Assembly: GCA_902583585.1 (NCBI GenBank)
Contig: CACHWN010000002.1
Span: forward strand, 1-64,000
DNA: 64,000 bases
Reading direction: 5' to 3'
DNA from: an uncultured Pelagibacteraceae bacterium
Lineage (GTDB): Bacteria > Pseudomonadota > Alphaproteobacteria > Pelagibacterales > Pelagibacteraceae
Of the stretch, positions 1 through 64,000 are shown piece by piece (position 1 is the first letter of the stretch; every line of letters begins with the position of its first letter). The translations under genes were made by a program, and so were the position numbers. The notes under the pieces were generated by a model. It saw only the letters and a program-made list of their open reading frames with translations, ran no database searches and was not told the origin of the DNA.

Positions 1-907
1 TAGCACTATTTACAGATAATTGAATATTATCTTTGCTGATTAAAAGTTTTACTCCCTCTTTTCTATCAAGAGAAACACTTGCTACTCTTTCAATAGAGTT
101 GATAAAATCTTTAGATGAAACAACAAGTGACTTCTCATTTTTAGTTGGAACAACTTTGTTATAGTCAGGAAATTTACCATCAATCACTTTTGAAACTAAC
201 TTCATATTTCCTAATTTAAACTTTATTCTATTTTCACCCACTTGCATTGATAATTCACTTTTTGTCTCCGATAGAAGCGAACACAACTGATAAACAGTTT
301 TTCTAGGTAGTATCAATGAGTTAAAATTTTGTGAGCTATCGATTTCAACACTGCTTGAAGATAATCTATGGCTATCAGTAGCTACACCAGTCAGAAAATT
401 TCTTCCTTGTGCCTCTGTCAAATGTAGAAAAACTCCATTTAAATAATGTCGAGTGTCATCATTTGAAATTGAAATTCTAGTTTTAGAAAGAAGCTTTAAA
501 AATTTTGAGTTATTAAGTGAGATTTCCTCGCTTTCAAAATTATCGTCAAAAGTTGGAAAATTATCAGTGGGTAGGCATAAAAGATTAAAATCTGAGTTTT
601 CATTTTTTAGACTCAATTTATTTTCTGATTTTAAATCAAAGCTAAGCTCAGAATTTGACGAAATCTTTCTTAAAATATCATATAAAATAGCTGCAGAAGT
701 TGTGGTACTTCCTTCATTTATAATCTTAACATCATGAATTTCATCATAAAAGATTATGTCTAAATCGGTAGCGATAATGATGAGTTTCTTGTTCTTTAAC
801 TGGATTAAAACATTCGAAAGAATTGGCAATGTATTTTTTTTTTCAACAACACCTTGAACAAAATTTAAAGATTTTAACAAAGCATCTCTTTTAACTTTGA
901 ATTGCAT
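1..907 (-). CDS. dnaN: DNA polymerase III beta subunit (sliding clamp), 3' end truncated by window edge
   Basis: Minus-strand ORF open to the window edge; start ATG at 907 gives MQFKVKRDALLKSLNFVQGVVEKKNTLPILSNVLIQLKN, typical DnaN N-terminus; adjacent to dnaA. Confidence 0.93.
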   Translation of the reverse strand, partial: MQFKVKRDALLKSLNFVQGVVEKKNTLPILSNVLIQLKNKKLIIIATDLDIIFYDEIHDVKIINEGSTTTSAAILYDILRKISSNSELSFDLKSENKLSLKNENSDFNLLCLPTDNFPTFDDNFESEEISLNNSKFLKLLSKTRISISNDDTRHYLNGVFLHLTEAQGRNFLTGVATDSHRLSSSSVEIDSSQNFNSLILPRKTVYQLCSLLSETKSELSMQVGENRIKFKLGNMKLVSKVIDGKFPDYNKVVPTKNEKSLVVSSKDFINSIERVASVSLDRKEGVKLLISKDNIQLSVNSA

Positions 908-910
908 CTA

Positions 911-2302
911 TTACTTCTCTATCAAAAGGCTTTTTATTTGGTTAATGTTTTTTTTCATTTCGTCATCTTGCTCTGATAATCGACTTATAGTCTTGACTGC
1001 ATGAATTACGGTTGTGTGATCCCGATTTGCAAATCTTCTTCCTATTTCTGGAAGTGACCTTGTTGTCATTTTTTTTGCTAAATACATTGCAATTTGCCTT
1101 GGCCTTGCTAGAGGCCGTGATCTCCTTTGTGAAAGCATTTCACTTAAAGCAATGTTAAAATAATTTGAGACAACATTTTGTATTTTATCAACTGTTATGA
1201 CTCTTATTTGGTTAAAAACGTCTTTGAGAATATTTTTACAATCGCTAATATTTAAATCTTTATTATGAACTCTGCTAAAAGCAATTACTCTATTTAGCAC
1301 GCCTATAAGTTCTCTGATACTAGTTTTACTTTCACTCGCGATATAGTTAATTACCTCATCACTCAATGAAATACTCTCTTTGAACTGACTCTGTATTTCC
1401 TCAATTTTTTTCTTTATTATTTTAACTTTCAACTCTAAATCTGGAACTTCAATATCAACAACAAGTCCACCTGCTAATCTAGATTTGATTCTATCTTGAA
1501 CTTTATCAAGTTTCATCGGTGATCTATCGGAAGATATGATGATTTGTGAACCTTTTTCCATAAGACTATTAAAGGTGTGAAAAAATTCTTCTTGAAGACT
1601 TTCCTTACCACTAATGAATTGAATATCATCAATTATAAAAATTGAAGATTTTCTAAAAAAATCTTTAAAATTTACCATGTCATTTTTCTTTATCGATTTA
1701 ATAAAATGATACATAAATCTTTCAGCAGAAATAAACATGACATTATTATCATTTTGTAATTTTAATCCTATTGCGTTTAAAAGATGAGTTTTTCCTAGGC
1801 CTACACCTCCACAGATATATAGTGGATTATACCTCGCCGTCTGTTCACACACTTTTTGTGAATAAGACAAGGCTATATCGTTACTTTTTCCTCTAATAAA
1901 AGATTCAAAATTTAGATTAGGGTTTAATCTGTTGTAATTTAAAATTGAGTCTTTAATTTCTGTGACTTTAGTTAATTCATTAATCTTTATTAATTCTTGA
2001 TTTTGCTTATTTTCTTCGATGATTTTAAACTCTATTCTGTTCAAACTTAATTTAAATTCTTTTAGTTTCTCTAAAATTTTGTCTAAATATCTTGATACTA
2101 TCCAATCTCTAAAAAACCTTGTAGGAACGCCTAAAATTAAGTAATCATTATATTCCTTAACTAGAGTCAGCTTTTCTAACCAGCTATTATAAATTTCATT
2201 ACCAAAGGTTTTACGAAAAGAATTTTGTATTTCACTCCAAACGATAGTGTTTTCCTCTTCAGACACATAAACGTTTTGTTTTTTACTATTAATTTTATCC
2301 AT
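911..2302 (-). CDS. dnaA: Chromosomal replication initiator protein DnaA
   Basis: Walker A GGVGLGKTHLLNAIG, domain IV signature RPRQIAMYLAKKMT...FANRDHTTVIHA. Confidence 0.98.
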   Translation of the reverse strand: MDKINSKKQNVYVSEEENTIVWSEIQNSFRKTFGNEIYNSWLEKLTLVKEYNDYLILGVPTRFFRDWIVSRYLDKILEKLKEFKLSLNRIEFKIIEENKQNQELIKINELTKVTEIKDSILNYNRLNPNLNFESFIRGKSNDIALSYSQKVCEQTARYNPLYICGGVGLGKTHLLNAIGLKLQNDNNVMFISAERFMYHFIKSIKKNDMVNFKDFFRKSSIFIIDDIQFISGKESLQEEFFHTFNSLMEKGSQIIISSDRSPMKLDKVQDRIKSRLAGGLVVDIEVPDLELKVKIIKKKIEEIQSQFKESISLSDEVINYIASESKTSIRELIGVLNRVIAFSRVHNKDLNISDCKNILKDVFNQIRVITVDKIQNVVSNYFNIALSEMLSQRRSRPLARPRQIAMYLAKKMTTRSLPEIGRRFANRDHTTVIHAVKTISRLSEQDDEMKKNINQIKSLLIEK

Positions 2303-2535
2303 GTAGAAAATAAGTTAGAAAGTCCTTTTAACGCTTTTTAAAAAATATTTGCAACTAGTTAGAGGTTGTAAATGAAAAAAAATTTCTATTTCGGTTGCAA
2401 TCTTATCGTCATGATAGAATTAAAAAAAAATAAATTTTTTACAACTTCAAAAAGAAACTATATTTTGATTTTTTGAATTATTTTTTTTCTAAATGTAGAA
2501 ATTTGAAACTATCAACTTAAAATTGTTTAGCTATG

Positions 2536-2787
2536 TTAAATTTTTTTTGATATTTTTGAAATTTTTCGACTAGCTGTTTTTCTATTTACTACTCCAGATT
2601 TAGCAACCTGCATTAGAATTGATTGGAATTTCGGAAAATATTTTTTTGCTTTGTCTTTTTCTTTTGATTTAAGAAGTGACTCCATTTGTTTAATTGCATT
2701 TTTATATTTACTTTTTCTTATTCTGTTAACTTGAGTTTGTTTTTTAACTCTTCTTACTCGTCTGACTGCTGACTTTGTATTTGGCAT
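2536..2787 (-). CDS. rpsT: 30S ribosomal protein S20
   Basis: MPNTKSAVRRVRRVKKQTQVNR..., S20 family; upstream of dnaA. Confidence 0.95.
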   Translation of the reverse strand: MPNTKSAVRRVRRVKKQTQVNRIRKSKYKNAIKQMESLLKSKEKDKAKKYFPKFQSILMQVAKSGVVNRKTASRKISKISKKI

Positions 2788-2830
2788 TTTTACGATTGTA
2801 TATAGGTACGAATTATTTGGGTCAACTTTA

Positions 2831-3700
2831 TTATTTTTGACATTTTTTACAAAAAAATGTCGATCGGTTAGAAATAACTGACCTAACTATACTTAAGTTG
2901 CAATCTACATTAGAACATTCCTGATTTTCTCTACCATAGACATTAAAATATTGCTGATAGATGCCTTTTTTTCCATTTTCACTAGAAAAATCTTTAATTG
3001 TGGAACCACCAAGTTTAATTGAATTTTTTAAAATTTTCTTCGAAAATTTAACAATTTTATCTATTTCAGAGCTTTTTAGTTTAGCTGCTTTGCGATCAGG
3101 TTTTATTCCAGAAAGGAATAAAATTTCATTTACATATATGTTTCCTAGACCAGAAACACATTTTTGGTCCATAAGAATATTCTTAATCGATCTTTTTCGT
3201 CCAATTATATACTTTTTCAAATATATAGAATTCCAATTTTTTTCTAAAGGCTCTGGGCCTAAGTATTTAAGATGATTTACTTTGTAAATCGATTTGAGTT
3301 TGTATATCTTCAAAAAACCAAATTTTCTCACATCGTTGTAAATTAATTTTTGTTTTTTATTAAGAAAGAAAATGATTTTATCATGCTTTCTATCTTTTTT
3401 ATAATTTAAGAAATAGTAAAAACTTGTTTTAAATTCATTTTCTTTATGATCTATAAAGAAAAATTTTCCTGTCATTCCAAGATGAACTAATATTTGTTCT
3501 GTTTTACCTATTTCAAAAATTAAAAACTTTGATCTTCTTTTGATCTTTTTGATTTTTTTTCCTCTTAATTTAAAAAAACTGGTTTTATCTACCTTATATC
3601 TTAAATTGCCGTCTTTGATTTTAACTTTTTTGATTACTGAATTTAGGATTTTCCTCTCTAAGGACCTTTTAACAACTTCAACTTCTGGTAATTCTGGCAT
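2831..3700 (-). CDS. mutM: Formamidopyrimidine-DNA glycosylase
   Basis: MPELPEVEVVKRSL N-terminus and C-terminal zinc finger CSNVDC...CKKCQK. Confidence 0.97.
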   Translation of the reverse strand: MPELPEVEVVKRSLERKILNSVIKKVKIKDGNLRYKVDKTSFFKLRGKKIKKIKRRSKFLIFEIGKTEQILVHLGMTGKFFFIDHKENEFKTSFYYFLNYKKDRKHDKIIFFLNKKQKLIYNDVRKFGFLKIYKLKSIYKVNHLKYLGPEPLEKNWNSIYLKKYIIGRKRSIKNILMDQKCVSGLGNIYVNEILFLSGIKPDRKAAKLKSSEIDKIVKFSKKILKNSIKLGGSTIKDFSSENGKKGIYQQYFNVYGRENQECSNVDCNLSIVRSVISNRSTFFCKKCQK

Positions 3701-3711
3701 ATAATTCCTAT

Positions 3712-4416
3712 ATGAAAAACACTATTCTAGATAAAAATAAATTAGTCAATTCCGTATTTTCAAAAGTTCATAAAAAATATGATTTTATGAATGATATAAT
3801 GTCTCTAGGAATTCACAGAATTTGGAAAGAAAAATTTATTGATTGGATGAATCCTCAAGCTAATACAAAACTAATTGATGTTGCATCTGGAACTGGAGAT
3901 ATAGCAAAACTTTTTTCCATTAAAACTAACAAAACAGGTCAAATTACTTGCATAGAGCCTAATGAATTAATGTTGCAGCAAGGGGAAAAAAAATTAAAAA
4001 AATATGAAAGTATTAAATGGATAAACGCTTCAGCTGAAAAAATTCCAGTTAAAGATAACTCTTTTGATTATTACTCGATTAGTTATGGAATAAGAAATGT
4101 TTCAGATATTGATGCTTCCTTAAAAGAAGCTTTTAGAGTATTAAAGCCAGGAGGTCGATTTATGTGCTTAGAATTCTCAAAAATTGATAATGAATTTTTA
4201 GACTATCTTTACAGACAATACTCAAAAACTATACCATTCATTGGTAAATTAATAGTTGGCTCAGATGAACCTTATAAATATTTAATTGAAAGTATTGAGA
4301 AGTTTTATAACCAAGAACAATTTGCTGAATTAATTGTAGATAACGGTTTTTCCAATGTAGAATATAGAAATGTTTCAAATGGAATTTCATCAATTCATTC
4401 GGGTTGGAAAATTTAA
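3712..4416 (+). CDS. ubiE: Ubiquinone biosynthesis C-methyltransferase UbiE
   Basis: KYDFMNDIMSLGIHRIWK, DVASGTGDIA, YGIRNVSD motifs. Confidence 0.97.
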   Translation: MKNTILDKNKLVNSVFSKVHKKYDFMNDIMSLGIHRIWKEKFIDWMNPQANTKLIDVASGTGDIAKLFSIKTNKTGQITCIEPNELMLQQGEKKLKKYESIKWINASAEKIPVKDNSFDYYSISYGIRNVSDIDASLKEAFRVLKPGGRFMCLEFSKIDNEFLDYLYRQYSKTIPFIGKLIVGSDEPYKYLIESIEKFYNQEQFAELIVDNGFSNVEYRNVSNGISSIHSGWKI

Positions 4417-5982
4417 ATGTTAAAAAGAGTTTTTAAACTATTTCAAATAGCTAGAAAATTTTCTACTTCTGGGGCAGTAGCCACAATAAATGAGATGCAT
4501 CAATTGCCGACAACTATAAATTTATTTTTTAATTTAATTTCGGTTGGTTCAAGTTCAAATCTACAGGATGATCAAAAATCCTCTGGTGAGAAACTTTGTA
4601 CTGCTCTTCAAGGAATGGGAACAACTTTTATAAAATTAGGTCAGTTTCTAGCTACGAGGCCAGATATCATTGGCGAGGAACTTGCAAAATCTCTTGAAAA
4701 ATTACAGGACAAAGTTCCAGCTTTTGATCTGCACGATGCAAAAAAAATAATTAAAAAAGAAATTGGAGAGAATTATTTTAAAGATATTCAGGAATTAAGT
4801 GAACCTATAGCGGCAGCATCTATAGCTCAAGTACATCTGGCTAAAATAAAGCATGAAGAACAAGAAAAACAAGTTGCTATCAAAATATTAAGACCTGATA
4901 TAGAAAAATTATTTAATGAAGAATTAGACGCTTTAATGTTGTTTGCTTATATTGTTGAAAATACTATTGCAAAAGCAAAGAGATTAAAATTAGTTGAAGT
5001 TGTACATTTGTTAAGAGAGATAACTAATATAGAAATGGATTTAAGGTTTGAGGCTGCTGCTGCAAATGAACTTTACGAAAATACCAAAAATGACCAAGGA
5101 TTTATTGTTCCAAAAATTTATTGGAATTATACAACTAAAAAAATATTGACCTTAGACAAAGTCGAAGGTGTTTCTATACGTGAAATACAAAAAATTAATG
5201 ATCTAAAAGTAGATCTTAAGAGACTAGCTGAAAACTTAATACAATTATTTTTAACACAGGCTGTAAGGGATGGCTTTTTTCATGGTGATATGCATCAAGG
5301 AAATTTATTTGTAGATCCGAAAGGAAATATAATACCAGTAGATTTTGGTATTATGGGACGCTTAAACAAAGATAATAGAAAATTTTTAGCTGAAATTTTA
5401 TATGGTTTTATTAAAAGAGATTACGTTAAGGTTGCTGAAGTCCATTTTCAGGCTGGCCTTGTGCCGAAGGGTGCTTCAAAAGAGGAATTTGCTCAAGCCT
5501 TAAGATCTGTAGGCGAGCCTATTTTTGGACAGTCTATCAAAGATATTTCAGGTGGAAATTTATTGGCTCAACTATTTGAGATCACAGAGAAGTTTAATAT
5601 GCCTACTCAGCCTCCGCTTCTGTTATTACAAAAAACAATGGTAGTGGTTGAAGGGGTTGCAAGAAGACTTTATCCCGAAACAAATATTTGGGAGGTCTCT
5701 AGACCAGTTCTAGAAAATTGGCTAAAAACTGTGAAGAGTCCAAAATCTACGATAAATACAGCAATCAATACTTCATCCGAAATTTTAAAAAGAATACCGG
5801 ATCTTCCAGAATTAATGGATAGAGCTGATTATGCTCTAAAGTTAATGGCTGATGGAAATTTGAATTTAGCTGTTGGAACAAATAAAAATTTAGAATTAGA
5901 ACAAATGAAGATTAAAAACTTTAGAAATAATATAGTTATTAGTTTTTTTGGTGTTGTAATTGTCTTTTTATTGGTATTTTAA
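4417..5982 (+). CDS. ubiB: Ubiquinone biosynthesis ABC1-type kinase-like protein UbiB
   Basis: KLGQFLATRPDIIG, PIAAASIAQVH, FFHGDMHQGN motifs; C-terminal TM segment. Confidence 0.96.
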   Translation: MLKRVFKLFQIARKFSTSGAVATINEMHQLPTTINLFFNLISVGSSSNLQDDQKSSGEKLCTALQGMGTTFIKLGQFLATRPDIIGEELAKSLEKLQDKVPAFDLHDAKKIIKKEIGENYFKDIQELSEPIAAASIAQVHLAKIKHEEQEKQVAIKILRPDIEKLFNEELDALMLFAYIVENTIAKAKRLKLVEVVHLLREITNIEMDLRFEAAAANELYENTKNDQGFIVPKIYWNYTTKKILTLDKVEGVSIREIQKINDLKVDLKRLAENLIQLFLTQAVRDGFFHGDMHQGNLFVDPKGNIIPVDFGIMGRLNKDNRKFLAEILYGFIKRDYVKVAEVHFQAGLVPKGASKEEFAQALRSVGEPIFGQSIKDISGGNLLAQLFEITEKFNMPTQPPLLLLQKTMVVVEGVARRLYPETNIWEVSRPVLENWLKTVKSPKSTINTAINTSSEILKRIPDLPELMDRADYALKLMADGNLNLAVGTNKNLELEQMKIKNFRNNIVISFFGVVIVFLLVF

Positions 5983-5988
5983 TTATAT

Positions 5989-7218
5989 ATGACTTTAAAA
6001 AATAAAAAAATCCTAATTATCATTGGTGGAGGAATTGCAGCTTATAAGTCTTTAGATTTGATAAGAATACTAAAAAAAAATAGCAATGAAGTTAAAGCTA
6101 TACTAACTAAAAGTGGTAAAGAATTTGTCACTCCTCTATCTGTTTCTACTCTAACAAAAAGTAAGACTTTTGAGAATATTTTTGACAAGGAATCTGAGGT
6201 GGAAATAGATCATATTTCATTATCTAGATGGGCCGACTTAATAATTGTATTGCCTACAACTGCAAACTTTATGACTAAATTAAGCTTAGGAAAAGCGGAA
6301 GATTTAGCAACAACAGTAATTTTAGCATCTAATAAAGATATTTTATTGGTTCCGGCTATGAATGTGAGAATGTGGATACACAAAGCAACACAACAAAATG
6401 TTAAAATTTTAAAGGATTATGGCTATCTTTTTATAGGGCCAGAAAAAGGTGAGATGGCCTGTGGAGAGTTTGGTGAGGGCAAAATGTCGAGCCCAAGACA
6501 AATTTACTCATTTATTGAAAAATATTTTAATAAAAAAAATATTATCAAAAGTAAAAATCTTAAAGCCTTAGTAACAGCTGGACCAACAAGAGAGTACTTG
6601 GATCCAGTTAGATATATTTCAAATGAATCAAGTGGTAAGCAAGGATTTGAAATAGCTGAAGCATTAAGTAGATTGGGTATAAAGACAACTCTAATTACTG
6701 GACCATCACATCTTTCAACTAAAAAGGATATTAAAACAAAAAAAATAATCACAGCAAATGAGATGTTTGAGGCAGTAAAAAAATGTTTACCAGTAGATAT
6801 TGCAATATGTACAGCTGCTGTAGCAGACTTTAAGCCAATTAAAAAAAGTAAGATCAAGATTAAAAAGGACAATATAAAATTAAAATCAATTGAATTAGAG
6901 AGAAATAGGGATATTGTTGAATTTCTTGGCAAAAACAATAGACATAGGCCAAGCTTAGTAATCGGTTTTGCTGCCGAAACCGAAAATATAAATAGAAATG
7001 CATTTTCTAAATTAAAACAAAAAAACTGTGATCTTATAGTTGTTAATGATGTTTCCAAAAAAGATAGCGGACTTAATTCAGATTATAATAGAGTTTCGAT
7101 AATTGATAATTCAGGAAAAATTAAAGTTATAAAAAAAAATAAGAAAAGTTATATAGCCAATGAAATAGCAGAAATAGTCTTAGATAAAATCTTAATTAAT
7201 GACAGAAGTTTTAATTAA
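5989..7218 (+). CDS. coaBC: Bifunctional phosphopantothenoylcysteine decarboxylase / phosphopantothenate-cysteine ligase
   Basis: GGGIAAYKSLDLIR, PAMNVRMW, TAGPTREYLDPVRYISN motifs. Confidence 0.96.
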   Translation: MTLKNKKILIIIGGGIAAYKSLDLIRILKKNSNEVKAILTKSGKEFVTPLSVSTLTKSKTFENIFDKESEVEIDHISLSRWADLIIVLPTTANFMTKLSLGKAEDLATTVILASNKDILLVPAMNVRMWIHKATQQNVKILKDYGYLFIGPEKGEMACGEFGEGKMSSPRQIYSFIEKYFNKKNIIKSKNLKALVTAGPTREYLDPVRYISNESSGKQGFEIAEALSRLGIKTTLITGPSHLSTKKDIKTKKIITANEMFEAVKKCLPVDIAICTAAVADFKPIKKSKIKIKKDNIKLKSIELERNRDIVEFLGKNNRHRPSLVIGFAAETENINRNAFSKLKQKNCDLIVVNDVSKKDSGLNSDYNRVSIIDNSGKIKVIKKNKKSYIANEIAEIVLDKILINDRSFN

Positions 7219-7639
7219 AAGACTATCAAAAAATATCGAGCTACCTAAATACGAGACAAATGGTTCATCGGGAATGGATCTTTCAGCAGATATAGAAAAA
7301 AAAATAAAAATTGAGCCAGGAAAAACATCAATAATCCCAACTGGTATATCAGTATCTATACCCAAAAATTTCGAAATACAAATTAGATCAAGATCAGGAT
7401 TGGCTGCTAAAAGTCAGATATCAGTTCTAAACTCACCCGGGACAATAGACGCCGATTTTAGAGGTGAGTTAAAAGTGATATTAATAAACCTGAGTAACAA
7501 GACTTTTGTTGTTGAGAGAGGCACTCGTATTGCTCAAATGGTATTATGCCCTATAGTTAAAGCTAAGTTTAAGGAAGTAGATAGCTTAGACAATACAGAT
7601 AGAGGTGCTGGTGGCTTTGGATCTACTGGATTGAAATAA
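7199..7639 (+). CDS. dut: dUTP diphosphatase
   Basis: GSSGMDLSA, RSRSGLAAK, PGTIDADFRGE, RGAGGFGSTG motifs; overlaps coaBC by 20 bp. Confidence 0.97.
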   Translation: MTEVLIKRLSKNIELPKYETNGSSGMDLSADIEKKIKIEPGKTSIIPTGISVSIPKNFEIQIRSRSGLAAKSQISVLNSPGTIDADFRGELKVILINLSNKTFVVERGTRIAQMVLCPIVKAKFKEVDSLDNTDRGAGGFGSTGLK

Positions 7640-7640
7640 T

Positions 7641-8384
7641 ATGCAATTAGAATTGAAAGATTTTAAAAGGTTTGAAAAACAAATTATTCTTAAAAATGTT
7701 GGAGTTGCTGGACAAAAAAAAATAATTAATGCTAAAGTATTAATAATCGGTATTGGAGGCTTGGGTTGCCCTCTTTTAACATACTTAGCAGCATCAGGGG
7801 TTGGAACGATAGGAATTGCAGATCCAGATAAAGTTGAAATAAGTAATTTAAATAGACAGACATTATTTACTTTCCTTGATATAGGTAAGTACAAAGTCGA
7901 TCAGGCTAAAACTAGTATTAATAGAATAAATAAAAAAATTAAAATTAAAACTTTTAAAAAAAGAATAACTTTAAAAAATATTAAATCGACAATTAAAAAT
8001 TTTGATATAATTTGTGATGGCACTGATAACTTTGAGACAAGATATTTGATTAATGATGAATGCAAAAAAATGAAAAAAATACTCATCTCTGCAGCAATTA
8101 GTAAATTTGACGGTCATTTATACAAGTTTAATTTTAAGAAAAAAACATCATGTTACAGATGCTTTATGCCAGACAAGCCTGTTTTAGAAAAAAATTGTGA
8201 AGCAGAAGGAATTTTCTCCCCAGTAGCTGGAATTTTGGGATCACTACAAGCTAATGAAGTTTTAAAATCAATCATAGGATTAAAGGATGGTTTAGATAAT
8301 CAGATGATGATTTTTAATTCAATTAATATAAATTTAAGAAAAGTAAAATTATCATTCAATCCTGAATGTAAAAACAAATGTTAA
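7641..8384 (+). CDS. MoeB/ThiF-family sulfur carrier adenylyltransferase
   Basis: GIGGLGCPLLTYLAASGVG, NLNRQ, CDGTDNFETRY, CYRC motifs. Confidence 0.9.
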   Translation: MQLELKDFKRFEKQIILKNVGVAGQKKIINAKVLIIGIGGLGCPLLTYLAASGVGTIGIADPDKVEISNLNRQTLFTFLDIGKYKVDQAKTSINRINKKIKIKTFKKRITLKNIKSTIKNFDIICDGTDNFETRYLINDECKKMKKILISAAISKFDGHLYKFNFKKKTSCYRCFMPDKPVLEKNCEAEGIFSPVAGILGSLQANEVLKSIIGLKDGLDNQMMIFNSININLRKVKLSFNPECKNKC

Positions 8385-8821
8385 AAATAATTTATATTGT
8401 TTTATTTTTTTGTTTTTCATTTCAGCAACTCTTTGCGAATGAATACTTTTTAACGTTGAGAAATGACAAAGTAAATCTTAGACAAGGACCGTCTTTCGAA
8501 TATCCTATCAAATTATTTTATAAAAAAAAATTTTTACCCGTTTTGATTCAAGATAAATTTGGAAATTTTAGAAAAATAAGAGATCATGAAAATAATACTG
8601 GTTGGATTCATATTTCACAATTATCAAAAAAAAAAGCAGCTATCACAATTGAAGATGATAAATTAATTTTTAATAAACCTTCTATTTATTCCAAGCCTTT
8701 TGCAATTCTTAAAAAAGGTAGGTTATGTAAGATTCATAGATGTAAAGATGATTGGTGTAAGATAAGTGTAGAGAGATATAAAGGTTGGGTAAAAAAAGAT
8801 ATTTTGTGGGGTCTATTATAA
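8378..8821 (+). CDS. Secreted SH3-domain protein
   Basis: Signal peptide, VNLRQGPSFEYPI and second SH3-like repeat with WCKISVERYKGWV. Confidence 0.8.
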   Translation: MLKIIYIVLFFCFSFQQLFANEYFLTLRNDKVNLRQGPSFEYPIKLFYKKKFLPVLIQDKFGNFRKIRDHENNTGWIHISQLSKKKAAITIEDDKLIFNKPSIYSKPFAILKKGRLCKIHRCKDDWCKISVERYKGWVKKDILWGLL

Positions 8822-8822
8822 A

Positions 8823-9065
8823 CTATTTCTTGTACTTAGCTGTCCAGACTTTATCTAGAACGAAATACCAAATTGCATTTGCTAATGGTTCTACAATTGC
8901 ATCAGTAAGAGCGACCATAAATGACACTTCTGCAATTAACATTAAAACTGTTATGGCAATAGCGAAATGACCGATTGTATATATAATTGTTCTTAATATA
9001 GAGCCTTTATTATTCTCGTATATAGTTTTTGACGCTGAAAAAATTCCGTGAGTAAATTCTGTCAT
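8823..9065 (-). CDS. DUF2061-like small membrane protein
   Basis: KTIYENNKGSILRTIIYTIGHFAIA...EPLANAIWYFVLDKVW, resembles DUF2061 by recognition; converges on the SH3 gene. Confidence 0.7.
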   Translation of the reverse strand: MTEFTHGIFSASKTIYENNKGSILRTIIYTIGHFAIAITVLMLIAEVSFMVALTDAIVEPLANAIWYFVLDKVWTAKYKK

Positions 9066-9692
9066 TTAATTAAAAGGATTTTCTAATACACAAGCTACTA
9101 AGTGTATTCTATTTTGTTCCCCTCCGTTAAAAAAATTATGGTATTTAGTATTATTAGTTATAGTCACTGACCCATCGGCCGGCATGTGTCTACAAACCTC
9201 TTCGATTACCATTCTGCATCCTTTATTTGTTATTATTGGTATATGAAGTCTAGGCTCAGGATCTCTATGCCAACTTAGTGTAGATCTAGGCTCTTTTAAT
9301 AATATTCTTACTCTTCCAAGTTTAAAGTGTTTCCTTAAAGTATTATAAACTTCCTCGAAGTAAGTTCCTTTAAATTCAGAAACTATTTCAGTGTATTTTG
9401 TTTCATCGATAGGTTTATCTCTCTCAATTTCTTTACCATTTTCATCGGGTATGGTCCAGTAAGTGCCTCTTACATTGTGACCCTCAGTAGAACTATTGTC
9501 ACCTGGTACTTGGTTTAAAGAGATGGCTCCAAAGTTTTTAATACCCAATGTGCTAAATTTCTTCTTTTTTAGTACAGTATTTAAATCAGCTCTCAATTTA
9601 TCAATATCGAATTTTAAATTTGGAACAATATAAAAATCATCTTTTATATTTTGATTTAATGACTCTAAATTTGGCGTTTTAACAATTTCCAT
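9066..9692 (-). CDS. Aspartyl/asparaginyl beta-hydroxylase-like protein (2-oxoglutarate/Fe(II) fold)
   Basis: LSWHRDPEPRLHIPI ... NRIHLVACV, HxD...H pattern. Confidence 0.7.
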   Translation of the reverse strand: MEIVKTPNLESLNQNIKDDFYIVPNLKFDIDKLRADLNTVLKKKKFSTLGIKNFGAISLNQVPGDNSSTEGHNVRGTYWTIPDENGKEIERDKPIDETKYTEIVSEFKGTYFEEVYNTLRKHFKLGRVRILLKEPRSTLSWHRDPEPRLHIPIITNKGCRMVIEEVCRHMPADGSVTITNNTKYHNFFNGGEQNRIHLVACVLENPFN

Positions 9693-9693
9693 C

Positions 9694-11890
<2,197 letters not shown>

Positions 11891-11911
11891 GTGAAAACAA
11901 GCGACAAACTG

Positions 11912-12319
11912 TCAATTTTTCAAATTTATAAATACCTCAACATTCTTAATTTTTTTACCATTAGGTGCTTTAGGAATTTTTTGTATAACTATTTCATTCG
12001 CATCAATGTCAATTAATTCTGAATTTTCACTATCATAAAAGTGATGATGGTTTGAAACATTTGTATCAAAATATGTTTTGTTTCCTCTCACTTCAACCTC
12101 ACTTAAATGTCCAGCCGTTTTAAAAGCGTGAACCGTATTGTAAATTGTAGCTAGTGCAATTTTAGAAGTTGATTTTTTTATTAAAAGTTTGTTTAAACTT
12201 TCGACTGTGAAATGAAAAGTTTTTTCTCTTTCGAATAAAAATTTAGCAATTTCAACTCTTTGTTTAGTCGGCCTTAACTTTGATGATCTTAATTTTTTTA
12301 AAATGTCTATTTTTTTCAC
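11912..12319 (-). CDS. irr: Iron response regulator, Fur superfamily (Irr)
   Basis: LRPTKQRVEIAKFLF, ATIYNTVHAFKTAGHL, KTYFDTNVSNHHHFYDSENSELIDI match Irr-type Fur proteins. Confidence 0.9.
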   Translation of the reverse strand: MKKIDILKKLRSSKLRPTKQRVEIAKFLFEREKTFHFTVESLNKLLIKKSTSKIALATIYNTVHAFKTAGHLSEVEVRGNKTYFDTNVSNHHHFYDSENSELIDIDANEIVIQKIPKAPNGKKIKNVEVFINLKN

Positions 12320-12341
12320 GTTTTATCAAGTTTTTGTCTAC

Positions 12342-12358
12342 TTTATAATCATTCTAAA
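12342..12358. promoter_or_regulatory. Putative Irr/ICE-like operator in irr-fabA divergent region
   Basis: TTTATAATCATTCTAAA; differs from 11874..11890 at one position. Confidence 0.6.
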
Positions 12359-12408
12359 TACAAATATATAGGAAACTTTTGCTAAATCAAGTAAAACAGT
12401 CCTTAATC

Positions 12409-12912
12409 ATGCAAAAAAACAGTTACAATTACGATGAATTAATTTCGTGTGGAGAGGGAAAATTATTTGGAGAAGGGAATGCCAAACTACCGTTACCCCC
12501 GATGCTAATGTTTGATAGAATTACTGAGATTAAAAAAGATATAGGTGAATTTAAAAAAGGTTTTATTAAAGCCGAGCTTGATATTAAAGATAACCTCTGG
12601 TTTTTTGATTGTCATTTTAAAAAAGACCCAGTTATGCCAGGTTGTCTTGGTTTAGATGCTATGTGGCAGTTGGTTGGATTTTATTTAGGCTGGATTGGCG
12701 AGCCAGGAAAAGGTAGAGCTTTAGGAGTAAATTCTGTAAAATTTACTGGCGAGGTTTTGAAAAATATTAAAATGGCTACTTATGAAATAAATATGAAAAG
12801 AATTTTAAAAAAAGAGGGAACTGCAGTTGGTTTAGCAAACGGTATTTTAAGCGCTGATGGAAAAATAATTTATACAGCTGAAAATTTGAAGGTAGGATTA
12901 TTTAAGTCATGA
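12409..12912 (+). CDS. fabA: 3-hydroxydecanoyl-ACP dehydratase FabA (start moved to internal ATG)
   Basis: [39 protein letters not shown]-track start at 12379 is a non-ATG extension. Confidence 0.95.
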
Positions 12913-14123
12913 AAAGAGTCGTAGTAACTGGAATAGGTGTAGTTTCTTGTTTAGGAAACAATCAAGCGGAAGTTTTAGAGTCACTTATTAACGCTAAATC
13001 TGGGATTACATTTTCTGAAGAGTACAAAGAATATAATTTAAAAAGTCATGTTCACGGGAAACCAAATATAAAACTTGACGACCATGTAGATAGAAAATTT
13101 ATAAGATTTATGGGACCTGGATCAGCTTACAATTATGTTTCTATGAATGAAGCTGTAAAGGACTCAGGTTTAGAGGAAAAAGATGTGAGTAACGTAACTA
13201 CTGGAATGATAATGGGATCTGGTGGGCCTTCCATTGAAAACGTAATACTAGCTGCAGATAAAACTAGAGAAAAAAGTCCAAAAAGAATGGGTCCTTTTGT
13301 TGTGCCAAGAACTATGTCTAGTACTGCATCAGCAACTCTTGCAGTGCCATTTAAAATAAAAGGAGTTAACTACACAATCAGTTCAGCTTGCGCAACCAGT
13401 GGTCATTGTATTGGTAATGCAATGGAATTAATCCAATTGGGAAAACAAAAAATTATTTTTGCAGGTGGAAGTGATGAAGTACATTTTGCAATGACTGCAA
13501 TGTTTGATGCTATGACAGCCCTTTCCTCTAAATATAATGATACTCCTGAAAAAGCTTCTAGACCTTACGATAAAACACGAGACGGTTTTGTTATCTCAGG
13601 CGGAGGAGGAGTTTTAGTATTAGAGGAGTACGAGCACGCAAAATCAAGAGGTGCAAAAATATATGCAGAGCTGACAGGGTACGGTGCCACATCTGATGGT
13701 TATGACATGGTAGCTCCTTCTGGAGAAGGAGCAGTTAGATGCATGAAGATGGCATTGAGCACAGCAAAAAATAAAATTGATTATATAAATACTCATGGTA
13801 CATCAACACCTGTTGGAGATATAACAGAATTGAAAGCTGTGGGAGAAGTGTTCAATGACTATAAACCAAAAATTAGCTCAACCAAATCTCTTGCGGGTCA
13901 TTCTCTAGGAGCTACATCAGTTCATGAGGCTGTTTATAGTTTAATTATGATGAAAAATAATTTTATAGCTGCATCAGCCAATATAAGCGATATGGATGAT
14001 GAAGCGAAAAAATATCCAATTGTTACAAAAGTAGAAAAAAATGTGAATTTAAATTCTGTAATGTCAAATAGTTTCGGCTTTGGCGGAACTAATGCTACTT
14101 TAGTTTTTGAAAAGGTAAAATAA
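12909..14123 (+). CDS. fabB: 3-oxoacyl-ACP synthase I FabB
   Basis: [49 protein letters not shown]. Confidence 0.96.
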
Positions 14124-14908
14124 TGAGTTTAATGAAAGGAAAAAAAGGTCTGATAATGGGAGTTGCAAACGAACGATCTATTGCTTGGGGTATATCTCAG
14201 AAACTTGCAGAGGCTGGAGCAGAATTAGCTTTTACTTACTTAGGTGACGCTTTAAAGAAAAGAGTTGTTCCTTTAGCAGAAAAATTAAATTCAAAATTAA
14301 CTTTCAGTTGCGATGTAGAGAAAAAAGATGAAGTTGTACAACTTTTTAAAGATGTAAAGTCAAAATGGGGAGAGATAGATTTTGTAGTTCATGCAGTAGC
14401 TTTTTCTGATAAATCAGAGTTATCTGGAGAATATTTAAATACTACAAGAGAAAATTTTCTCAAAAGTATGCTAATTTCATGTTTTTCATTTACTGAAGTA
14501 TCTAAAGAGGCCTCAAAGGTAATGAGAGAAGGGGGGAGCTTACTTACACTCACTTACGAGTCTACAAAGGCAATTCCAAATTATAATGTTATGGGGGTTT
14601 GTAAATCTGCGTTAGAGGCCAGTGTAAAATATTTAGCCAGGGATCTTGGGGGGAAAAAGATAAGAGTAAACGCAATCAGTGCAGGACCCATAAAAACTTT
14701 AGCTGCTTCTGCAATAGGAGATGCGAAGTTTTTATATAAATGGAATGAAGATCATTCCTTTTTAAAAAGAAATGTAGATATTCACGATGTTGGAAATTCT
14801 GCGTTATATTTACTAAGCAATTTAGCAGCTGGTGTTACCGGGGAAATTCATTATGTAGATGCGGGATATAATAAAGTGGGAATGCCTGATCCAAAAAATA
14901 TGGTTTAA
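14123..14908 (+). CDS. fabI: Enoyl-ACP reductase FabI
   Basis: [53 protein letters not shown]. Confidence 0.96.
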
Positions 14909-16977
14909 GCGGAAGCTTGTTTCATTGATAATTTTACTTTCCCTCTATCAAATCCAACTACTTTTACGGACACTTCATCACCTTCTTTTACAACATCACC
15001 TACTTTGGCAACACGTTTGTCAGCTAGTTCGGAAATATGAACTAGACCGTCTTGTTTTCCTAAAAAGTTAACGAAAGCTCCAAATTCCATTATTTTTACC
15101 ACTTTGCCTTTATAAATTTTACCCATTTCTGGTTTAGCAATTAAATTTTTAATGAAATCGATAGCTTTGTTTCTTGAGGCTTCATCTGGGGCCGCCACTG
15201 TTACTTCTCCAGTATCTTTTACATCAACTTTAGCTCCTGAAGTCTCAACTATTTCTCTAATTGTTGCACCACCTTTTCCGATTACTGTTGCTATATCTTT
15301 TTTATCAACTTGAATTGTTTCCATTTTTGGTGTGTATTTTGAAAACTCTTTTCTTGAAGTATTAATAGCTTTACTCATTTCTCCTAAAATATGCTCTCTT
15401 CCAGCTTTAGCTTGATCTAAAGCCTTTTCCATAATTTCAAATGTTATACCTGTAATTTTAATATCCATCTGAAGTGAAGTTATTCCGTTTTTTGTACCAG
15501 CAACTTTAAAATCCATATCTCCTAAATGGTCCTCATCTCCTAAAATGTCTGATAATACAGAAAAATCCTTACCCTCTTTTATTAATCCCATTGCAATTCC
15601 TGCAACTGGTTCTTTTATCGGAACTCCTGCATCCATAAGTGATAATGAAGTTCCACATACTGTTGCCATTGATGAAGATCCATTAGACTCTGTTATTTCT
15701 GAAACTACTCTTAAAGTATAAGGAAAATTTTCTTTTTTCGGTAAAGATGAGTTTATTGCTCTCCAAGCGAGTTTTCCATGTCCAATTTCTCTTCTACCTG
15801 TTCCTATTCTGCCACATTCACCAACTGAAAATGGGGGAAAGTTATAGTGCAACATAAAGTTTGATCTTTGCATACCCTCTAGACTTTCTAATCTTTGTTC
15901 ATCATCCGTCATACCGAGTGTAGTGACTACTAGAGCTTGGGTTTCTCCTCTAGTAAATAAAGCAGATCCATGAGTTCTAGGTAAAACACCTACCTCACAT
16001 TTGATTTGTCTCACATCTGCGAGGCCTCTTCCATCAATTCTTTTCTTTTCTTTTAAAATTGCAGTTCTCACGATATCTTTTTCTAAAGATTTCAACTGAT
16101 TCATTACTTGATTTTCTGTTACAGTTTCATTTTCTGCAAACATATCTTTACATTGGGTTTCAATTTCAGTAATTGCTGTTGATCTTTTTTTTTTATCTAT
16201 TTCTTTAAACGCGCTTCTTAAACCACTTTCAAATTTATCAGCAATCTTCTTTTTTATTTCAGAGTGATCAATTTCTTCAACTTCCCATTTTGGTTTTCCA
16301 GTTTTTTTTGCTAATTTTTCAATAGCTTCAATCACTGGTATAAACTTTTCGTGTCCAAATTTTACTGCATCTAACATTATTTTTTCAGATAAACCCGAAG
16401 TCTCTGACTCAACCATTAAAACTGCATCTTTAGTTCCAGCAACTACCAAATCTAGCTCGGAGTCTTTTAGTTCCTCTACTGAAGGATTTAACAAATATTT
16501 TCCATCTTTATATCCAACTCTACTTGCAGCTATCGGTCCCAAGAATGGTAATCCTGATATTGCCAGAGCTGCAGAGGAAGCAATGATTGATAAAATGTCG
16601 GGTTGATTTTGACTATCGTAAGACAAAACAGTAGGTAATACTTGAACTTCGTTCATAAAACCAGATGGAAACAAGGGTCTGATCGGTCTATCAATTAATC
16701 TAGAAATTAATGTCTCAGCTTCTGTTGGTCTTGCTTCTCTCTTAAAATATCCACCAGGTATTTTTCCTGCTGCGTAATATTTTTCTTGGTAATTCACTGA
16801 TAAAGGAAAATAGTCTTGTCCTTCAGCAACTTTTTTAGCGCCCACTGCTGTTGCTATAACTACTGTTTCTCCAAGTGTTGCAATGATAGCCCCATCCGCT
16901 TGTCTTGCAACTTTTCCTGTCTCTAAAGTTAATTTTTTACCATTAACAGTTAATTCTTCCTTATGTATTTTGAACAT
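14905..16977 (-). CDS. pnp: Polyribonucleotide nucleotidyltransferase
   Basis: [38 protein letters not shown] ([11 protein letters not shown]) and S1 domains. Confidence 0.98.
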
Positions 16978-17237
16978 TATTTCCTTAAATTTAATTGTTT
17001 AATAACCTTCTGATAGGACTCAACATTTTTCTTTTTAAGGTATGTAAGAAGTTTTTTTCTCTTATTTACTGATTTAGTTAAACCTAGAGTAGAATGTTTA
17101 TCCTTTTTAAAATTTTTAAAATGATCAGATAGTTTTGTAATTTTGTCTGTAAGTAGTCCAATTTGGATTTCCGTTGAGCCAACATCTTTGTCATGTAAGG
17201 CTAACGACTTAATTGTTTCTTTTTTTTTCTTTATCAT
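16977..17237 (-). CDS. rpsO: 30S ribosomal protein S15
   Basis: [39 protein letters not shown]. Confidence 0.96.
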
Positions 17238-17610
17238 CGTCTTTATTTTTCTTTATAATCCTTTCAATCTTTTCAGCATATTCAAATGAGTTATCCTCTA
17301 CAAAAGTAAGTTTAGGAAGAAACTTAATATCTAGCCGTCTAGATAGCGCTTTTCTAACAAGATGTGAGTACTCAGTCAAGATTTTAACTGTTTCTTTAGT
17401 CTCAATACCCCCTAAAGGAATTACGTATACTCTAGCTGTTTTTAAATCTGGTGTCATTCGCACTTCCGTAACGGTAATTAATTTAGAGTTTATTGATGGA
17501 ATTTTAGCCTCATTCCGAATAAACAGTTCTCCTAAGTTTTGTTTTACGAGTTCTCCTACTCTTAATTGTCTTTGGCTAAATGGTCTATGATTTGTCTGGT
17601 CTGGCATCAT
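17209..17610 (-). CDS. rbfA: Ribosome-binding factor A (start moved to internal ATG)
   Basis: FSQRQLRVGELVKQNLGELF, VTEVRMTPDLKTARVYV; ORF-track start 17658 lies inside infB. Confidence 0.93.
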   Translation of the reverse strand: MMPDQTNHRPFSQRQLRVGELVKQNLGELFIRNEAKIPSINSKLITVTEVRMTPDLKTARVYVIPLGGIETKETVKILTEYSHLVRKALSRRLDIKFLPKLTFVEDNSFEYAEKIERIIKKNKDDDKEKKRNN

Positions 17611-17611
17611 T

Positions 17612-19786
17612 CTAAATTGACCGTTGAATTTTTTCTGATAAATAAGACTCGATAACATCTTTTTCTTTAAAATCGATAAAATCTTTTATACTTATACCGC
17701 ATTCTAAACCTGTGCCTACTTCTTTAACTTGGTTTTTCTCTCTAAAGATAGACAAAATTTCCCCATTATATACAACCACACCATCTCTAATTATTCTTGC
17801 TTTTGATTTGCTCTTTATCTCTCCACTAATTACTTTAGAACCAGCAATTTTCCCGGCGTTAGATACTTTAAAAATTTTTTGAATTTCAGCACTACCGAGA
17901 AGAGTCTCTTTAATATCAGGTTCTAATAAACCAGATAGAGATCTTTCCACATGGTCTAATGCCTCGTAAATTATATTAAAAAACTTTATATCTTTTTTTT
18001 GTTCCTCTGCTAATTTTTTTGCCTCTCTGTTGGGTTTTACATTAAACCCAATCAATATAGCATTTGACGCTAAAGCTAGAGATACATCTGTTTCATTTAT
18101 CATTCCAACGTCAGACAGAATTATTTTAGCTTCTACTTCCTTATGTTCAATTTTATTTATTGCCATTTTTAACGCTTCGCTTGAACCTTGAACGTCAGAT
18201 TTTATAATTATGTTTAATACATCTTTATCTTTTACATTATCAAATAAAGTAGTTTTATCTTTAATCAATTTTTTATTTTGTGCGTTATTATTCTGCTTAA
18301 ACTCTGAAAGTTTTTTTGCTTCTTCTTCATTTTCAGTCACAATAAATTCAGCTCCAGCATAAGCTGAGCTGTTCATTCCTAGAATTTCAACGGGCATGGA
18401 GGGCAATGCTTCATTAATCATTTTTCCCTCGTAATTTATCATAGCTCTTATTTTTCCCCATGTGTCGCCACATATAAAGTGATCGCCTTTTTTTAATTTA
18501 CCATTACTTATTAAAATTGTAGAAACAGGTCCCTTTCCTTTATCGATTTTAGACTCTAAAACTACAGCCCTTGCTTTTTCGCTAAATGAAGCTTTTAAGT
18601 CCAGTATTTCAGACTGCAGGAGTATACTTTCTTTGAGTTTATCAAGGTTCATTTTTTTTAATGCAGAAACTTCAACGAACAGTGTATCTCCACTAAGATC
18701 TTCCGCAATTAGATCGTACTGCATCATTTCATTTTTAATCTTGCTTATATTTTTTTCAGGAAGATCACACTTATTTATTGCTACAATTATCGGAACCTTC
18801 GCTGCTTTTGCATGTTTTATGGCCTCGACTGTTTGAGGTTTAATGCCATCATCGGCAGCCACAACTAAAACTACAATATCTGTTATCTTGGAACCTCTGG
18901 CTCTCATTTCAGTAAAAGCAGCATGGCCTGGTGTATCTATAAATGTAATTAGTTTATCATTACCTGTGCTTACTTGGTATGCACCAATATGTTGAGTGAT
19001 CCCTCCATGTTCACCTGAAACAACGTTAGTATCTCTTAAGGAGTCGAGTAGAGAAGTTTTTCCATGATCTACATGTCCCATTATTGTGACTACTGGTGGT
19101 CTATTTTTTATGTCGCCTTGTATCTTTTCTTTTGATTTAATTGTATCTATCGATGGAGCTTCTTCTAAAATTGGTTTATGCCCAAATTCTTTTACAATGT
19201 ATTCTGCTGTATCTTTATCAATATTATGATTTATTGTAGCTACAACCTTCATATTAAATAAGAACTTGATAATATCACCAGATTTTTCAGCCATTCGATT
19301 AGATAACTCTTGAATAGTGATTTGTTCAGGAACTCTAACTTCTCTTATAACTTTTTTGAACTCTTTTTTGTCCTCACCATCGGGTTTCTTTTTTTCTTTT
19401 AGTCTAGCTCGTTTTACAGATGCTAAACTCCTTTGTTTAATTTCTATCTCTTCTACATTTAGTGCTCTAGAAACAGTTAATTTAAAATCACGTTTGTCAA
19501 CAGGGCCCTTAAGTTTTAACTTACTTTTTCCTGCTGGTTTATTATCTTTTTTAATAAAATCTTTAGTTGCCTGTTGTTCAATAAACTTCCTTGCAAAATT
19601 TTTTTTTTTTGAATCAATGCTTATATTAGGTGCTTGGGGTGATTTATTGAATGTTTTATTATGCCTAAAAGATTTTTTTTTATCTACTGCAAAAGATTTT
19701 TTTCCACGAGATGCTATTAAACTTGTATCAATCTTCTTTTTGAAATTTGATGAAATAGTAAGTGTTTTTTTTTTATCTTTTTCCAT
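17612..19786 (-). CDS. infB: Translation initiation factor IF-2
   Basis: [41 protein letters not shown]. Confidence 0.98.
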
Positions 19787-19790
19787 AACA

Positions 19791-21338
19791 TTATTTGTAA
19801 GCTATTTCTCTAGCTGACATTATTAATTCATCTGCCTCTTTTCTTGATAAGGAAAATTCCTCCAAGTAACCCTCTATTCTAATTTTTTTCCCTTTAATTT
19901 CGTCATAACCTCCAATTAATTCATCAGATGATAAATCAGCAAAATCACTTAATTTTTTAATGTTTTTTTGTCCTAAAATTACTAACATTCCTTGTGTCAT
20001 TCCTTTTAAATTAATTAAGCTTTCCTCGACACCTAGTTCTTTTAATTTTAAAGCAACGGCTTCTTTTTCTTTTTCAAGAGTTTCTTTTGATCTATTAATA
20101 AGTTCTTTTGCTGTATCTTCATCTATAGCATCAATTTTTGAAATATTTTCAGGTGAAGATTGTGCAATTTCTTCAATTGAAGTAAATCCCTCCGAAACTA
20201 AAAGTTGTCCTAATGTTTCATCTACTTCTAAATTCTTAATTAATGTTTCTGTCCTATCTTTAAATTCTGCTTGTCTTCTTTCTGAGTCCTCTTTGTCTGT
20301 TAATATGTCTATCTCGTAATTGGTCAGCTTAGATGCTAATCTGACATTTTGGCCTCTTCTCCCTATGGCTTTACTGAGGTTTTCCTCCGTTAATATAATA
20401 TCAATTCTTTTATTGTCTTGATCGATTAAAACTCTTTGGATTTCTGCCGGTGATAATGACTCTGAAATTAAAGTTGGAAGGTCTTCAGTCCATTTAATTA
20501 TATCAATTTTTTCTCCATGAAGCTCATTTACTATGGTTTGTACTCTACTTCCTCTCATTCCGACACAAGCGCCAACCGGATCAATTGAGGAGTCCTGAGA
20601 AAACACGCATATCTTAGCTCTACTTCCAGGATCTCTGGCAACAGATTTTATTTCTATAGTTCCCTCATAAATTTCTGGAACTTCTTGTTGGAATAATTTA
20701 GCCAAAAATTGTGGATGGGCTCTAGATAAAAAGATTTGATGGCCTTTAAGTTCTTTTCTTACTTCGTAACAATATGCTTTTACTCTATCACCTGTTTTAA
20801 GTATTTCTCTTGGTATCAATTCATCTTTTTTAATAACACCTTCTGCTTTACCAAGATCAACTATTACGTTTCCATACTCTAATCGTTTAATTATTCCACT
20901 TAATATTTGACTTTGTTTATCAATAAAATCCTCATATTGTCTATTTTTTTCAGCTTCTCTTACTCGACTACTGATCACTTGCTTAGCACTTTGAGCCGCA
21001 ATTCTTCCAAAATCGATTTGTGGAAGCTCTTCAAAAATTTTATCACCTATTTTTAAATTATCATTTTTTTTCAACTTTTTAGCTTGATCTAAATAAATTT
21101 CTCTTGATGGGTCTTCCACATTTTCAACCACCTCTAGGACTTTTTTAATTACAATTTCACCGCTTTCACGATTAATGGTCACTTCAATGTTGTTATCGTT
21201 ACCGAATTTTGTCAGAGCTGCCTTTTGAATTGCACTTTCCATTGAACCGATTACTAATTCTTTATCAATAGATTTTTCATTTGCAACTGCTTCAACGATT
21301 CTTAAAAGTTCAAGTTTATCTAATCCTCTATTTAACAT
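19791..21338 (-). CDS. nusA: Transcription termination/antitermination factor NusA
   Basis: S1/KH domains: SRDP-like GACVGMRGSRVQTIVNELHGEKIDII, AIGRRGQNVRLAS; acidic HhH repeats. Confidence 0.97.
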   Translation of the reverse strand: MLNRGLDKLELLRIVEAVANEKSIDKELVIGSMESAIQKAALTKFGNDNNIEVTINRESGEIVIKKVLEVVENVEDPSREIYLDQAKKLKKNDNLKIGDKIFEELPQIDFGRIAAQSAKQVISSRVREAEKNRQYEDFIDKQSQILSGIIKRLEYGNVIVDLGKAEGVIKKDELIPREILKTGDRVKAYCYEVRKELKGHQIFLSRAHPQFLAKLFQQEVPEIYEGTIEIKSVARDPGSRAKICVFSQDSSIDPVGACVGMRGSRVQTIVNELHGEKIDIIKWTEDLPTLISESLSPAEIQRVLIDQDNKRIDIILTEENLSKAIGRRGQNVRLASKLTNYEIDILTDKEDSERRQAEFKDRTETLIKNLEVDETLGQLLVSEGFTSIEEIAQSSPENISKIDAIDEDTAKELINRSKETLEKEKEAVALKLKELGVEESLINLKGMTQGMLVILGQKNIKKLSDFADLSSDELIGGYDEIKGKKIRIEGYLEEFSLSRKEADELIMSAREIAYK

Positions 21339-21351
21339 TTAAAACGCTCCT

Positions 21352-21378
21352 AAAAAAAAATGGGCAAAAGCCCATTTT
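21352..21378 (-). terminator. Intrinsic terminator/attenuator downstream of metK, immediately upstream of nusA SD
   Basis: Minus strand AAAATGGGC-TTTT-GCCCATTTT followed by a T run and AGGAG. Confidence 0.8.
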
Positions 21379-21430
21379 GAATTTTTAATAATTTAATTAT
21401 ATTTAAAAGAAAAATAAGGTTTTTTCAAGA

Positions 21431-22594
21431 TTACAGTTTAAATAAATCAGCCTTATCTGTTTTTTCCCAAGAAAATTCACCTTTATTTGTAGGTTTTCTA
21501 CCAAAGTGTCCGTATGATGATGTTACCTCGTATATAGGATTATTTAATTCAAGCATTTTTCTAATTCCTCTTGGTGATAAATCAAAGTTTTTATCGATAA
21601 TTTTTTTAACTTTTTCAGTTTTGGACTCATCATCGTCTGCAAGTTTAATAAATATAGATAAAGGTTTTGATACTCCAATTGCATAGGCTAGCTGAATTAA
21701 ACACTTGTCTGATGCACCTGAAGAGACAATGTTTTTTGCGAGATATCTAGCTGCGTAAGCCGCTGATCTATCTACTTTTGTTGGATCTTTTCCTGAAAAA
21801 GCTCCACCTCCATGAGGGGCTGCACCGCCATAAGTATCTACTATAATTTTTCTACCAGTTAACCCTGTATCTCCATCCGGTCCTCCTATAATAAATTGAC
21901 CTGTTGGGTTTATATATATTTCTTTAGTATCGAGACCTTCTAAATATTTTTTTGGTATTGATTTATTAATGTAAGGAATAATTAATTCTCTTACTTTATC
22001 TTGATTAAAATCTTTTGAGTGTTGTGTAGATATAACTACAGAAGTAACTTTAGTCGGAATCCCGTTTTCGTACTTCATCGTAACTTGACTTTTTGAATCA
22101 GGCTCTATTCCTTTTAAAGAACCGTTTTTACGATCGTTAGCCATATGTCTAAGTATTTTATGAGAAAAATAAATTGGAGCAGGCATTAGGTCTTCGGTTT
22201 CTTTACATGCATATCCAAACATTATCCCTTGATCACCAGCACCCTCGTCTTTATTGTCTTTTGAGTCTACGCCCATTGCAATATCAGAGGATTGTTCGTG
22301 TAAATGAGTTTCTATTTTAACAGTTTTCCAACTAAAACCTTTTTGATCGTAACCTATATCTTTAATACAATTTTTTACCTTGTTAATTAGTTCTTCTTTA
22401 CTAATTTTCGGTCCTCTAGTTTCTCCTGCCAAAACAACTTTATTAGTTGTTGTTAAAGTCTCACAAGCAACTCTTGAAACTGGGTCTTTAGATAAATATG
22501 AATCTACAACCATATCAGATATTCTGTCACATACTTTATCAGGATGACCTTCAGAAACAGACTCGCTTGTAAAAAGATAGTTTTTGTTATTCAT
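21431..22594 (-). CDS. metK: S-adenosylmethionine synthase
   Basis: [51 protein letters not shown]. Confidence 0.98.
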
Positions 22595-24146
22595 ATTTTT
22601 TTCGTAAAAATAAAAAGAATAAAATATATGTAATTAAAAGAGCAAAAAATATCAAATCATTTTTGTTTTTATTTTTATTTTGAACTAGTGGCACTTCTAA
22701 CTCCAAATTACCAGTCTCATTAGGATTAAGTTTTTTAACAATTTCACCTTTATTGTTTATTATCAAGCTTAAACCTTTATTTGTAGATCTTATTAGAAAT
22801 GAGTTCTGTTCTATAGCTCTATAAACTCCTTTAATAAAATGTTGATATGGACCGATTGAATTACCAAACCATCCATCTTCTGAAATGTTTATTATCAGAT
22901 TTGTTTTTGGATCAGATCTTTGAATAAACTTTGTAAAAATAACCTCATAACAAATTAATGGTAAAATATTGAGGTTATTAATTACTAAGTTTTTTTGTTC
23001 GCTACCACTTAAAAATGAGCTATAACCCTCCGTGATTTTTTTTATCCCTACTCGATTTAAAAATTTTTCAAACGGTAAAAACTCACCAAATGGTACCAGC
23101 TTTTGTTTATTATATTCTTGAATTATATTCATTCTATTATCAACTATCACTAAACTATTATAGAACCCTTTTTTTTTAGTATCAGATCTATTAATTCCAA
23201 ACAAAATTAAGTGATCTTTTGTAAAATTATTGAAAAAAATTTCTTTTAAGTAGATTATTTCCTCAAAACTGTAACCGCTAAATACTCCCTCAGGCCAAAC
23301 AAATAGTGTCTTCAAATTTTTATCAGGTTCACTGTATTTAATTAATTTCTCTAATCTCGACTCTATTTCAGACTTATTCAAATTATATTTTAAATCAAAA
23401 TTAGGTGAGATTATTTTTATAAAGTATTTTTCTTTCACTAAGCTAAGGTTCTTTTTGTTTTGATTTATTGAGAAATTCCCGTAAATATAAGAAGAAAAAA
23501 GTAAAGTAGGAATTAAGACAAGTACAATTGATTTTTTTAGTAAGCTCAAATTCATAAAAATCACAGTTGGTAGCATGAAAATGGTAATAGAAAATAAATT
23601 GAAAGCAAACAAACCAACGTTGTTTAATATTTGTAATATTTCTGTGAACGATGAAAAGCTATAAGCCCACAGATTCCAAGGAAAACCACTCAAAATCTTT
23701 GCTCTTAGGTAATCTGAAAAAGCTAAGCTTCCAGAAAAAAGAAAAACTGATACTAAGTTCATATTTAGAAGTGGACCTACTAAAAGAGTAACAATAGAAA
23801 TAAATAAGCTTAAAATTAATGGTATAAATATTAAGCCAAGAGGAATAAAAATCTTGAAGCTATCATCAAAAGTTAGGGAATGTGTTATCCAATGTATGCC
23901 ACAGAGGTAGAATCCAAATCCATATGACGATCCAGCTATAAAAAGATTTTTTTTAAAAGGTTTTTTTCTGTAGGTGCTTTTTGATTTTTTTTTAATATAA
24001 ATAATTAGATAAAAAAAAAGTGGTAAAATTAAAAAATTAATTATTGTTAAATTAAAAGGCTGAAAAGATAAAACTGATAGACTGCCAAGTAAAAAAGGGA
24101 ATACATAAAGTATTGAATACCGACTGTTGAAATATCTCTCAAACAT
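22587..24146 (-). CDS. lnt: Apolipoprotein N-acyltransferase
   Basis: [34 protein letters not shown], nitrilase domain with N-terminal TM segments. Confidence 0.93.
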
Positions 24147-24610
24147 TATTTTATAAAAGATAAAAGTTTCTTTTCAAATTGCATCATAACCTTAAAATCT
24201 TTATTTTTTTTATGATCATAACCAAATAAGTGAGTGAGTCCATGTATCCAAAGTTTGTTAAACTCATCTAAAAAATTTAATTTACTTTTTTTTAAAATAA
24301 CCTTATTGAAGTTGATTATTATATCACCTATGTAAATTTCTTTCTCAGTTTTCAATTTTTTTTTAAAATCGTTTTTCTCATAGGAAGGAAAAGAAAGTAT
24401 ATCTGTTGACTTGTTTATTCGTCTAAATTTTTTATTTAGTTTTTTAATTTCGGAAGCACCTGACAATAGCAATGTGCAATAAATTTTTTTCTTTTTATAT
24501 TTTTTGCATTTCCTATTTATTTTTATAATTTTATCTTCAATATATCTTTCTGGATTTTTTAAATGTTGATGCCATACTTTGTTATTTGAAATAACGTTAA
24601 TCTTTATCAT
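24146..24610 (-). CDS. ybeY: Endoribonuclease YbeY
   Basis: LNKKFRRINKSTDILSFP, HGLTHLFGYDH metal-binding motif. Confidence 0.93.
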   Translation of the reverse strand: MIKINVISNNKVWHQHLKNPERYIEDKIIKINRKCKKYKKKKIYCTLLLSGASEIKKLNKKFRRINKSTDILSFPSYEKNDFKKKLKTEKEIYIGDIIINFNKVILKKSKLNFLDEFNKLWIHGLTHLFGYDHKKNKDFKVMMQFEKKLLSFIK

Positions 24611-25601
24611 CAGTGCTTTTCTTTTGATAAGCCCTAATAATTTTAGAAACTAATGGATGTCTCACAACATCATTATGATCGAACTCTACAATTTTTATTT
24701 CTTTTAAATCTTTCAAAATATTTTTTGATTTAATAAGTCCTGATTGAGATTTATTAATCAAATCTATTTGAGAGGGATCTCCATTCACAACTAATTTTGA
24801 ATTTTCTCCAATTCTTGTTAAGAACATCTTTATTTGAGTTTCAGTTGCATTTTGTGCCTCATCTAAAATAGCGTAACAATTCTTCAATGTTCTCCCTCTC
24901 ATAAAAGCTAAGGGCGCAATTTCAATTTCTCCCGACTCAATCTTTTTGTCAATTTTATCAGCTCCAAAAAGCTCATATAAAGCGTCATAAAGCGGTCTAA
25001 GATATGGATCTACTTTTTCTTTCATATCTCCTGGTAGAAAACCTAATTTTTCTCCTGCCTCAACTGCAGGTCTTGAGAGTATTACTCTATCGATTTTTTT
25101 TTCCATCAACATTGTAACTCCTACTGAAACAGCGAGAAAACTTTTTCCAGTTCCAGCCGGACCTAACGACATCACAATATCATTTTCTTTTAAATATCTT
25201 ATATACTCTGATTGTTTTTCAGATCTAGCTATAACAGACTTACGAGGCGTTCTAATTAATTGTTTGAAAGATTTTACGTTAGATTTTTCTAATTCTAAAT
25301 TTTTTTTCACTGATAATAATATATCCTCTTTTTCAATTATTTTTGTTATAAAATACTTATTAATCAAAAATTCAATAGCTTTACAAAAAATATCAATATT
25401 TTCCTTTGATCCCTTGCAAGTTATTGAATTTCCTCTGAAAAAAACATTAGTGTCGGTCAATTTAGATAGTTCCTTCAAATTTTGATCAAATTGGCCGACT
25501 ACAGACATAAGCATCTCATTATCTGTGATTTGTAAATTATGGGTTTCATTATCTATTTTTTTAATGATTAAATTTTGGTCTAGTTTACTTATTTCTGACA
25601 T
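24597..25601 (-). CDS. PhoH-family ATPase
   Basis: GPAGTGKSFLAVSVG, RPAVEAGEKLGFLPGDMKEKVDPYLRPLYDAL, LDEAQNAT. Confidence 0.93.
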   Translation of the reverse strand: MSEISKLDQNLIIKKIDNETHNLQITDNEMLMSVVGQFDQNLKELSKLTDTNVFFRGNSITCKGSKENIDIFCKAIEFLINKYFITKIIEKEDILLSVKKNLELEKSNVKSFKQLIRTPRKSVIARSEKQSEYIRYLKENDIVMSLGPAGTGKSFLAVSVGVTMLMEKKIDRVILSRPAVEAGEKLGFLPGDMKEKVDPYLRPLYDALYELFGADKIDKKIESGEIEIAPLAFMRGRTLKNCYAILDEAQNATETQIKMFLTRIGENSKLVVNGDPSQIDLINKSQSGLIKSKNILKDLKEIKIVEFDHNDVVRHPLVSKIIRAYQKKSTDDKD

Positions 25602-25603
25602 CT

Positions 25604-26938
25604 TTAAGCTGCGAACTCTTTTTTGTTTTTATTTTCTAAAATTTTTCCAAATAGAGTACCTTGATTTACATCAACAATTTCCACCTCTCTTATTTTTCCT
25701 CTTAAATTCTCTGTACTTTCGACAATGACAGAGTTAGAAAACTCGTCCCTTCCAAAAAATAAATTTTTATTGTTCATAGAATTTTCAAACATGACAAGCG
25801 ATTTCTTATTTAAAAGATTTTTTCTGTACTTCATTTTAATTTCGTGAGCTAATTTTTGAAAAGAAAATAATCTTTCTTTAGAAACGTAATCATCAATTTT
25901 TTTCATTTTTGCGGCTGGTGTTCCTGGTCTTGGACTAAAAATAAATGAGTATGTATTAATATATCCAATTTCTTTTAGTAGTTTAATAGTATTAAGAAAA
26001 TCTTGGTCTGTTTCACCAGGGTATCCTATAATAAAATCACTAGAAAATTCAATTCTACTATTTACGAGCTTGAGTTTTTTTATTAAGTCTAAATAATATT
26101 TGATCGAGTGTTTTCTATTCATTTTTTTTAAAATTTTATCGGAACCGCTTTGGACAGGTAAGTGGATTAAAGGCATTAATTTAGTTACTTTTTTATGAGC
26201 CTCTATTAGATCTTCTGAAAAATCTATTGGATGTGAAGTGGTGTACCTAATTCTTTTTATTTTATCGATTTTTGAAATTTCTTCTATTAAATGAGAAAGT
26301 CTTTTACCATTATAGCAATATGCATTTACATTTTGACCAAGAAGATTAATTTCGCGAGTACCATTTTTTACAAGATTTAATGTTTCGTTTATCAATTCAT
26401 CAATTGACCTTGAAAACTCAGGCCCTCTTGTGTAGGGAACAACACAAAATTTACAAAATTTATTACAACCCTCCTGAATTGTTAAAAAAGAGGAAACATT
26501 ACTATCTGAATTTTTTGTAATATTTAAATTATCAAATTTTTCTACGACATTAAATTGTGTTGAATTAATTTTTTTATTTTTTCTTTCAATGTCAATTATA
26601 GTTTGGTTTAATTTATGATAAGACTGCGGGCCTACAACTGCATCTATATATTTTTCCCTATTTAATAAAATTTCACCCTCCGCTTGAGCTACACAACCAG
26701 TTACTATAACTATTGGTTTCTTTTTATTTTTAAACTCTTTTTTTATTCTTCCCACATCATGGTAAACTTTTTCAGTAGCTTTTTCTCTTATGTGACATGT
26801 ATTAAGGACGTAACAATTTACATCTTTCAAATTATTTGTTTTTTGGTAGTCAATTTTATCTACCAGATCATATATACGATTGCTATCATATTGATTCATT
26901 TGACAGCCAAATGTTTTTATGAAAATTTTTTTTTTCAA
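25604..26938 (-). CDS. miaB: tRNA-2-methylthio-N6-dimethylallyladenosine synthase
   Basis: KTFGCQMNQYDS, EGCNKFCKFCVVPYTRG radical SAM, LLGQNVNAY, TRAM domain. Confidence 0.96.
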   Translation of the reverse strand: MKKKIFIKTFGCQMNQYDSNRIYDLVDKIDYQKTNNLKDVNCYVLNTCHIREKATEKVYHDVGRIKKEFKNKKKPIVIVTGCVAQAEGEILLNREKYIDAVVGPQSYHKLNQTIIDIERKNKKINSTQFNVVEKFDNLNITKNSDSNVSSFLTIQEGCNKFCKFCVVPYTRGPEFSRSIDELINETLNLVKNGTREINLLGQNVNAYCYNGKRLSHLIEEISKIDKIKRIRYTTSHPIDFSEDLIEAHKKVTKLMPLIHLPVQSGSDKILKKMNRKHSIKYYLDLIKKLKLVNSRIEFSSDFIIGYPGETDQDFLNTIKLLKEIGYINTYSFIFSPRPGTPAAKMKKIDDYVSKERLFSFQKLAHEIKMKYRKNLLNKKSLVMFENSMNNKNLFFGRDEFSNSVIVESTENLRGKIREVEIVDVNQGTLFGKILENKNKKEFAA

Positions 26939-26939
26939 A

Positions 26940-27359
26940 TTATTTCTTAATTTTTGAGCCGTATAATTCTAACTTATGGTCTACTAAATTATAACCAAGC
27001 TTCTTAGCAATTTTTTTTTGAAGTTCTTCAATATCTTTATCAACAAATTCTAGAATCTCTCCACTGTTAATATCAATTAAGTGATTATGATCATCATTTA
27101 TTTCGTATCTCGCCTTGCCTGCTTTAAAATCATGTTTAATTAAAATACCTGACTCTTCAAACAACTTAACTGTTCTATAAACAGTTGCTATACTTATTTT
27201 GTCATCTATTGAAGAAACTCTTTTGTGTAACTCATCAACATCTGGATGATCTCTTGAGCCGTAAACCTCTTTAGACTCCGAAAGGACTTTAGCTATGACT
27301 TTTCTTTGATCAGTAAGTCTTACACCTTTTTCTTTACATTTTTCCTCAATAATACTCAT
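26940..27359 (-). CDS. Fur-family regulator, Fur/Mur type
   Basis: RLTDQRKVIAKVL, ATVYRTVKLFEESGIL, DHNHLIDINSGEILEFVD; lacks CxxC after the HNHLI motif, as in alphaproteobacterial Mur/Fur. Confidence 0.88.
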   Translation of the reverse strand: MSIIEEKCKEKGVRLTDQRKVIAKVLSESKEVYGSRDHPDVDELHKRVSSIDDKISIATVYRTVKLFEESGILIKHDFKAGKARYEINDDHNHLIDINSGEILEFVDKDIEELQKKIAKKLGYNLVDHKLELYGSKIKK

Positions 27360-27367
27360 AGCGTAAT

Positions 27368-27751
27368 TTAACTTAAATATATGGGCTTAATCAATTTTTT
27401 TTCAATTAATTTTTCATTTAACAATTTTTCAATATTTTCTTTGTCAAATAGCTTTAAATCGGTATTTTTAAATCCATATAACTTAATCTTTTTCGAAATT
27501 TCTAACCCTTTTGCTACCGCTAAAGCTGTTCTGACACCTGAAAAACTGCCTGGTCCTTGATTCACAATTACACTAAAACTCTCATCAAGTTTTACTTTAT
27601 GTTTATTTAAAAAATTCAAAATTTCAGACACAAGATTCATTTTCAATTTATTTTTGTTATCAAAAATGTGAATAAAAAAATCTTTATTTATTCTTAAACC
27701 TAATTTATCATTCTTACCAATGCAATTAATTATTAAAAAATTATTAATCAT
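27368..27751 (-). CDS. tsaB: Short TsaB-like protein (tRNA t6A biosynthesis), middle region apparently missing
   Basis: NQGPGSFSGVRTALAVAKGL signature, C-terminal PIYLS; 127 aa only. Confidence 0.8.
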   Translation of the reverse strand: MINNFLIINCIGKNDKLGLRINKDFFIHIFDNKNKLKMNLVSEILNFLNKHKVKLDESFSVIVNQGPGSFSGVRTALAVAKGLEISKKIKLYGFKNTDLKLFDKENIEKLLNEKLIEKKLIKPIYLS

Positions 27752-28775
27752 ATCAATATTTATTATATCGTTTCAGGTCAATCAATCAAATTTGTTTGCT
27801 GAAAAAAAATTTACTTTTGACGATTTTGGTTTAATTTCAATAATGTATCATAGATTTGATGAGAGCAAATATCCTTCTACAAATATACAGATGGATGTAT
27901 TTAAAAAACAGTTAGATATTATTACTAGTGAGGGAATAAAGTTTATTCATCCAAAAAATTTTAAAAAAAGTCTTTACGAAAATAAAGAAGATAGGAAAAT
28001 TTTGTTTACGGTTGATGATGGTTTGTTATCTTTTTATGAAAATGCATGGCCAATCTTAAAGGAAAGAAAAATTCCTTTTATTTTATTTGTTAATACTAGA
28101 GAGGTTGGTTCTTTTAATTATATGAATTGGGATCAAATTCTTGAACTTCATAAATCTGAATACGTAGAAATAGGCAACCATAGCCATTCACATGAGTATC
28201 TTGTTGACAAAAATTCTGATTTTATTAAGGACGATATTTTGACATCAATTAAAATATTCAAAAAAAAGTTAGGAACGAATTCTGATTTTTTCTCATATCC
28301 TTTTGGAGAGTATAGTTTAGAGTTCAAAAAAATTATAAAAGACCTAGGCTTTTCTTATGCATTTGGTCAACACTCTGGTGTTATCGATGAATCAAAAGAT
28401 TTATGGGAACTACCTAGGTTCCCCATCAATGAAAAATATGGAGAAATTAATAGATTTAATACCTTAATGAAAACTCTTCCGTTTAAATACAAAAGTATTT
28501 CACCCAAAGATAGATACTTATTGCAAGCAAATAATCCTCCGAAAGTAATTGTAGAATTTTACGAAAATATAAAAAATTTAAAACAAATTAATTGTTTCTC
28601 TAATGAGGGAAACAGATGGAGAAACTCAAAAATAGTTTTTATTAAAAACAACACCCTAGAAATCGAAATAGCTGAAAAATTTATAGGTGAACGCGGTAGA
28701 ATTAATTGTTCTCTAAAAGAAAGTAATGGTTTTTGGAGATGGTTAGGTGTGCAATACGTAGTGAGCGAAGAGTGA
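27720..28775 (+). CDS. Polysaccharide deacetylase (NodB-homology) family protein
   Basis: Signal peptide, YHRF, FTVDDGLLSFYENAWPIL, NHSHSH, SYPFGEYS motifs. Confidence 0.9.
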   Translation: MQLIIKKLLIISIFIISFQVNQSNLFAEKKFTFDDFGLISIMYHRFDESKYPSTNIQMDVFKKQLDIITSEGIKFIHPKNFKKSLYENKEDRKILFTVDDGLLSFYENAWPILKERKIPFILFVNTREVGSFNYMNWDQILELHKSEYVEIGNHSHSHEYLVDKNSDFIKDDILTSIKIFKKKLGTNSDFFSYPFGEYSLEFKKIIKDLGFSYAFGQHSGVIDESKDLWELPRFPINEKYGEINRFNTLMKTLPFKYKSISPKDRYLLQANNPPKVIVEFYENIKNLKQINCFSNEGNRWRNSKIVFIKNNTLEIEIAEKFIGERGRINCSLKESNGFWRWLGVQYVVSEE

Positions 28776-28776
28776 A

Positions 28777-30318
28777 CTAAGAATTCAACTCTATCTGTTT
28801 GACAGAATTAACTAGTCTAACTGGCTCAAAGTCTGATAATCTATTTTGAGTTATAATTTGATTAAGTATTTTAGTATATTCAGATCCCGTTTGAGCATAG
28901 TTTTTAAGAGTATCAGTTAATGCTAAACCAGTTATACTTTTATTTTTGTTTCTTAGTTGTCTTCTTTTTTCTCTAAATTTTAAATAACTCTTATGAGTAT
29001 TTAAATTATTTTTATAAGCTTTTACTGAAGCACGTAAAATTGGAAACTTTAAAATTTTATGATTTTTATCTCCATCTCTTTTTAAAGGTGCTATTCCTTG
29101 CCCATCCCAAGTCCATTGTCCGAAAATTGCGTTACCTTCTAAAGCAAATCTAGATGTTCCCCATCCGCTTTCTTTTGCAGCTTGTGCAAGGGCTATTGAA
29201 ACAGGTATCATGTCCATTCTAAAAATTAATTCATCGAGATCACCTTTTTTAACTTTGTATTCTAAAAGTTTCTGTCTTAACCATTGTTTTTCAGTATCGG
29301 TTGTGAATTTTTTTTCTATTAATGTTTTAAGTTTTTCTCTATCATCAAGTATTTTTTCATTTTCAGCTACTATTAAAGGTAGGACAATTTTGATAAATGT
29401 TTCTTTTTTTAATTGCACACTTTGCAAATTATCTAAATCTCTGGGGAACTGTGTAAAGTAAATTGGCTTTACTAATTTTTCGTTTCTTACAGTTCTTAAA
29501 TCATAATCCACATCTTTAAATAATTGAATAACTGTCTTTGTTTTTAAGTTTAAATCAGGTAAAATTACTTCCGCTACATTGTTTCTTTTGACTTTAAGCT
29601 CAGGTTTTTTTGATTCCTTTTTTACTTTGGGTTCTAATTTTTTAGTTTCTTTTTTAATTTTTGTTTCGGGTTTTTTTGTTTCCTTTTTTACTTTAGTTTC
29701 TAATTTTTTAGTTTCTTTTTTAATTTTTGTTTCAGGTTTTTTGGCTTCTATATTTTTACTTATGAAATCGTATTTCTTATAAGCGTTATATCCAGAATAA
29801 ACTGCTGTCGTAACTCCAACAATTAAAAAAAAGGCTACTATTACATTTCTAGCGCTTTTTTGGTCAATTTGTTGATTGTAAATAGAATTAAATACATCAG
29901 TGAAAAGGTTGCCAAAAAAATTAATTACAGTACTCCCTAATTTTGGCAAAACATTTAATAAATTAATCCCAGCAGATCCGATTTTCTTCCAAATGTTATT
30001 TACACTATGATTAAATTTTCTAGACGTATCGTGTTTATAATTTTCTACTCTCCTGAAAAATCTATTTTTATCTTTGATTTTTTCCTCTTTGTAATCTTTG
30101 ATGTTTAATTTTAATCTAGTTACAGGTTTTACAAAGTTTTCTTTAAAAAAATTAGTTTTAAATTCTTTTGGAATAATAATTTTATTCTTTTTTAAAATTA
30201 ATTCAATTTGACCAGTTGTTAAATTTTTTCTATTTTTAGTATAATCTTGGATCTCTTTTACATTGTAAATGTATGCAAGTTCTAATAACTTATCTCTATA
30301 ACTTAATTTTTTTTTCAT
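28777..30318 (-). CDS. Membrane-anchored glucosaminidase (Bax/FlgJ-like) with Lys/Glu-rich repeat linker
   Basis: IPVSIALAQAAKESGWGTSRFALEGNAIFGQWTW, C-terminal glucosaminidase domain; single TM then KKETKK repeats. Confidence 0.85.
   Translation of the reverse strand: MKKKLSYRDKLLELAYIYNVKEIQDYTKNRKNLTTGQIELILKKNKIIIPKEFKTNFFKENFVKPVTRLKLNIKDYKEEKIKDKNRFFRRVENYKHDTSRKFNHSVNNIWKKIGSAGINLLNVLPKLGSTVINFFGNLFTDVFNSIYNQQIDQKSARNVIVAFFLIVGVTTAVYSGYNAYKKYDFISKNIEAKKPETKIKKETKKLETKVKKETKKPETKIKKETKKLEPKVKKESKKPELKVKRNNVAEVILPDLNLKTKTVIQLFKDVDYDLRTVRNEKLVKPIYFTQFPRDLDNLQSVQLKKETFIKIVLPLIVAENEKILDDREKLKTLIEKKFTTDTEKQWLRQKLLEYKVKKGDLDELIFRMDMIPVSIALAQAAKESGWGTSRFALEGNAIFGQWTWDGQGIAPLKRDGDKNHKILKFPILRASVKAYKNNLNTHKSYLKFREKRRQLRNKNKSITGLALTDTLKNYAQTGSEYTKILNQIITQNRLSDFEPVRLVNSVKQIELNS
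29598..29750. repeat. In-frame tandem repeat, 66 bp period (22 aa, with 11-aa subrepeat KKETKKPETKI/KKETKKLETKV)
   Basis: TCTAATTTTTTAGTTTCTTTTTTAATTTTTGTTTC at about 29633 repeats at about 29699. Confidence 0.9.
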
Positions 30319-30321
30319 AAT

Positions 30322-30870
30322 TTAATTTGCTTCTACAGAATTAACCTCTTTTACGTAATGCTTCAAAAGGTTTTGAACTCCTTGTTTTAAGGTCATCAAA
30401 GAACTAGGGCAACCAGAGCAGCTTCCTTGTAATTCTACATTCACTACTCCATTTTCAAAAGATTTAAACTTTATATCACCACCATCTCTTGCAACCGCGG
30501 GTCTTATTTTAGTATCCAAGACGTCAATTATTTTTTTTATTGTTTCATCATCATCTTCTTTTGTAATTTCAGATTTAATATTTCCTTTTAAAATTGGTTC
30601 ATCATTTTTTTCAAAATATTCATTTATATGAGAGATTACCATTGGCTTTAACTCATTCCATGTTACATCATCAGTTTTTTTAACAGATAAGAAATTTTTA
30701 GATAATAGAACTAGCTCAACACCTTTGAATTCTAAAAGCTCCTTTACAAATTTATTGTCCAAATTTTTGGACTTAGCTCTTTGAAACTCCTCAGTCCCAG
30801 CAGCTGAAATTATTTTTTCTGAGAGAAACTTGAGTGAATTAGGATTTGGTGTGGATTCAGTTTGTATCAT
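30322..30870 (-). CDS. NifU-like Fe-S scaffold/carrier protein (Nfu family)
   Basis: MIQTESTPNPNSLKFL (Nfu N domain), VARDGGDI, GSCSGCPSSLMTLKQGVQNLL (CxxC). Confidence 0.95.
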   Translation of the reverse strand: MIQTESTPNPNSLKFLSEKIISAAGTEEFQRAKSKNLDNKFVKELLEFKGVELVLLSKNFLSVKKTDDVTWNELKPMVISHINEYFEKNDEPILKGNIKSEITKEDDDETIKKIIDVLDTKIRPAVARDGGDIKFKSFENGVVNVELQGSCSGCPSSLMTLKQGVQNLLKHYVKEVNSVEAN

Positions 30871-30882
30871 GTGAAATTTATA

Positions 30883-31887
30883 TTATATCAAACCTACTTT
30901 TTCACGTATATTTTTAAGGTTTTCCTCAGCGATATTATTGGCTTTTTCTTTGCCTTTTTTCAAAATCTGTTTCAAGTGGGTTTTATCGTTTAAAAGCTTT
31001 TTGATTTCCTTCCCTATTGGCGTTATCTCGCTAATTAAGATTTCTGATAATTTTGTTTTTAAAAATGAGTACTCTTTTCCGGATACTTCATTTAAAACGG
31101 TTTCTAATTTTTTTTTCGATATTTCAGAATAAATACTCAAAAGATTTAGTGCCTCCGGTTTTTTTTCCAAATTTTCTAAATTTTCGGGTATAGGCTCTGA
31201 GTCAGATTTAGCCTTTTTAATTTTTTTTATTATTTCATCGGCACTATCTTTTAAATTAATTCTTGAGAAATCAGACTCTTCTGATTTACTCATTTTTTTT
31301 GTACCATCTCTTAAGCTCATCACTCTAGAAACGTTCTTTGGTATTAAGGGTTCAGGTATAGGGAAAAAGTTTTTACAATTAAAATCATTATTAAACTTTT
31401 GGGCTATATCTCTTGAAAGTTCTAAGTGTTGTTTTTGATCTGCTCCAACAGGAACATGAGTAGCTTTATAAAGTAAAATATCAGCTGCCATTAGGTTAGG
31501 ATAAATGTATAATCCAACACTCGCTTTCTCTTTATCCGAGCCGGCTTTATCTTTAAACTGTGTCATTCTATTTAACCAACCTATTCTCGAAACGCAATTT
31601 AGAATCCATGCCAGTTCGGTATGTCCTGGGACTGAAGATTGATTAAATATTATACTTTTATTTGGGTTCAAACCAGTAGCTAAAAAACTTGCAATAGTTT
31701 CTAGAACATTATTTTGTAATTCATCAGGGTTTTGAAAAGTAGTAATAGCATGTAAATCTACAACGCAGTAAATACACTCAGTTTCATTCTGGAGAGAAAC
31801 AAAGTTTTTTAAAGCCCCGAGATAATTTCCTAAATGTAAGTTACCAGTTGGTTGAACACCAGAAAATACTAATTTTTTTTTGCTCAT
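30883..31887 (-). CDS. trpS: Tryptophan-tRNA ligase
   Basis: SGVQPTGNLHLGNYLGAL, PVGADQKQHLELSRDIA, KKMSKS. Confidence 0.97.
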   Translation of the reverse strand: MSKKKLVFSGVQPTGNLHLGNYLGALKNFVSLQNETECIYCVVDLHAITTFQNPDELQNNVLETIASFLATGLNPNKSIIFNQSSVPGHTELAWILNCVSRIGWLNRMTQFKDKAGSDKEKASVGLYIYPNLMAADILLYKATHVPVGADQKQHLELSRDIAQKFNNDFNCKNFFPIPEPLIPKNVSRVMSLRDGTKKMSKSEESDFSRINLKDSADEIIKKIKKAKSDSEPIPENLENLEKKPEALNLLSIYSEISKKKLETVLNEVSGKEYSFLKTKLSEILISEITPIGKEIKKLLNDKTHLKQILKKGKEKANNIAEENLKNIREKVGLI

Positions 31888-33414
31888 TTAGTTCGTTTTA
31901 TAATTTTTTATTTTTAATAATCCAAATAAATAACAAGATAACAAATAAATAGTTCCTACGAAACCTACAATAATTAATAAATAAAATGATTTAAAAATGT
32001 ATGTATAATCAAGATATGTTGAATACTTATCTAATACATAATCAAGGACGAATGCCATAATTGAGGAAGAGATAATAATCTTAAAGATGTTTTTATAAAG
32101 TTTCGTTTGCAAAAATAGAAGTTTATTTTTCATCAGTAAATAGAAAAATATTAGTACGCCTACCCAAGTTGAAATAGAAGTTGCGATAGGAATAATCAAA
32201 AATCCTAGTTTGTTAAAGAAACTAATACTAATCATAACGTTTAAGAAAACAATAAAAGAGGATATATAAAATGGCGTTAAAGTGTTTCCTCTTGCAAAGA
32301 AAAAATTAGCTAAAATTTTTATTAAAGCAAATGCTATAACTCCATAGCCGAAAAACATTAATGCTTTTGAGGTCATTTCAACATCCTTAACAGTAAACGA
32401 TCCATATCCAAACAATCCATTAACTATCTCCTCTGAGGAAATTATTAAACCTATACTCGCGGGAACTGAAAGCAACAAAGATAATTGCAAAGATTTATTC
32501 TGAATGTCTGAAATTTTAGAATATCTTTTGGATTGAAATGCTTTAGAAAGCACTGGCAGCGAAACTGTTCCTACTGCTATTCCAGCAATAGCTAGATTGA
32601 TTTGATATACTCTATCTGCATAGTAAAGATATGAAACTGCGCCGGATTGGAATGATGCAATTATTGTGCCCACTAAAATATTAATTTGTGTAACACCAGA
32701 GGAAAAAATACTTGGTAATAATTTTCTAAAAAAAAACTTTACTTTATTATTAATTCTAAATCTTAATTTAATATTAGGTCTATAAAACTTTAGAGTAAAA
32801 AAAATTAGAAATGTTAATTGTATTACTCCAGAAAGTGTGACGCCAAATGAAAGTTGTTTAGCAATATTTAAATCCAGAACATATGAAATAAAAATACTTA
32901 ATATAAGAATTACATTTAAAATTATTGGTGCAGCAGCAGCAGCTGCAAATTTATTATTTGAGTTTAATATGCCTGAAAAAAAAGATGATAAGCTTACAAA
33001 TAATAAAAAAGGGAAAGTAATTCTAGTAAACTCTACTGCTAGATCAAACTTTACATTATCAGCTGCGAAACCAGGAGCGATCAAGTAAACCAAGAAAGGA
33101 GTAAATATTTCTGCTAGTGTTACTATAAACAATAAAATTAATAAAAGAAGATTGAAAACATTGTCAGCAAATTTTTTACCCTCTTTTTGGTTTTTTAATT
33201 TTGCTGATGTGTAACTTGGTATGAAAGCAGCATTAAATGTACCTTCTGCAAATAATCGCCTAAAAGTATTTGGTAATCTAAAAGCAACAAAGAAAGCGTC
33301 AGCAAAAATTGAAGCTCCTAAAAATATTGCTATTAGTATGTCTCTTAGATAGCCTAAAATCCTACTTATTATTGTAAAAAAACTAAATATTGAAGCTGAG
33401 GAAAGCAAGTTCAT
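31888..33414 (-). CDS. murJ: Lipid II flippase MurJ
   Basis: Multi-TM; GYLRDILIAIFLGAS, ADAFFVAFRLPNTFRRLFAEGTFNAAFIPSY. Confidence 0.95.
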   Translation of the reverse strand: MNLLSSASIFSFFTIISRILGYLRDILIAIFLGASIFADAFFVAFRLPNTFRRLFAEGTFNAAFIPSYTSAKLKNQKEGKKFADNVFNLLLLILLFIVTLAEIFTPFLVYLIAPGFAADNVKFDLAVEFTRITFPFLLFVSLSSFFSGILNSNNKFAAAAAAPIILNVILILSIFISYVLDLNIAKQLSFGVTLSGVIQLTFLIFFTLKFYRPNIKLRFRINNKVKFFFRKLLPSIFSSGVTQINILVGTIIASFQSGAVSYLYYADRVYQINLAIAGIAVGTVSLPVLSKAFQSKRYSKISDIQNKSLQLSLLLSVPASIGLIISSEEIVNGLFGYGSFTVKDVEMTSKALMFFGYGVIAFALIKILANFFFARGNTLTPFYISSFIVFLNVMISISFFNKLGFLIIPIATSISTWVGVLIFFYLLMKNKLLFLQTKLYKNIFKIIISSSIMAFVLDYVLDKYSTYLDYTYIFKSFYLLIIVGFVGTIYLLSCYLFGLLKIKNYKTN

Positions 33415-33483
33415 AGAAATCTAAATTAGGCCATAAATTTATAGTGAATTAATTTTCTTTATATTACATACTCATAAAATAAA

Positions 33484-35766
33484 ATGCCAAAGAAAACAGA
33501 AATTGATCATTATTCAGACAAAGAGGCACTTGATTTTCATATAAAAGGAAAGTCGGGCAAAATTGAGATTTCCTCTAGTAAGCCTCTTACTACAAAAAGA
33601 GATCTTTCTTTGGCGTATTCTCCTGGAGTAGCAGCTCCAGTTAAAGAAATAGCAAAAGATCCTGACCTTGCATATGATTACACAAGCAAAGGTAACTTAG
33701 TAGCAGTTATTAGTAATGGATCTGCTATTTTAGGACTTGGTAATCTTGGTGCACTAGCTTCGAAACCTGTTATGGAGGGTAAATCAGTTTTATTCAAAAG
33801 ATTTGCAGACATAGACTCGATAGATATAGAGATAGACAACAACAATCCTGAATCAATTATAGAAACAATAAAAAATATTGGAGGAACATTTGGTGGAATT
33901 AATCTTGAAGATATAGCAGCTCCAGATTGCTTTATTATAGAACAAAAACTTAAAGAACTTTTAGATATACCTATCTTTCATGATGATCAACACGGTACAG
34001 CGATAATCACAACCGCAGCACTAATCAATGCTTTAGATATTTCAAAAAAAAAAATAGAAAAAGTAAAAGTTGTTGTTAATGGTGCTGGTGCTTCCGCTCA
34101 GGCCTGTGCAAACTTATTCAAAAGCTCAGGAGTAAGAAATGAAAATATTATAATGTGTGATAGCAAAGGAGTAATTTTTAAAGGACGTAAAAATATAGAT
34201 CAATTCAAATCAGCATTTGCAATTGATACAAAATTCAGAACTTTAGATGAAGCAATGAAAGATGCAGATGTGTTCTTAGGCTTATCTGCAAAAGACGTTG
34301 TTTCTCAAGAAATGATAAAATCAATGGCCGCTAATCCAATTATTTTTGCTTGCGCGAATCCTGATCCAGAAATAAAACCAGAGCTAATACAAGAAGTAAG
34401 ATCTGATGCAATAATTGCGACTGGTAGATCTGATTACCCAAATCAAGTAAATAATCTGATTGGATTTCCATATATCTTTAGAGGTGCTCTAGATGTTCGA
34501 GCTAAAGAGATAAATGAGGCAATGAAAGTGGCTGCCGCAAAAGCAATTGCATTGTTAGCTAGAGAAAATGTACCTGATGAAGTTGTTTCAGCTTATGGTG
34601 GAGATCGGCCAAGATATGGTAAAGATTATATTATCCCTTCAACTTTTGACCCTAGATTAATAAGTGTGATTCCTTCAGCAGTTGCTGAGGCAGCAATGAA
34701 AAGTGGTGTTGCTAGAAAAAATATCACCGATATGGAAATTTATAGAGATCAACTTACTAATCGTTTAGATCCAACTATGTCTTTAATGCAAGGTATAAAT
34801 GCAAAAGTAAGAAAAAATCCAAAACGAGTCATATTTGCTGAAGGTGAGGATGAAAACATGCTCAAAGCGGCCATTGAATTTGGTAGAAACAAATTAGGTA
34901 CTCCAATTTTAATTGGAGCTGAGAAAAGAATAAAAGAACAGCTAATTAGCATAGGCTTAGACGAAAATTATAAAATTGATATAGTGAACTCTACTGATAA
35001 GGAAAAAAGAGAAAGATATGTTAAACATCTTTATAAAAAACTTCAAAGAGAGGGTCAATTGGAGAGGGATGTAGACCGATTAGTCAGAAACGATCGTATT
35101 GCTTGGGGAGCTTCAATGATTGCATGTAAAGATGCAGATGCAATGGTAACTGGAAATATCAGACATTATGCAGCCTCTATTGAAAAATTAAAAAAAGTAA
35201 CTGAACCGAGACCCGGAGAAGAAATCTTTGGAATGACTATGATTACTCTTAAAGGTAAAACAATTTTAGTCGCTGATACGAATGTTCAGGACTTTCCGTC
35301 TCCAGAAAGACTTGTAAAAGTTTCAAAGTCATGTGTCCGTGTTGCTAGATTATTTGGTTTCGATCCAAAAGTCGCTTTTCTATCACATTCTACTTTTGGA
35401 AAACCAATCTCAAAAAATACTAAGCATGTTAGAACAGCAATTGAATTGTTAAAAAAAGAAAAAGTCGATTTCGATTTTGATGGTGAAATGCAGCCAGATG
35501 TAGCTCTCAATCCAATCTATCAAGAAATTTATCCTTTTTCAAAAATTGTAGGTAACGCAAATATATTAATCATGCCCGCTTTACATAGCGCGGCTATTTC
35601 AACGAAATTAATGAAAGTATTCGGAGGTGGAAAATTAATTGGACCTCTTTTAATTGGTTTGGGCTCTCCAATTGAAGTAGCTCCGTTGAGAGCAAGCACT
35701 TCGGAAATTTTAAATTTAGCATCCATAGCTGCTTACTCATCTGATGTAATTGATTATTCTAACTAA
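33484..35766 (+). CDS. maeB: NADP-dependent malic enzyme fused to phosphotransacetylase-like domain
   Basis: LAYSPGVAAPVKEIA, FHDDQHGTAI, C-terminal PTA domain. Confidence 0.94.
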   Translation: MPKKTEIDHYSDKEALDFHIKGKSGKIEISSSKPLTTKRDLSLAYSPGVAAPVKEIAKDPDLAYDYTSKGNLVAVISNGSAILGLGNLGALASKPVMEGKSVLFKRFADIDSIDIEIDNNNPESIIETIKNIGGTFGGINLEDIAAPDCFIIEQKLKELLDIPIFHDDQHGTAIITTAALINALDISKKKIEKVKVVVNGAGASAQACANLFKSSGVRNENIIMCDSKGVIFKGRKNIDQFKSAFAIDTKFRTLDEAMKDADVFLGLSAKDVVSQEMIKSMAANPIIFACANPDPEIKPELIQEVRSDAIIATGRSDYPNQVNNLIGFPYIFRGALDVRAKEINEAMKVAAAKAIALLARENVPDEVVSAYGGDRPRYGKDYIIPSTFDPRLISVIPSAVAEAAMKSGVARKNITDMEIYRDQLTNRLDPTMSLMQGINAKVRKNPKRVIFAEGEDENMLKAAIEFGRNKLGTPILIGAEKRIKEQLISIGLDENYKIDIVNSTDKEKRERYVKHLYKKLQREGQLERDVDRLVRNDRIAWGASMIACKDADAMVTGNIRHYAASIEKLKKVTEPRPGEEIFGMTMITLKGKTILVADTNVQDFPSPERLVKVSKSCVRVARLFGFDPKVAFLSHSTFGKPISKNTKHVRTAIELLKKEKVDFDFDGEMQPDVALNPIYQEIYPFSKIVGNANILIMPALHSAAISTKLMKVFGGGKLIGPLLIGLGSPIEVAPLRASTSEILNLASIAAYSSDVIDYSN

Positions 35767-36341
35767 AGTTTATTTCTACTTAACTCTGTCACTAAATAGA
35801 TTGATGGGTAAATATCTTTAACATCATAAATTTTTTCAGCTTCATTTATAACTTCTTTTTTTTCTTCAATGTCCATCGCTATACCAAAAATATAAATATT
35901 TTGATTAATAGTTTCTAATGTATAATTTCTTGCTTTTGTTTTTTTATTAAAAATCAAGGCTGATCTTAATTGACTAGTAATTAAAATATCTTTAGCAGTT
36001 GATTTAAAATTGCTTTGGCCTTTAATTTCAATTGCATTTTTTACAGATCTCACACCTTTAGTTTCCCATGCCATTTTTGTAATCTTAATTTTTTCTTCGG
36101 CATCGTTTACTTTGCCCGATAAGAAAATTCTTCCATCCAAGACCTCTGATTGTATTGATAAAATATATTTTTTATCAGTGAGTGCTAGTCTAGCAGATAA
36201 GTTTTTTTGCATAATAGTATCATCTATTTGCATACCTATTGTTCTTGGATCAAACGTTATATCAACTCCTGTACCAAATCTTCCAACACTAGAACAGGAG
36301 AGTAAAGAAAAAATTAAAATAAAACTAAATATTTTTCTCAT
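35763..36341 (-). CDS. BON-domain lipoprotein, DolP/YraP-like
   Basis: Lipobox FSLLSCSSVG; two BON repeats (GRIFLSGKVNDAEEKIKI, NIYIFGIAMDIEEKKEVI). Confidence 0.85.
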   Translation of the reverse strand: MRKIFSFILIFSLLSCSSVGRFGTGVDITFDPRTIGMQIDDTIMQKNLSARLALTDKKYILSIQSEVLDGRIFLSGKVNDAEEKIKITKMAWETKGVRSVKNAIEIKGQSNFKSTAKDILITSQLRSALIFNKKTKARNYTLETINQNIYIFGIAMDIEEKKEVINEAEKIYDVKDIYPSIYLVTELSRNKL

Positions 36342-37164
36342 TTTTAATATTTAAACAAATTTGATAAACTTTTTTTTTATTTGCCTTTTCTTTCTCCATT
36401 ATCAAATTTACTGTATCTCTTAAACTATATTTCTTTAAAAACATTTTTGCCATTTTAGAAATTTTTAACTTATCAAACTTCTCTGATTTATGAACTTTAT
36501 CAGAAATTACAATAGTTAATTCGCCTTTAATTGGGGTATTAAACAAATTAATTTTATCAACATCTTCTCTTATGAAAGTTTCATGCATCTTTGTAATTTC
36601 CCTTCCAATCATAATCTTTCTTCCAGAGAAAAAATTTTTAAATGCTTTTAAATAAAAATTTATTTTTAATGCTGGAACAAAAAATAGTTGTGTGTAAGGT
36701 AGATTTTTTAATGATTGAAGAACTTTTTGTAACTCATTATCTTTTTTTGGAAGAAAACCATAAAATAAAAATTGATCTCTAAATCCAGAAACACTCATTG
36801 CTGAAGTAATAGATGATGTGCCAGGAACAGGAACTACTTTAATTTTAAATTTAATGCACTCATTAATTAGTAATCGACCAGGGTCTGAAAGTAGTGGAGT
36901 TCCAGCATCAGAAATAAGAGACAAAATTTTGCCGTCATTAATGTATTTTATAATTCTAGAGATTTGTTTTTTTTCATTGAACAAATGAAATGAGATCAAT
37001 TTTTTTTTAATTTTTAAATGATTTAATAATTTAAGTGATCTTCGCGTGTCTTCACATAAAATTATATCGGACTCTTTCAGTACTTCAATAGCTCTTAAAG
37101 TAATGTCATCAAGATTTCCAATTGGGGTCGAAACAATATATAAGTTATTTAAATTAAGTTTCAT
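36325..37164 (-). CDS. rsmI: 16S rRNA 2'-O-ribose C1402 methyltransferase
   Basis: LYIVSTPIGNLDDITLRAIEVL, LISDAGTPLLSDPG, PVPGTSSITSAMSVSG. Confidence 0.96.
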   Translation of the reverse strand: MKLNLNNLYIVSTPIGNLDDITLRAIEVLKESDIILCEDTRRSLKLLNHLKIKKKLISFHLFNEKKQISRIIKYINDGKILSLISDAGTPLLSDPGRLLINECIKFKIKVVPVPGTSSITSAMSVSGFRDQFLFYGFLPKKDNELQKVLQSLKNLPYTQLFFVPALKINFYLKAFKNFFSGRKIMIGREITKMHETFIREDVDKINLFNTPIKGELTIVISDKVHKSEKFDKLKISKMAKMFLKKYSLRDTVNLIMEKEKANKKKVYQICLNIKNEKNI

Positions 37165-38317
37165 GATGAAAAAAATAATTATAATTTTATCTTATTTGAT
37201 AATATTTTTTAACTCTAATCTTTTATGTGAAGAAAAAGATCAATCATTAAAAGTTGGTTTATTGGCTCCTCTTACAGGGGAATACAAAGAACTTGGAGAT
37301 TCACTTCTTTATTCATTGCAGTTAGCTCTTGCAGAAATCGACGATGAAAAAGTTTTTGTAATACCTAGAGATGCTGGTTTTGATAATAAAGAAAAATTGA
37401 ACAGTGCAATCAAGGACATAAATTCTTTAGGCGCTAAAGTGATTATTGGTCCTATTAGTAATAATGATTTTAGTGAAGCAAAAAAATATAGTGACATCAC
37501 ATTTATATCACCATCTAATATCAACCCAGAATTTCAAAATAACGTAATAAGCATTGGTATTAGTTTAGAGTCACAGATAAAAGCCCTAGTGAAATTTTTA
37601 AAAAAACAAAAAAGAAAAAAAACTATAATTATGTATCCAGAAAATGAATATGCAAAGATTATTGAAAAAAAATTGAGTAAACTTAAATTAAATAATTTCC
37701 AAAAATTTAAATACAAACCTGATCCGCAAACTCTAACAGGAGAAATAGAAGTTTTAACGAATTATTCTCAAAGAAAAAAAAATTTAGAAATTAGAAAAAA
37801 AATGTTCGAAGATAAAGAAGACACCCAATCCATTAAGCAACTAGAAAAATTAGAGCAACTTTATACCTTAGGTGAAGTAAATTTTGACTCAGTTATTATA
37901 ATTGATTTTGGAGATAGTCTTAAGAGTGTACTTACTTCTTTAGTTTATACAGATGTTAATCAAGATAAAGTTCTATTTACTACGGTTAATCAGTGGTTTG
38001 ATGAAAGCATATTTTATGAAAATACAATCAGAAACCTTTATTATCCATCAGTAAATTATAAAGAATTCAAAAAATATAATTCTAATTATTTTAAAAAATT
38101 TGGGAAATATCCAAATGAAATCACAATACTTGCATATGATGCTTTGGGTTTAATTTATTATGCATGGAAAAATAGTGGAAAGATAAATTCTGTTAATGAT
38201 TTTTTATTTAAAAATAAAATTAAAGGAAAAATTGGAGTTTTTAGTTTTAATGATAAAACTGTCGAACAAGAATTAGAGATCTACAAAATTGATAAAAACA
38301 AATTTATAAAGTTCTAA
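37163..38317 (+). CDS. Periplasmic-binding-fold protein, penicillin-binding protein activator (LpoA C-domain) like; start moved to ATG at 37163 or 37166
   Basis: Signal peptide MMKKIIIILSYLIIFFNSNLLC, LKVGLLAPLTGEYKELGDSLLYSLQLAL; adjacent to rsmI. Confidence 0.78.
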   Translation: MMKKIIIILSYLIIFFNSNLLCEEKDQSLKVGLLAPLTGEYKELGDSLLYSLQLALAEIDDEKVFVIPRDAGFDNKEKLNSAIKDINSLGAKVIIGPISNNDFSEAKKYSDITFISPSNINPEFQNNVISIGISLESQIKALVKFLKKQKRKKTIIMYPENEYAKIIEKKLSKLKLNNFQKFKYKPDPQTLTGEIEVLTNYSQRKKNLEIRKKMFEDKEDTQSIKQLEKLEQLYTLGEVNFDSVIIIDFGDSLKSVLTSLVYTDVNQDKVLFTTVNQWFDESIFYENTIRNLYYPSVNYKEFKKYNSNYFKKFGKYPNEITILAYDALGLIYYAWKNSGKINSVNDFLFKNKIKGKIGVFSFNDKTVEQELEIYKIDKNKFIKF

Positions 38318-38882
38318 TTTTTTTTTTGAGTTTTTTAAAAGCAATAAATCTATGGTCCATTTTAATTTTTTTAAATTTATTCATCTCCCCGAAGGTTATC
38401 CTATATGAATTTGGAATAAATATTGGATCATAACCAAATCCTTTTTTTCCTAAAATTTTGTGAGAAATTTTACCTCTAATTTTTCCTTTAACTGTAATAA
38501 CTTTTCTATTAGGAACTTTAAAAGAGAGACTACATATAAAAAAAGCATCTCTATTGTTCTTATTTTTCAATTTTTTTAAAATGAATTTCATAGCATTGAA
38601 AAAACTACCCTTTCTTTTTGCCAGTCTTGCCGAATAAATCCCAGGACTATTTTTAAGAGCTTTTATGCATAAACCAGAGTCGTCTGATATAACTGGAAAT
38701 TTAACAAATCTTGAAAAAAAATTTGCTTTAAGTTTCGAATTTTCATTGAAGGATTTTCCAGTCTCTTTTGGGCTTTTAATTTTTAGAGAAAATGGAGAAA
38801 TCTTAACGTATTTTTTTGATATCAAATAGGCTATTTCACGAAATTTGCCTTTATTGTGGGTGCCAATTAGAATTTTTTTCAT
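38304..38882 (-). CDS. rdgB: XTP/dITP diphosphatase (RdgB/HAM1)
   Basis: IGTHNKGKFREI, ISDDSGLCIKALKNSPGIYSARLA, GKKGFGYDPIF. Confidence 0.95.
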   Translation of the reverse strand: MKKILIGTHNKGKFREIAYLISKKYVKISPFSLKIKSPKETGKSFNENSKLKANFFSRFVKFPVISDDSGLCIKALKNSPGIYSARLAKRKGSFFNAMKFILKKLKNKNNRDAFFICSLSFKVPNRKVITVKGKIRGKISHKILGKKGFGYDPIFIPNSYRITFGEMNKFKKIKMDHRFIAFKKLKKKIRTL

Positions 38883-38925
38883 TAAGCTCTAGTAATTTAA
38901 TATTTATTTACTATATAGAATCTAG

Positions 38926-39510
38926 ATGCAAGAACAAACAGAAGATAAAAAAAATAAGAAAAATGACCCGAAGGCTTCGGAGGAAAAAAAAGATGAAAAA
39001 AAAGAACCTTCTACAGTAGATAAATTAAAATCAACCGAAGATAAGCTACTTAGGTCATTAGCCGAAATCGAGAACCAAAGAAGGAGGTTTGAAAAAGAGA
39101 TAAAAGATGCATTCGAATTTGGTTCGTTTAATTTTGCAAAAGAAATTTTAGCAATACTAGATAATTTACAAAGAGCGAGAGAAGCTATTAAAAATGATGA
39201 AGCTCTCAAAAATAATAAAGATCTAGACAAATTTTTAGAAAACATATCAATAATAGAAAAAGATTTAACCTCAATATTCGAAAAAAATAGGATTGTAAAA
39301 ATCCAGGCAAAAGGAAAAAAATTTGACCCAAATTTACATCAGGCAATGACCGAAATTGAAGATAATGATGCTGAAACAGGTACAATTATTCAAGAAATCC
39401 AACCTGGTTACATGTTTGGAGAAAGATTATTGAGACCTGCGTTGGTGGGCATTTCTAAGAAAAATATTTCAAAAAATGACGAAAAAAAGGAAAAAAAAGA
39501 GGGAAAATAA
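38926..39510 (+). CDS. grpE: Nucleotide exchange factor GrpE
   Basis: RSLAEIENQRRRFEKEIKDAFEF, LHQAMTEIE, GYMFGERLLRPALVGIS. Confidence 0.95.
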   Translation: MQEQTEDKKNKKNDPKASEEKKDEKKEPSTVDKLKSTEDKLLRSLAEIENQRRRFEKEIKDAFEFGSFNFAKEILAILDNLQRAREAIKNDEALKNNKDLDKFLENISIIEKDLTSIFEKNRIVKIQAKGKKFDPNLHQAMTEIEDNDAETGTIIQEIQPGYMFGERLLRPALVGISKKNISKNDEKKEKKEGK

Positions 39511-39540
39511 CCTTGTAGAAGTAGAAAAAACACCCATATA
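39511..39540 (+). promoter_or_regulatory. Putative sigma32 (RpoH)-type promoter upstream of dnaK
   Basis: CTTG at 39511, 17-nt spacer, CCCATAT at 39532; starts immediately after the grpE stop. Confidence 0.6.
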
Positions 39541-39562
39541 GATTTTAAAGGAATAAATAATA

Positions 39563-41491
39563 ATGAGCAAAGTAATTGGAATTGATTTAGGAACAACAAA
39601 TTCATGCGTAGCAATCATGGATGGTACGCAAGCAAAAGTTCTTGAAAATGTTGAAGGGGCTAGAACCACACCATCAGTTGTAGCTTTTTTAGAAAAAGAA
39701 GAAAAACTTGTTGGTCAACCTGCAAAAAGACAAGCTGTCACAAACGCGGGTGATACTATCTTTGCGGTTAAGAGACTTATTGGAAGAAAATTTGATGGAC
39801 CTTCCGTTCAAAAAGATATTTCAAAAGTTCCTTATAAAATTGTAAAATCTGACAATGGTGACGCTTGGGTAGAAGGTAAAGGAAAAAAATATTCTCCTGC
39901 TCAAATCTCTGCTTTTGTTTTACAAAAGATGAAAGAAACTGCAGAAAAATATTTAGGTCAAGCTGTAACAAAAGCTGTTATCACAGTGCCCGCTTATTTT
40001 AATGACTCTCAAAGACAAGCCACTAAAGACGCAGGTAAAATTGCCGGGCTAGAAGTTTTAAGAATTATTAATGAACCAACTGCTGCATCACTTGCGTATG
40101 GTTTAGACAAAAAAGGTGGTAAGAAAATTGCCGTTTACGATTTAGGTGGAGGCACATTTGATATTTCAATCTTAGAAATTGGAGATGGAGTTTTTGAAGT
40201 AAAATCAACAAATGGTGATACATTTTTAGGAGGTGAAGACTTCGATGATGCTATAGTTGAATATCTTGCTTCTGAATTTAAAAAAGATAATGCTATAGAT
40301 TTAAAAAAAGATAAGTTAGCTCTTCAAAGATTAAAAGAGGCTGCTGAAAAAGCTAAAATAGAACTTTCCTCTGCTGCTCAAACAGAAATTAATTTACCTT
40401 TTATAACCGCTGACAAAACAGGTCCAAAACATCTTAACTTAAAATTTACAAGAGCAAAGTTGGAGGCTTTAGTACAAAGTTTAGTTGATAGAACTTTAGA
40501 ACCTTGTAAGACAGCCTTAAAAGACTCTGGTTTCTCTGCGGCTGAGATAAATGAAATTGTTTTAGTGGGTGGAATGACTAGAATGCCAAAAATCATTGAG
40601 ACAGTAAAAAATTTTTTCGGTAAGGAACCTAATAAAAGCGTCAACCCAGATGAAGTTGTTGCTATGGGAGCAGCGATACAAGGCGGTGTTCTACAAGGTG
40701 ATGTAAAAGATGTACTTCTCTTGGACGTTACACCACTTTCTCTTGGTATAGAAACTCTTGGGGGTGTTTCAACTAAACTAATAGAAAAAAATACTACAAT
40801 CCCAACAAAAAAAAGTCAGGTTTTTTCTACAGCGGAGGATAATCAGCCGGCTGTATCCATAAGAGTATTACAAGGTGAGAGAGAAATGGCTGCTGATAAT
40901 AAAATTCTTGGAAATTTTGAATTGGTCGGAATTCCGCCAGCACCAAGAGGAACGCCACAAATTGAAGTGACATTTGATATTGATGCAAACGGAATAGTGA
41001 GTGTTTCAGCTAAAGACAAAGGAACAGGTAAAGAGCAGAAAATTCAAATTCAAGCATCAGGAGGTTTAACTGATGAAGAAATTCAAACAATGGTAAAAGA
41101 TGCAGAAGCTAATAAAGAAGCTGATAAAAAGAAAAGAGAAACAGTTGATGCAAGAAACCAAGCTGATAGTTTAGTTTTTTCAACTGAAAAGAGCTTAAAG
41201 GAGCATGGTGATAAAGTTTCCGCTGAAGAGAAAAAAGCTATAGAAAATGGTATAGCCGATCTTAAAAAATCCCTGGAAGGTTCAGATGTTGAAGATATTA
41301 AGAAAAAAACTCAAAATTTAATTCAGGTTTCAATGAAATTAGGCGAGGCTGTTTATAAAAGCCAACAAAAACAAGATAATAATAATGACAAAGGCACTGG
41401 TGGGCCTAAAGATGCTAAACCTGGTGAAAAAGATAACGTTGTAGATGCAGATTTTGAAGACGTAAAAGAAGACAAAGAAAAAAGCGCCTAA
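39563..41491 (+). CDS. dnaK: Chaperone DnaK
   Basis: [30 protein letters not shown], full length. Confidence 0.99.
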
Positions 41492-41517
41492 GATAAAAGA
41501 TAAGGAGACAACTTTCT

Positions 41518-42642
41518 GTGGCTAAAAGAGATTGTTATGACGTCTTAGGTATCCCAAAAGGAGCTTCAAAAGAAGATATCAAAAAAGCATACAGAAAGTT
41601 AGCTCTAAAATATCACCCAGATAAAAATAAAGGCGACAAAGCTTCAGAAGAAAAATTTAAAGAAGCTAGCGAAGCATATCACATTCTCTCAGATGAGAAG
41701 AGAAAAGCTAATTATGATCAATTTGGTCATGCTGCTTTCGAAGGTGGAGGTGGTGGTGGAGGATTTCAAGGCTTTGGGGGGTTTGATAGCTCATCTTTTT
41801 CAGATATTTTTGAAGACTTCTTTAGTGATTTCGGCGGTAGCTCCTCAAGAAGAACAAGCAATAGAGGAAACGATTTAAGATATGATGTTAACATAAGCTT
41901 GGAGGATGCTTACAAAGGCACTGAAAAAAATGTTAGATATACGACTTATAAATCTTGTAAATCGTGTTCAGGAAGTGGTGCAGCTAAAGGTTCTAAACCA
42001 ATAAGATGTGATTATTGTTCTGGGAGAGGAAAAGTAAGAACAAATCAAGGGTTCTTCACAGTTCAGCAAACTTGTCCTCAGTGTAGTGGGTACGGGGAAA
42101 TGATTAGTACACCATGTAACAATTGTAGTGGAAATGGAAAAATGCAAGCTAATGAAAATGTGACTGTTAAAATTCCGAAAGGTGTTGACGATGGCACTAG
42201 AATTAGATTATCTGGAAAAGGTGAAGCTGGATCAAAAGGCGGGTCAAGTGGAGATTTGTACTTATTTATATCTATAGATAACCATAATATCTTTAAAAGA
42301 TCGGATGAAAATTTATATTATGAATTACCAATTTCTTTTTCTGACGCAGCTTTAGGAACTTCAGTAGAGGTCCCTTCAATTGATGGGGGTAAATCTAAAA
42401 TCAAAATACCTGCTGGAACTCAATATGGAAAGCAATTCAGATTGAGAGGCAAAGGTATGCCGGTTCTAAGAAGAAATATATTTGGAGATCTTTATATAAG
42501 GGTCGTTACTCAAGTACCGACCTCTCTTTCTAAAAGACAAAAAGATATATTAGAAGAGTTTAATGAAATCGAGATCAATAAACCAGATCCTGTAATCAAA
42601 AGCTTCTTTGAAAAAGCTAAAAAATTTTGGAAAAAAACCTGA
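41518..42642 (+). CDS. dnaJ: Chaperone DnaJ (GTG start)
   Basis: J domain YHPDKN, G-rich region, four CxxCxGxG-type repeats. Confidence 0.98.
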
Positions 42643-42647
42643 TATAA

Positions 42648-42815
42648 ATGGAAACTGATCAAATAATGTCTGCGATATTTCTTATTGCAGTCCTTGCTTT
42701 AGTCTTGCCTAGTTTTTTATCCACTAATAACAAGTTGAAACAATTTTTAAATAATTTATCTATCTGGACTATAATTGTTCTAGTAATTATTATACTTATT
42801 TACTTTATAGGATAA
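42648..42815 (+). CDS. 55-aa membrane protein (not in ORF track)
   Basis: METDQIMSAIFLIAVLALVLPSFLSTNNKLKQFLNNLSIWTIIVLVIIILIYFIG*; two TM helices; fills dnaJ-dapB gap, stop TAA overlaps dapB ATG by 1 nt. Confidence 0.7.
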   Translation: METDQIMSAIFLIAVLALVLPSFLSTNNKLKQFLNNLSIWTIIVLVIIILIYFIG

Positions 42816-43591
42816 TGAAAAAAATTAAGTTAGCTATAACGGGTTGTATGGGCAGGATGGGAAGAAAGCTTATTCAATCTGCAAAAAAAAATAGAAATTT
42901 TAAAATTGTATCTTTAACTGAAAATAAAAAGATAAATAGAAAAGTTTTAGGAATAAAACCAGAGCTTAACTCAATAAATGCTTTTAAAAAAGCAAATGTA
43001 ATTGTAGATTTTACTATTCCTAGATGCACATTGGACGTTTTAAAAATTGCTGTAAAGCTAAAAAAAAAAGTTGTAATTGGAACAACTGGTTTTACAAAAA
43101 AAGAGGAAAATATTTTAAGAAAATATTCAAAAAAGATTCCTATATTAAAAGCTGGGAATATGAGCCTTGGTGTAAATTTATTAATGTATCTTACTGAAAT
43201 TACATCGAAATCTTTGGGAAGAGAATATTTGAGTAAAGTTTATGAAGTTCATCATAAACATAAAAAAGATTACCCTTCTGGAACTGCATTAATGTTAGGG
43301 AGAGGAATAGCTGATGGTAAAAAAAAAGATTTTTACGGTATGATTGGTAAAAAATATTTAAATAAAAAAACATTCCCCTATGGAAATAAAATCAACTTTA
43401 ATTCTATAAGAAAAGGTAGCATAATTGGAGAGCATGAGGTAACTTTTTCTAGTGGAAAAGAAATTATAACCTTGAATCATGAGTCTTTTGATAGAGCTCT
43501 TTACTCCGAAGGTGCCCTGATAGCGGCAAAATGGTTATTTAAAAAAAAACCGGGCCTCTATTCTATGAGAGATCTATTAAATTTTAAGTGA
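42815..43591 (+). CDS. dapB: 4-hydroxy-tetrahydrodipicolinate reductase
   Basis: ITGCMGRMGRKLI, VIGTTGFTKKE, EVHHKHKKDYPSGTAL. Confidence 0.96.
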   Translation: MKKIKLAITGCMGRMGRKLIQSAKKNRNFKIVSLTENKKINRKVLGIKPELNSINAFKKANVIVDFTIPRCTLDVLKIAVKLKKKVVIGTTGFTKKEENILRKYSKKIPILKAGNMSLGVNLLMYLTEITSKSLGREYLSKVYEVHHKHKKDYPSGTALMLGRGIADGKKKDFYGMIGKKYLNKKTFPYGNKINFNSIRKGSIIGEHEVTFSSGKEIITLNHESFDRALYSEGALIAAKWLFKKKPGLYSMRDLLNFK

Positions 43592-44241
43592 ATAATAAGA
43601 TAAAATCTAAGATCATAATTCGGGTCTTAAACAAGACTTATCCTAAAGTTCCTATACCTTTGCAATATAAAAATACCTTCACACTTTTAGTTTCAGTTTT
43701 ACTTTCAGCTCAATGTACAGATGTGAATGTGAATAATGTTACAAAAAAAATTTACCCGACATACAATAAACCAGAACATTTTGTAAAACTTGGACGAAAA
43801 AAAATTGAGCGTTTAATCAAAAAAATAGGGATATTTAGAGTAAAGGCTAAAAGTATTTTTTACTTATCAAAAACATTGGTTGAAAAATATAAAGGCAAAG
43901 TACCAAAAACCTACGAAGAATTGGAACAATTACCTGGTGTTGGACATAAAACAGCAAGCGTTGTCATGTCTCAAGGTTTTGGTTTTCCAGCTTTCCCAGT
44001 AGATACACACATTCATAGACTAGCTCAAAGATGGGGATTAACAAATGGAAAAAACGTTGTCCAAACAGAAAAAGATTTGAAGAGTATTTTTCCAAAAAAA
44101 TATTGGAATAAGCTTCATCTTCAAATAATTTGGTATGGCAGAGAATTTTGTAAAGCCCGAGATTGTTATGGAATAACTTGTAAAATTTGTAAAAGCTGTT
44201 ATCCAAATAGAAGAAAACCTATTAAAACAAAAAAAGCTTAA
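43588..44241 (+). CDS. nth: Endonuclease III (GTG start)
   Basis: LSAQCTDVNVNNVT, LPGVGHKTASVV, VDTHIHRLAQRWGL, C-x6-C-x2-C-type Fe-S cluster. Confidence 0.96.
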   Translation: MNNKIKSKIIIRVLNKTYPKVPIPLQYKNTFTLLVSVLLSAQCTDVNVNNVTKKIYPTYNKPEHFVKLGRKKIERLIKKIGIFRVKAKSIFYLSKTLVEKYKGKVPKTYEELEQLPGVGHKTASVVMSQGFGFPAFPVDTHIHRLAQRWGLTNGKNVVQTEKDLKSIFPKKYWNKLHLQIIWYGREFCKARDCYGITCKICKSCYPNRRKPIKTKKA

Positions 44242-45171
44242 ATGAAAATCTTAGGAATTGGTAACGCTATAGTTGATGTAATTTGTAAAGTTGAGGACGA
44301 ATTTATAACCCGAAATAATTTGACAAAAAGTACAATGAAACTTGTTGATGAGGCTGAATTTAAAAAACTGTTATCTACACTCAAAATAGAAGAAACTGTT
44401 TCTGGAGGATCTGTTGCAAATTCAATTGTTGGACTTTCAAAACTTGGAAATAAAGTAGGATTTATTGGTAAAATAAGTGATGATGATTTAGGCAATAAAT
44501 ATGAAGAAGGTTTAAAAAAAGAGAACGTACAATTCTTCTATTCCAAAAAAAAAGAAGAAGTTCCAACTGGTACTTGTTTAATATTGGTAACACCTGATTC
44601 TGAGAGAACAATGGTAACATTTCTTGGAACTGCAGGAAAAATTAATGAAAAAGATATTAATATAAATGCAGTAAAAAATAGTGAAATATTATTTCTTGAA
44701 GGATACCTTTGGGATGAAGGTGAACCAAAAAAGGCATTTGAAAAAGCTATAAATAATGCAAATAACGTCGCGATGTCATTATCAGACTTGTTTTGTGTAG
44801 AAAGACATAAAACTCATTTTTTAGATTTAGTAAAAAATAAATTAGATATTACCTTTGCAAACGAACAGGAGATAATGTCTTTAATTGATGTTAAAAAATT
44901 TGATGAAGTAATTAGTTTTGCTAAAGAGATAAATAAATTTATTGTTATCACTCGTGGAGACAAAGGTGCAGTTGCAATTAATAAAAATGTAATCGTAGAA
45001 TGTTCTGCTAAGAATAACCTCAAAATTAAAGATTTAACAGGCGCGGGAGATTTGTTTGCAAGTGGTTTTCTTCATGGATTAATTAATAACAAATCTACTA
45101 AAGAAAGTTTAGAGACAGGATCAGAAATGTCCTCAAAAGTAATTCAAATAATAGGAGCTAGACTCAATTAA
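44242..45171 (+). CDS. PfkB-family sugar/adenosine kinase
   Basis: SGGSVANSIVGLSKLG, DLTGAGDLFASGFLHGL. Confidence 0.9.
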   Translation: MKILGIGNAIVDVICKVEDEFITRNNLTKSTMKLVDEAEFKKLLSTLKIEETVSGGSVANSIVGLSKLGNKVGFIGKISDDDLGNKYEEGLKKENVQFFYSKKKEEVPTGTCLILVTPDSERTMVTFLGTAGKINEKDININAVKNSEILFLEGYLWDEGEPKKAFEKAINNANNVAMSLSDLFCVERHKTHFLDLVKNKLDITFANEQEIMSLIDVKKFDEVISFAKEINKFIVITRGDKGAVAINKNVIVECSAKNNLKIKDLTGAGDLFASGFLHGLINNKSTKESLETGSEMSSKVIQIIGARLN

Positions 45172-45219
45172 TCGAATATATAACAATTGATTTTTAAAGA
45201 TAATCTGAGTCAGTTTTTT
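45161..45219 (+). terminator. Weak candidate terminator at the end of the PfkB gene
   Basis: GACTCAATTA ... TAATCTGAGTC (one bulge, long loop) then AG and T8. Confidence 0.3.
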
Positions 45220-45316
45220 TTCTTTTAAAACTTCCTTTTCCTTTTTTTGGTTTTACAACTCTTTTTCTGTACTTAGTTGTAAATAAATCCTTAGCTATCT
45301 TATTCCTCTTTTTCAC
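45194..45316 (-). CDS. arfA: ArfA-like alternative ribosome-rescue factor, 40 aa, GTG start (not in ORF track)
   Basis: MKKRNKIAKDLFTTKYRKRVVKPKKGKGSFKRKKTDSDYL*; core LF..k.R.RVV..KKGKGS(F/Y).RK; start overlaps upstream gene stop (GTGA). Confidence 0.7.
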   Translation of the reverse strand: MKKRNKIAKDLFTTKYRKRVVKPKKGKGSFKRKKTDSDYL

Positions 45317-45918
45317 AGATAATACCCATCTTTATTATTAAGAATGAAGTTTTCATCCAAAAACTTTTCATTAATTTTTTTTCTTAACCTATAAATATGT
45401 GTTTCAACTGTATGGGTATCTGCATCAGAAGAATAATTCCAAACAGAAGATAAAATCCTATCCTTTGAAACAGGTTTTTTGTTATTTAAAAACAAATCTA
45501 AAAGTTGAATTTCTTTTTCTGTTAGAATAATGAATTTTTCTAGCTTTGATAATTTTTTTTCATTCTTGTCTAATAAATAATTTTTTATTTTTACTGAGGA
45601 ATTTTGATTAAATTTTTTTTTTGCAATTGTATCCTCTATAATTCCGTTTATCTCTTTTAATGCAGCTGGCAATTCTAGAAAAGCATCAAAATTATCTTTG
45701 AAATCTCTTTTATGCCCTGCACATATTTTTATAGATGTTTTGCTATAAATTAAATTTTTTTGCTTACTATCTCGCAAAGCATCAATATGGAATAAAATAA
45801 TCTTATAATCAGCATTGATGTTATCTGTTAAAGGATTAAACTTTAAAAACATTTTTAATTCATTTAAAGTTGAAACAAATGAGGATGAACCTAAAACTTT
45901 TACGTTGAGTTTGTGCAT
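45313..45918 (-). CDS. OmpR/PhoB-type winged-helix regulator with degenerate receiver-like N-domain
   Basis: LTEKEIQLLDLFLNNKKPVSKDRILSSVW...DTHTVETHIYRLRKKI; N-domain lacks a recognisable phospho-acceptor Asp. Confidence 0.82.
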   Translation of the reverse strand: MHKLNVKVLGSSSFVSTLNELKMFLKFNPLTDNINADYKIILFHIDALRDSKQKNLIYSKTSIKICAGHKRDFKDNFDAFLELPAALKEINGIIEDTIAKKKFNQNSSVKIKNYLLDKNEKKLSKLEKFIILTEKEIQLLDLFLNNKKPVSKDRILSSVWNYSSDADTHTVETHIYRLRKKINEKFLDENFILNNKDGYYL

Positions 45919-46413
45919 ATTTTAATAAATAAAAAATATCTAATTTATAAGAACTATAAAGCAAAATGCGCTATAGGTAAAAGGGGAATTGGAAATAAGA
46001 GAAAAGAAGGTGATTTAATAACTCCTAAAGGAAATTATAAAATTAAATTTATTTTATATAGAAAAGATAGAGTTAAAAAAATCCAATCTAAAATTAAAAA
46101 AATTGTAATTAAAAAAAATATGGGATGGTGTAATGATCCACGATCCAAAGATTATAATAAAATAATAAAATTACCTACATCGTATACTTTTGAAAAACTT
46201 TATAAAAAAGAAAATATCTATGACATTATATTAGTTTTAAATTATAATATGAATCCAATTACCAAAAATAAAGGGAGTGCAATTTTCATACATGTTGCCA
46301 AAAGAAATTATAAGAAGACAGAAGGATGTATAGCAATAAAAAAAATATCTTTAGTAAAAATTATAAAAAAATTAAATAAAAATACTCATATTAAGATCGG
46401 GATCCAAAAATAG
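45913..46413 (+). CDS. L,D-transpeptidase (YkuD) family protein
   Basis: GSAIFIHVAKRNYKKTEGCIAI catalytic motif; WCNDPRSKDYN. Confidence 0.82.
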   Translation: MHILINKKYLIYKNYKAKCAIGKRGIGNKRKEGDLITPKGNYKIKFILYRKDRVKKIQSKIKKIVIKKNMGWCNDPRSKDYNKIIKLPTSYTFEKLYKKENIYDIILVLNYNMNPITKNKGSAIFIHVAKRNYKKTEGCIAIKKISLVKIIKKLNKNTHIKIGIQK

Positions 46414-47041
46414 CGCTTCCCAATCTAATGAATGTTGAACCATAATTTATAGCTTCAACATAATCTGCGGACATACCCATGCTCATATTTTCTAAAGCTA
46501 GAGATTTATTTAATTCACTTAAAGATTTAAAATATTTTCCGGTATTATCATCGATAGGAGGTATAACCATCAGACCAATAATATTAAGATTAATTTCATT
46601 TGAACAATAATTATAAAAAGCATCTAGTTCGTTTACAGGTATTCCAGATTTTTGAATTTCATTACCAATATTAACTTGTATAAAATACTCAAGGTTTTTA
46701 TTTAAATTCGTTTGATGTTTAGCAAGAGCATCAGCTAGCTTTTGATTATCAAGTGAATGAATATAATCAAAAAGTTTAACAGCATCCTTAGCTTTATTAG
46801 TTTGTAATTTACCAATCATGTGAAGTCTTAAATCTTTTCGTTCTTTTTTAATCGCAGACCACTTAGCTAAAGCTTCTTGAACTTTATTTTCTCCGAAATG
46901 TATGTGTCCATAATCAATAAGGGGCTTGATATAATCTAGCGAGAACGTCTTACTTACAGCTATAATATTTACATACTTATCTGGATTTGACAGAGATATT
47001 TTAGATTTTATTTTTTCAAATCTATCAATTATTGTGCTCAT
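46391..47041 (-). CDS. YggS/PLPHP pyridoxal phosphate homeostasis protein (start moved to internal ATG)
   Basis: AVSKTFSLDYIKPLIDYGHIHFGENKVQEA, HMIGKLQTNK, LRLGSAIFG-like FIRLGSAIFGSR. Confidence 0.93.
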   Translation of the reverse strand: MSTIIDRFEKIKSKISLSNPDKYVNIIAVSKTFSLDYIKPLIDYGHIHFGENKVQEALAKWSAIKKERKDLRLHMIGKLQTNKAKDAVKLFDYIHSLDNQKLADALAKHQTNLNKNLEYFIQVNIGNEIQKSGIPVNELDAFYNYCSNEINLNIIGLMVIPPIDDNTGKYFKSLSELNKSLALENMSMGMSADYVEAINYGSTFIRLGSAIFGSRS

Positions 47042-47042
47042 A

Positions 47043-47615
47043 ATGTTTATTAAAAAAAATAAATATTTTTTATTAATAGAAAATATCAAAGATATAGATT
47101 TAAAAAACATAAAAATACGTAATAAATTTTCAATTATTTATAGAAACAATAAAAAGATTGATAATTTAAGTAATCTTCAAGGATTTAGACGTAAATGCAA
47201 ATTAAAGGCTATCAAATTTTATATAGCTAATAATAATCATCTAGCAGCTATTTTAAATTCCGACGGAATTTATTTATCTTCTTATAATAAAAGCTTTGGT
47301 AGTTTAAGTTACAAAAGATCAAATTACGAAATAATAGGATCTGCACATAACTTTAAAGAGATATTATTAAAAAAAAAACAAGGTTGCTCTTTTGTTTTAT
47401 TATCCAAACTTTTTATTGTGAATTATGCTAAAAATTCACCTTATTTAGGGATCTTAAAATTTAATAATATTGCAAAAATTTCAAAAAAGATAATACCTCT
47501 TGGTGGAATTTGTTTAGGAAATTTAAATTACTTAAAAAATGTTCACAGTGAAGGATTTGCTATTTTAACAGAGGTAAAAAAAAAGCCGGCTAAAATATTT
47601 AGCCGGCTTTTTTAA
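47043..47615 (+). CDS. Divergent thiamine-phosphate synthase/TenI-like (ThiE superfamily) protein
   Basis: SDGIYLSSYN, IIGSAHNFKEILLKKKQGCSFVLLSKLF, IPLGGICLGNLNYLKNVHSEGFAILTEV pattern. Confidence 0.65.
   Translation: MFIKKNKYFLLIENIKDIDLKNIKIRNKFSIIYRNNKKIDNLSNLQGFRRKCKLKAIKFYIANNNHLAAILNSDGIYLSSYNKSFGSLSYKRSNYEIIGSAHNFKEILLKKKQGCSFVLLSKLFIVNYAKNSPYLGILKFNNIAKISKKIIPLGGICLGNLNYLKNVHSEGFAILTEVKKKPAKIFSRLF
47576..47613. terminator. Bidirectional intrinsic terminator between convergent ThiE-like gene and porin
   Basis: Perfect inverted repeat AAAAAAGCCGGCTAAA-ATA-TTTAGCCGGCTTTTTT. Confidence 0.92.
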
Positions 47616-47633
47616 AAATAATTTAAACGTTAA

Positions 47634-48689
47634 TTAAAACGCCATAGTTATTGCAAGTAAGAATTGATCTATACTTTTGTTCGAAACCCAACCAACATTA
47701 TCGTAAGTACCCATTGCGGCAGAAATTGTTGCTCCACCTATTGAGTAAGCAGCTTGGATAGATTTAGATTCTTGATCAACGTCTGCAGTTGTAGCTGTAA
47801 CGTTCTGTCTAGTATCTTCTTCTACCTCGTAAGAAACCGATAAGTTATCTGTTGCAGCGTAAGCAATAGAATAGTTCTTTTGCTCATAACCTTCAACAGC
47901 TGTTGCTGCTACGTTATCAGCAAGTAACAATGCTTTTCGCGCTTCTGAGTAACCAAATGAGAAAGGTCCCTGAGCATATTTAATGTATGCTGCACCTGAC
48001 TCTGGCTCTTGGTCGTTTTTAGCTAAACCAGCACCATCAAACTCGTTGTATGATGCACCAATTGTTAAACCATCAATTGGAGTTGCTGTAACTTGGTAAG
48101 CTGTCATTGATCTACCTTCACCTGTAGCAGATTTTGATTCAGTTGAACCTTTGTCATTTCCAGAATTAATTGTATCATCTAAATCTGGTGCGTAACCAAC
48201 TTTTATCACTGTTCCGAATGGTAACATTCCACTCGCAGTGTGGTATTGAAGGTTATTATAACCATCAATTGTAAAGTTATCGCCTGTACCGCTTGAAGGG
48301 TCACCTGAGTCTGTAGGTCTTGCGTATACTGATTGTGATGCACCGTCTTCAACATCTAATCCACCTTCGCTAACGAATACTCCAAATGTTCCGTATGGAG
48401 TTGTCAATGTTAACTTAGTGTCATCGTTTGTAGCAACACCACCATCTGTAGCATCTGTTGGATCTAATTCCATAGAGTATGACCATGTGTAACCATTGTC
48501 TAACTCACCAGCTGCTGTAAAGTTTAATTCGTTTGTTACACCTAAACCTTTACCTGTGTTCGACTGACCTGAGTAAACGTTGTAAGTTGCTTTCGCAGTA
48601 CCACTTACAGAAAGTTCACCAGCATTAGCTGAAGCAAATAAAGAAATAGAAGATAACATAACGATTAAAGATTTGATTATGTTTTTCAT
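47634..48689 (-). CDS. Outer-membrane porin
   Basis: Signal peptide ending ASANA, beta-barrel alternation, C-terminal aromatic ITMAF. Confidence 0.85.
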   Translation of the reverse strand: MKNIIKSLIVMLSSISLFASANAGELSVSGTAKATYNVYSGQSNTGKGLGVTNELNFTAAGELDNGYTWSYSMELDPTDATDGGVATNDDTKLTLTTPYGTFGVFVSEGGLDVEDGASQSVYARPTDSGDPSSGTGDNFTIDGYNNLQYHTASGMLPFGTVIKVGYAPDLDDTINSGNDKGSTESKSATGEGRSMTAYQVTATPIDGLTIGASYNEFDGAGLAKNDQEPESGAAYIKYAQGPFSFGYSEARKALLLADNVAATAVEGYEQKNYSIAYAATDNLSVSYEVEEDTRQNVTATTADVDQESKSIQAAYSIGGATISAAMGTYDNVGWVSNKSIDQFLLAITMAF

Positions 48690-48708
48690 TGTTTTTCCTT
48701 TGTTATAT

Positions 48709-48727
48709 TAGTTAAATAATTTAACTA
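48709..48727. repeat. 19-bp perfect palindrome in porin leader
   Basis: TAGTTAAAT-A-ATTTAACTA, 20-38 nt upstream of porin ATG. Confidence 0.7.
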
Positions 48728-48796
48728 GAGTATTTCTACAGATTTTAATTGTATTTTCCCTCTGAAAATCAGTGTTTTAGCCATTTTTTAGACCTT

Positions 48797-48814
48797 TGTT
48801 GTAATTTTACAACA
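48797..48814. promoter_or_regulatory. 18-bp perfect palindrome, candidate operator in divergent porin/DUF3576 region
   Basis: TGTTGTAATTTTACAACA. Confidence 0.6.
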
Positions 48815-48914
48815 CAAAATATCCCTTATTCACTCGATTTTTTGAAGAATATCCATCAGGTACTTACAAATAAATGTTATCCCCTGATTATCCAATAATT
48901 GATATAAAAAACTT

Positions 48915-49436
48915 ATGTCTTTTAAACTAAAATTTTTATCTGCGTTCTCTCTACTAATTTTTCTAAACAGTTGTGGTGGTCTATCAAAAACTGACACCAG
49001 AAAAGTACCTGTTAATGCTCAAGAGAGAGCAAGAAAAAATGTAGAGGAAGGACGAGCTGCAGGAATAGGAAATCTTTTGAAAGGCGGCCGAAACACCTTT
49101 CAATTTAGCTCATCAAATCCGATGTGGAGAGCATCTTTAGAGATATTAGATTTTATGCCTTTAACCACAGTAGATTACTCAGGAGGTATGATTATTTCAG
49201 ATTGGTATTCAGAAAGTGCCAGATCAAATGAGTCAATTAAAATTTCTGTTAGATTTTTAGCAAATGAAGTAAGGAGCGATAGTATAAAAGTAATTGTTCA
49301 CAAAAAGAATTGTTCCTCCCAACAAACGTGTAAAACTATTTTACTTAATAATTCTAAAATAAAAGAGGAATTAACGTCATCAATTCTAAGAAAAGCTGCT
49401 TTATTAAAAAATCAAGATAAAAAAAAGAAAAATTAA
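48915..49436 (+). CDS. DUF3576-like lipoprotein
   Basis: Lipobox LNSCGG; NPMWRASLEILDFMPLTTVDYSGGMIISDWY. Confidence 0.85.
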   Translation: MSFKLKFLSAFSLLIFLNSCGGLSKTDTRKVPVNAQERARKNVEEGRAAGIGNLLKGGRNTFQFSSSNPMWRASLEILDFMPLTTVDYSGGMIISDWYSESARSNESIKISVRFLANEVRSDSIKVIVHKKNCSSQQTCKTILLNNSKIKEELTSSILRKAALLKNQDKKKKN

Positions 49437-49442
49437 GATTTA

Positions 49443-51956
49443 ATGGAAAGAATAAATTTTCAAGCAATTGAAAAAAAATGGCAAAATAAATTTAAAAATA
49501 AAAAGTTATATTCAAAAAAAAATTCAAAAAAATTTTATTGTCTTGAAATGTTCCCTTACCCGTCGGGTAAAATCCATATGGGGCATGTGAGAAATTATAC
49601 AATAGGAGATGTAATAGCCAGGTATAAATATTTAAATGGTTATAATGTTCTTCACCCCATGGGATGGGATGCCTTCGGTCTACCCGCAGAAAATGCTTCA
49701 AAATTAAACAACGAGCACCCAAAAGAATGGACTTTGAAGAATATAGATACCATGAAAAAACAGTTAAAGTTACTTGGATTGTCTATAGATTGGGATTTAG
49801 AAATTTCTACTTGTGACAAAGAATATTACAAGCATCAACAGGAATTATTTATAGATTTTTACAATAATGGACTCGTTTCTCGTAAAGAGACCTATGTAAA
49901 TTGGGATCCTGAAGAAAATACAGTTTTAGCAAACGAGCAAGTAATTAATGGAAGGGGTTGGAGATCAAATGCTGTTGTTCAAAGGAAAAAATTATCACAG
50001 TGGTTTTTTAATATTACAAAATTTGCCGATGAACTTTTAAATGACTTAGAAAAATTAGAGGGTTGGCCAGAAAAAGTTAAATTAATGCAAAAAAACTGGA
50101 TAGGAAAATCCTATGGATGTGAAATTAATTTTGAAATTGAAAATAAGGCTGAAAAAATAAATGTTTTTACTACAAGACCGGACACCATATTTGGAGCAAG
50201 TTTTTTAGCATTGTCTGTTGACCATCCATTAAATAAGAATTTTGCAGAGTCAGAAAAATTTAAGAAATTTAAGGAAAACTGCAATAAAACTGGAACAACA
50301 GAAGAAGCTTTAGCGAATGCTGAAAAATTAGGATTTGATACTGGTTTATGTGTAAAACATCCTTTTATTTCTAAAAAAAAATTACCTATATATTTTGCAA
50401 ATTTCGTGCTTATGGATTATGGAACAGGTGCAATTTTTGGATGTCCAGCCCACGATCAAAGAGATTTTGACTTTGCAAAAAAATATAACCTTGAAGTTAT
50501 TAAAGTGGTGGAGGGAGATAATTCTAAAGATAAACTGACTGAAGCGTTCACAGGTAATGGAAAATTAATTAATTCAAGCTTTTTAAATAATTTAACTATT
50601 GATCAAGCAAAAGAAAAAATAATTAGCGAAATTGAAAAAATAAATATAGGAAAAAAGAAAATTTTGTTTCGTCTCAAAGATTGGGGTGTTTCAAGGCAAC
50701 GTTACTGGGGATGTCCTATACCAATGATATATCTTGAGGATGGAACTGTTGTCCCAGTAGAAAAAAGTGAATTACCTATAGAACTGCCTGATAATATAGA
50801 TCTTAATTGTCATGGAAATCCACTTGATAAGCACCCTAGCTGGAAAAAAACAACACAAAAATCAACCGGTAAAAAAGCTATCAGAGAAACTGATACTTTA
50901 GATACATTTGTAGATTCATCTTGGTATTTTTTACGATTCTGTTCTCCTAAATTTGAAAAATCTGCCTTTGATGAAAAAAAAGTTAAATATTGGATGCCTG
51001 TAGATCAGTATATAGGAGGGATAGAACATGCGATTTTACATTTACTCTATTCACGTTTTTTTACAAAAGGAATTAGAAAGTTTAATGAAAAATTAAAAAT
51101 TTCAGAACCATTTAAAAATTTGTTTACTCAAGGGATGGTATGCCATGAATCTTACAAAGATATTGAAGGAAACTGGTTATACCCAGATGAAATTGAAAAA
51201 ATTGACTCAAAAACGGTTCTAAAAAAGATTGACAAATCAAAAGTAGTTGTGGGGCCGCCGGAATCAATGTCCAAATCAAAAAAAAATACTATTGATCCAG
51301 AAACAATGATAAATCAATATGGTGCAGATGCTGTGAGATGGTTTATACTTTCTGATAGTCCTCCTGAAAAAGATGTCCAATGGTCTGATGTGGGCGTATT
51401 ATCAGCAAATAAATTTTTACAGAGAATTTGGAATCTAAATCTCTCAATTATAAATAGGAAAGAGAAGAAAATTGATAAAAAAGAAGAAAAAGAATTTTCC
51501 TCAATAATAAATAATTTTATAATTAAGATAGATAATTCAATAAATAGTTTCAGATTTAATGTTTCAATTGCTCTTTTTTACGAGATATTTACCTTTGTAA
51601 AGAATTCAATCGAAAAAGGGTTAAGTAATTCTATTTTAAAAGAAAATATTACGAAAATAATGATAATTATGATCCCTTTTATTCCACATTTGGCTAGCGA
51701 ATGTCTGGAAAGTTTAAACTGTAAAAATACCGACAACTGGCCAAAAGTTGATAAAATAAATGTTCCAGAACTAATTAAAGTTGCAATTCAAGTCAATGGA
51801 AAAACGAGAGACATAATTAAAATTGAAAAGGATAATTCTGAACAAGAAATTCATAAAGAAATCATGAAAGATTCTAAGGCAAAAAAATACATAGAAAATA
51901 AAAAGATTAGAAAAACAATATTTGTTAAGAATAAAATTATAAATTACATTATATAG
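49443..51956 (+). CDS. leuS: Leucine-tRNA ligase
   Basis: [44 protein letters not shown]. Confidence 0.98.
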
Positions 51957-51961
51957 ATAAA

Positions 51962-52423
51962 ATGAAAAAAATATTCATAGTTTTTTTTTTAAATTTGTTC
52001 TTAATTAGTTGTGGTTATAAAGTAGTTGATAAAAGTGGCCAAAGAAACTTTTATGTAACTGAAACAATTAATTCTGGCGATAGTAGAATTAATTTTAAGA
52101 TTAAAAATAAATTGTTGTTTAATAATCCTGAAAATCAAGAAAAGATATTATCGTTGAATATAAATTCAAATAAAAAAAAAGATATTCATGAAAAAAATGA
52201 AAAAAATGAAATTACAAAATACAAAATTGATGTAACAATTAAGGTCAAATTTACTGAAATTATTGATCAAATTAGTGGGGAATTTGTAGTTAGTGCAACT
52301 AAGATTTTAAATGTTCAAAATCAACAGTTTGGTACACTAAATCGTGAGAGGAGATTAATAGACTTAATCTGTGATGATTTAGCAGAAAAAATACTAGATG
52401 AGATATCGATTAGAATAAAATGA
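51962..52423 (+). CDS. lptE: LPS-assembly lipoprotein LptE-like
   Basis: Lipobox LISCGYK; size and leuS-lptE-holA order. Confidence 0.82.
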   Translation: MKKIFIVFFLNLFLISCGYKVVDKSGQRNFYVTETINSGDSRINFKIKNKLLFNNPENQEKILSLNINSNKKKDIHEKNEKNEITKYKIDVTIKVKFTEIIDQISGEFVVSATKILNVQNQQFGTLNRERRLIDLICDDLAEKILDEISIRIK

Positions 52424-53406
52424 TATACAAAAGTTATCTTATTGAAAAAAATATCAATTCTATTAAAGAAAACGTAATTTTATTTTACGGTGAAAATTAC
52501 GGAATTAAAAAAGATTTTAGAGAGAAAATTAGAAAAACCAATAAAGATTCCGAATTTTTGTTATTTGATCAAAAAAATATTTTAGAAAATTCCAGCATTT
52601 TATACAACGAATTATACAACACCTCCTTATTTGAAAAAAATAAGGTTTTGTTTTTAGAAAATGTCAACGATAGAATATTGGATGTAATTCAGGATGTTCA
52701 TCTAAATTTGGACAATCAGAAAATATATTTATTCTCTGATATTTTAGAAAAAAAATCTAAATTGAGAAATTTTTTTGAAAAATCAGATAAGTGCGCAGTT
52801 ATCCCTTGTTACATTGATAATGAAGTCACAATTAAAAATTTAATTCTGGAAAAATTAAAAGGATACGATGGTTTAACTGCTTATAATTTAAATTTAATAC
52901 TTAACCATGTATCTTTAGACAGGATTAAACTTAACAATGAAATAGAAAAAATTATAGCCTACTTCATTGATAAAAAACTCAAAACTAGGGAATTATCAAT
53001 TTTATTAGATGTAAATTTGATAGATGATTTTAATTTCTTAAAGGATGAGGCGCTTAGTGGAAACAAGGAAAAAACAAATGACTTATTAAGCGATACAGTG
53101 TTGGATGACGAAAAAGCCATCTATTACTTAACATTAATTAACCAAAGACTTAATAAATTATATCAGTTAAAGAAGAGTAAAGACTTAAACTTAGAAACTG
53201 CGATTAGTAAGCTTAAACCACCAATATTTTGGAAAGATAAACCTCGTTTGATGATGCAAGCAAAAAAATGGGATGAAAAAAGGCTCAAAAGAGTATTAGA
53301 GAAAACTTATAATATTGAAAAAATGATAAAAACTAACTCATTTCTAAATAAACAAATAATCTTAAAAGAACTTGTAATAAATATATGTGATACGGCTAAT
53401 TCTTAG
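52420..53406 (+). CDS. holA: DNA polymerase III delta subunit
   Basis: ILFYGENYGIKKDF; order leuS-lptE-holA; HolA-type length. Confidence 0.88.
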   Translation: MIYKSYLIEKNINSIKENVILFYGENYGIKKDFREKIRKTNKDSEFLLFDQKNILENSSILYNELYNTSLFEKNKVLFLENVNDRILDVIQDVHLNLDNQKIYLFSDILEKKSKLRNFFEKSDKCAVIPCYIDNEVTIKNLILEKLKGYDGLTAYNLNLILNHVSLDRIKLNNEIEKIIAYFIDKKLKTRELSILLDVNLIDDFNFLKDEALSGNKEKTNDLLSDTVLDDEKAIYYLTLINQRLNKLYQLKKSKDLNLETAISKLKPPIFWKDKPRLMMQAKKWDEKRLKRVLEKTYNIEKMIKTNSFLNKQIILKELVINICDTANS

Positions 53407-54250
53407 TAAGAAGATTTGAAATTAATTCAAATTGATCGAGATCTTTATACTCAATAGAAATTTTGCCAGAATTATTTTTTTTGTTAGCTATACTAACTTT
53501 AAGACCTAAAACTTTTTGAATTTTTTCTTGAGTTTTTAAAATATTTGTATCGATAACTCTTTCTTTATCACCACTTTTTTTATTTCTAGTAAGATACTCA
53601 ACTTTCCTCGCACTGTAATTTTTTGAAACTATTTCTTCTGCTATAGATGATGCATTTGAAATACCGATTAGAGGTCTAGCTTGTCCAGAAGTAAGTGTGC
53701 CTTCTTCTAACATAGCAATTACATCACTTGGTAAAGTTAACAATCTTAAAGTGTTGCTCACATGACTTCTGCTCTTTGACATAAGTTTAGAAATACTTTC
53801 ATGATCATATTTAAACTCTTCGTTCAATCTTTTATATCCTCTTGCCTCTTCAATCGGATTAAGGTCATCTCTTTGAATATTTTCAACAATAGCAACTTCA
53901 AGAGACTCTACATCACTAAGATCTAAAACTGTTACTGGAATTTCGTGAAGCCCAGCTTTTTGAGCAGCTAACCATCTTCTTTCTCCAGCAACTATTTCGT
54001 ACCTGCCGGGGTCAGACTTGCTTGGTCTAACTGCTATTGGCTGGATTATACCGTTTTTTCTTATAGAATTAGTCAATTCTTCAAGTTTTTCCTCGCTAAA
54101 ATTCTGTCTTGGTTGATATGGATTTCTACTTAAATCACTAATTGAGACCTTGTTAGATGAAGTGGTTTCTTTATTTTTTTCTAAAGGCTTTTCGTCCCCA
54201 AATAAAGCTGATAAGCCTCGTCCCAAACCTTTTTTTTTCCCTGTGCTCAT
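53396..54250 (-). CDS. parB: Chromosome partitioning protein ParB
   Basis: GLGRGLSALFGD, RNPYQPRQNF, VAGERRWLAAQKAGL, VENIQRDDLNPIEEA. Confidence 0.97.
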   Translation of the reverse strand: MSTGKKKGLGRGLSALFGDEKPLEKNKETTSSNKVSISDLSRNPYQPRQNFSEEKLEELTNSIRKNGIIQPIAVRPSKSDPGRYEIVAGERRWLAAQKAGLHEIPVTVLDLSDVESLEVAIVENIQRDDLNPIEEARGYKRLNEEFKYDHESISKLMSKSRSHVSNTLRLLTLPSDVIAMLEEGTLTSGQARPLIGISNASSIAEEIVSKNYSARKVEYLTRNKKSGDKERVIDTNILKTQEKIQKVLGLKVSIANKKNNSGKISIEYKDLDQFELISNLLTKN

Positions 54251-55041
54251 GCAGCACTTTCTATTTTGTTATTTTTAATAAATTCTTCAGCAAGCTTAAA
54301 ATACGATTTACTTCCGACACAATTCTTATCGTAAATCACACAAGGTAAACCATGAGATGGGGCCTCTGATAAACGAACGTTCCTCTGAATCACAGTTTGA
54401 TATACTTTGTCTTTAAAATAGTTTCGAGCCTCTCTATCAACTTCAGAAGAAAGTTTATTACGTTTATCGAACATTGTTAATAAAATCCCTCTTATTTTTA
54501 AACTAGGATTAAGATTTTCTTTGATTCTATCAATTGTTTTTACAAGTTGAGTAATACCTTCCAATGCAAAAAATTCAGTTTGAAGAGGCACCAATAATTC
54601 ATCTGATGCAACTAATGCCATTATAGTGAGCAAACTCAACGAAGGGGGACAATCTATAAAGATATTATCATATTTTTTTAATGGTCCATCTTTAAGATTC
54701 AGAATTTCTTTTAATACAAATGCTCTGTTGGAATCGTTAGCTGTTTCAACCTCAAGACCAGAGAGATTTACATGAGAACCTATTAAATCTAAATTTTTAA
54801 CATCAGTTTTCTGGATTATATTTTCAATATTAATTTTTTTTATTAAAAGATTGTAAACATTTTTATCTTCGTCATTATTATTTTTACCAAGCCCAGTTGT
54901 TGCGTTGCCTTGTGGATCTAAATCAATTACTAAATTATTTTGACCCATAATGGACAGTGAGGCAGCTAAGTTTATTACGGTAGTGGTTTTTCCAACGCCA
55001 CCTTTCTGATTTATGATCGCTATTATTGTAGGTGATGACAT
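54247..55041 (-). CDS. parA: Chromosome partitioning ATPase ParA
   Basis: INQKGGVGKTTTVINLAA, DLDPQGNATTGLG, IDCPPSLSLLT. Confidence 0.97.
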   Translation of the reverse strand: MSSPTIIAIINQKGGVGKTTTVINLAASLSIMGQNNLVIDLDPQGNATTGLGKNNNDEDKNVYNLLIKKINIENIIQKTDVKNLDLIGSHVNLSGLEVETANDSNRAFVLKEILNLKDGPLKKYDNIFIDCPPSLSLLTIMALVASDELLVPLQTEFFALEGITQLVKTIDRIKENLNPSLKIRGILLTMFDKRNKLSSEVDREARNYFKDKVYQTVIQRNVRLSEAPSHGLPCVIYDKNCVGSKSYFKLAEEFIKNNKIESAA

Positions 55042-55659
55042 TTAGTTGTTAATCTCCATCAAAATTATTTTTGAATCTTTATTTGTCATGCTTTTTTCTA
55101 ATTTATAAGGGTATTTTTTTGTTTTAAAAGAATTATTTATTTCTTTCTGTGCATTTTGACCTTTTAGAATCATTAATTTATGTGGTTTTTTAGCGATTTC
55201 ACGTGAAACTTGTATTATTTTGTCTAATTTTTTAAAAGCCCTACAAATTATAATCTCAGAATCTATAACTTCATTTCTGACATCTCCTAAAACCTCTGCA
55301 TTTAAACTCAATTCATTAATTACACCCGTTAAGAACCTTCTTTTTACTGATGATTTTTCATATAATTTCACGTGAAAAGCCTCATTTTTATTGAATATTT
55401 GTACTACAAGGCCCGGAAATCCTGCGCCAGTGCCAAGATCAGCCACGGAATTAAGATTAAAATCAATAAACTTAACCAATTGAGCTGAGTCAAGTATATG
55501 TCTATGCCAAATTTGATTTTCTGTGCTTTTAGCAATTAAATTATAATTTTGATTTTCTTTTAAGACTAGATTTGTGAACTTTTTGAGCTTTTCAATTGAT
55601 TGATCACTAAAATTAAGACTCTTTTTGAGAATATTTATGACTTCAAGCTGCTGCATCAA
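55042..55659 (-). CDS. rsmG: 16S rRNA (guanine527-N7)-methyltransferase
   Basis: [25 protein letters not shown]. Confidence 0.94.
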
Positions 55660-57524
55660 GCAGTGGCTTTATATTTAAGCTTTTTAATATGTGAAAGAAG
55701 AATAATTATAGCTGCTGGCGTAACGCCATCAATACGAATAGCTTGACCTAGCGTTTTTGGCTTCACTTGAAGCAACTTGCTCTTAATCTCATTAGATAGA
55801 CCGCTCAGTTTTTCATAATCTATACCTTCAGGTATAATAACGGACTCGTCTTTCTTAAAAGACTCTATATCTTTATCTTGTCTGTCCAGGTAACCCATGT
55901 AATGGGCGTCTGTTACAACTTGATTTTCAATAGGCTTTGTAAAACTAGGAATGTTAGGGAAAATTTGCCTTATTTTTGCCATATTTACTTTTCGCTGACC
56001 CATAATCTCTAAACAAGATCTTTTTACTCCATCCATAGCGATTTTAATATCATATTTCTGAGCTTGATTAGGTGATAAATAATTATTTTTTAAAATTGAA
56101 TTAAGAGCAAAAATATTTTTTTTCTTTTCATTAAATATTTTTTTTCTTTCAGACTTCACTAAATTTAAATTGATCCCAAAATCAGTTAGTCTTTGATCCG
56201 CATTGTCAGCTCTTAAAGTTAATCTATATTCGGCTCTAGATGTAAACATTCTATAAGGTTCTGTAACTCCTTTAGTAATGAGGTCATCAATCATAACACC
56301 AATATAAGAGGTTGATCGATCTAAAATAAACTCCTCTTGATTTCGAATTTTTAAAGCCGCATTAATACCTGCTATCAGACCTTGAGCTGCAGCTTCTTCG
56401 TACCCTGTAGTTCCATTAATTTGGCCAGCAAGAAATAAAGAATTGATTTTTTTGGTTTCTAAGGTTGCTTTTAGCTCCCTTGGATCGACGTAATCATACT
56501 CAATCGCGTAACCAGCCCTCTTCATCTTAACATGCTCTAAACCCTTGATTTTGCTTAATATTTTAAGCTGTATCTCCTCTGGAAGAGAAGTTGATATACC
56601 ATTTGGGTAAATGGTATTGTCCTTTAATCCCTCTGGCTCTAGGAAAATTTGATGTTTTTCTTTTTCCTTAAACTTAACAATTTTATCCTCAATAGATGGA
56701 CAATACCTAGGTCCTACTCCTTTTATGTTTCCTGAATACATAGCGCTTCTTGAAATATTTTCAGTAATAATTTTATGAACATCATTATTTGTGTAAGTCA
56801 TTCCACATTCAATCTGTTTATTATTGATCTTGTTCGTCAAAAAAGAGAAATAATAATGATCATCATCAGCAGGCTGCATTTCTAAGTCATCATAATTAAT
56901 TGTATCACCGTCTAGTCTAGGAGGCGTTCCGGTTTTTAATCTTCCAATTTGCATTTTAAATTTCGCTAGTTGCTCACTTAAACCGGTTGAGGGTTTTTCA
57001 TCATAACGACCAGCTGGTATCTGTGTTTCACCTATATGTATTAAACCATTCAAAAAAGTGCCAGTAGTAAGAATTAGTTCTTTAGTTTTTATCTCTTTGC
57101 CACTCTGACAAACGAATCCTATAACTTTGTTGTTATCAAATAAGAATTTTACTACCGGATCAGCTACAACCTCTAAATTTTCATAATTTAATAAAATCTT
57201 TTGCATATGTTCTTTGTAAAGAGCTCTATCTGATTGGGTCCTTGGTCCTTGCACTGCTGGGCCACGACTTCTATTTAATAATCTAAATTGAATACCAGAT
57301 TTATCAGCTACTACTCCCATCACACCATCTAAAGCATCGATTTCTCTCACAAGATGTCCTTTCCCAAGTCCTCCTATAGCGGGATTACACGACATTTCAC
57401 CAATAGTCTCAATTTTATGCGTAAAAAGGGCAGTATTTACGCCCATTCTAGCGGAAGCTGCTGCTGCCTCACATCCGGCATGTCCTCCACCTATAACTAC
57501 TACATCATAGCTTTGTTTTGTCAT
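55656..57524 (-). CDS. mnmG: tRNA uridine-5-carboxymethylaminomethyl modification enzyme MnmG
   Basis: [61 protein letters not shown]. Confidence 0.98.
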
Positions 57525-57566
57525 TCTGTGAATGTAAACCTCTAGATTAAGAATACAAGAAGTATT

Positions 57567-58895
57567 TTATTTACCGATGCAGAAGTCTTTGAATATAGAT
57601 CCAAGTATTTCTTCTACATCTACCTTACCGACGATGCTACCAAGATGTCTTGTAGCCATTCTTAGGTCTTCTGCTGCTAATTCGAGGTCTTTGTTTTGAT
57701 CCTTTTTAAGAAACTTATCAATTTCTTTTAAACAGTCATTGAGCTTAACTCTGTGCCTTTCTCTAGTAATTAAAGCGCTATTATTAGATGTAAATTTTTT
57801 GCTTAACTTACCTTTAATCAAATCTATTAAATTATCGATATTTTTATTCTTTTTTACTGAAGCTAAAACTGTATCAACATTAAATTTATGGTTTTGTTTA
57901 TCTGAAACATCTGATTTATTTAAAAAAATTATAGTATCTCTATTAATCATATTCTGTATTTCTTTGTTAATTTTTTTTGACGAATTATCAATGACTATTA
58001 TATTTAAATCTGCTTCTTTTGATTTTCCTAACGCTAAAGAAATACCTTTTTTTTCTACTTCATTTTTAGCTTCTCTTATACCAGCAGTATCAGCCAGAAT
58101 TACAGGGTATCCATCCAAATTTAAATAAGCTTCTATAACATCTCTAGTCGTACCAGCCTCATCTGACACAATTGCTACTTCTCTTTTTGAAAGTAAATTT
58201 AGCAATGATGATTTCCCCGCATTAACTTCTCCTGTAATTGAAACCCTAAAACCTTCTCTAATTTTTTCTCCAACTTTATTATCTTCAATTATTTTTTTAA
58301 TTTTTGAATGAATTTCTTTAATTGATTTGTGTGCATCTTTTAGTACTTTTTCTGGGAGATCTTCCTCTGCGAAATCAATTTTTGCTTCTATAAAAGCAAG
58401 AGATTTTATTATTTTTTCCCTAAGGTCATTATAATAATTTGATGCATTGCCCTGAACTAATTTAACCGCTTGTTGTCTTTGTAGTTCCGTCTCGGAATGG
58501 ATTAAATCTCCTATACTTTCTGCTTTTAACAAATCGATTTTATCATTTTGAAATGCAATTTTAGTGAACTCACCTGGTTCTGCTAATCTGCAGTTTTTTT
58601 GCTCGGAAAGCACTCTTAATAAAGCGTTTATTACTGCGTTACTTCCATGAATTTGTAATTCTGCTAGATCTTCTCCAGTATAGCTGTTTGGCCCGGGAAA
58701 CCACAATAATAGAGCCTCCGGATCTATTACATTACCATTGTTAGGGTTATAGAACTTACAAAAATTAACTTCGTTCGACTTTATATCTTTAGACTTAGTC
58801 AAATTTTGACAAATCTTGAGTGTTTCACTGCCTGATATTCTAACGATAGCTATACCAGAAGGACCTTTGCCCGAAGATAACGCGTAAATGTTCAT
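57567..58895 (-). CDS. mnmE: tRNA modification GTPase MnmE
   Basis: GPSGIAIVRISG, GEVNAGKSSLLN, DTAGIREA, C-terminal FCIGK. Confidence 0.97.
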   Translation of the reverse strand: MNIYALSSGKGPSGIAIVRISGSETLKICQNLTKSKDIKSNEVNFCKFYNPNNGNVIDPEALLLWFPGPNSYTGEDLAELQIHGSNAVINALLRVLSEQKNCRLAEPGEFTKIAFQNDKIDLLKAESIGDLIHSETELQRQQAVKLVQGNASNYYNDLREKIIKSLAFIEAKIDFAEEDLPEKVLKDAHKSIKEIHSKIKKIIEDNKVGEKIREGFRVSITGEVNAGKSSLLNLLSKREVAIVSDEAGTTRDVIEAYLNLDGYPVILADTAGIREAKNEVEKKGISLALGKSKEADLNIIVIDNSSKKINKEIQNMINRDTIIFLNKSDVSDKQNHKFNVDTVLASVKKNKNIDNLIDLIKGKLSKKFTSNNSALITRERHRVKLNDCLKEIDKFLKKDQNKDLELAAEDLRMATRHLGSIVGKVDVEEILGSIFKDFCIGK

Positions 58896-58899
58896 TGAA

Positions 58900-60009
58900 T
58901 TATAATGATAAACCTCGATTGGAGATTATTTTACTGAATTTTTTTAATGTCTCGTTGTTCTTAATATTTTTTACAATAATTTCTTTGAAAGGATCTAGAT
59001 ATTTATTTTGTTTAAAGAAGCTATGAGTAGCATCAACACCTAAACTCATAATAGTATTTTCAGGTTTTCTACTATTATAAAAATCATTTAGCGCATAGCT
59101 ATTTTTAATAGAAATACCTAATTTCACGTAATATTTTATAATCTCTTTTAATTTTTTTATATCCCTTAGAACTAGATTAAAACCCTGACCGGCCACTGGA
59201 TGTATAGTGTGCAGACCTTCACCAAGAATTAATATATTTTTTTGATGATACTGTCGTCTTAAACTAAGAGAAATAGGATACGACTGAATATTACTAATAG
59301 TAATATCTTGTTTGTTCTTCAACAATTCTACTATTTTGTTTTTTACCAAAATTGAAATTTTTTTTAAATTATTTTCGAAAAAATGTTTTTTTACACTCCA
59401 AACAAAAGAGAAATAATTTTTTGAAAAAGGCAGTATAGCTAACGGGCCTTCTTTTAAAAAGAATTGGCTTGTGTTAATTTTCTTAAAATTATGTTTTACA
59501 TATCCTGTAATAGCTATTTCTTTATAATCTTTCTTGATAGATCTAATTTTTGTTATGTTATTGTATATGTTAGATTGTCCTCCTATACAGAGGATAATCA
59601 AATCATAATTTTTTAATTCATCTAAGTTTTTTAAGTCTTTTCTGATTAATTTAATTTTATTTTTTGAGATTTCTTTCAATAATACACTTTTAATTTTATC
59701 ATTTTCAAAAACATACATTAGATTGGAGTTTGCTTCGTTTAGATTCAAAAAATTTATTTTTTCTTTAGAAGTTTCGTAAAAAAGGTCAATTTTTTGTGAA
59801 GGCCAAAATAACTTTTGTTCTAAGCTAGTAATATTTTGATTGACGAACTTATAATTTGTATCTGAAATAGCTGTAGTCCTTTTATCTGCATTTTTTGTGC
59901 CTTTTTTTGCTATTAAATTTACTTCTATGCCCGGTAATTTAGCTAAAACCACGGCTGTCATTAAGCCTGAAAGACCGTCTCCAACAATGCATATTCTCTG
60001 TTTTATCAT
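58900..60009 (-). CDS. UbiH/UbiF-family FAD-dependent monooxygenase
   Basis: CIVGDGLSGLMTAVVLAKL, ILGEGLHTIHPVAGQGFNLVLRDI. Confidence 0.9.
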   Translation of the reverse strand: MIKQRICIVGDGLSGLMTAVVLAKLPGIEVNLIAKKGTKNADKRTTAISDTNYKFVNQNITSLEQKLFWPSQKIDLFYETSKEKINFLNLNEANSNLMYVFENDKIKSVLLKEISKNKIKLIRKDLKNLDELKNYDLIILCIGGQSNIYNNITKIRSIKKDYKEIAITGYVKHNFKKINTSQFFLKEGPLAILPFSKNYFSFVWSVKKHFFENNLKKISILVKNKIVELLKNKQDITISNIQSYPISLSLRRQYHQKNILILGEGLHTIHPVAGQGFNLVLRDIKKLKEIIKYYVKLGISIKNSYALNDFYNSRKPENTIMSLGVDATHSFFKQNKYLDPFKEIIVKNIKNNETLKKFSKIISNRGLSL

Positions 60010-60064
60010 ATAAAAATTTTTAACACTTTCATAAAAATGGTAAAAAGTACGTAATCGATTCGTA

Positions 60065-62146
60065 ATGAATACAAACTTTTTAGACAGTGTAACAAATTTT
60101 TTGAAAAAGCGAACCTTTGAATTACTAGGTTTAATCTTAATTTTATCAAGTGTCGCACTTGCAATCGCTTTTACAACATATTCTCCTGAAGATCCTTCAT
60201 TTATTTATGGGGATGGGAGTTTCGAAATCCAAAATTTTTTTGGGATATATGGAAGTGGCATTGCAGATTTTTTATTACAAAGTTTTGGTTTGGCTTCTTT
60301 TTTATTATTACTTAATTTTTTATTTTGGGGGTTAGATTTAATTATAAAAAAAGAATTAAGAAGAATAATTTTAAAACTATTTTTAGTTGTAGCATATTTA
60401 ACTGTTGGTACAGTTTTTATCTATTTAACATTCAATAATTCTTTTTGGTTGATTGATAATGGCAATTCAGGTTTTGTTGGAAAAATAACTTATAACTTTA
60501 TTAATACTTGGGCTCCCTGGATAAATAATACTTATTCAATTTATGGGCTACTTTTGTTAACTATAATTTTTTTTTCATTTTCGGCTGATATAAATTATAA
60601 AAAAGTATTCTCAGTGATTATTTCACTTTTTAGAAGAAAACCTGTAGAAAAGATTGAACCAGATTTTAGTGAGATTAATATTGAAGATCAGCCTCAAACC
60701 TTAGAAAAACCTCAACAATCTTTTTCATTTGACGCTGACACAAGTTCTAAAACGGAACAAGTTACTACTAAAACTAAATATAAATTACCAGATATAAATT
60801 ATTTAGAAAAAAATTTATCTAAACTTACTTCTGATGGGAATAAAAATCGTCCTAACGCTGAGTTTATGGAAAAAATATTATTAGACTTTGGTATAGACGG
60901 AAAAATTAAAACAATTAATAATGGTCCAGTAGTAAGCCTTTATGAATTTGAACCAGCGCCCGGTATAAAAGTATCAAAAATAATTAATTTATCTGAGGAT
61001 TTAGCAAGAAATACTAGTTCAACTTCTACAAGAGTTTCAGTCATTCCAGGAAAAAACACTGTTGGAATTGAAATTCCTAACGAAGAAAGGGAGGGCGTAT
61101 CACTACGAGAAATAATTTCTTATGATAAATTTCAAATGAAAAATGTGAGACTTCCGATAGCATTAGGTAAAAGTATTTCAGGAATGCCAATTGTTGGTGA
61201 TTTAACCTCAATGCCTCATTTATTAATTGCAGGTACCACTGGTTCAGGAAAGTCTGTTTGCATTAATACAATAATTGTTTCTCTTCTTTACAAACTAAGT
61301 CCAGAACTTTGTAAATTTATTTTAATTGATCCAAAAATGTTAGAGCTATCTACTTATGAAGGAATACCTCATTTATTAACTCCAGTTATTACTGATGCTA
61401 AAAAAGCTACATCAGCTTTATCTTGGACAGTAAAAGAAATGAACAGCAGATATAAATTAATGAGCAAGGTAGGAGTAAGAAACATTGATGGCTATAACGC
61501 TAAGCACAAATTTAAAATGCCTTACATCGTTGTAGTAGTTGACGAGATGTCAGACTTAATGCTTGTAGCTGGAAAAGAAATCGAAAACTATATTCAAAAA
61601 TTATCACAAATGGCAAGAGCTGCAGGAATTCATATCATCATGGCTACTCAAAGACCAAGTGTTGATGTAATAACAGGTACAATAAAAGCAAATTTCCCTA
61701 CAAGAATATCTTTTCAAGTAAGTTCCAAAATTGATAGTAGAACCATTTTAGGGGAGCAGGGTGCCGAACAATTACTTGGAAAAGGAGACATGTTATTCAT
61801 GTCATCAGCAAATAGAATAGTTAGAATTCACGGTCCATATGTTTCTGAACAAGAAATTGAGAAAATTACAAACTCATTAAGAGCACAGGGAGAACCAGAT
61901 TATATGGAGGAAATTACTTCACAAGAAACAACGGAAAGCTCACTAACTCCTGGAAATGAAGGTGATGAAGATGAATTATTTAATCAAGCCGTAAAAATTA
62001 TTAAAACAGAAGGAAAAGCCTCCACAAGTTTTTTACAGAGAAAATTACAAATCGGATATAATAGAGCTGCTAGGATTATTGATATGATGGAAGAAAAAGG
62101 TATTGTTAGTAAAGCAAATCATGTTGGTAAACGTGAAGTTCTTTAA
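60065..62146 (+). CDS. ftsK: DNA translocase FtsK
   Basis: N-terminal TM segments; PHLLIAGTTGSGKSVCINTII, VVVVDEMSDLM, ATQRPSVDVITGTIKANFPTR, C-terminal gamma domain. Confidence 0.97.
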   Translation: MNTNFLDSVTNFLKKRTFELLGLILILSSVALAIAFTTYSPEDPSFIYGDGSFEIQNFFGIYGSGIADFLLQSFGLASFLLLLNFLFWGLDLIIKKELRRIILKLFLVVAYLTVGTVFIYLTFNNSFWLIDNGNSGFVGKITYNFINTWAPWINNTYSIYGLLLLTIIFFSFSADINYKKVFSVIISLFRRKPVEKIEPDFSEINIEDQPQTLEKPQQSFSFDADTSSKTEQVTTKTKYKLPDINYLEKNLSKLTSDGNKNRPNAEFMEKILLDFGIDGKIKTINNGPVVSLYEFEPAPGIKVSKIINLSEDLARNTSSTSTRVSVIPGKNTVGIEIPNEEREGVSLREIISYDKFQMKNVRLPIALGKSISGMPIVGDLTSMPHLLIAGTTGSGKSVCINTIIVSLLYKLSPELCKFILIDPKMLELSTYEGIPHLLTPVITDAKKATSALSWTVKEMNSRYKLMSKVGVRNIDGYNAKHKFKMPYIVVVVDEMSDLMLVAGKEIENYIQKLSQMARAAGIHIIMATQRPSVDVITGTIKANFPTRISFQVSSKIDSRTILGEQGAEQLLGKGDMLFMSSANRIVRIHGPYVSEQEIEKITNSLRAQGEPDYMEEITSQETTESSLTPGNEGDEDELFNQAVKIIKTEGKASTSFLQRKLQIGYNRAARIIDMMEEKGIVSKANHVGKREVL

Positions 62147-62690
62147 AAAAACATTTTTAATCTCATTTTTTCTATTAATAACAACGAATTTGTTGGCTAA
62201 TGAAAAAGATCAAATAGTTGCTCAATTAAATACCTTAAACTCTTTAGAATTTACATTTGATCAATTAATTAATGAAAAAAGAGAAAAAGGTAGTTGTCTT
62301 TTAGAGTTTCCTGGAAAATTAAAATGCAATTACTTTAATGACAAGAAAAAGGAACTAGTTATTAATAACAAGAGATTAGCAATTACGCAAAAAAGGTATA
62401 ATAAAACTTATCATTATCCTATTTCAAAATCTCCATTCTTAAATATTTTATATAAAGATAAACTTTTAGAAATAGTGCAATCAGGAGAATTAGAGGTTAA
62501 TGATCAAACAATTAAGCTTGTACATTTTGGTGATAACGAAATTACAGTTTTTTTTGACAAAAAAAATCTAGATTTGAAAGGATGGAAGATTAAAGATCAA
62601 TACAACAATAATATAAATTTCTCCCTTCAGATTGTTGCTAAAAATGACATTTTTAAAAAAGGTACCTTTAAAGTGCCTGAAATAAACTAA
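62133..62690 (+). CDS. lolA: Outer-membrane lipoprotein carrier LolA-like (start moved to GTG overlapping ftsK end)
   Basis: Signal peptide VKFFKKTFLISFFLLITTNLLANE; LEFTFDQLINEKREKGSCLLEFPGKLKCNY; ftsK-lolA order. Confidence 0.82.
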   Translation: MKFFKKTFLISFFLLITTNLLANEKDQIVAQLNTLNSLEFTFDQLINEKREKGSCLLEFPGKLKCNYFNDKKKELVINNKRLAITQKRYNKTYHYPISKSPFLNILYKDKLLEIVQSGELEVNDQTIKLVHFGDNEITVFFDKKNLDLKGWKIKDQYNNNINFSLQIVAKNDIFKKGTFKVPEIN

Positions 62691-63193
62691 GCTACAAAAT
62701 CGATTTCTTCTTCTTTAAAAATTTCAAAACCTTTAGATTTATAATTTTGCAATGCGTGTTTGTGATCTAGACTACAAGTATGAACCCACATTCTTTCTGG
62801 ATTTTTTCTTGATGCACTTGCAATAGCATGATTTACAAGTGTTGAGCCAAGCTTCAGACCTCTAAATTCTTTTAAGACTCCTAGATTGATAAGCTCCACT
62901 TCATTTGATCTAGGATGATATTCTTGTTCGTAATATCCGACTAGATCTTCACCTTTTTTAAGAACATGTGTTTCTAAATTTTTATTTGTGACATACTTAA
63001 CCCACTCACTATCAGACCAAAGTAATCTGTCTCTCCAATGATGGTCTACACCGATTTGTTTGTAGAAAAATCTATTTAAGTGAAAATTATCTTTATCATC
63101 TAAAATAATTTGAAAATTTTCTAGTAGATTTAAATCAACTGTTTTTGAAAAATCTTTAATTTCTAAAAAATATCTTTTTACTCTTGAAACCAT
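62687..63193 (-). CDS. GNAT-family N-acetyltransferase
   Basis: VELINLGVLKEFRGLKLGSTLVNHAIASA acetyl-CoA-binding motif. Confidence 0.88.
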   Translation of the reverse strand: MVSRVKRYFLEIKDFSKTVDLNLLENFQIILDDKDNFHLNRFFYKQIGVDHHWRDRLLWSDSEWVKYVTNKNLETHVLKKGEDLVGYYEQEYHPRSNEVELINLGVLKEFRGLKLGSTLVNHAIASASRKNPERMWVHTCSLDHKHALQNYKSKGFEIFKEEEIDFVA

Positions 63194-63549
63194 CAGCTGA
63201 CCATTTTACCAATCTTTTCGCCTGCAAATATATGAAAATGTAAGTGAGGAACTTCCTGCCCGCCATCGCTGCCGATATTAGTTAAAGCCCGGTAACCTTT
63301 ATCTTTTGCCCCCACTAAATTAGCAACATGTGTCATGGCTTTATTTAACTCTACAATCTCTTTATCTGAAGCTTTGTTGTTGAAATCGTTAAGATCTACG
63401 TATTCACCTTTAGGAATAACTAAAACATGAACTTTCTTTTGAGGATTAATATCATGAAAAGCTAAAACGTGATCATTTTCATAAATTTTTTTACACGGAA
63501 TTTCTCCCCTTAGAATTTTAGCAAATATATTATTTTTGTCGTAACTCAT
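63193..63549 (-). CDS. HIT-family (HinT-like) hydrolase
   Basis: NIFAKILRGEIPCKKIYEND, PHLHFHIFAGEKIGKM (HxHxH). Confidence 0.95.
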   Translation of the reverse strand: MSYDKNNIFAKILRGEIPCKKIYENDHVLAFHDINPQKKVHVLVIPKGEYVDLNDFNNKASDKEIVELNKAMTHVANLVGAKDKGYRALTNIGSDGGQEVPHLHFHIFAGEKIGKMVS

Positions 63550-63818
63550 TTTTGTCTTTTCTTAAGTTCGCTCATCACATCTTCAATTTTTATGTTGTTA
63601 GCCTCTAAGTAAACCATCAAATGATAAACCACATCAGCAGCTTCGTGTACCTTATTTGAATTTTTTTCCACAGATTCTATTAATTCGCCTATTTCCTCTT
63701 TTACTTTTGAAACACTTAGGTTTTTATCGTTCAAAAGTTTATTAGTATAAGACTTATCTGGAGAAGAATTTTTTCTCTCCCTGATTGTTTTAATTAATTG
63801 TTCTAAGTTTTCAAACAT
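63546..63818 (-). CDS. hisE: Phosphoribosyl-ATP pyrophosphatase
   Basis: KVKEEIGELIESVEKNSNKVHEAADVVYHLMVYL; adjacent hisF. Confidence 0.94.
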   Translation of the reverse strand: MFENLEQLIKTIRERKNSSPDKSYTNKLLNDKNLSVSKVKEEIGELIESVEKNSNKVHEAADVVYHLMVYLEANNIKIEDVMSELKKRQK

Positions 63819-63819
63819 T

Positions 63820-64000
63820 TTATAACCTTACTGATACATTTTTAGAATTCAAATATTCTTTAGCATCTTTAATTTTATATTCGCCATAATGAAAAATAGA
63901 AGCCGCTAAAACTGCACTAGCTCCGCCTTTAACTATACCATCATATAAGTGATCTAGAGTTCCAACTCCACCGGAAGCTATCACTGGAATATTAGTACTA
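63820..64000 (-). CDS. hisF: Imidazole glycerol phosphate synthase subunit HisF, C-terminal part only (5' end beyond window)
   Basis: Translated tail ...[54 protein letters not shown]. Confidence 0.93.

Follow-up and report, generated by a model that had tools for sequence, protein, structure and literature searches.

The question raised by this locus is whether a reading frame of only 40 codons, lying directly behind a regulator gene in one of the Pelagibacteraceae, encodes a ribosome-rescue factor of the ArfA family and, if it does, how the dose of such a factor might be set. Pelagibacteraceae rank with the most numerous cells of the ocean. The window (the whole stretch of DNA that was analysed, 64,000 nucleotides) belongs to a draft genome that is 83% complete. 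Its gene order around the frame is pfkB (plus strand, convergent), arfA (minus), the regulator (minus) and a YkuD L,D-transpeptidase (plus), with 22 bases between the end of pfkB and the arfA stop. PfkB of the window shares 88% identity with its HIMB058 counterpart and 70% with the PRT-SC02 protein, and the named relatives of the locus lie in SAR11 single-cell genomes and HIMB058. Judged by these sequence relationships, the window genome is a SAR11 genome of the Pelagibacteraceae near HIMB058, which agrees with the streamlined genome supposed in the first-pass annotation. That annotation had also described a minus-strand frame whose GTG start overlaps the TGA of the gene upstream, and the DNA and its translation are exactly so: the frame runs from GTG (45316-45314) to TAA (45196-45194) and the protein reads MKKRNKIAKDLFTTKYRKRVVKPKKGKGSFKRKKTDSDYL (Table 1).

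Table 1. Coordinates of the arfA locus in the window, with the evidence for each feature.
Feature	Position	Strand	Evidence
arfA, short ArfA-family ribosome-rescue factor (predicted)	45194..45316	-	PF03889 27.3 bits; dN/dS 0.116; about two-thirds of the order
arfA core KKGKGSF, residues 24-30	45227..45247	-	invariant K24 K25 G26 K27 G28 S29 and R32 (27 aligned relatives); aligned to E. coli ArfA
GTGA overlap of arfA start and regulator stop	45313..45316	-	NTGA in 104 of 121 distinct loci with the regulator upstream
OmpR/PhoB-type regulator, winged helix plus degenerate receiver-like N-domain	45313..45918	-	PF00486 59.8 bits

Against the Pfam ArfA model (PF03889) the protein scores 27.3 bits (E 2.4e-6), above the curated gathering score of 25.5 bits, with residues 16-35 falling on model positions 23-42. 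A genome search found a single ArfA in the whole assembly, at this locus. Profile A1, which represents the SAR11 ArfA family in 27 rows, matched the E. coli ArfA chains only when run against the whole PDB (177,635 sequences; best E 1.2e-6). In a six-frame search, the relatives' profile gave the window ORF 74 bits, whereas nothing in 20 block-shuffled versions of the window scored above 12.6 bits; since that profile includes the ORF among its rows, independent evidence comes from the Pfam score and from conservation. Eleven positions are invariant among the 27 aligned relatives, the KKGKGS core and R32 included, and within 30 genomes of the genus arfA has a median dN/dS of 0.116, as compared with 0.301 for the regulator's final 60 codons. 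Both the ArfA match and the constrained reading frame anticipated at first pass were therefore found. The NCBIfam library gave no match, Pfam returned none between the window protein and DUF7230 (PF23876) at E ≤ 0.001, and PHROGs offered unnamed families only. On sequence evidence, SAR11 has a genuine arfA gene at 45194-45316. Taking homology and genomic context together, we think it very probable that the product is a stop-terminated ArfA which would back up tmRNA through RF2, at a dose set by the expression of the regulator gene.

Using the Pfam model, ArfA was detected in 32 of the 37 genomes of the window's genus and in none of 24 from the sister family; across the order the figures were 196 of 297 genomes and 112 of the 150 best-quality ones. 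Profile A1 raised the count for the order to 204 of 297, or about 197 once seven matches of a related but distinct kind are subtracted. A scan of GTDB contigs returned at least 419 relatives, the best 80 of which all lie in Pelagibacteraceae or SAR11. Outside SAR11, a sample of 385 genomes from the class held just seven matches, and ArfA-like ORFs are present in scattered alphaproteobacterial genomes. This sits poorly with the published range, in which ArfA is limited to beta- and gammaproteobacteria (PMC6881298) and to which a DNA-profile search of RefSeq representatives, finding it in none of 2,376 alphaproteobacterial genomes, added solely a Bacillus group (PMC11633108). ArfA is widespread in an alphaproteobacterial family and was overlooked by published surveys; moreover, the form that runs through most of the Pelagibacteraceae is tail-less and has a different expression design.

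The seven subtracted matches (five from the sister family and two from genus g7, at E of about 1e-4) were rejected as canonical ArfA, as the KGKGS core is missing; three of the five that were tested resemble DUF7230. Both the sister family and genus g7 have conserved proteins of 35-47 aa (L305-L311) with an ArfA-like N-terminal half and no KGKGS core. That half follows the pattern N-P-[IV]-A-[KR]-x-L-R-T-x-K-[FY], as in SAR11 ArfA, some of these proteins match DUF7230, and their profile aligns to SAR11 ArfA at 96% probability. By this resemblance, DUF7230 may be a relative of ArfA.

Relatives were also found in phages. A scan of IMG/VR gave 241 stretches encoding them, and 80 were kept (L183-L262). 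In thirteen of the 80 viral loci the gene is flanked by a UvsW-type helicase on one side and a gp55-type late sigma factor, then SbcD, on the other; a further arrangement places the gene next to the gp44 clamp loader (16 loci, six of them with DNA polymerase gp43), and 34 loci adjoin a DNA-binding protein and/or an endolysin of one type. Because of these neighbours, most of the 80 are taken to be genuine phages and at least 29 to be T4-like, while L183 may be a host fragment. ArfA-like ORFs of marine phages therefore recur at three sites, i.e. before gp55, after gp44, and between the DNA-binding protein and the endolysin. ArfA-like ORFs were also located at L263:15768-15944, L270 (about 1432-1593) and L269 (about 2995-3130). 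Unlabelled ORFs of Roseobacter phage CRP-212 and Caulobacter phage Cr30 score above the Pfam ArfA cut-off. In pelagiphage HTVC027P, gp30 was named ArfA by its authors (PMC12753301). It has the same core as SAR11 ArfA (NPVAKEVRTPKY...KPKKGRGSFKR) but, unlike the SAR11 gene, it has an N-terminal extension and no linkage to the regulator. Alone it scores 20.2 bits, under the Pfam gathering score; the phage profile that it heads (A4) aligns to SAR11 ArfA at 99.5% probability. Against the phage collection, tblastn returned nothing with either the 40-aa protein or a 47-aa viral relative, probably because its low-complexity filter masks such Lys-rich sequence; phage relatives were recovered with gp30 as the query and by scanning viral contigs. 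No credible ArfA match was seen in the two parts of pelagimyophage HTVC008M that were scanned (1-50 kb and 70-147 kb). The SAR11 case thus also raises the question of why marine phages carry arfA.

These distributions bear on where the SAR11 gene came from. Horizontal transfer from phage or Gammaproteobacteria, as opposed to ancestry within the Alphaproteobacteria, is a serious possibility, though in our judgement not the favoured one, and it would be compatible with our reading of function. The scarcity of arfA elsewhere in the class, its abundance in marine phage contigs and the lack of canonical ArfA in the sister family all speak for transfer. Against it stand the related, DUF7230-like small proteins that the sister family and genus g7 possess and the ArfA-like ORFs in scattered alphaproteobacterial genomes; a tree is beyond the resolution of a 35-residue protein.

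Whatever its origin, a stop-terminated ArfA would have to be expressed differently from its E. coli counterpart. The E. coli arfA ORF contains, in its 3′ part, a hairpin that leads to non-stop mRNA; the product of this mRNA is tagged by tmRNA, and the hydrophobic tail destabilises the product that remains (PMC3989581, PMC8012679). The SAR11 proteins, in contrast, are 34-43 aa long and end at an ordinary stop in each of 121 distinct loci, the E. coli-type hydrophobic C-terminal tail being absent from all 121. A 3′ hairpin, sought by folding energy, was likewise not apparent: the mean z was -0.6 for 30 SAR11 ORFs, which fold like shuffled sequence, versus -4.4 for the E. coli 3′ part. The naturally short ArfA without a hydrophobic tail that had been proposed for this locus is therefore what we observe, and it lacks the hairpin as well. 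With its own stop and no RNase III/terminator hairpin, SAR11 arfA lies outside the tmRNA-repression circuit of E. coli, a circuit that marks a sub-type and does not define the family. SAR11 thus raises a further question, namely what restrains a backup rescue factor when the non-stop mRNA circuit is missing. B. subtilis BrfA is unrelated in sequence to ArfA and its mRNA is made non-stop through an internal terminator; BrfA and Francisella ArfT are described, like ArfA, as small RF-recruiting backup factors (PMC6881298).

An answer might lie with the gene upstream. The AlphaFold2 model of the regulator (mean pLDDT 86.9) has response regulators as its best Foldseek matches, e.g. RitR, RpaA, KdpE and CosR, and no phospho-acceptor Asp is invariant in its N-domain. 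Its TGA (45315-45313) shares its first two bases with the last two of the arfA GTG, so that the genes overlap by 4 bases. The regulator immediately precedes arfA in 121 distinct loci. The NTGA overlap occurs in 104 of them and other spacings in 17, and the overlap with a winged-helix regulator reported at first pass is accordingly kept across genomes. At the 104 overlapping loci the start is TTG in 41, ATG in 37, GTG in 23 and CTG in three, whereas 16 of the 17 otherwise-spaced loci start with ATG. The difference in non-ATG starts (67 of 104 versus 1 of 17) has a Fisher p of 4.7e-6, a value that is optimistic since the loci are related and ATG was favoured in choosing starts for the 17. Tolerance of the first base exactly at the stop overlap fits restart by a terminating ribosome, and from the overlap geometry and this start-codon pattern we infer that the regulator and arfA are translationally coupled. 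Ribosomes finishing the regulator at UGA would restart on the overlapping NTG to make ArfA, the dose of which would follow the transcription and translation of the regulator gene. At one of the 80 named loci (L165:3990-4015), an additional A in an A-run past the arfA start (TTGAAAAAAAAGG) breaks the frame, and reflects either a sequencing error or recent inactivation.

The linkage and overlap are kept in the window's genus and in most of the other Pelagibacteraceae genera that were sampled, a constancy that would also suit a stress-response unit made of the two genes, its regulator detecting translation stress and adjusting arfA to it. We regard such a unit as unlikely, given that several Pelagibacter genomes keep the regulator without arfA, that genus g5 has another gene between arfA and the regulator, and that linkage may merely supply expression. 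Ten Pelagibacter genomes with the regulator but without arfA were inspected. In nine the regulator ends directly before the convergent, pfkB-like neighbour, and in the other (L284) a short gap at the locus may hold an arfA remnant. These loci (L276, L277 and L279-L286, from complete or near-complete genomes) are clean losses with tmRNA kept, and arfA must therefore be dispensable in several Pelagibacter. Since the regulator persists without arfA, we view the linkage as a means of expression no less than as a functional pairing.

Dose control by the regulator gene could be taken a step further. UGA is an RF2-specific stop, and RF2 is the partner of ArfA, which invites the speculation that reading of the regulator stop feeds back on ArfA dose; it is speculation because the NTGA geometry itself forces UGA and because the regulator ends in UAA at 14 of the 17 otherwise-spaced loci. 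In the fullest version, ArfA would come solely from ribosomes ending the regulator at UGA, so that RF2 availability controls how much of its own recruiter is made, in place of tmRNA feedback, and marine T4-like phages would carry ArfA so that ribosomes continue to cycle while infection lasts. We consider this combination improbable.

The rescue inventory of the genome comprises a permuted tmRNA (tag ANQKFALAA), SmpB and exactly two RF-1-domain proteins, RF1 and RF2. ArfB/YaeJ, which would be a third GGQ protein with an RF-1 domain, was not found in the 83% complete draft, and no third RF-1-domain protein appeared in 61 plus 19 further-checked genomes, each of which had at most two matches. The search for ssrA, smpB and arfB that had been suggested alongside the first description thus recovered the first two and not the third, and other SAR11 genomes, whether or not they carry arfA, show the same pattern of tmRNA with RF1 and RF2 only. 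With no ArfB found, ArfA would be the only known backup to trans-translation here, and the presence of tmRNA, SmpB and the RF2 contact residues without ArfB fits an RF2-recruiting backup. SAR11 ArfA would accordingly act by recruiting RF2 to non-stop ribosomes, backing up trans-translation. Why a streamlined genome should hold two rescue systems, one of which some relatives have dropped, is another question posed by SAR11.

Comparison with E. coli ArfA (YhdL; PF03889; PDB 5MGP, 5U4I, 5MDV, 5H5U) shows what such a contact would involve. The two proteins align without gaps over about 31 residues and have in common RxRV, the KKGKGS-aromatic-x-R core and a basic C-terminus; the SAR11 protein differs in its shorter N-terminus, its own stop and a start that overlaps the regulator, as well as in lacking tail and hairpin. 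In the E. coli protein, a hydrophobic N-terminal patch (L19, L24, F25) binds W319, V198 and F217 of RF2, the basic C-terminus occupies the empty mRNA channel, and truncation is tolerated at N47 but not after M40 (PMC5378476). The SAR11 core KKGKGSF (residues 24-30) corresponds to the segment with which E. coli ArfA goes into that channel. RF2 of the window genome keeps V198, F217 and W319. In the ungapped alignment F25 corresponds to Y16 of the window protein (Y/F in relatives), L24 to K15 and L19 to D10 (D/E in relatives), and hydrophobic residues lie nearby at I7, L11 and F12; with K15 and D10 at these positions, the contact with RF2 must differ in detail. The window protein ends at the equivalent of E. 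coli residue 49 or so, and the common 35-aa SAR11 form, basic throughout, at about 44; most SAR11 relatives end near this point, while E. coli ArfA needs about 47 residues (PMC5378476). The substitution of two of the three hydrophobic contact positions, in a short, basic, low-complexity sequence, could be read to mean that the product is a Lys-rich ribosome- or RNA-binding peptide independent of RF2, its likeness to ArfA reflecting basic composition or a diverged function. We find this very unlikely, as the KKGKGS core and the next Arg are invariant, the RF2 contact residues are kept, profile A1 matches no other basic protein in the PDB, and the phage relatives match the E. coli ArfA chains better still than profile A1 does. 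That the frame is a chance ORF in the 3′ end of the regulator transcript, as its shortness, non-ATG start and AT-rich genome might suggest, is contradicted by conservation, dN/dS, HMM scores and shuffles and can be set aside.

Two further features of the rescue genes were seen in SAR11. The prfB gene (L264:390-470) contains the classical RF2 +1 frameshift site, AGGGGGTATCTTTGA. Downstream of the tmRNA gene there are two further partial copies of its end region, about 1.85 kb apart (L312:779-821, 2672-2714 and 4514-4556; G000 contig C8), which frame small genes that are nuclease-like by inspection; weak tmRNA matches occur on the same side in many SAR11 genomes, and the arrangement looks like tandem cassettes inserted at ssrA.
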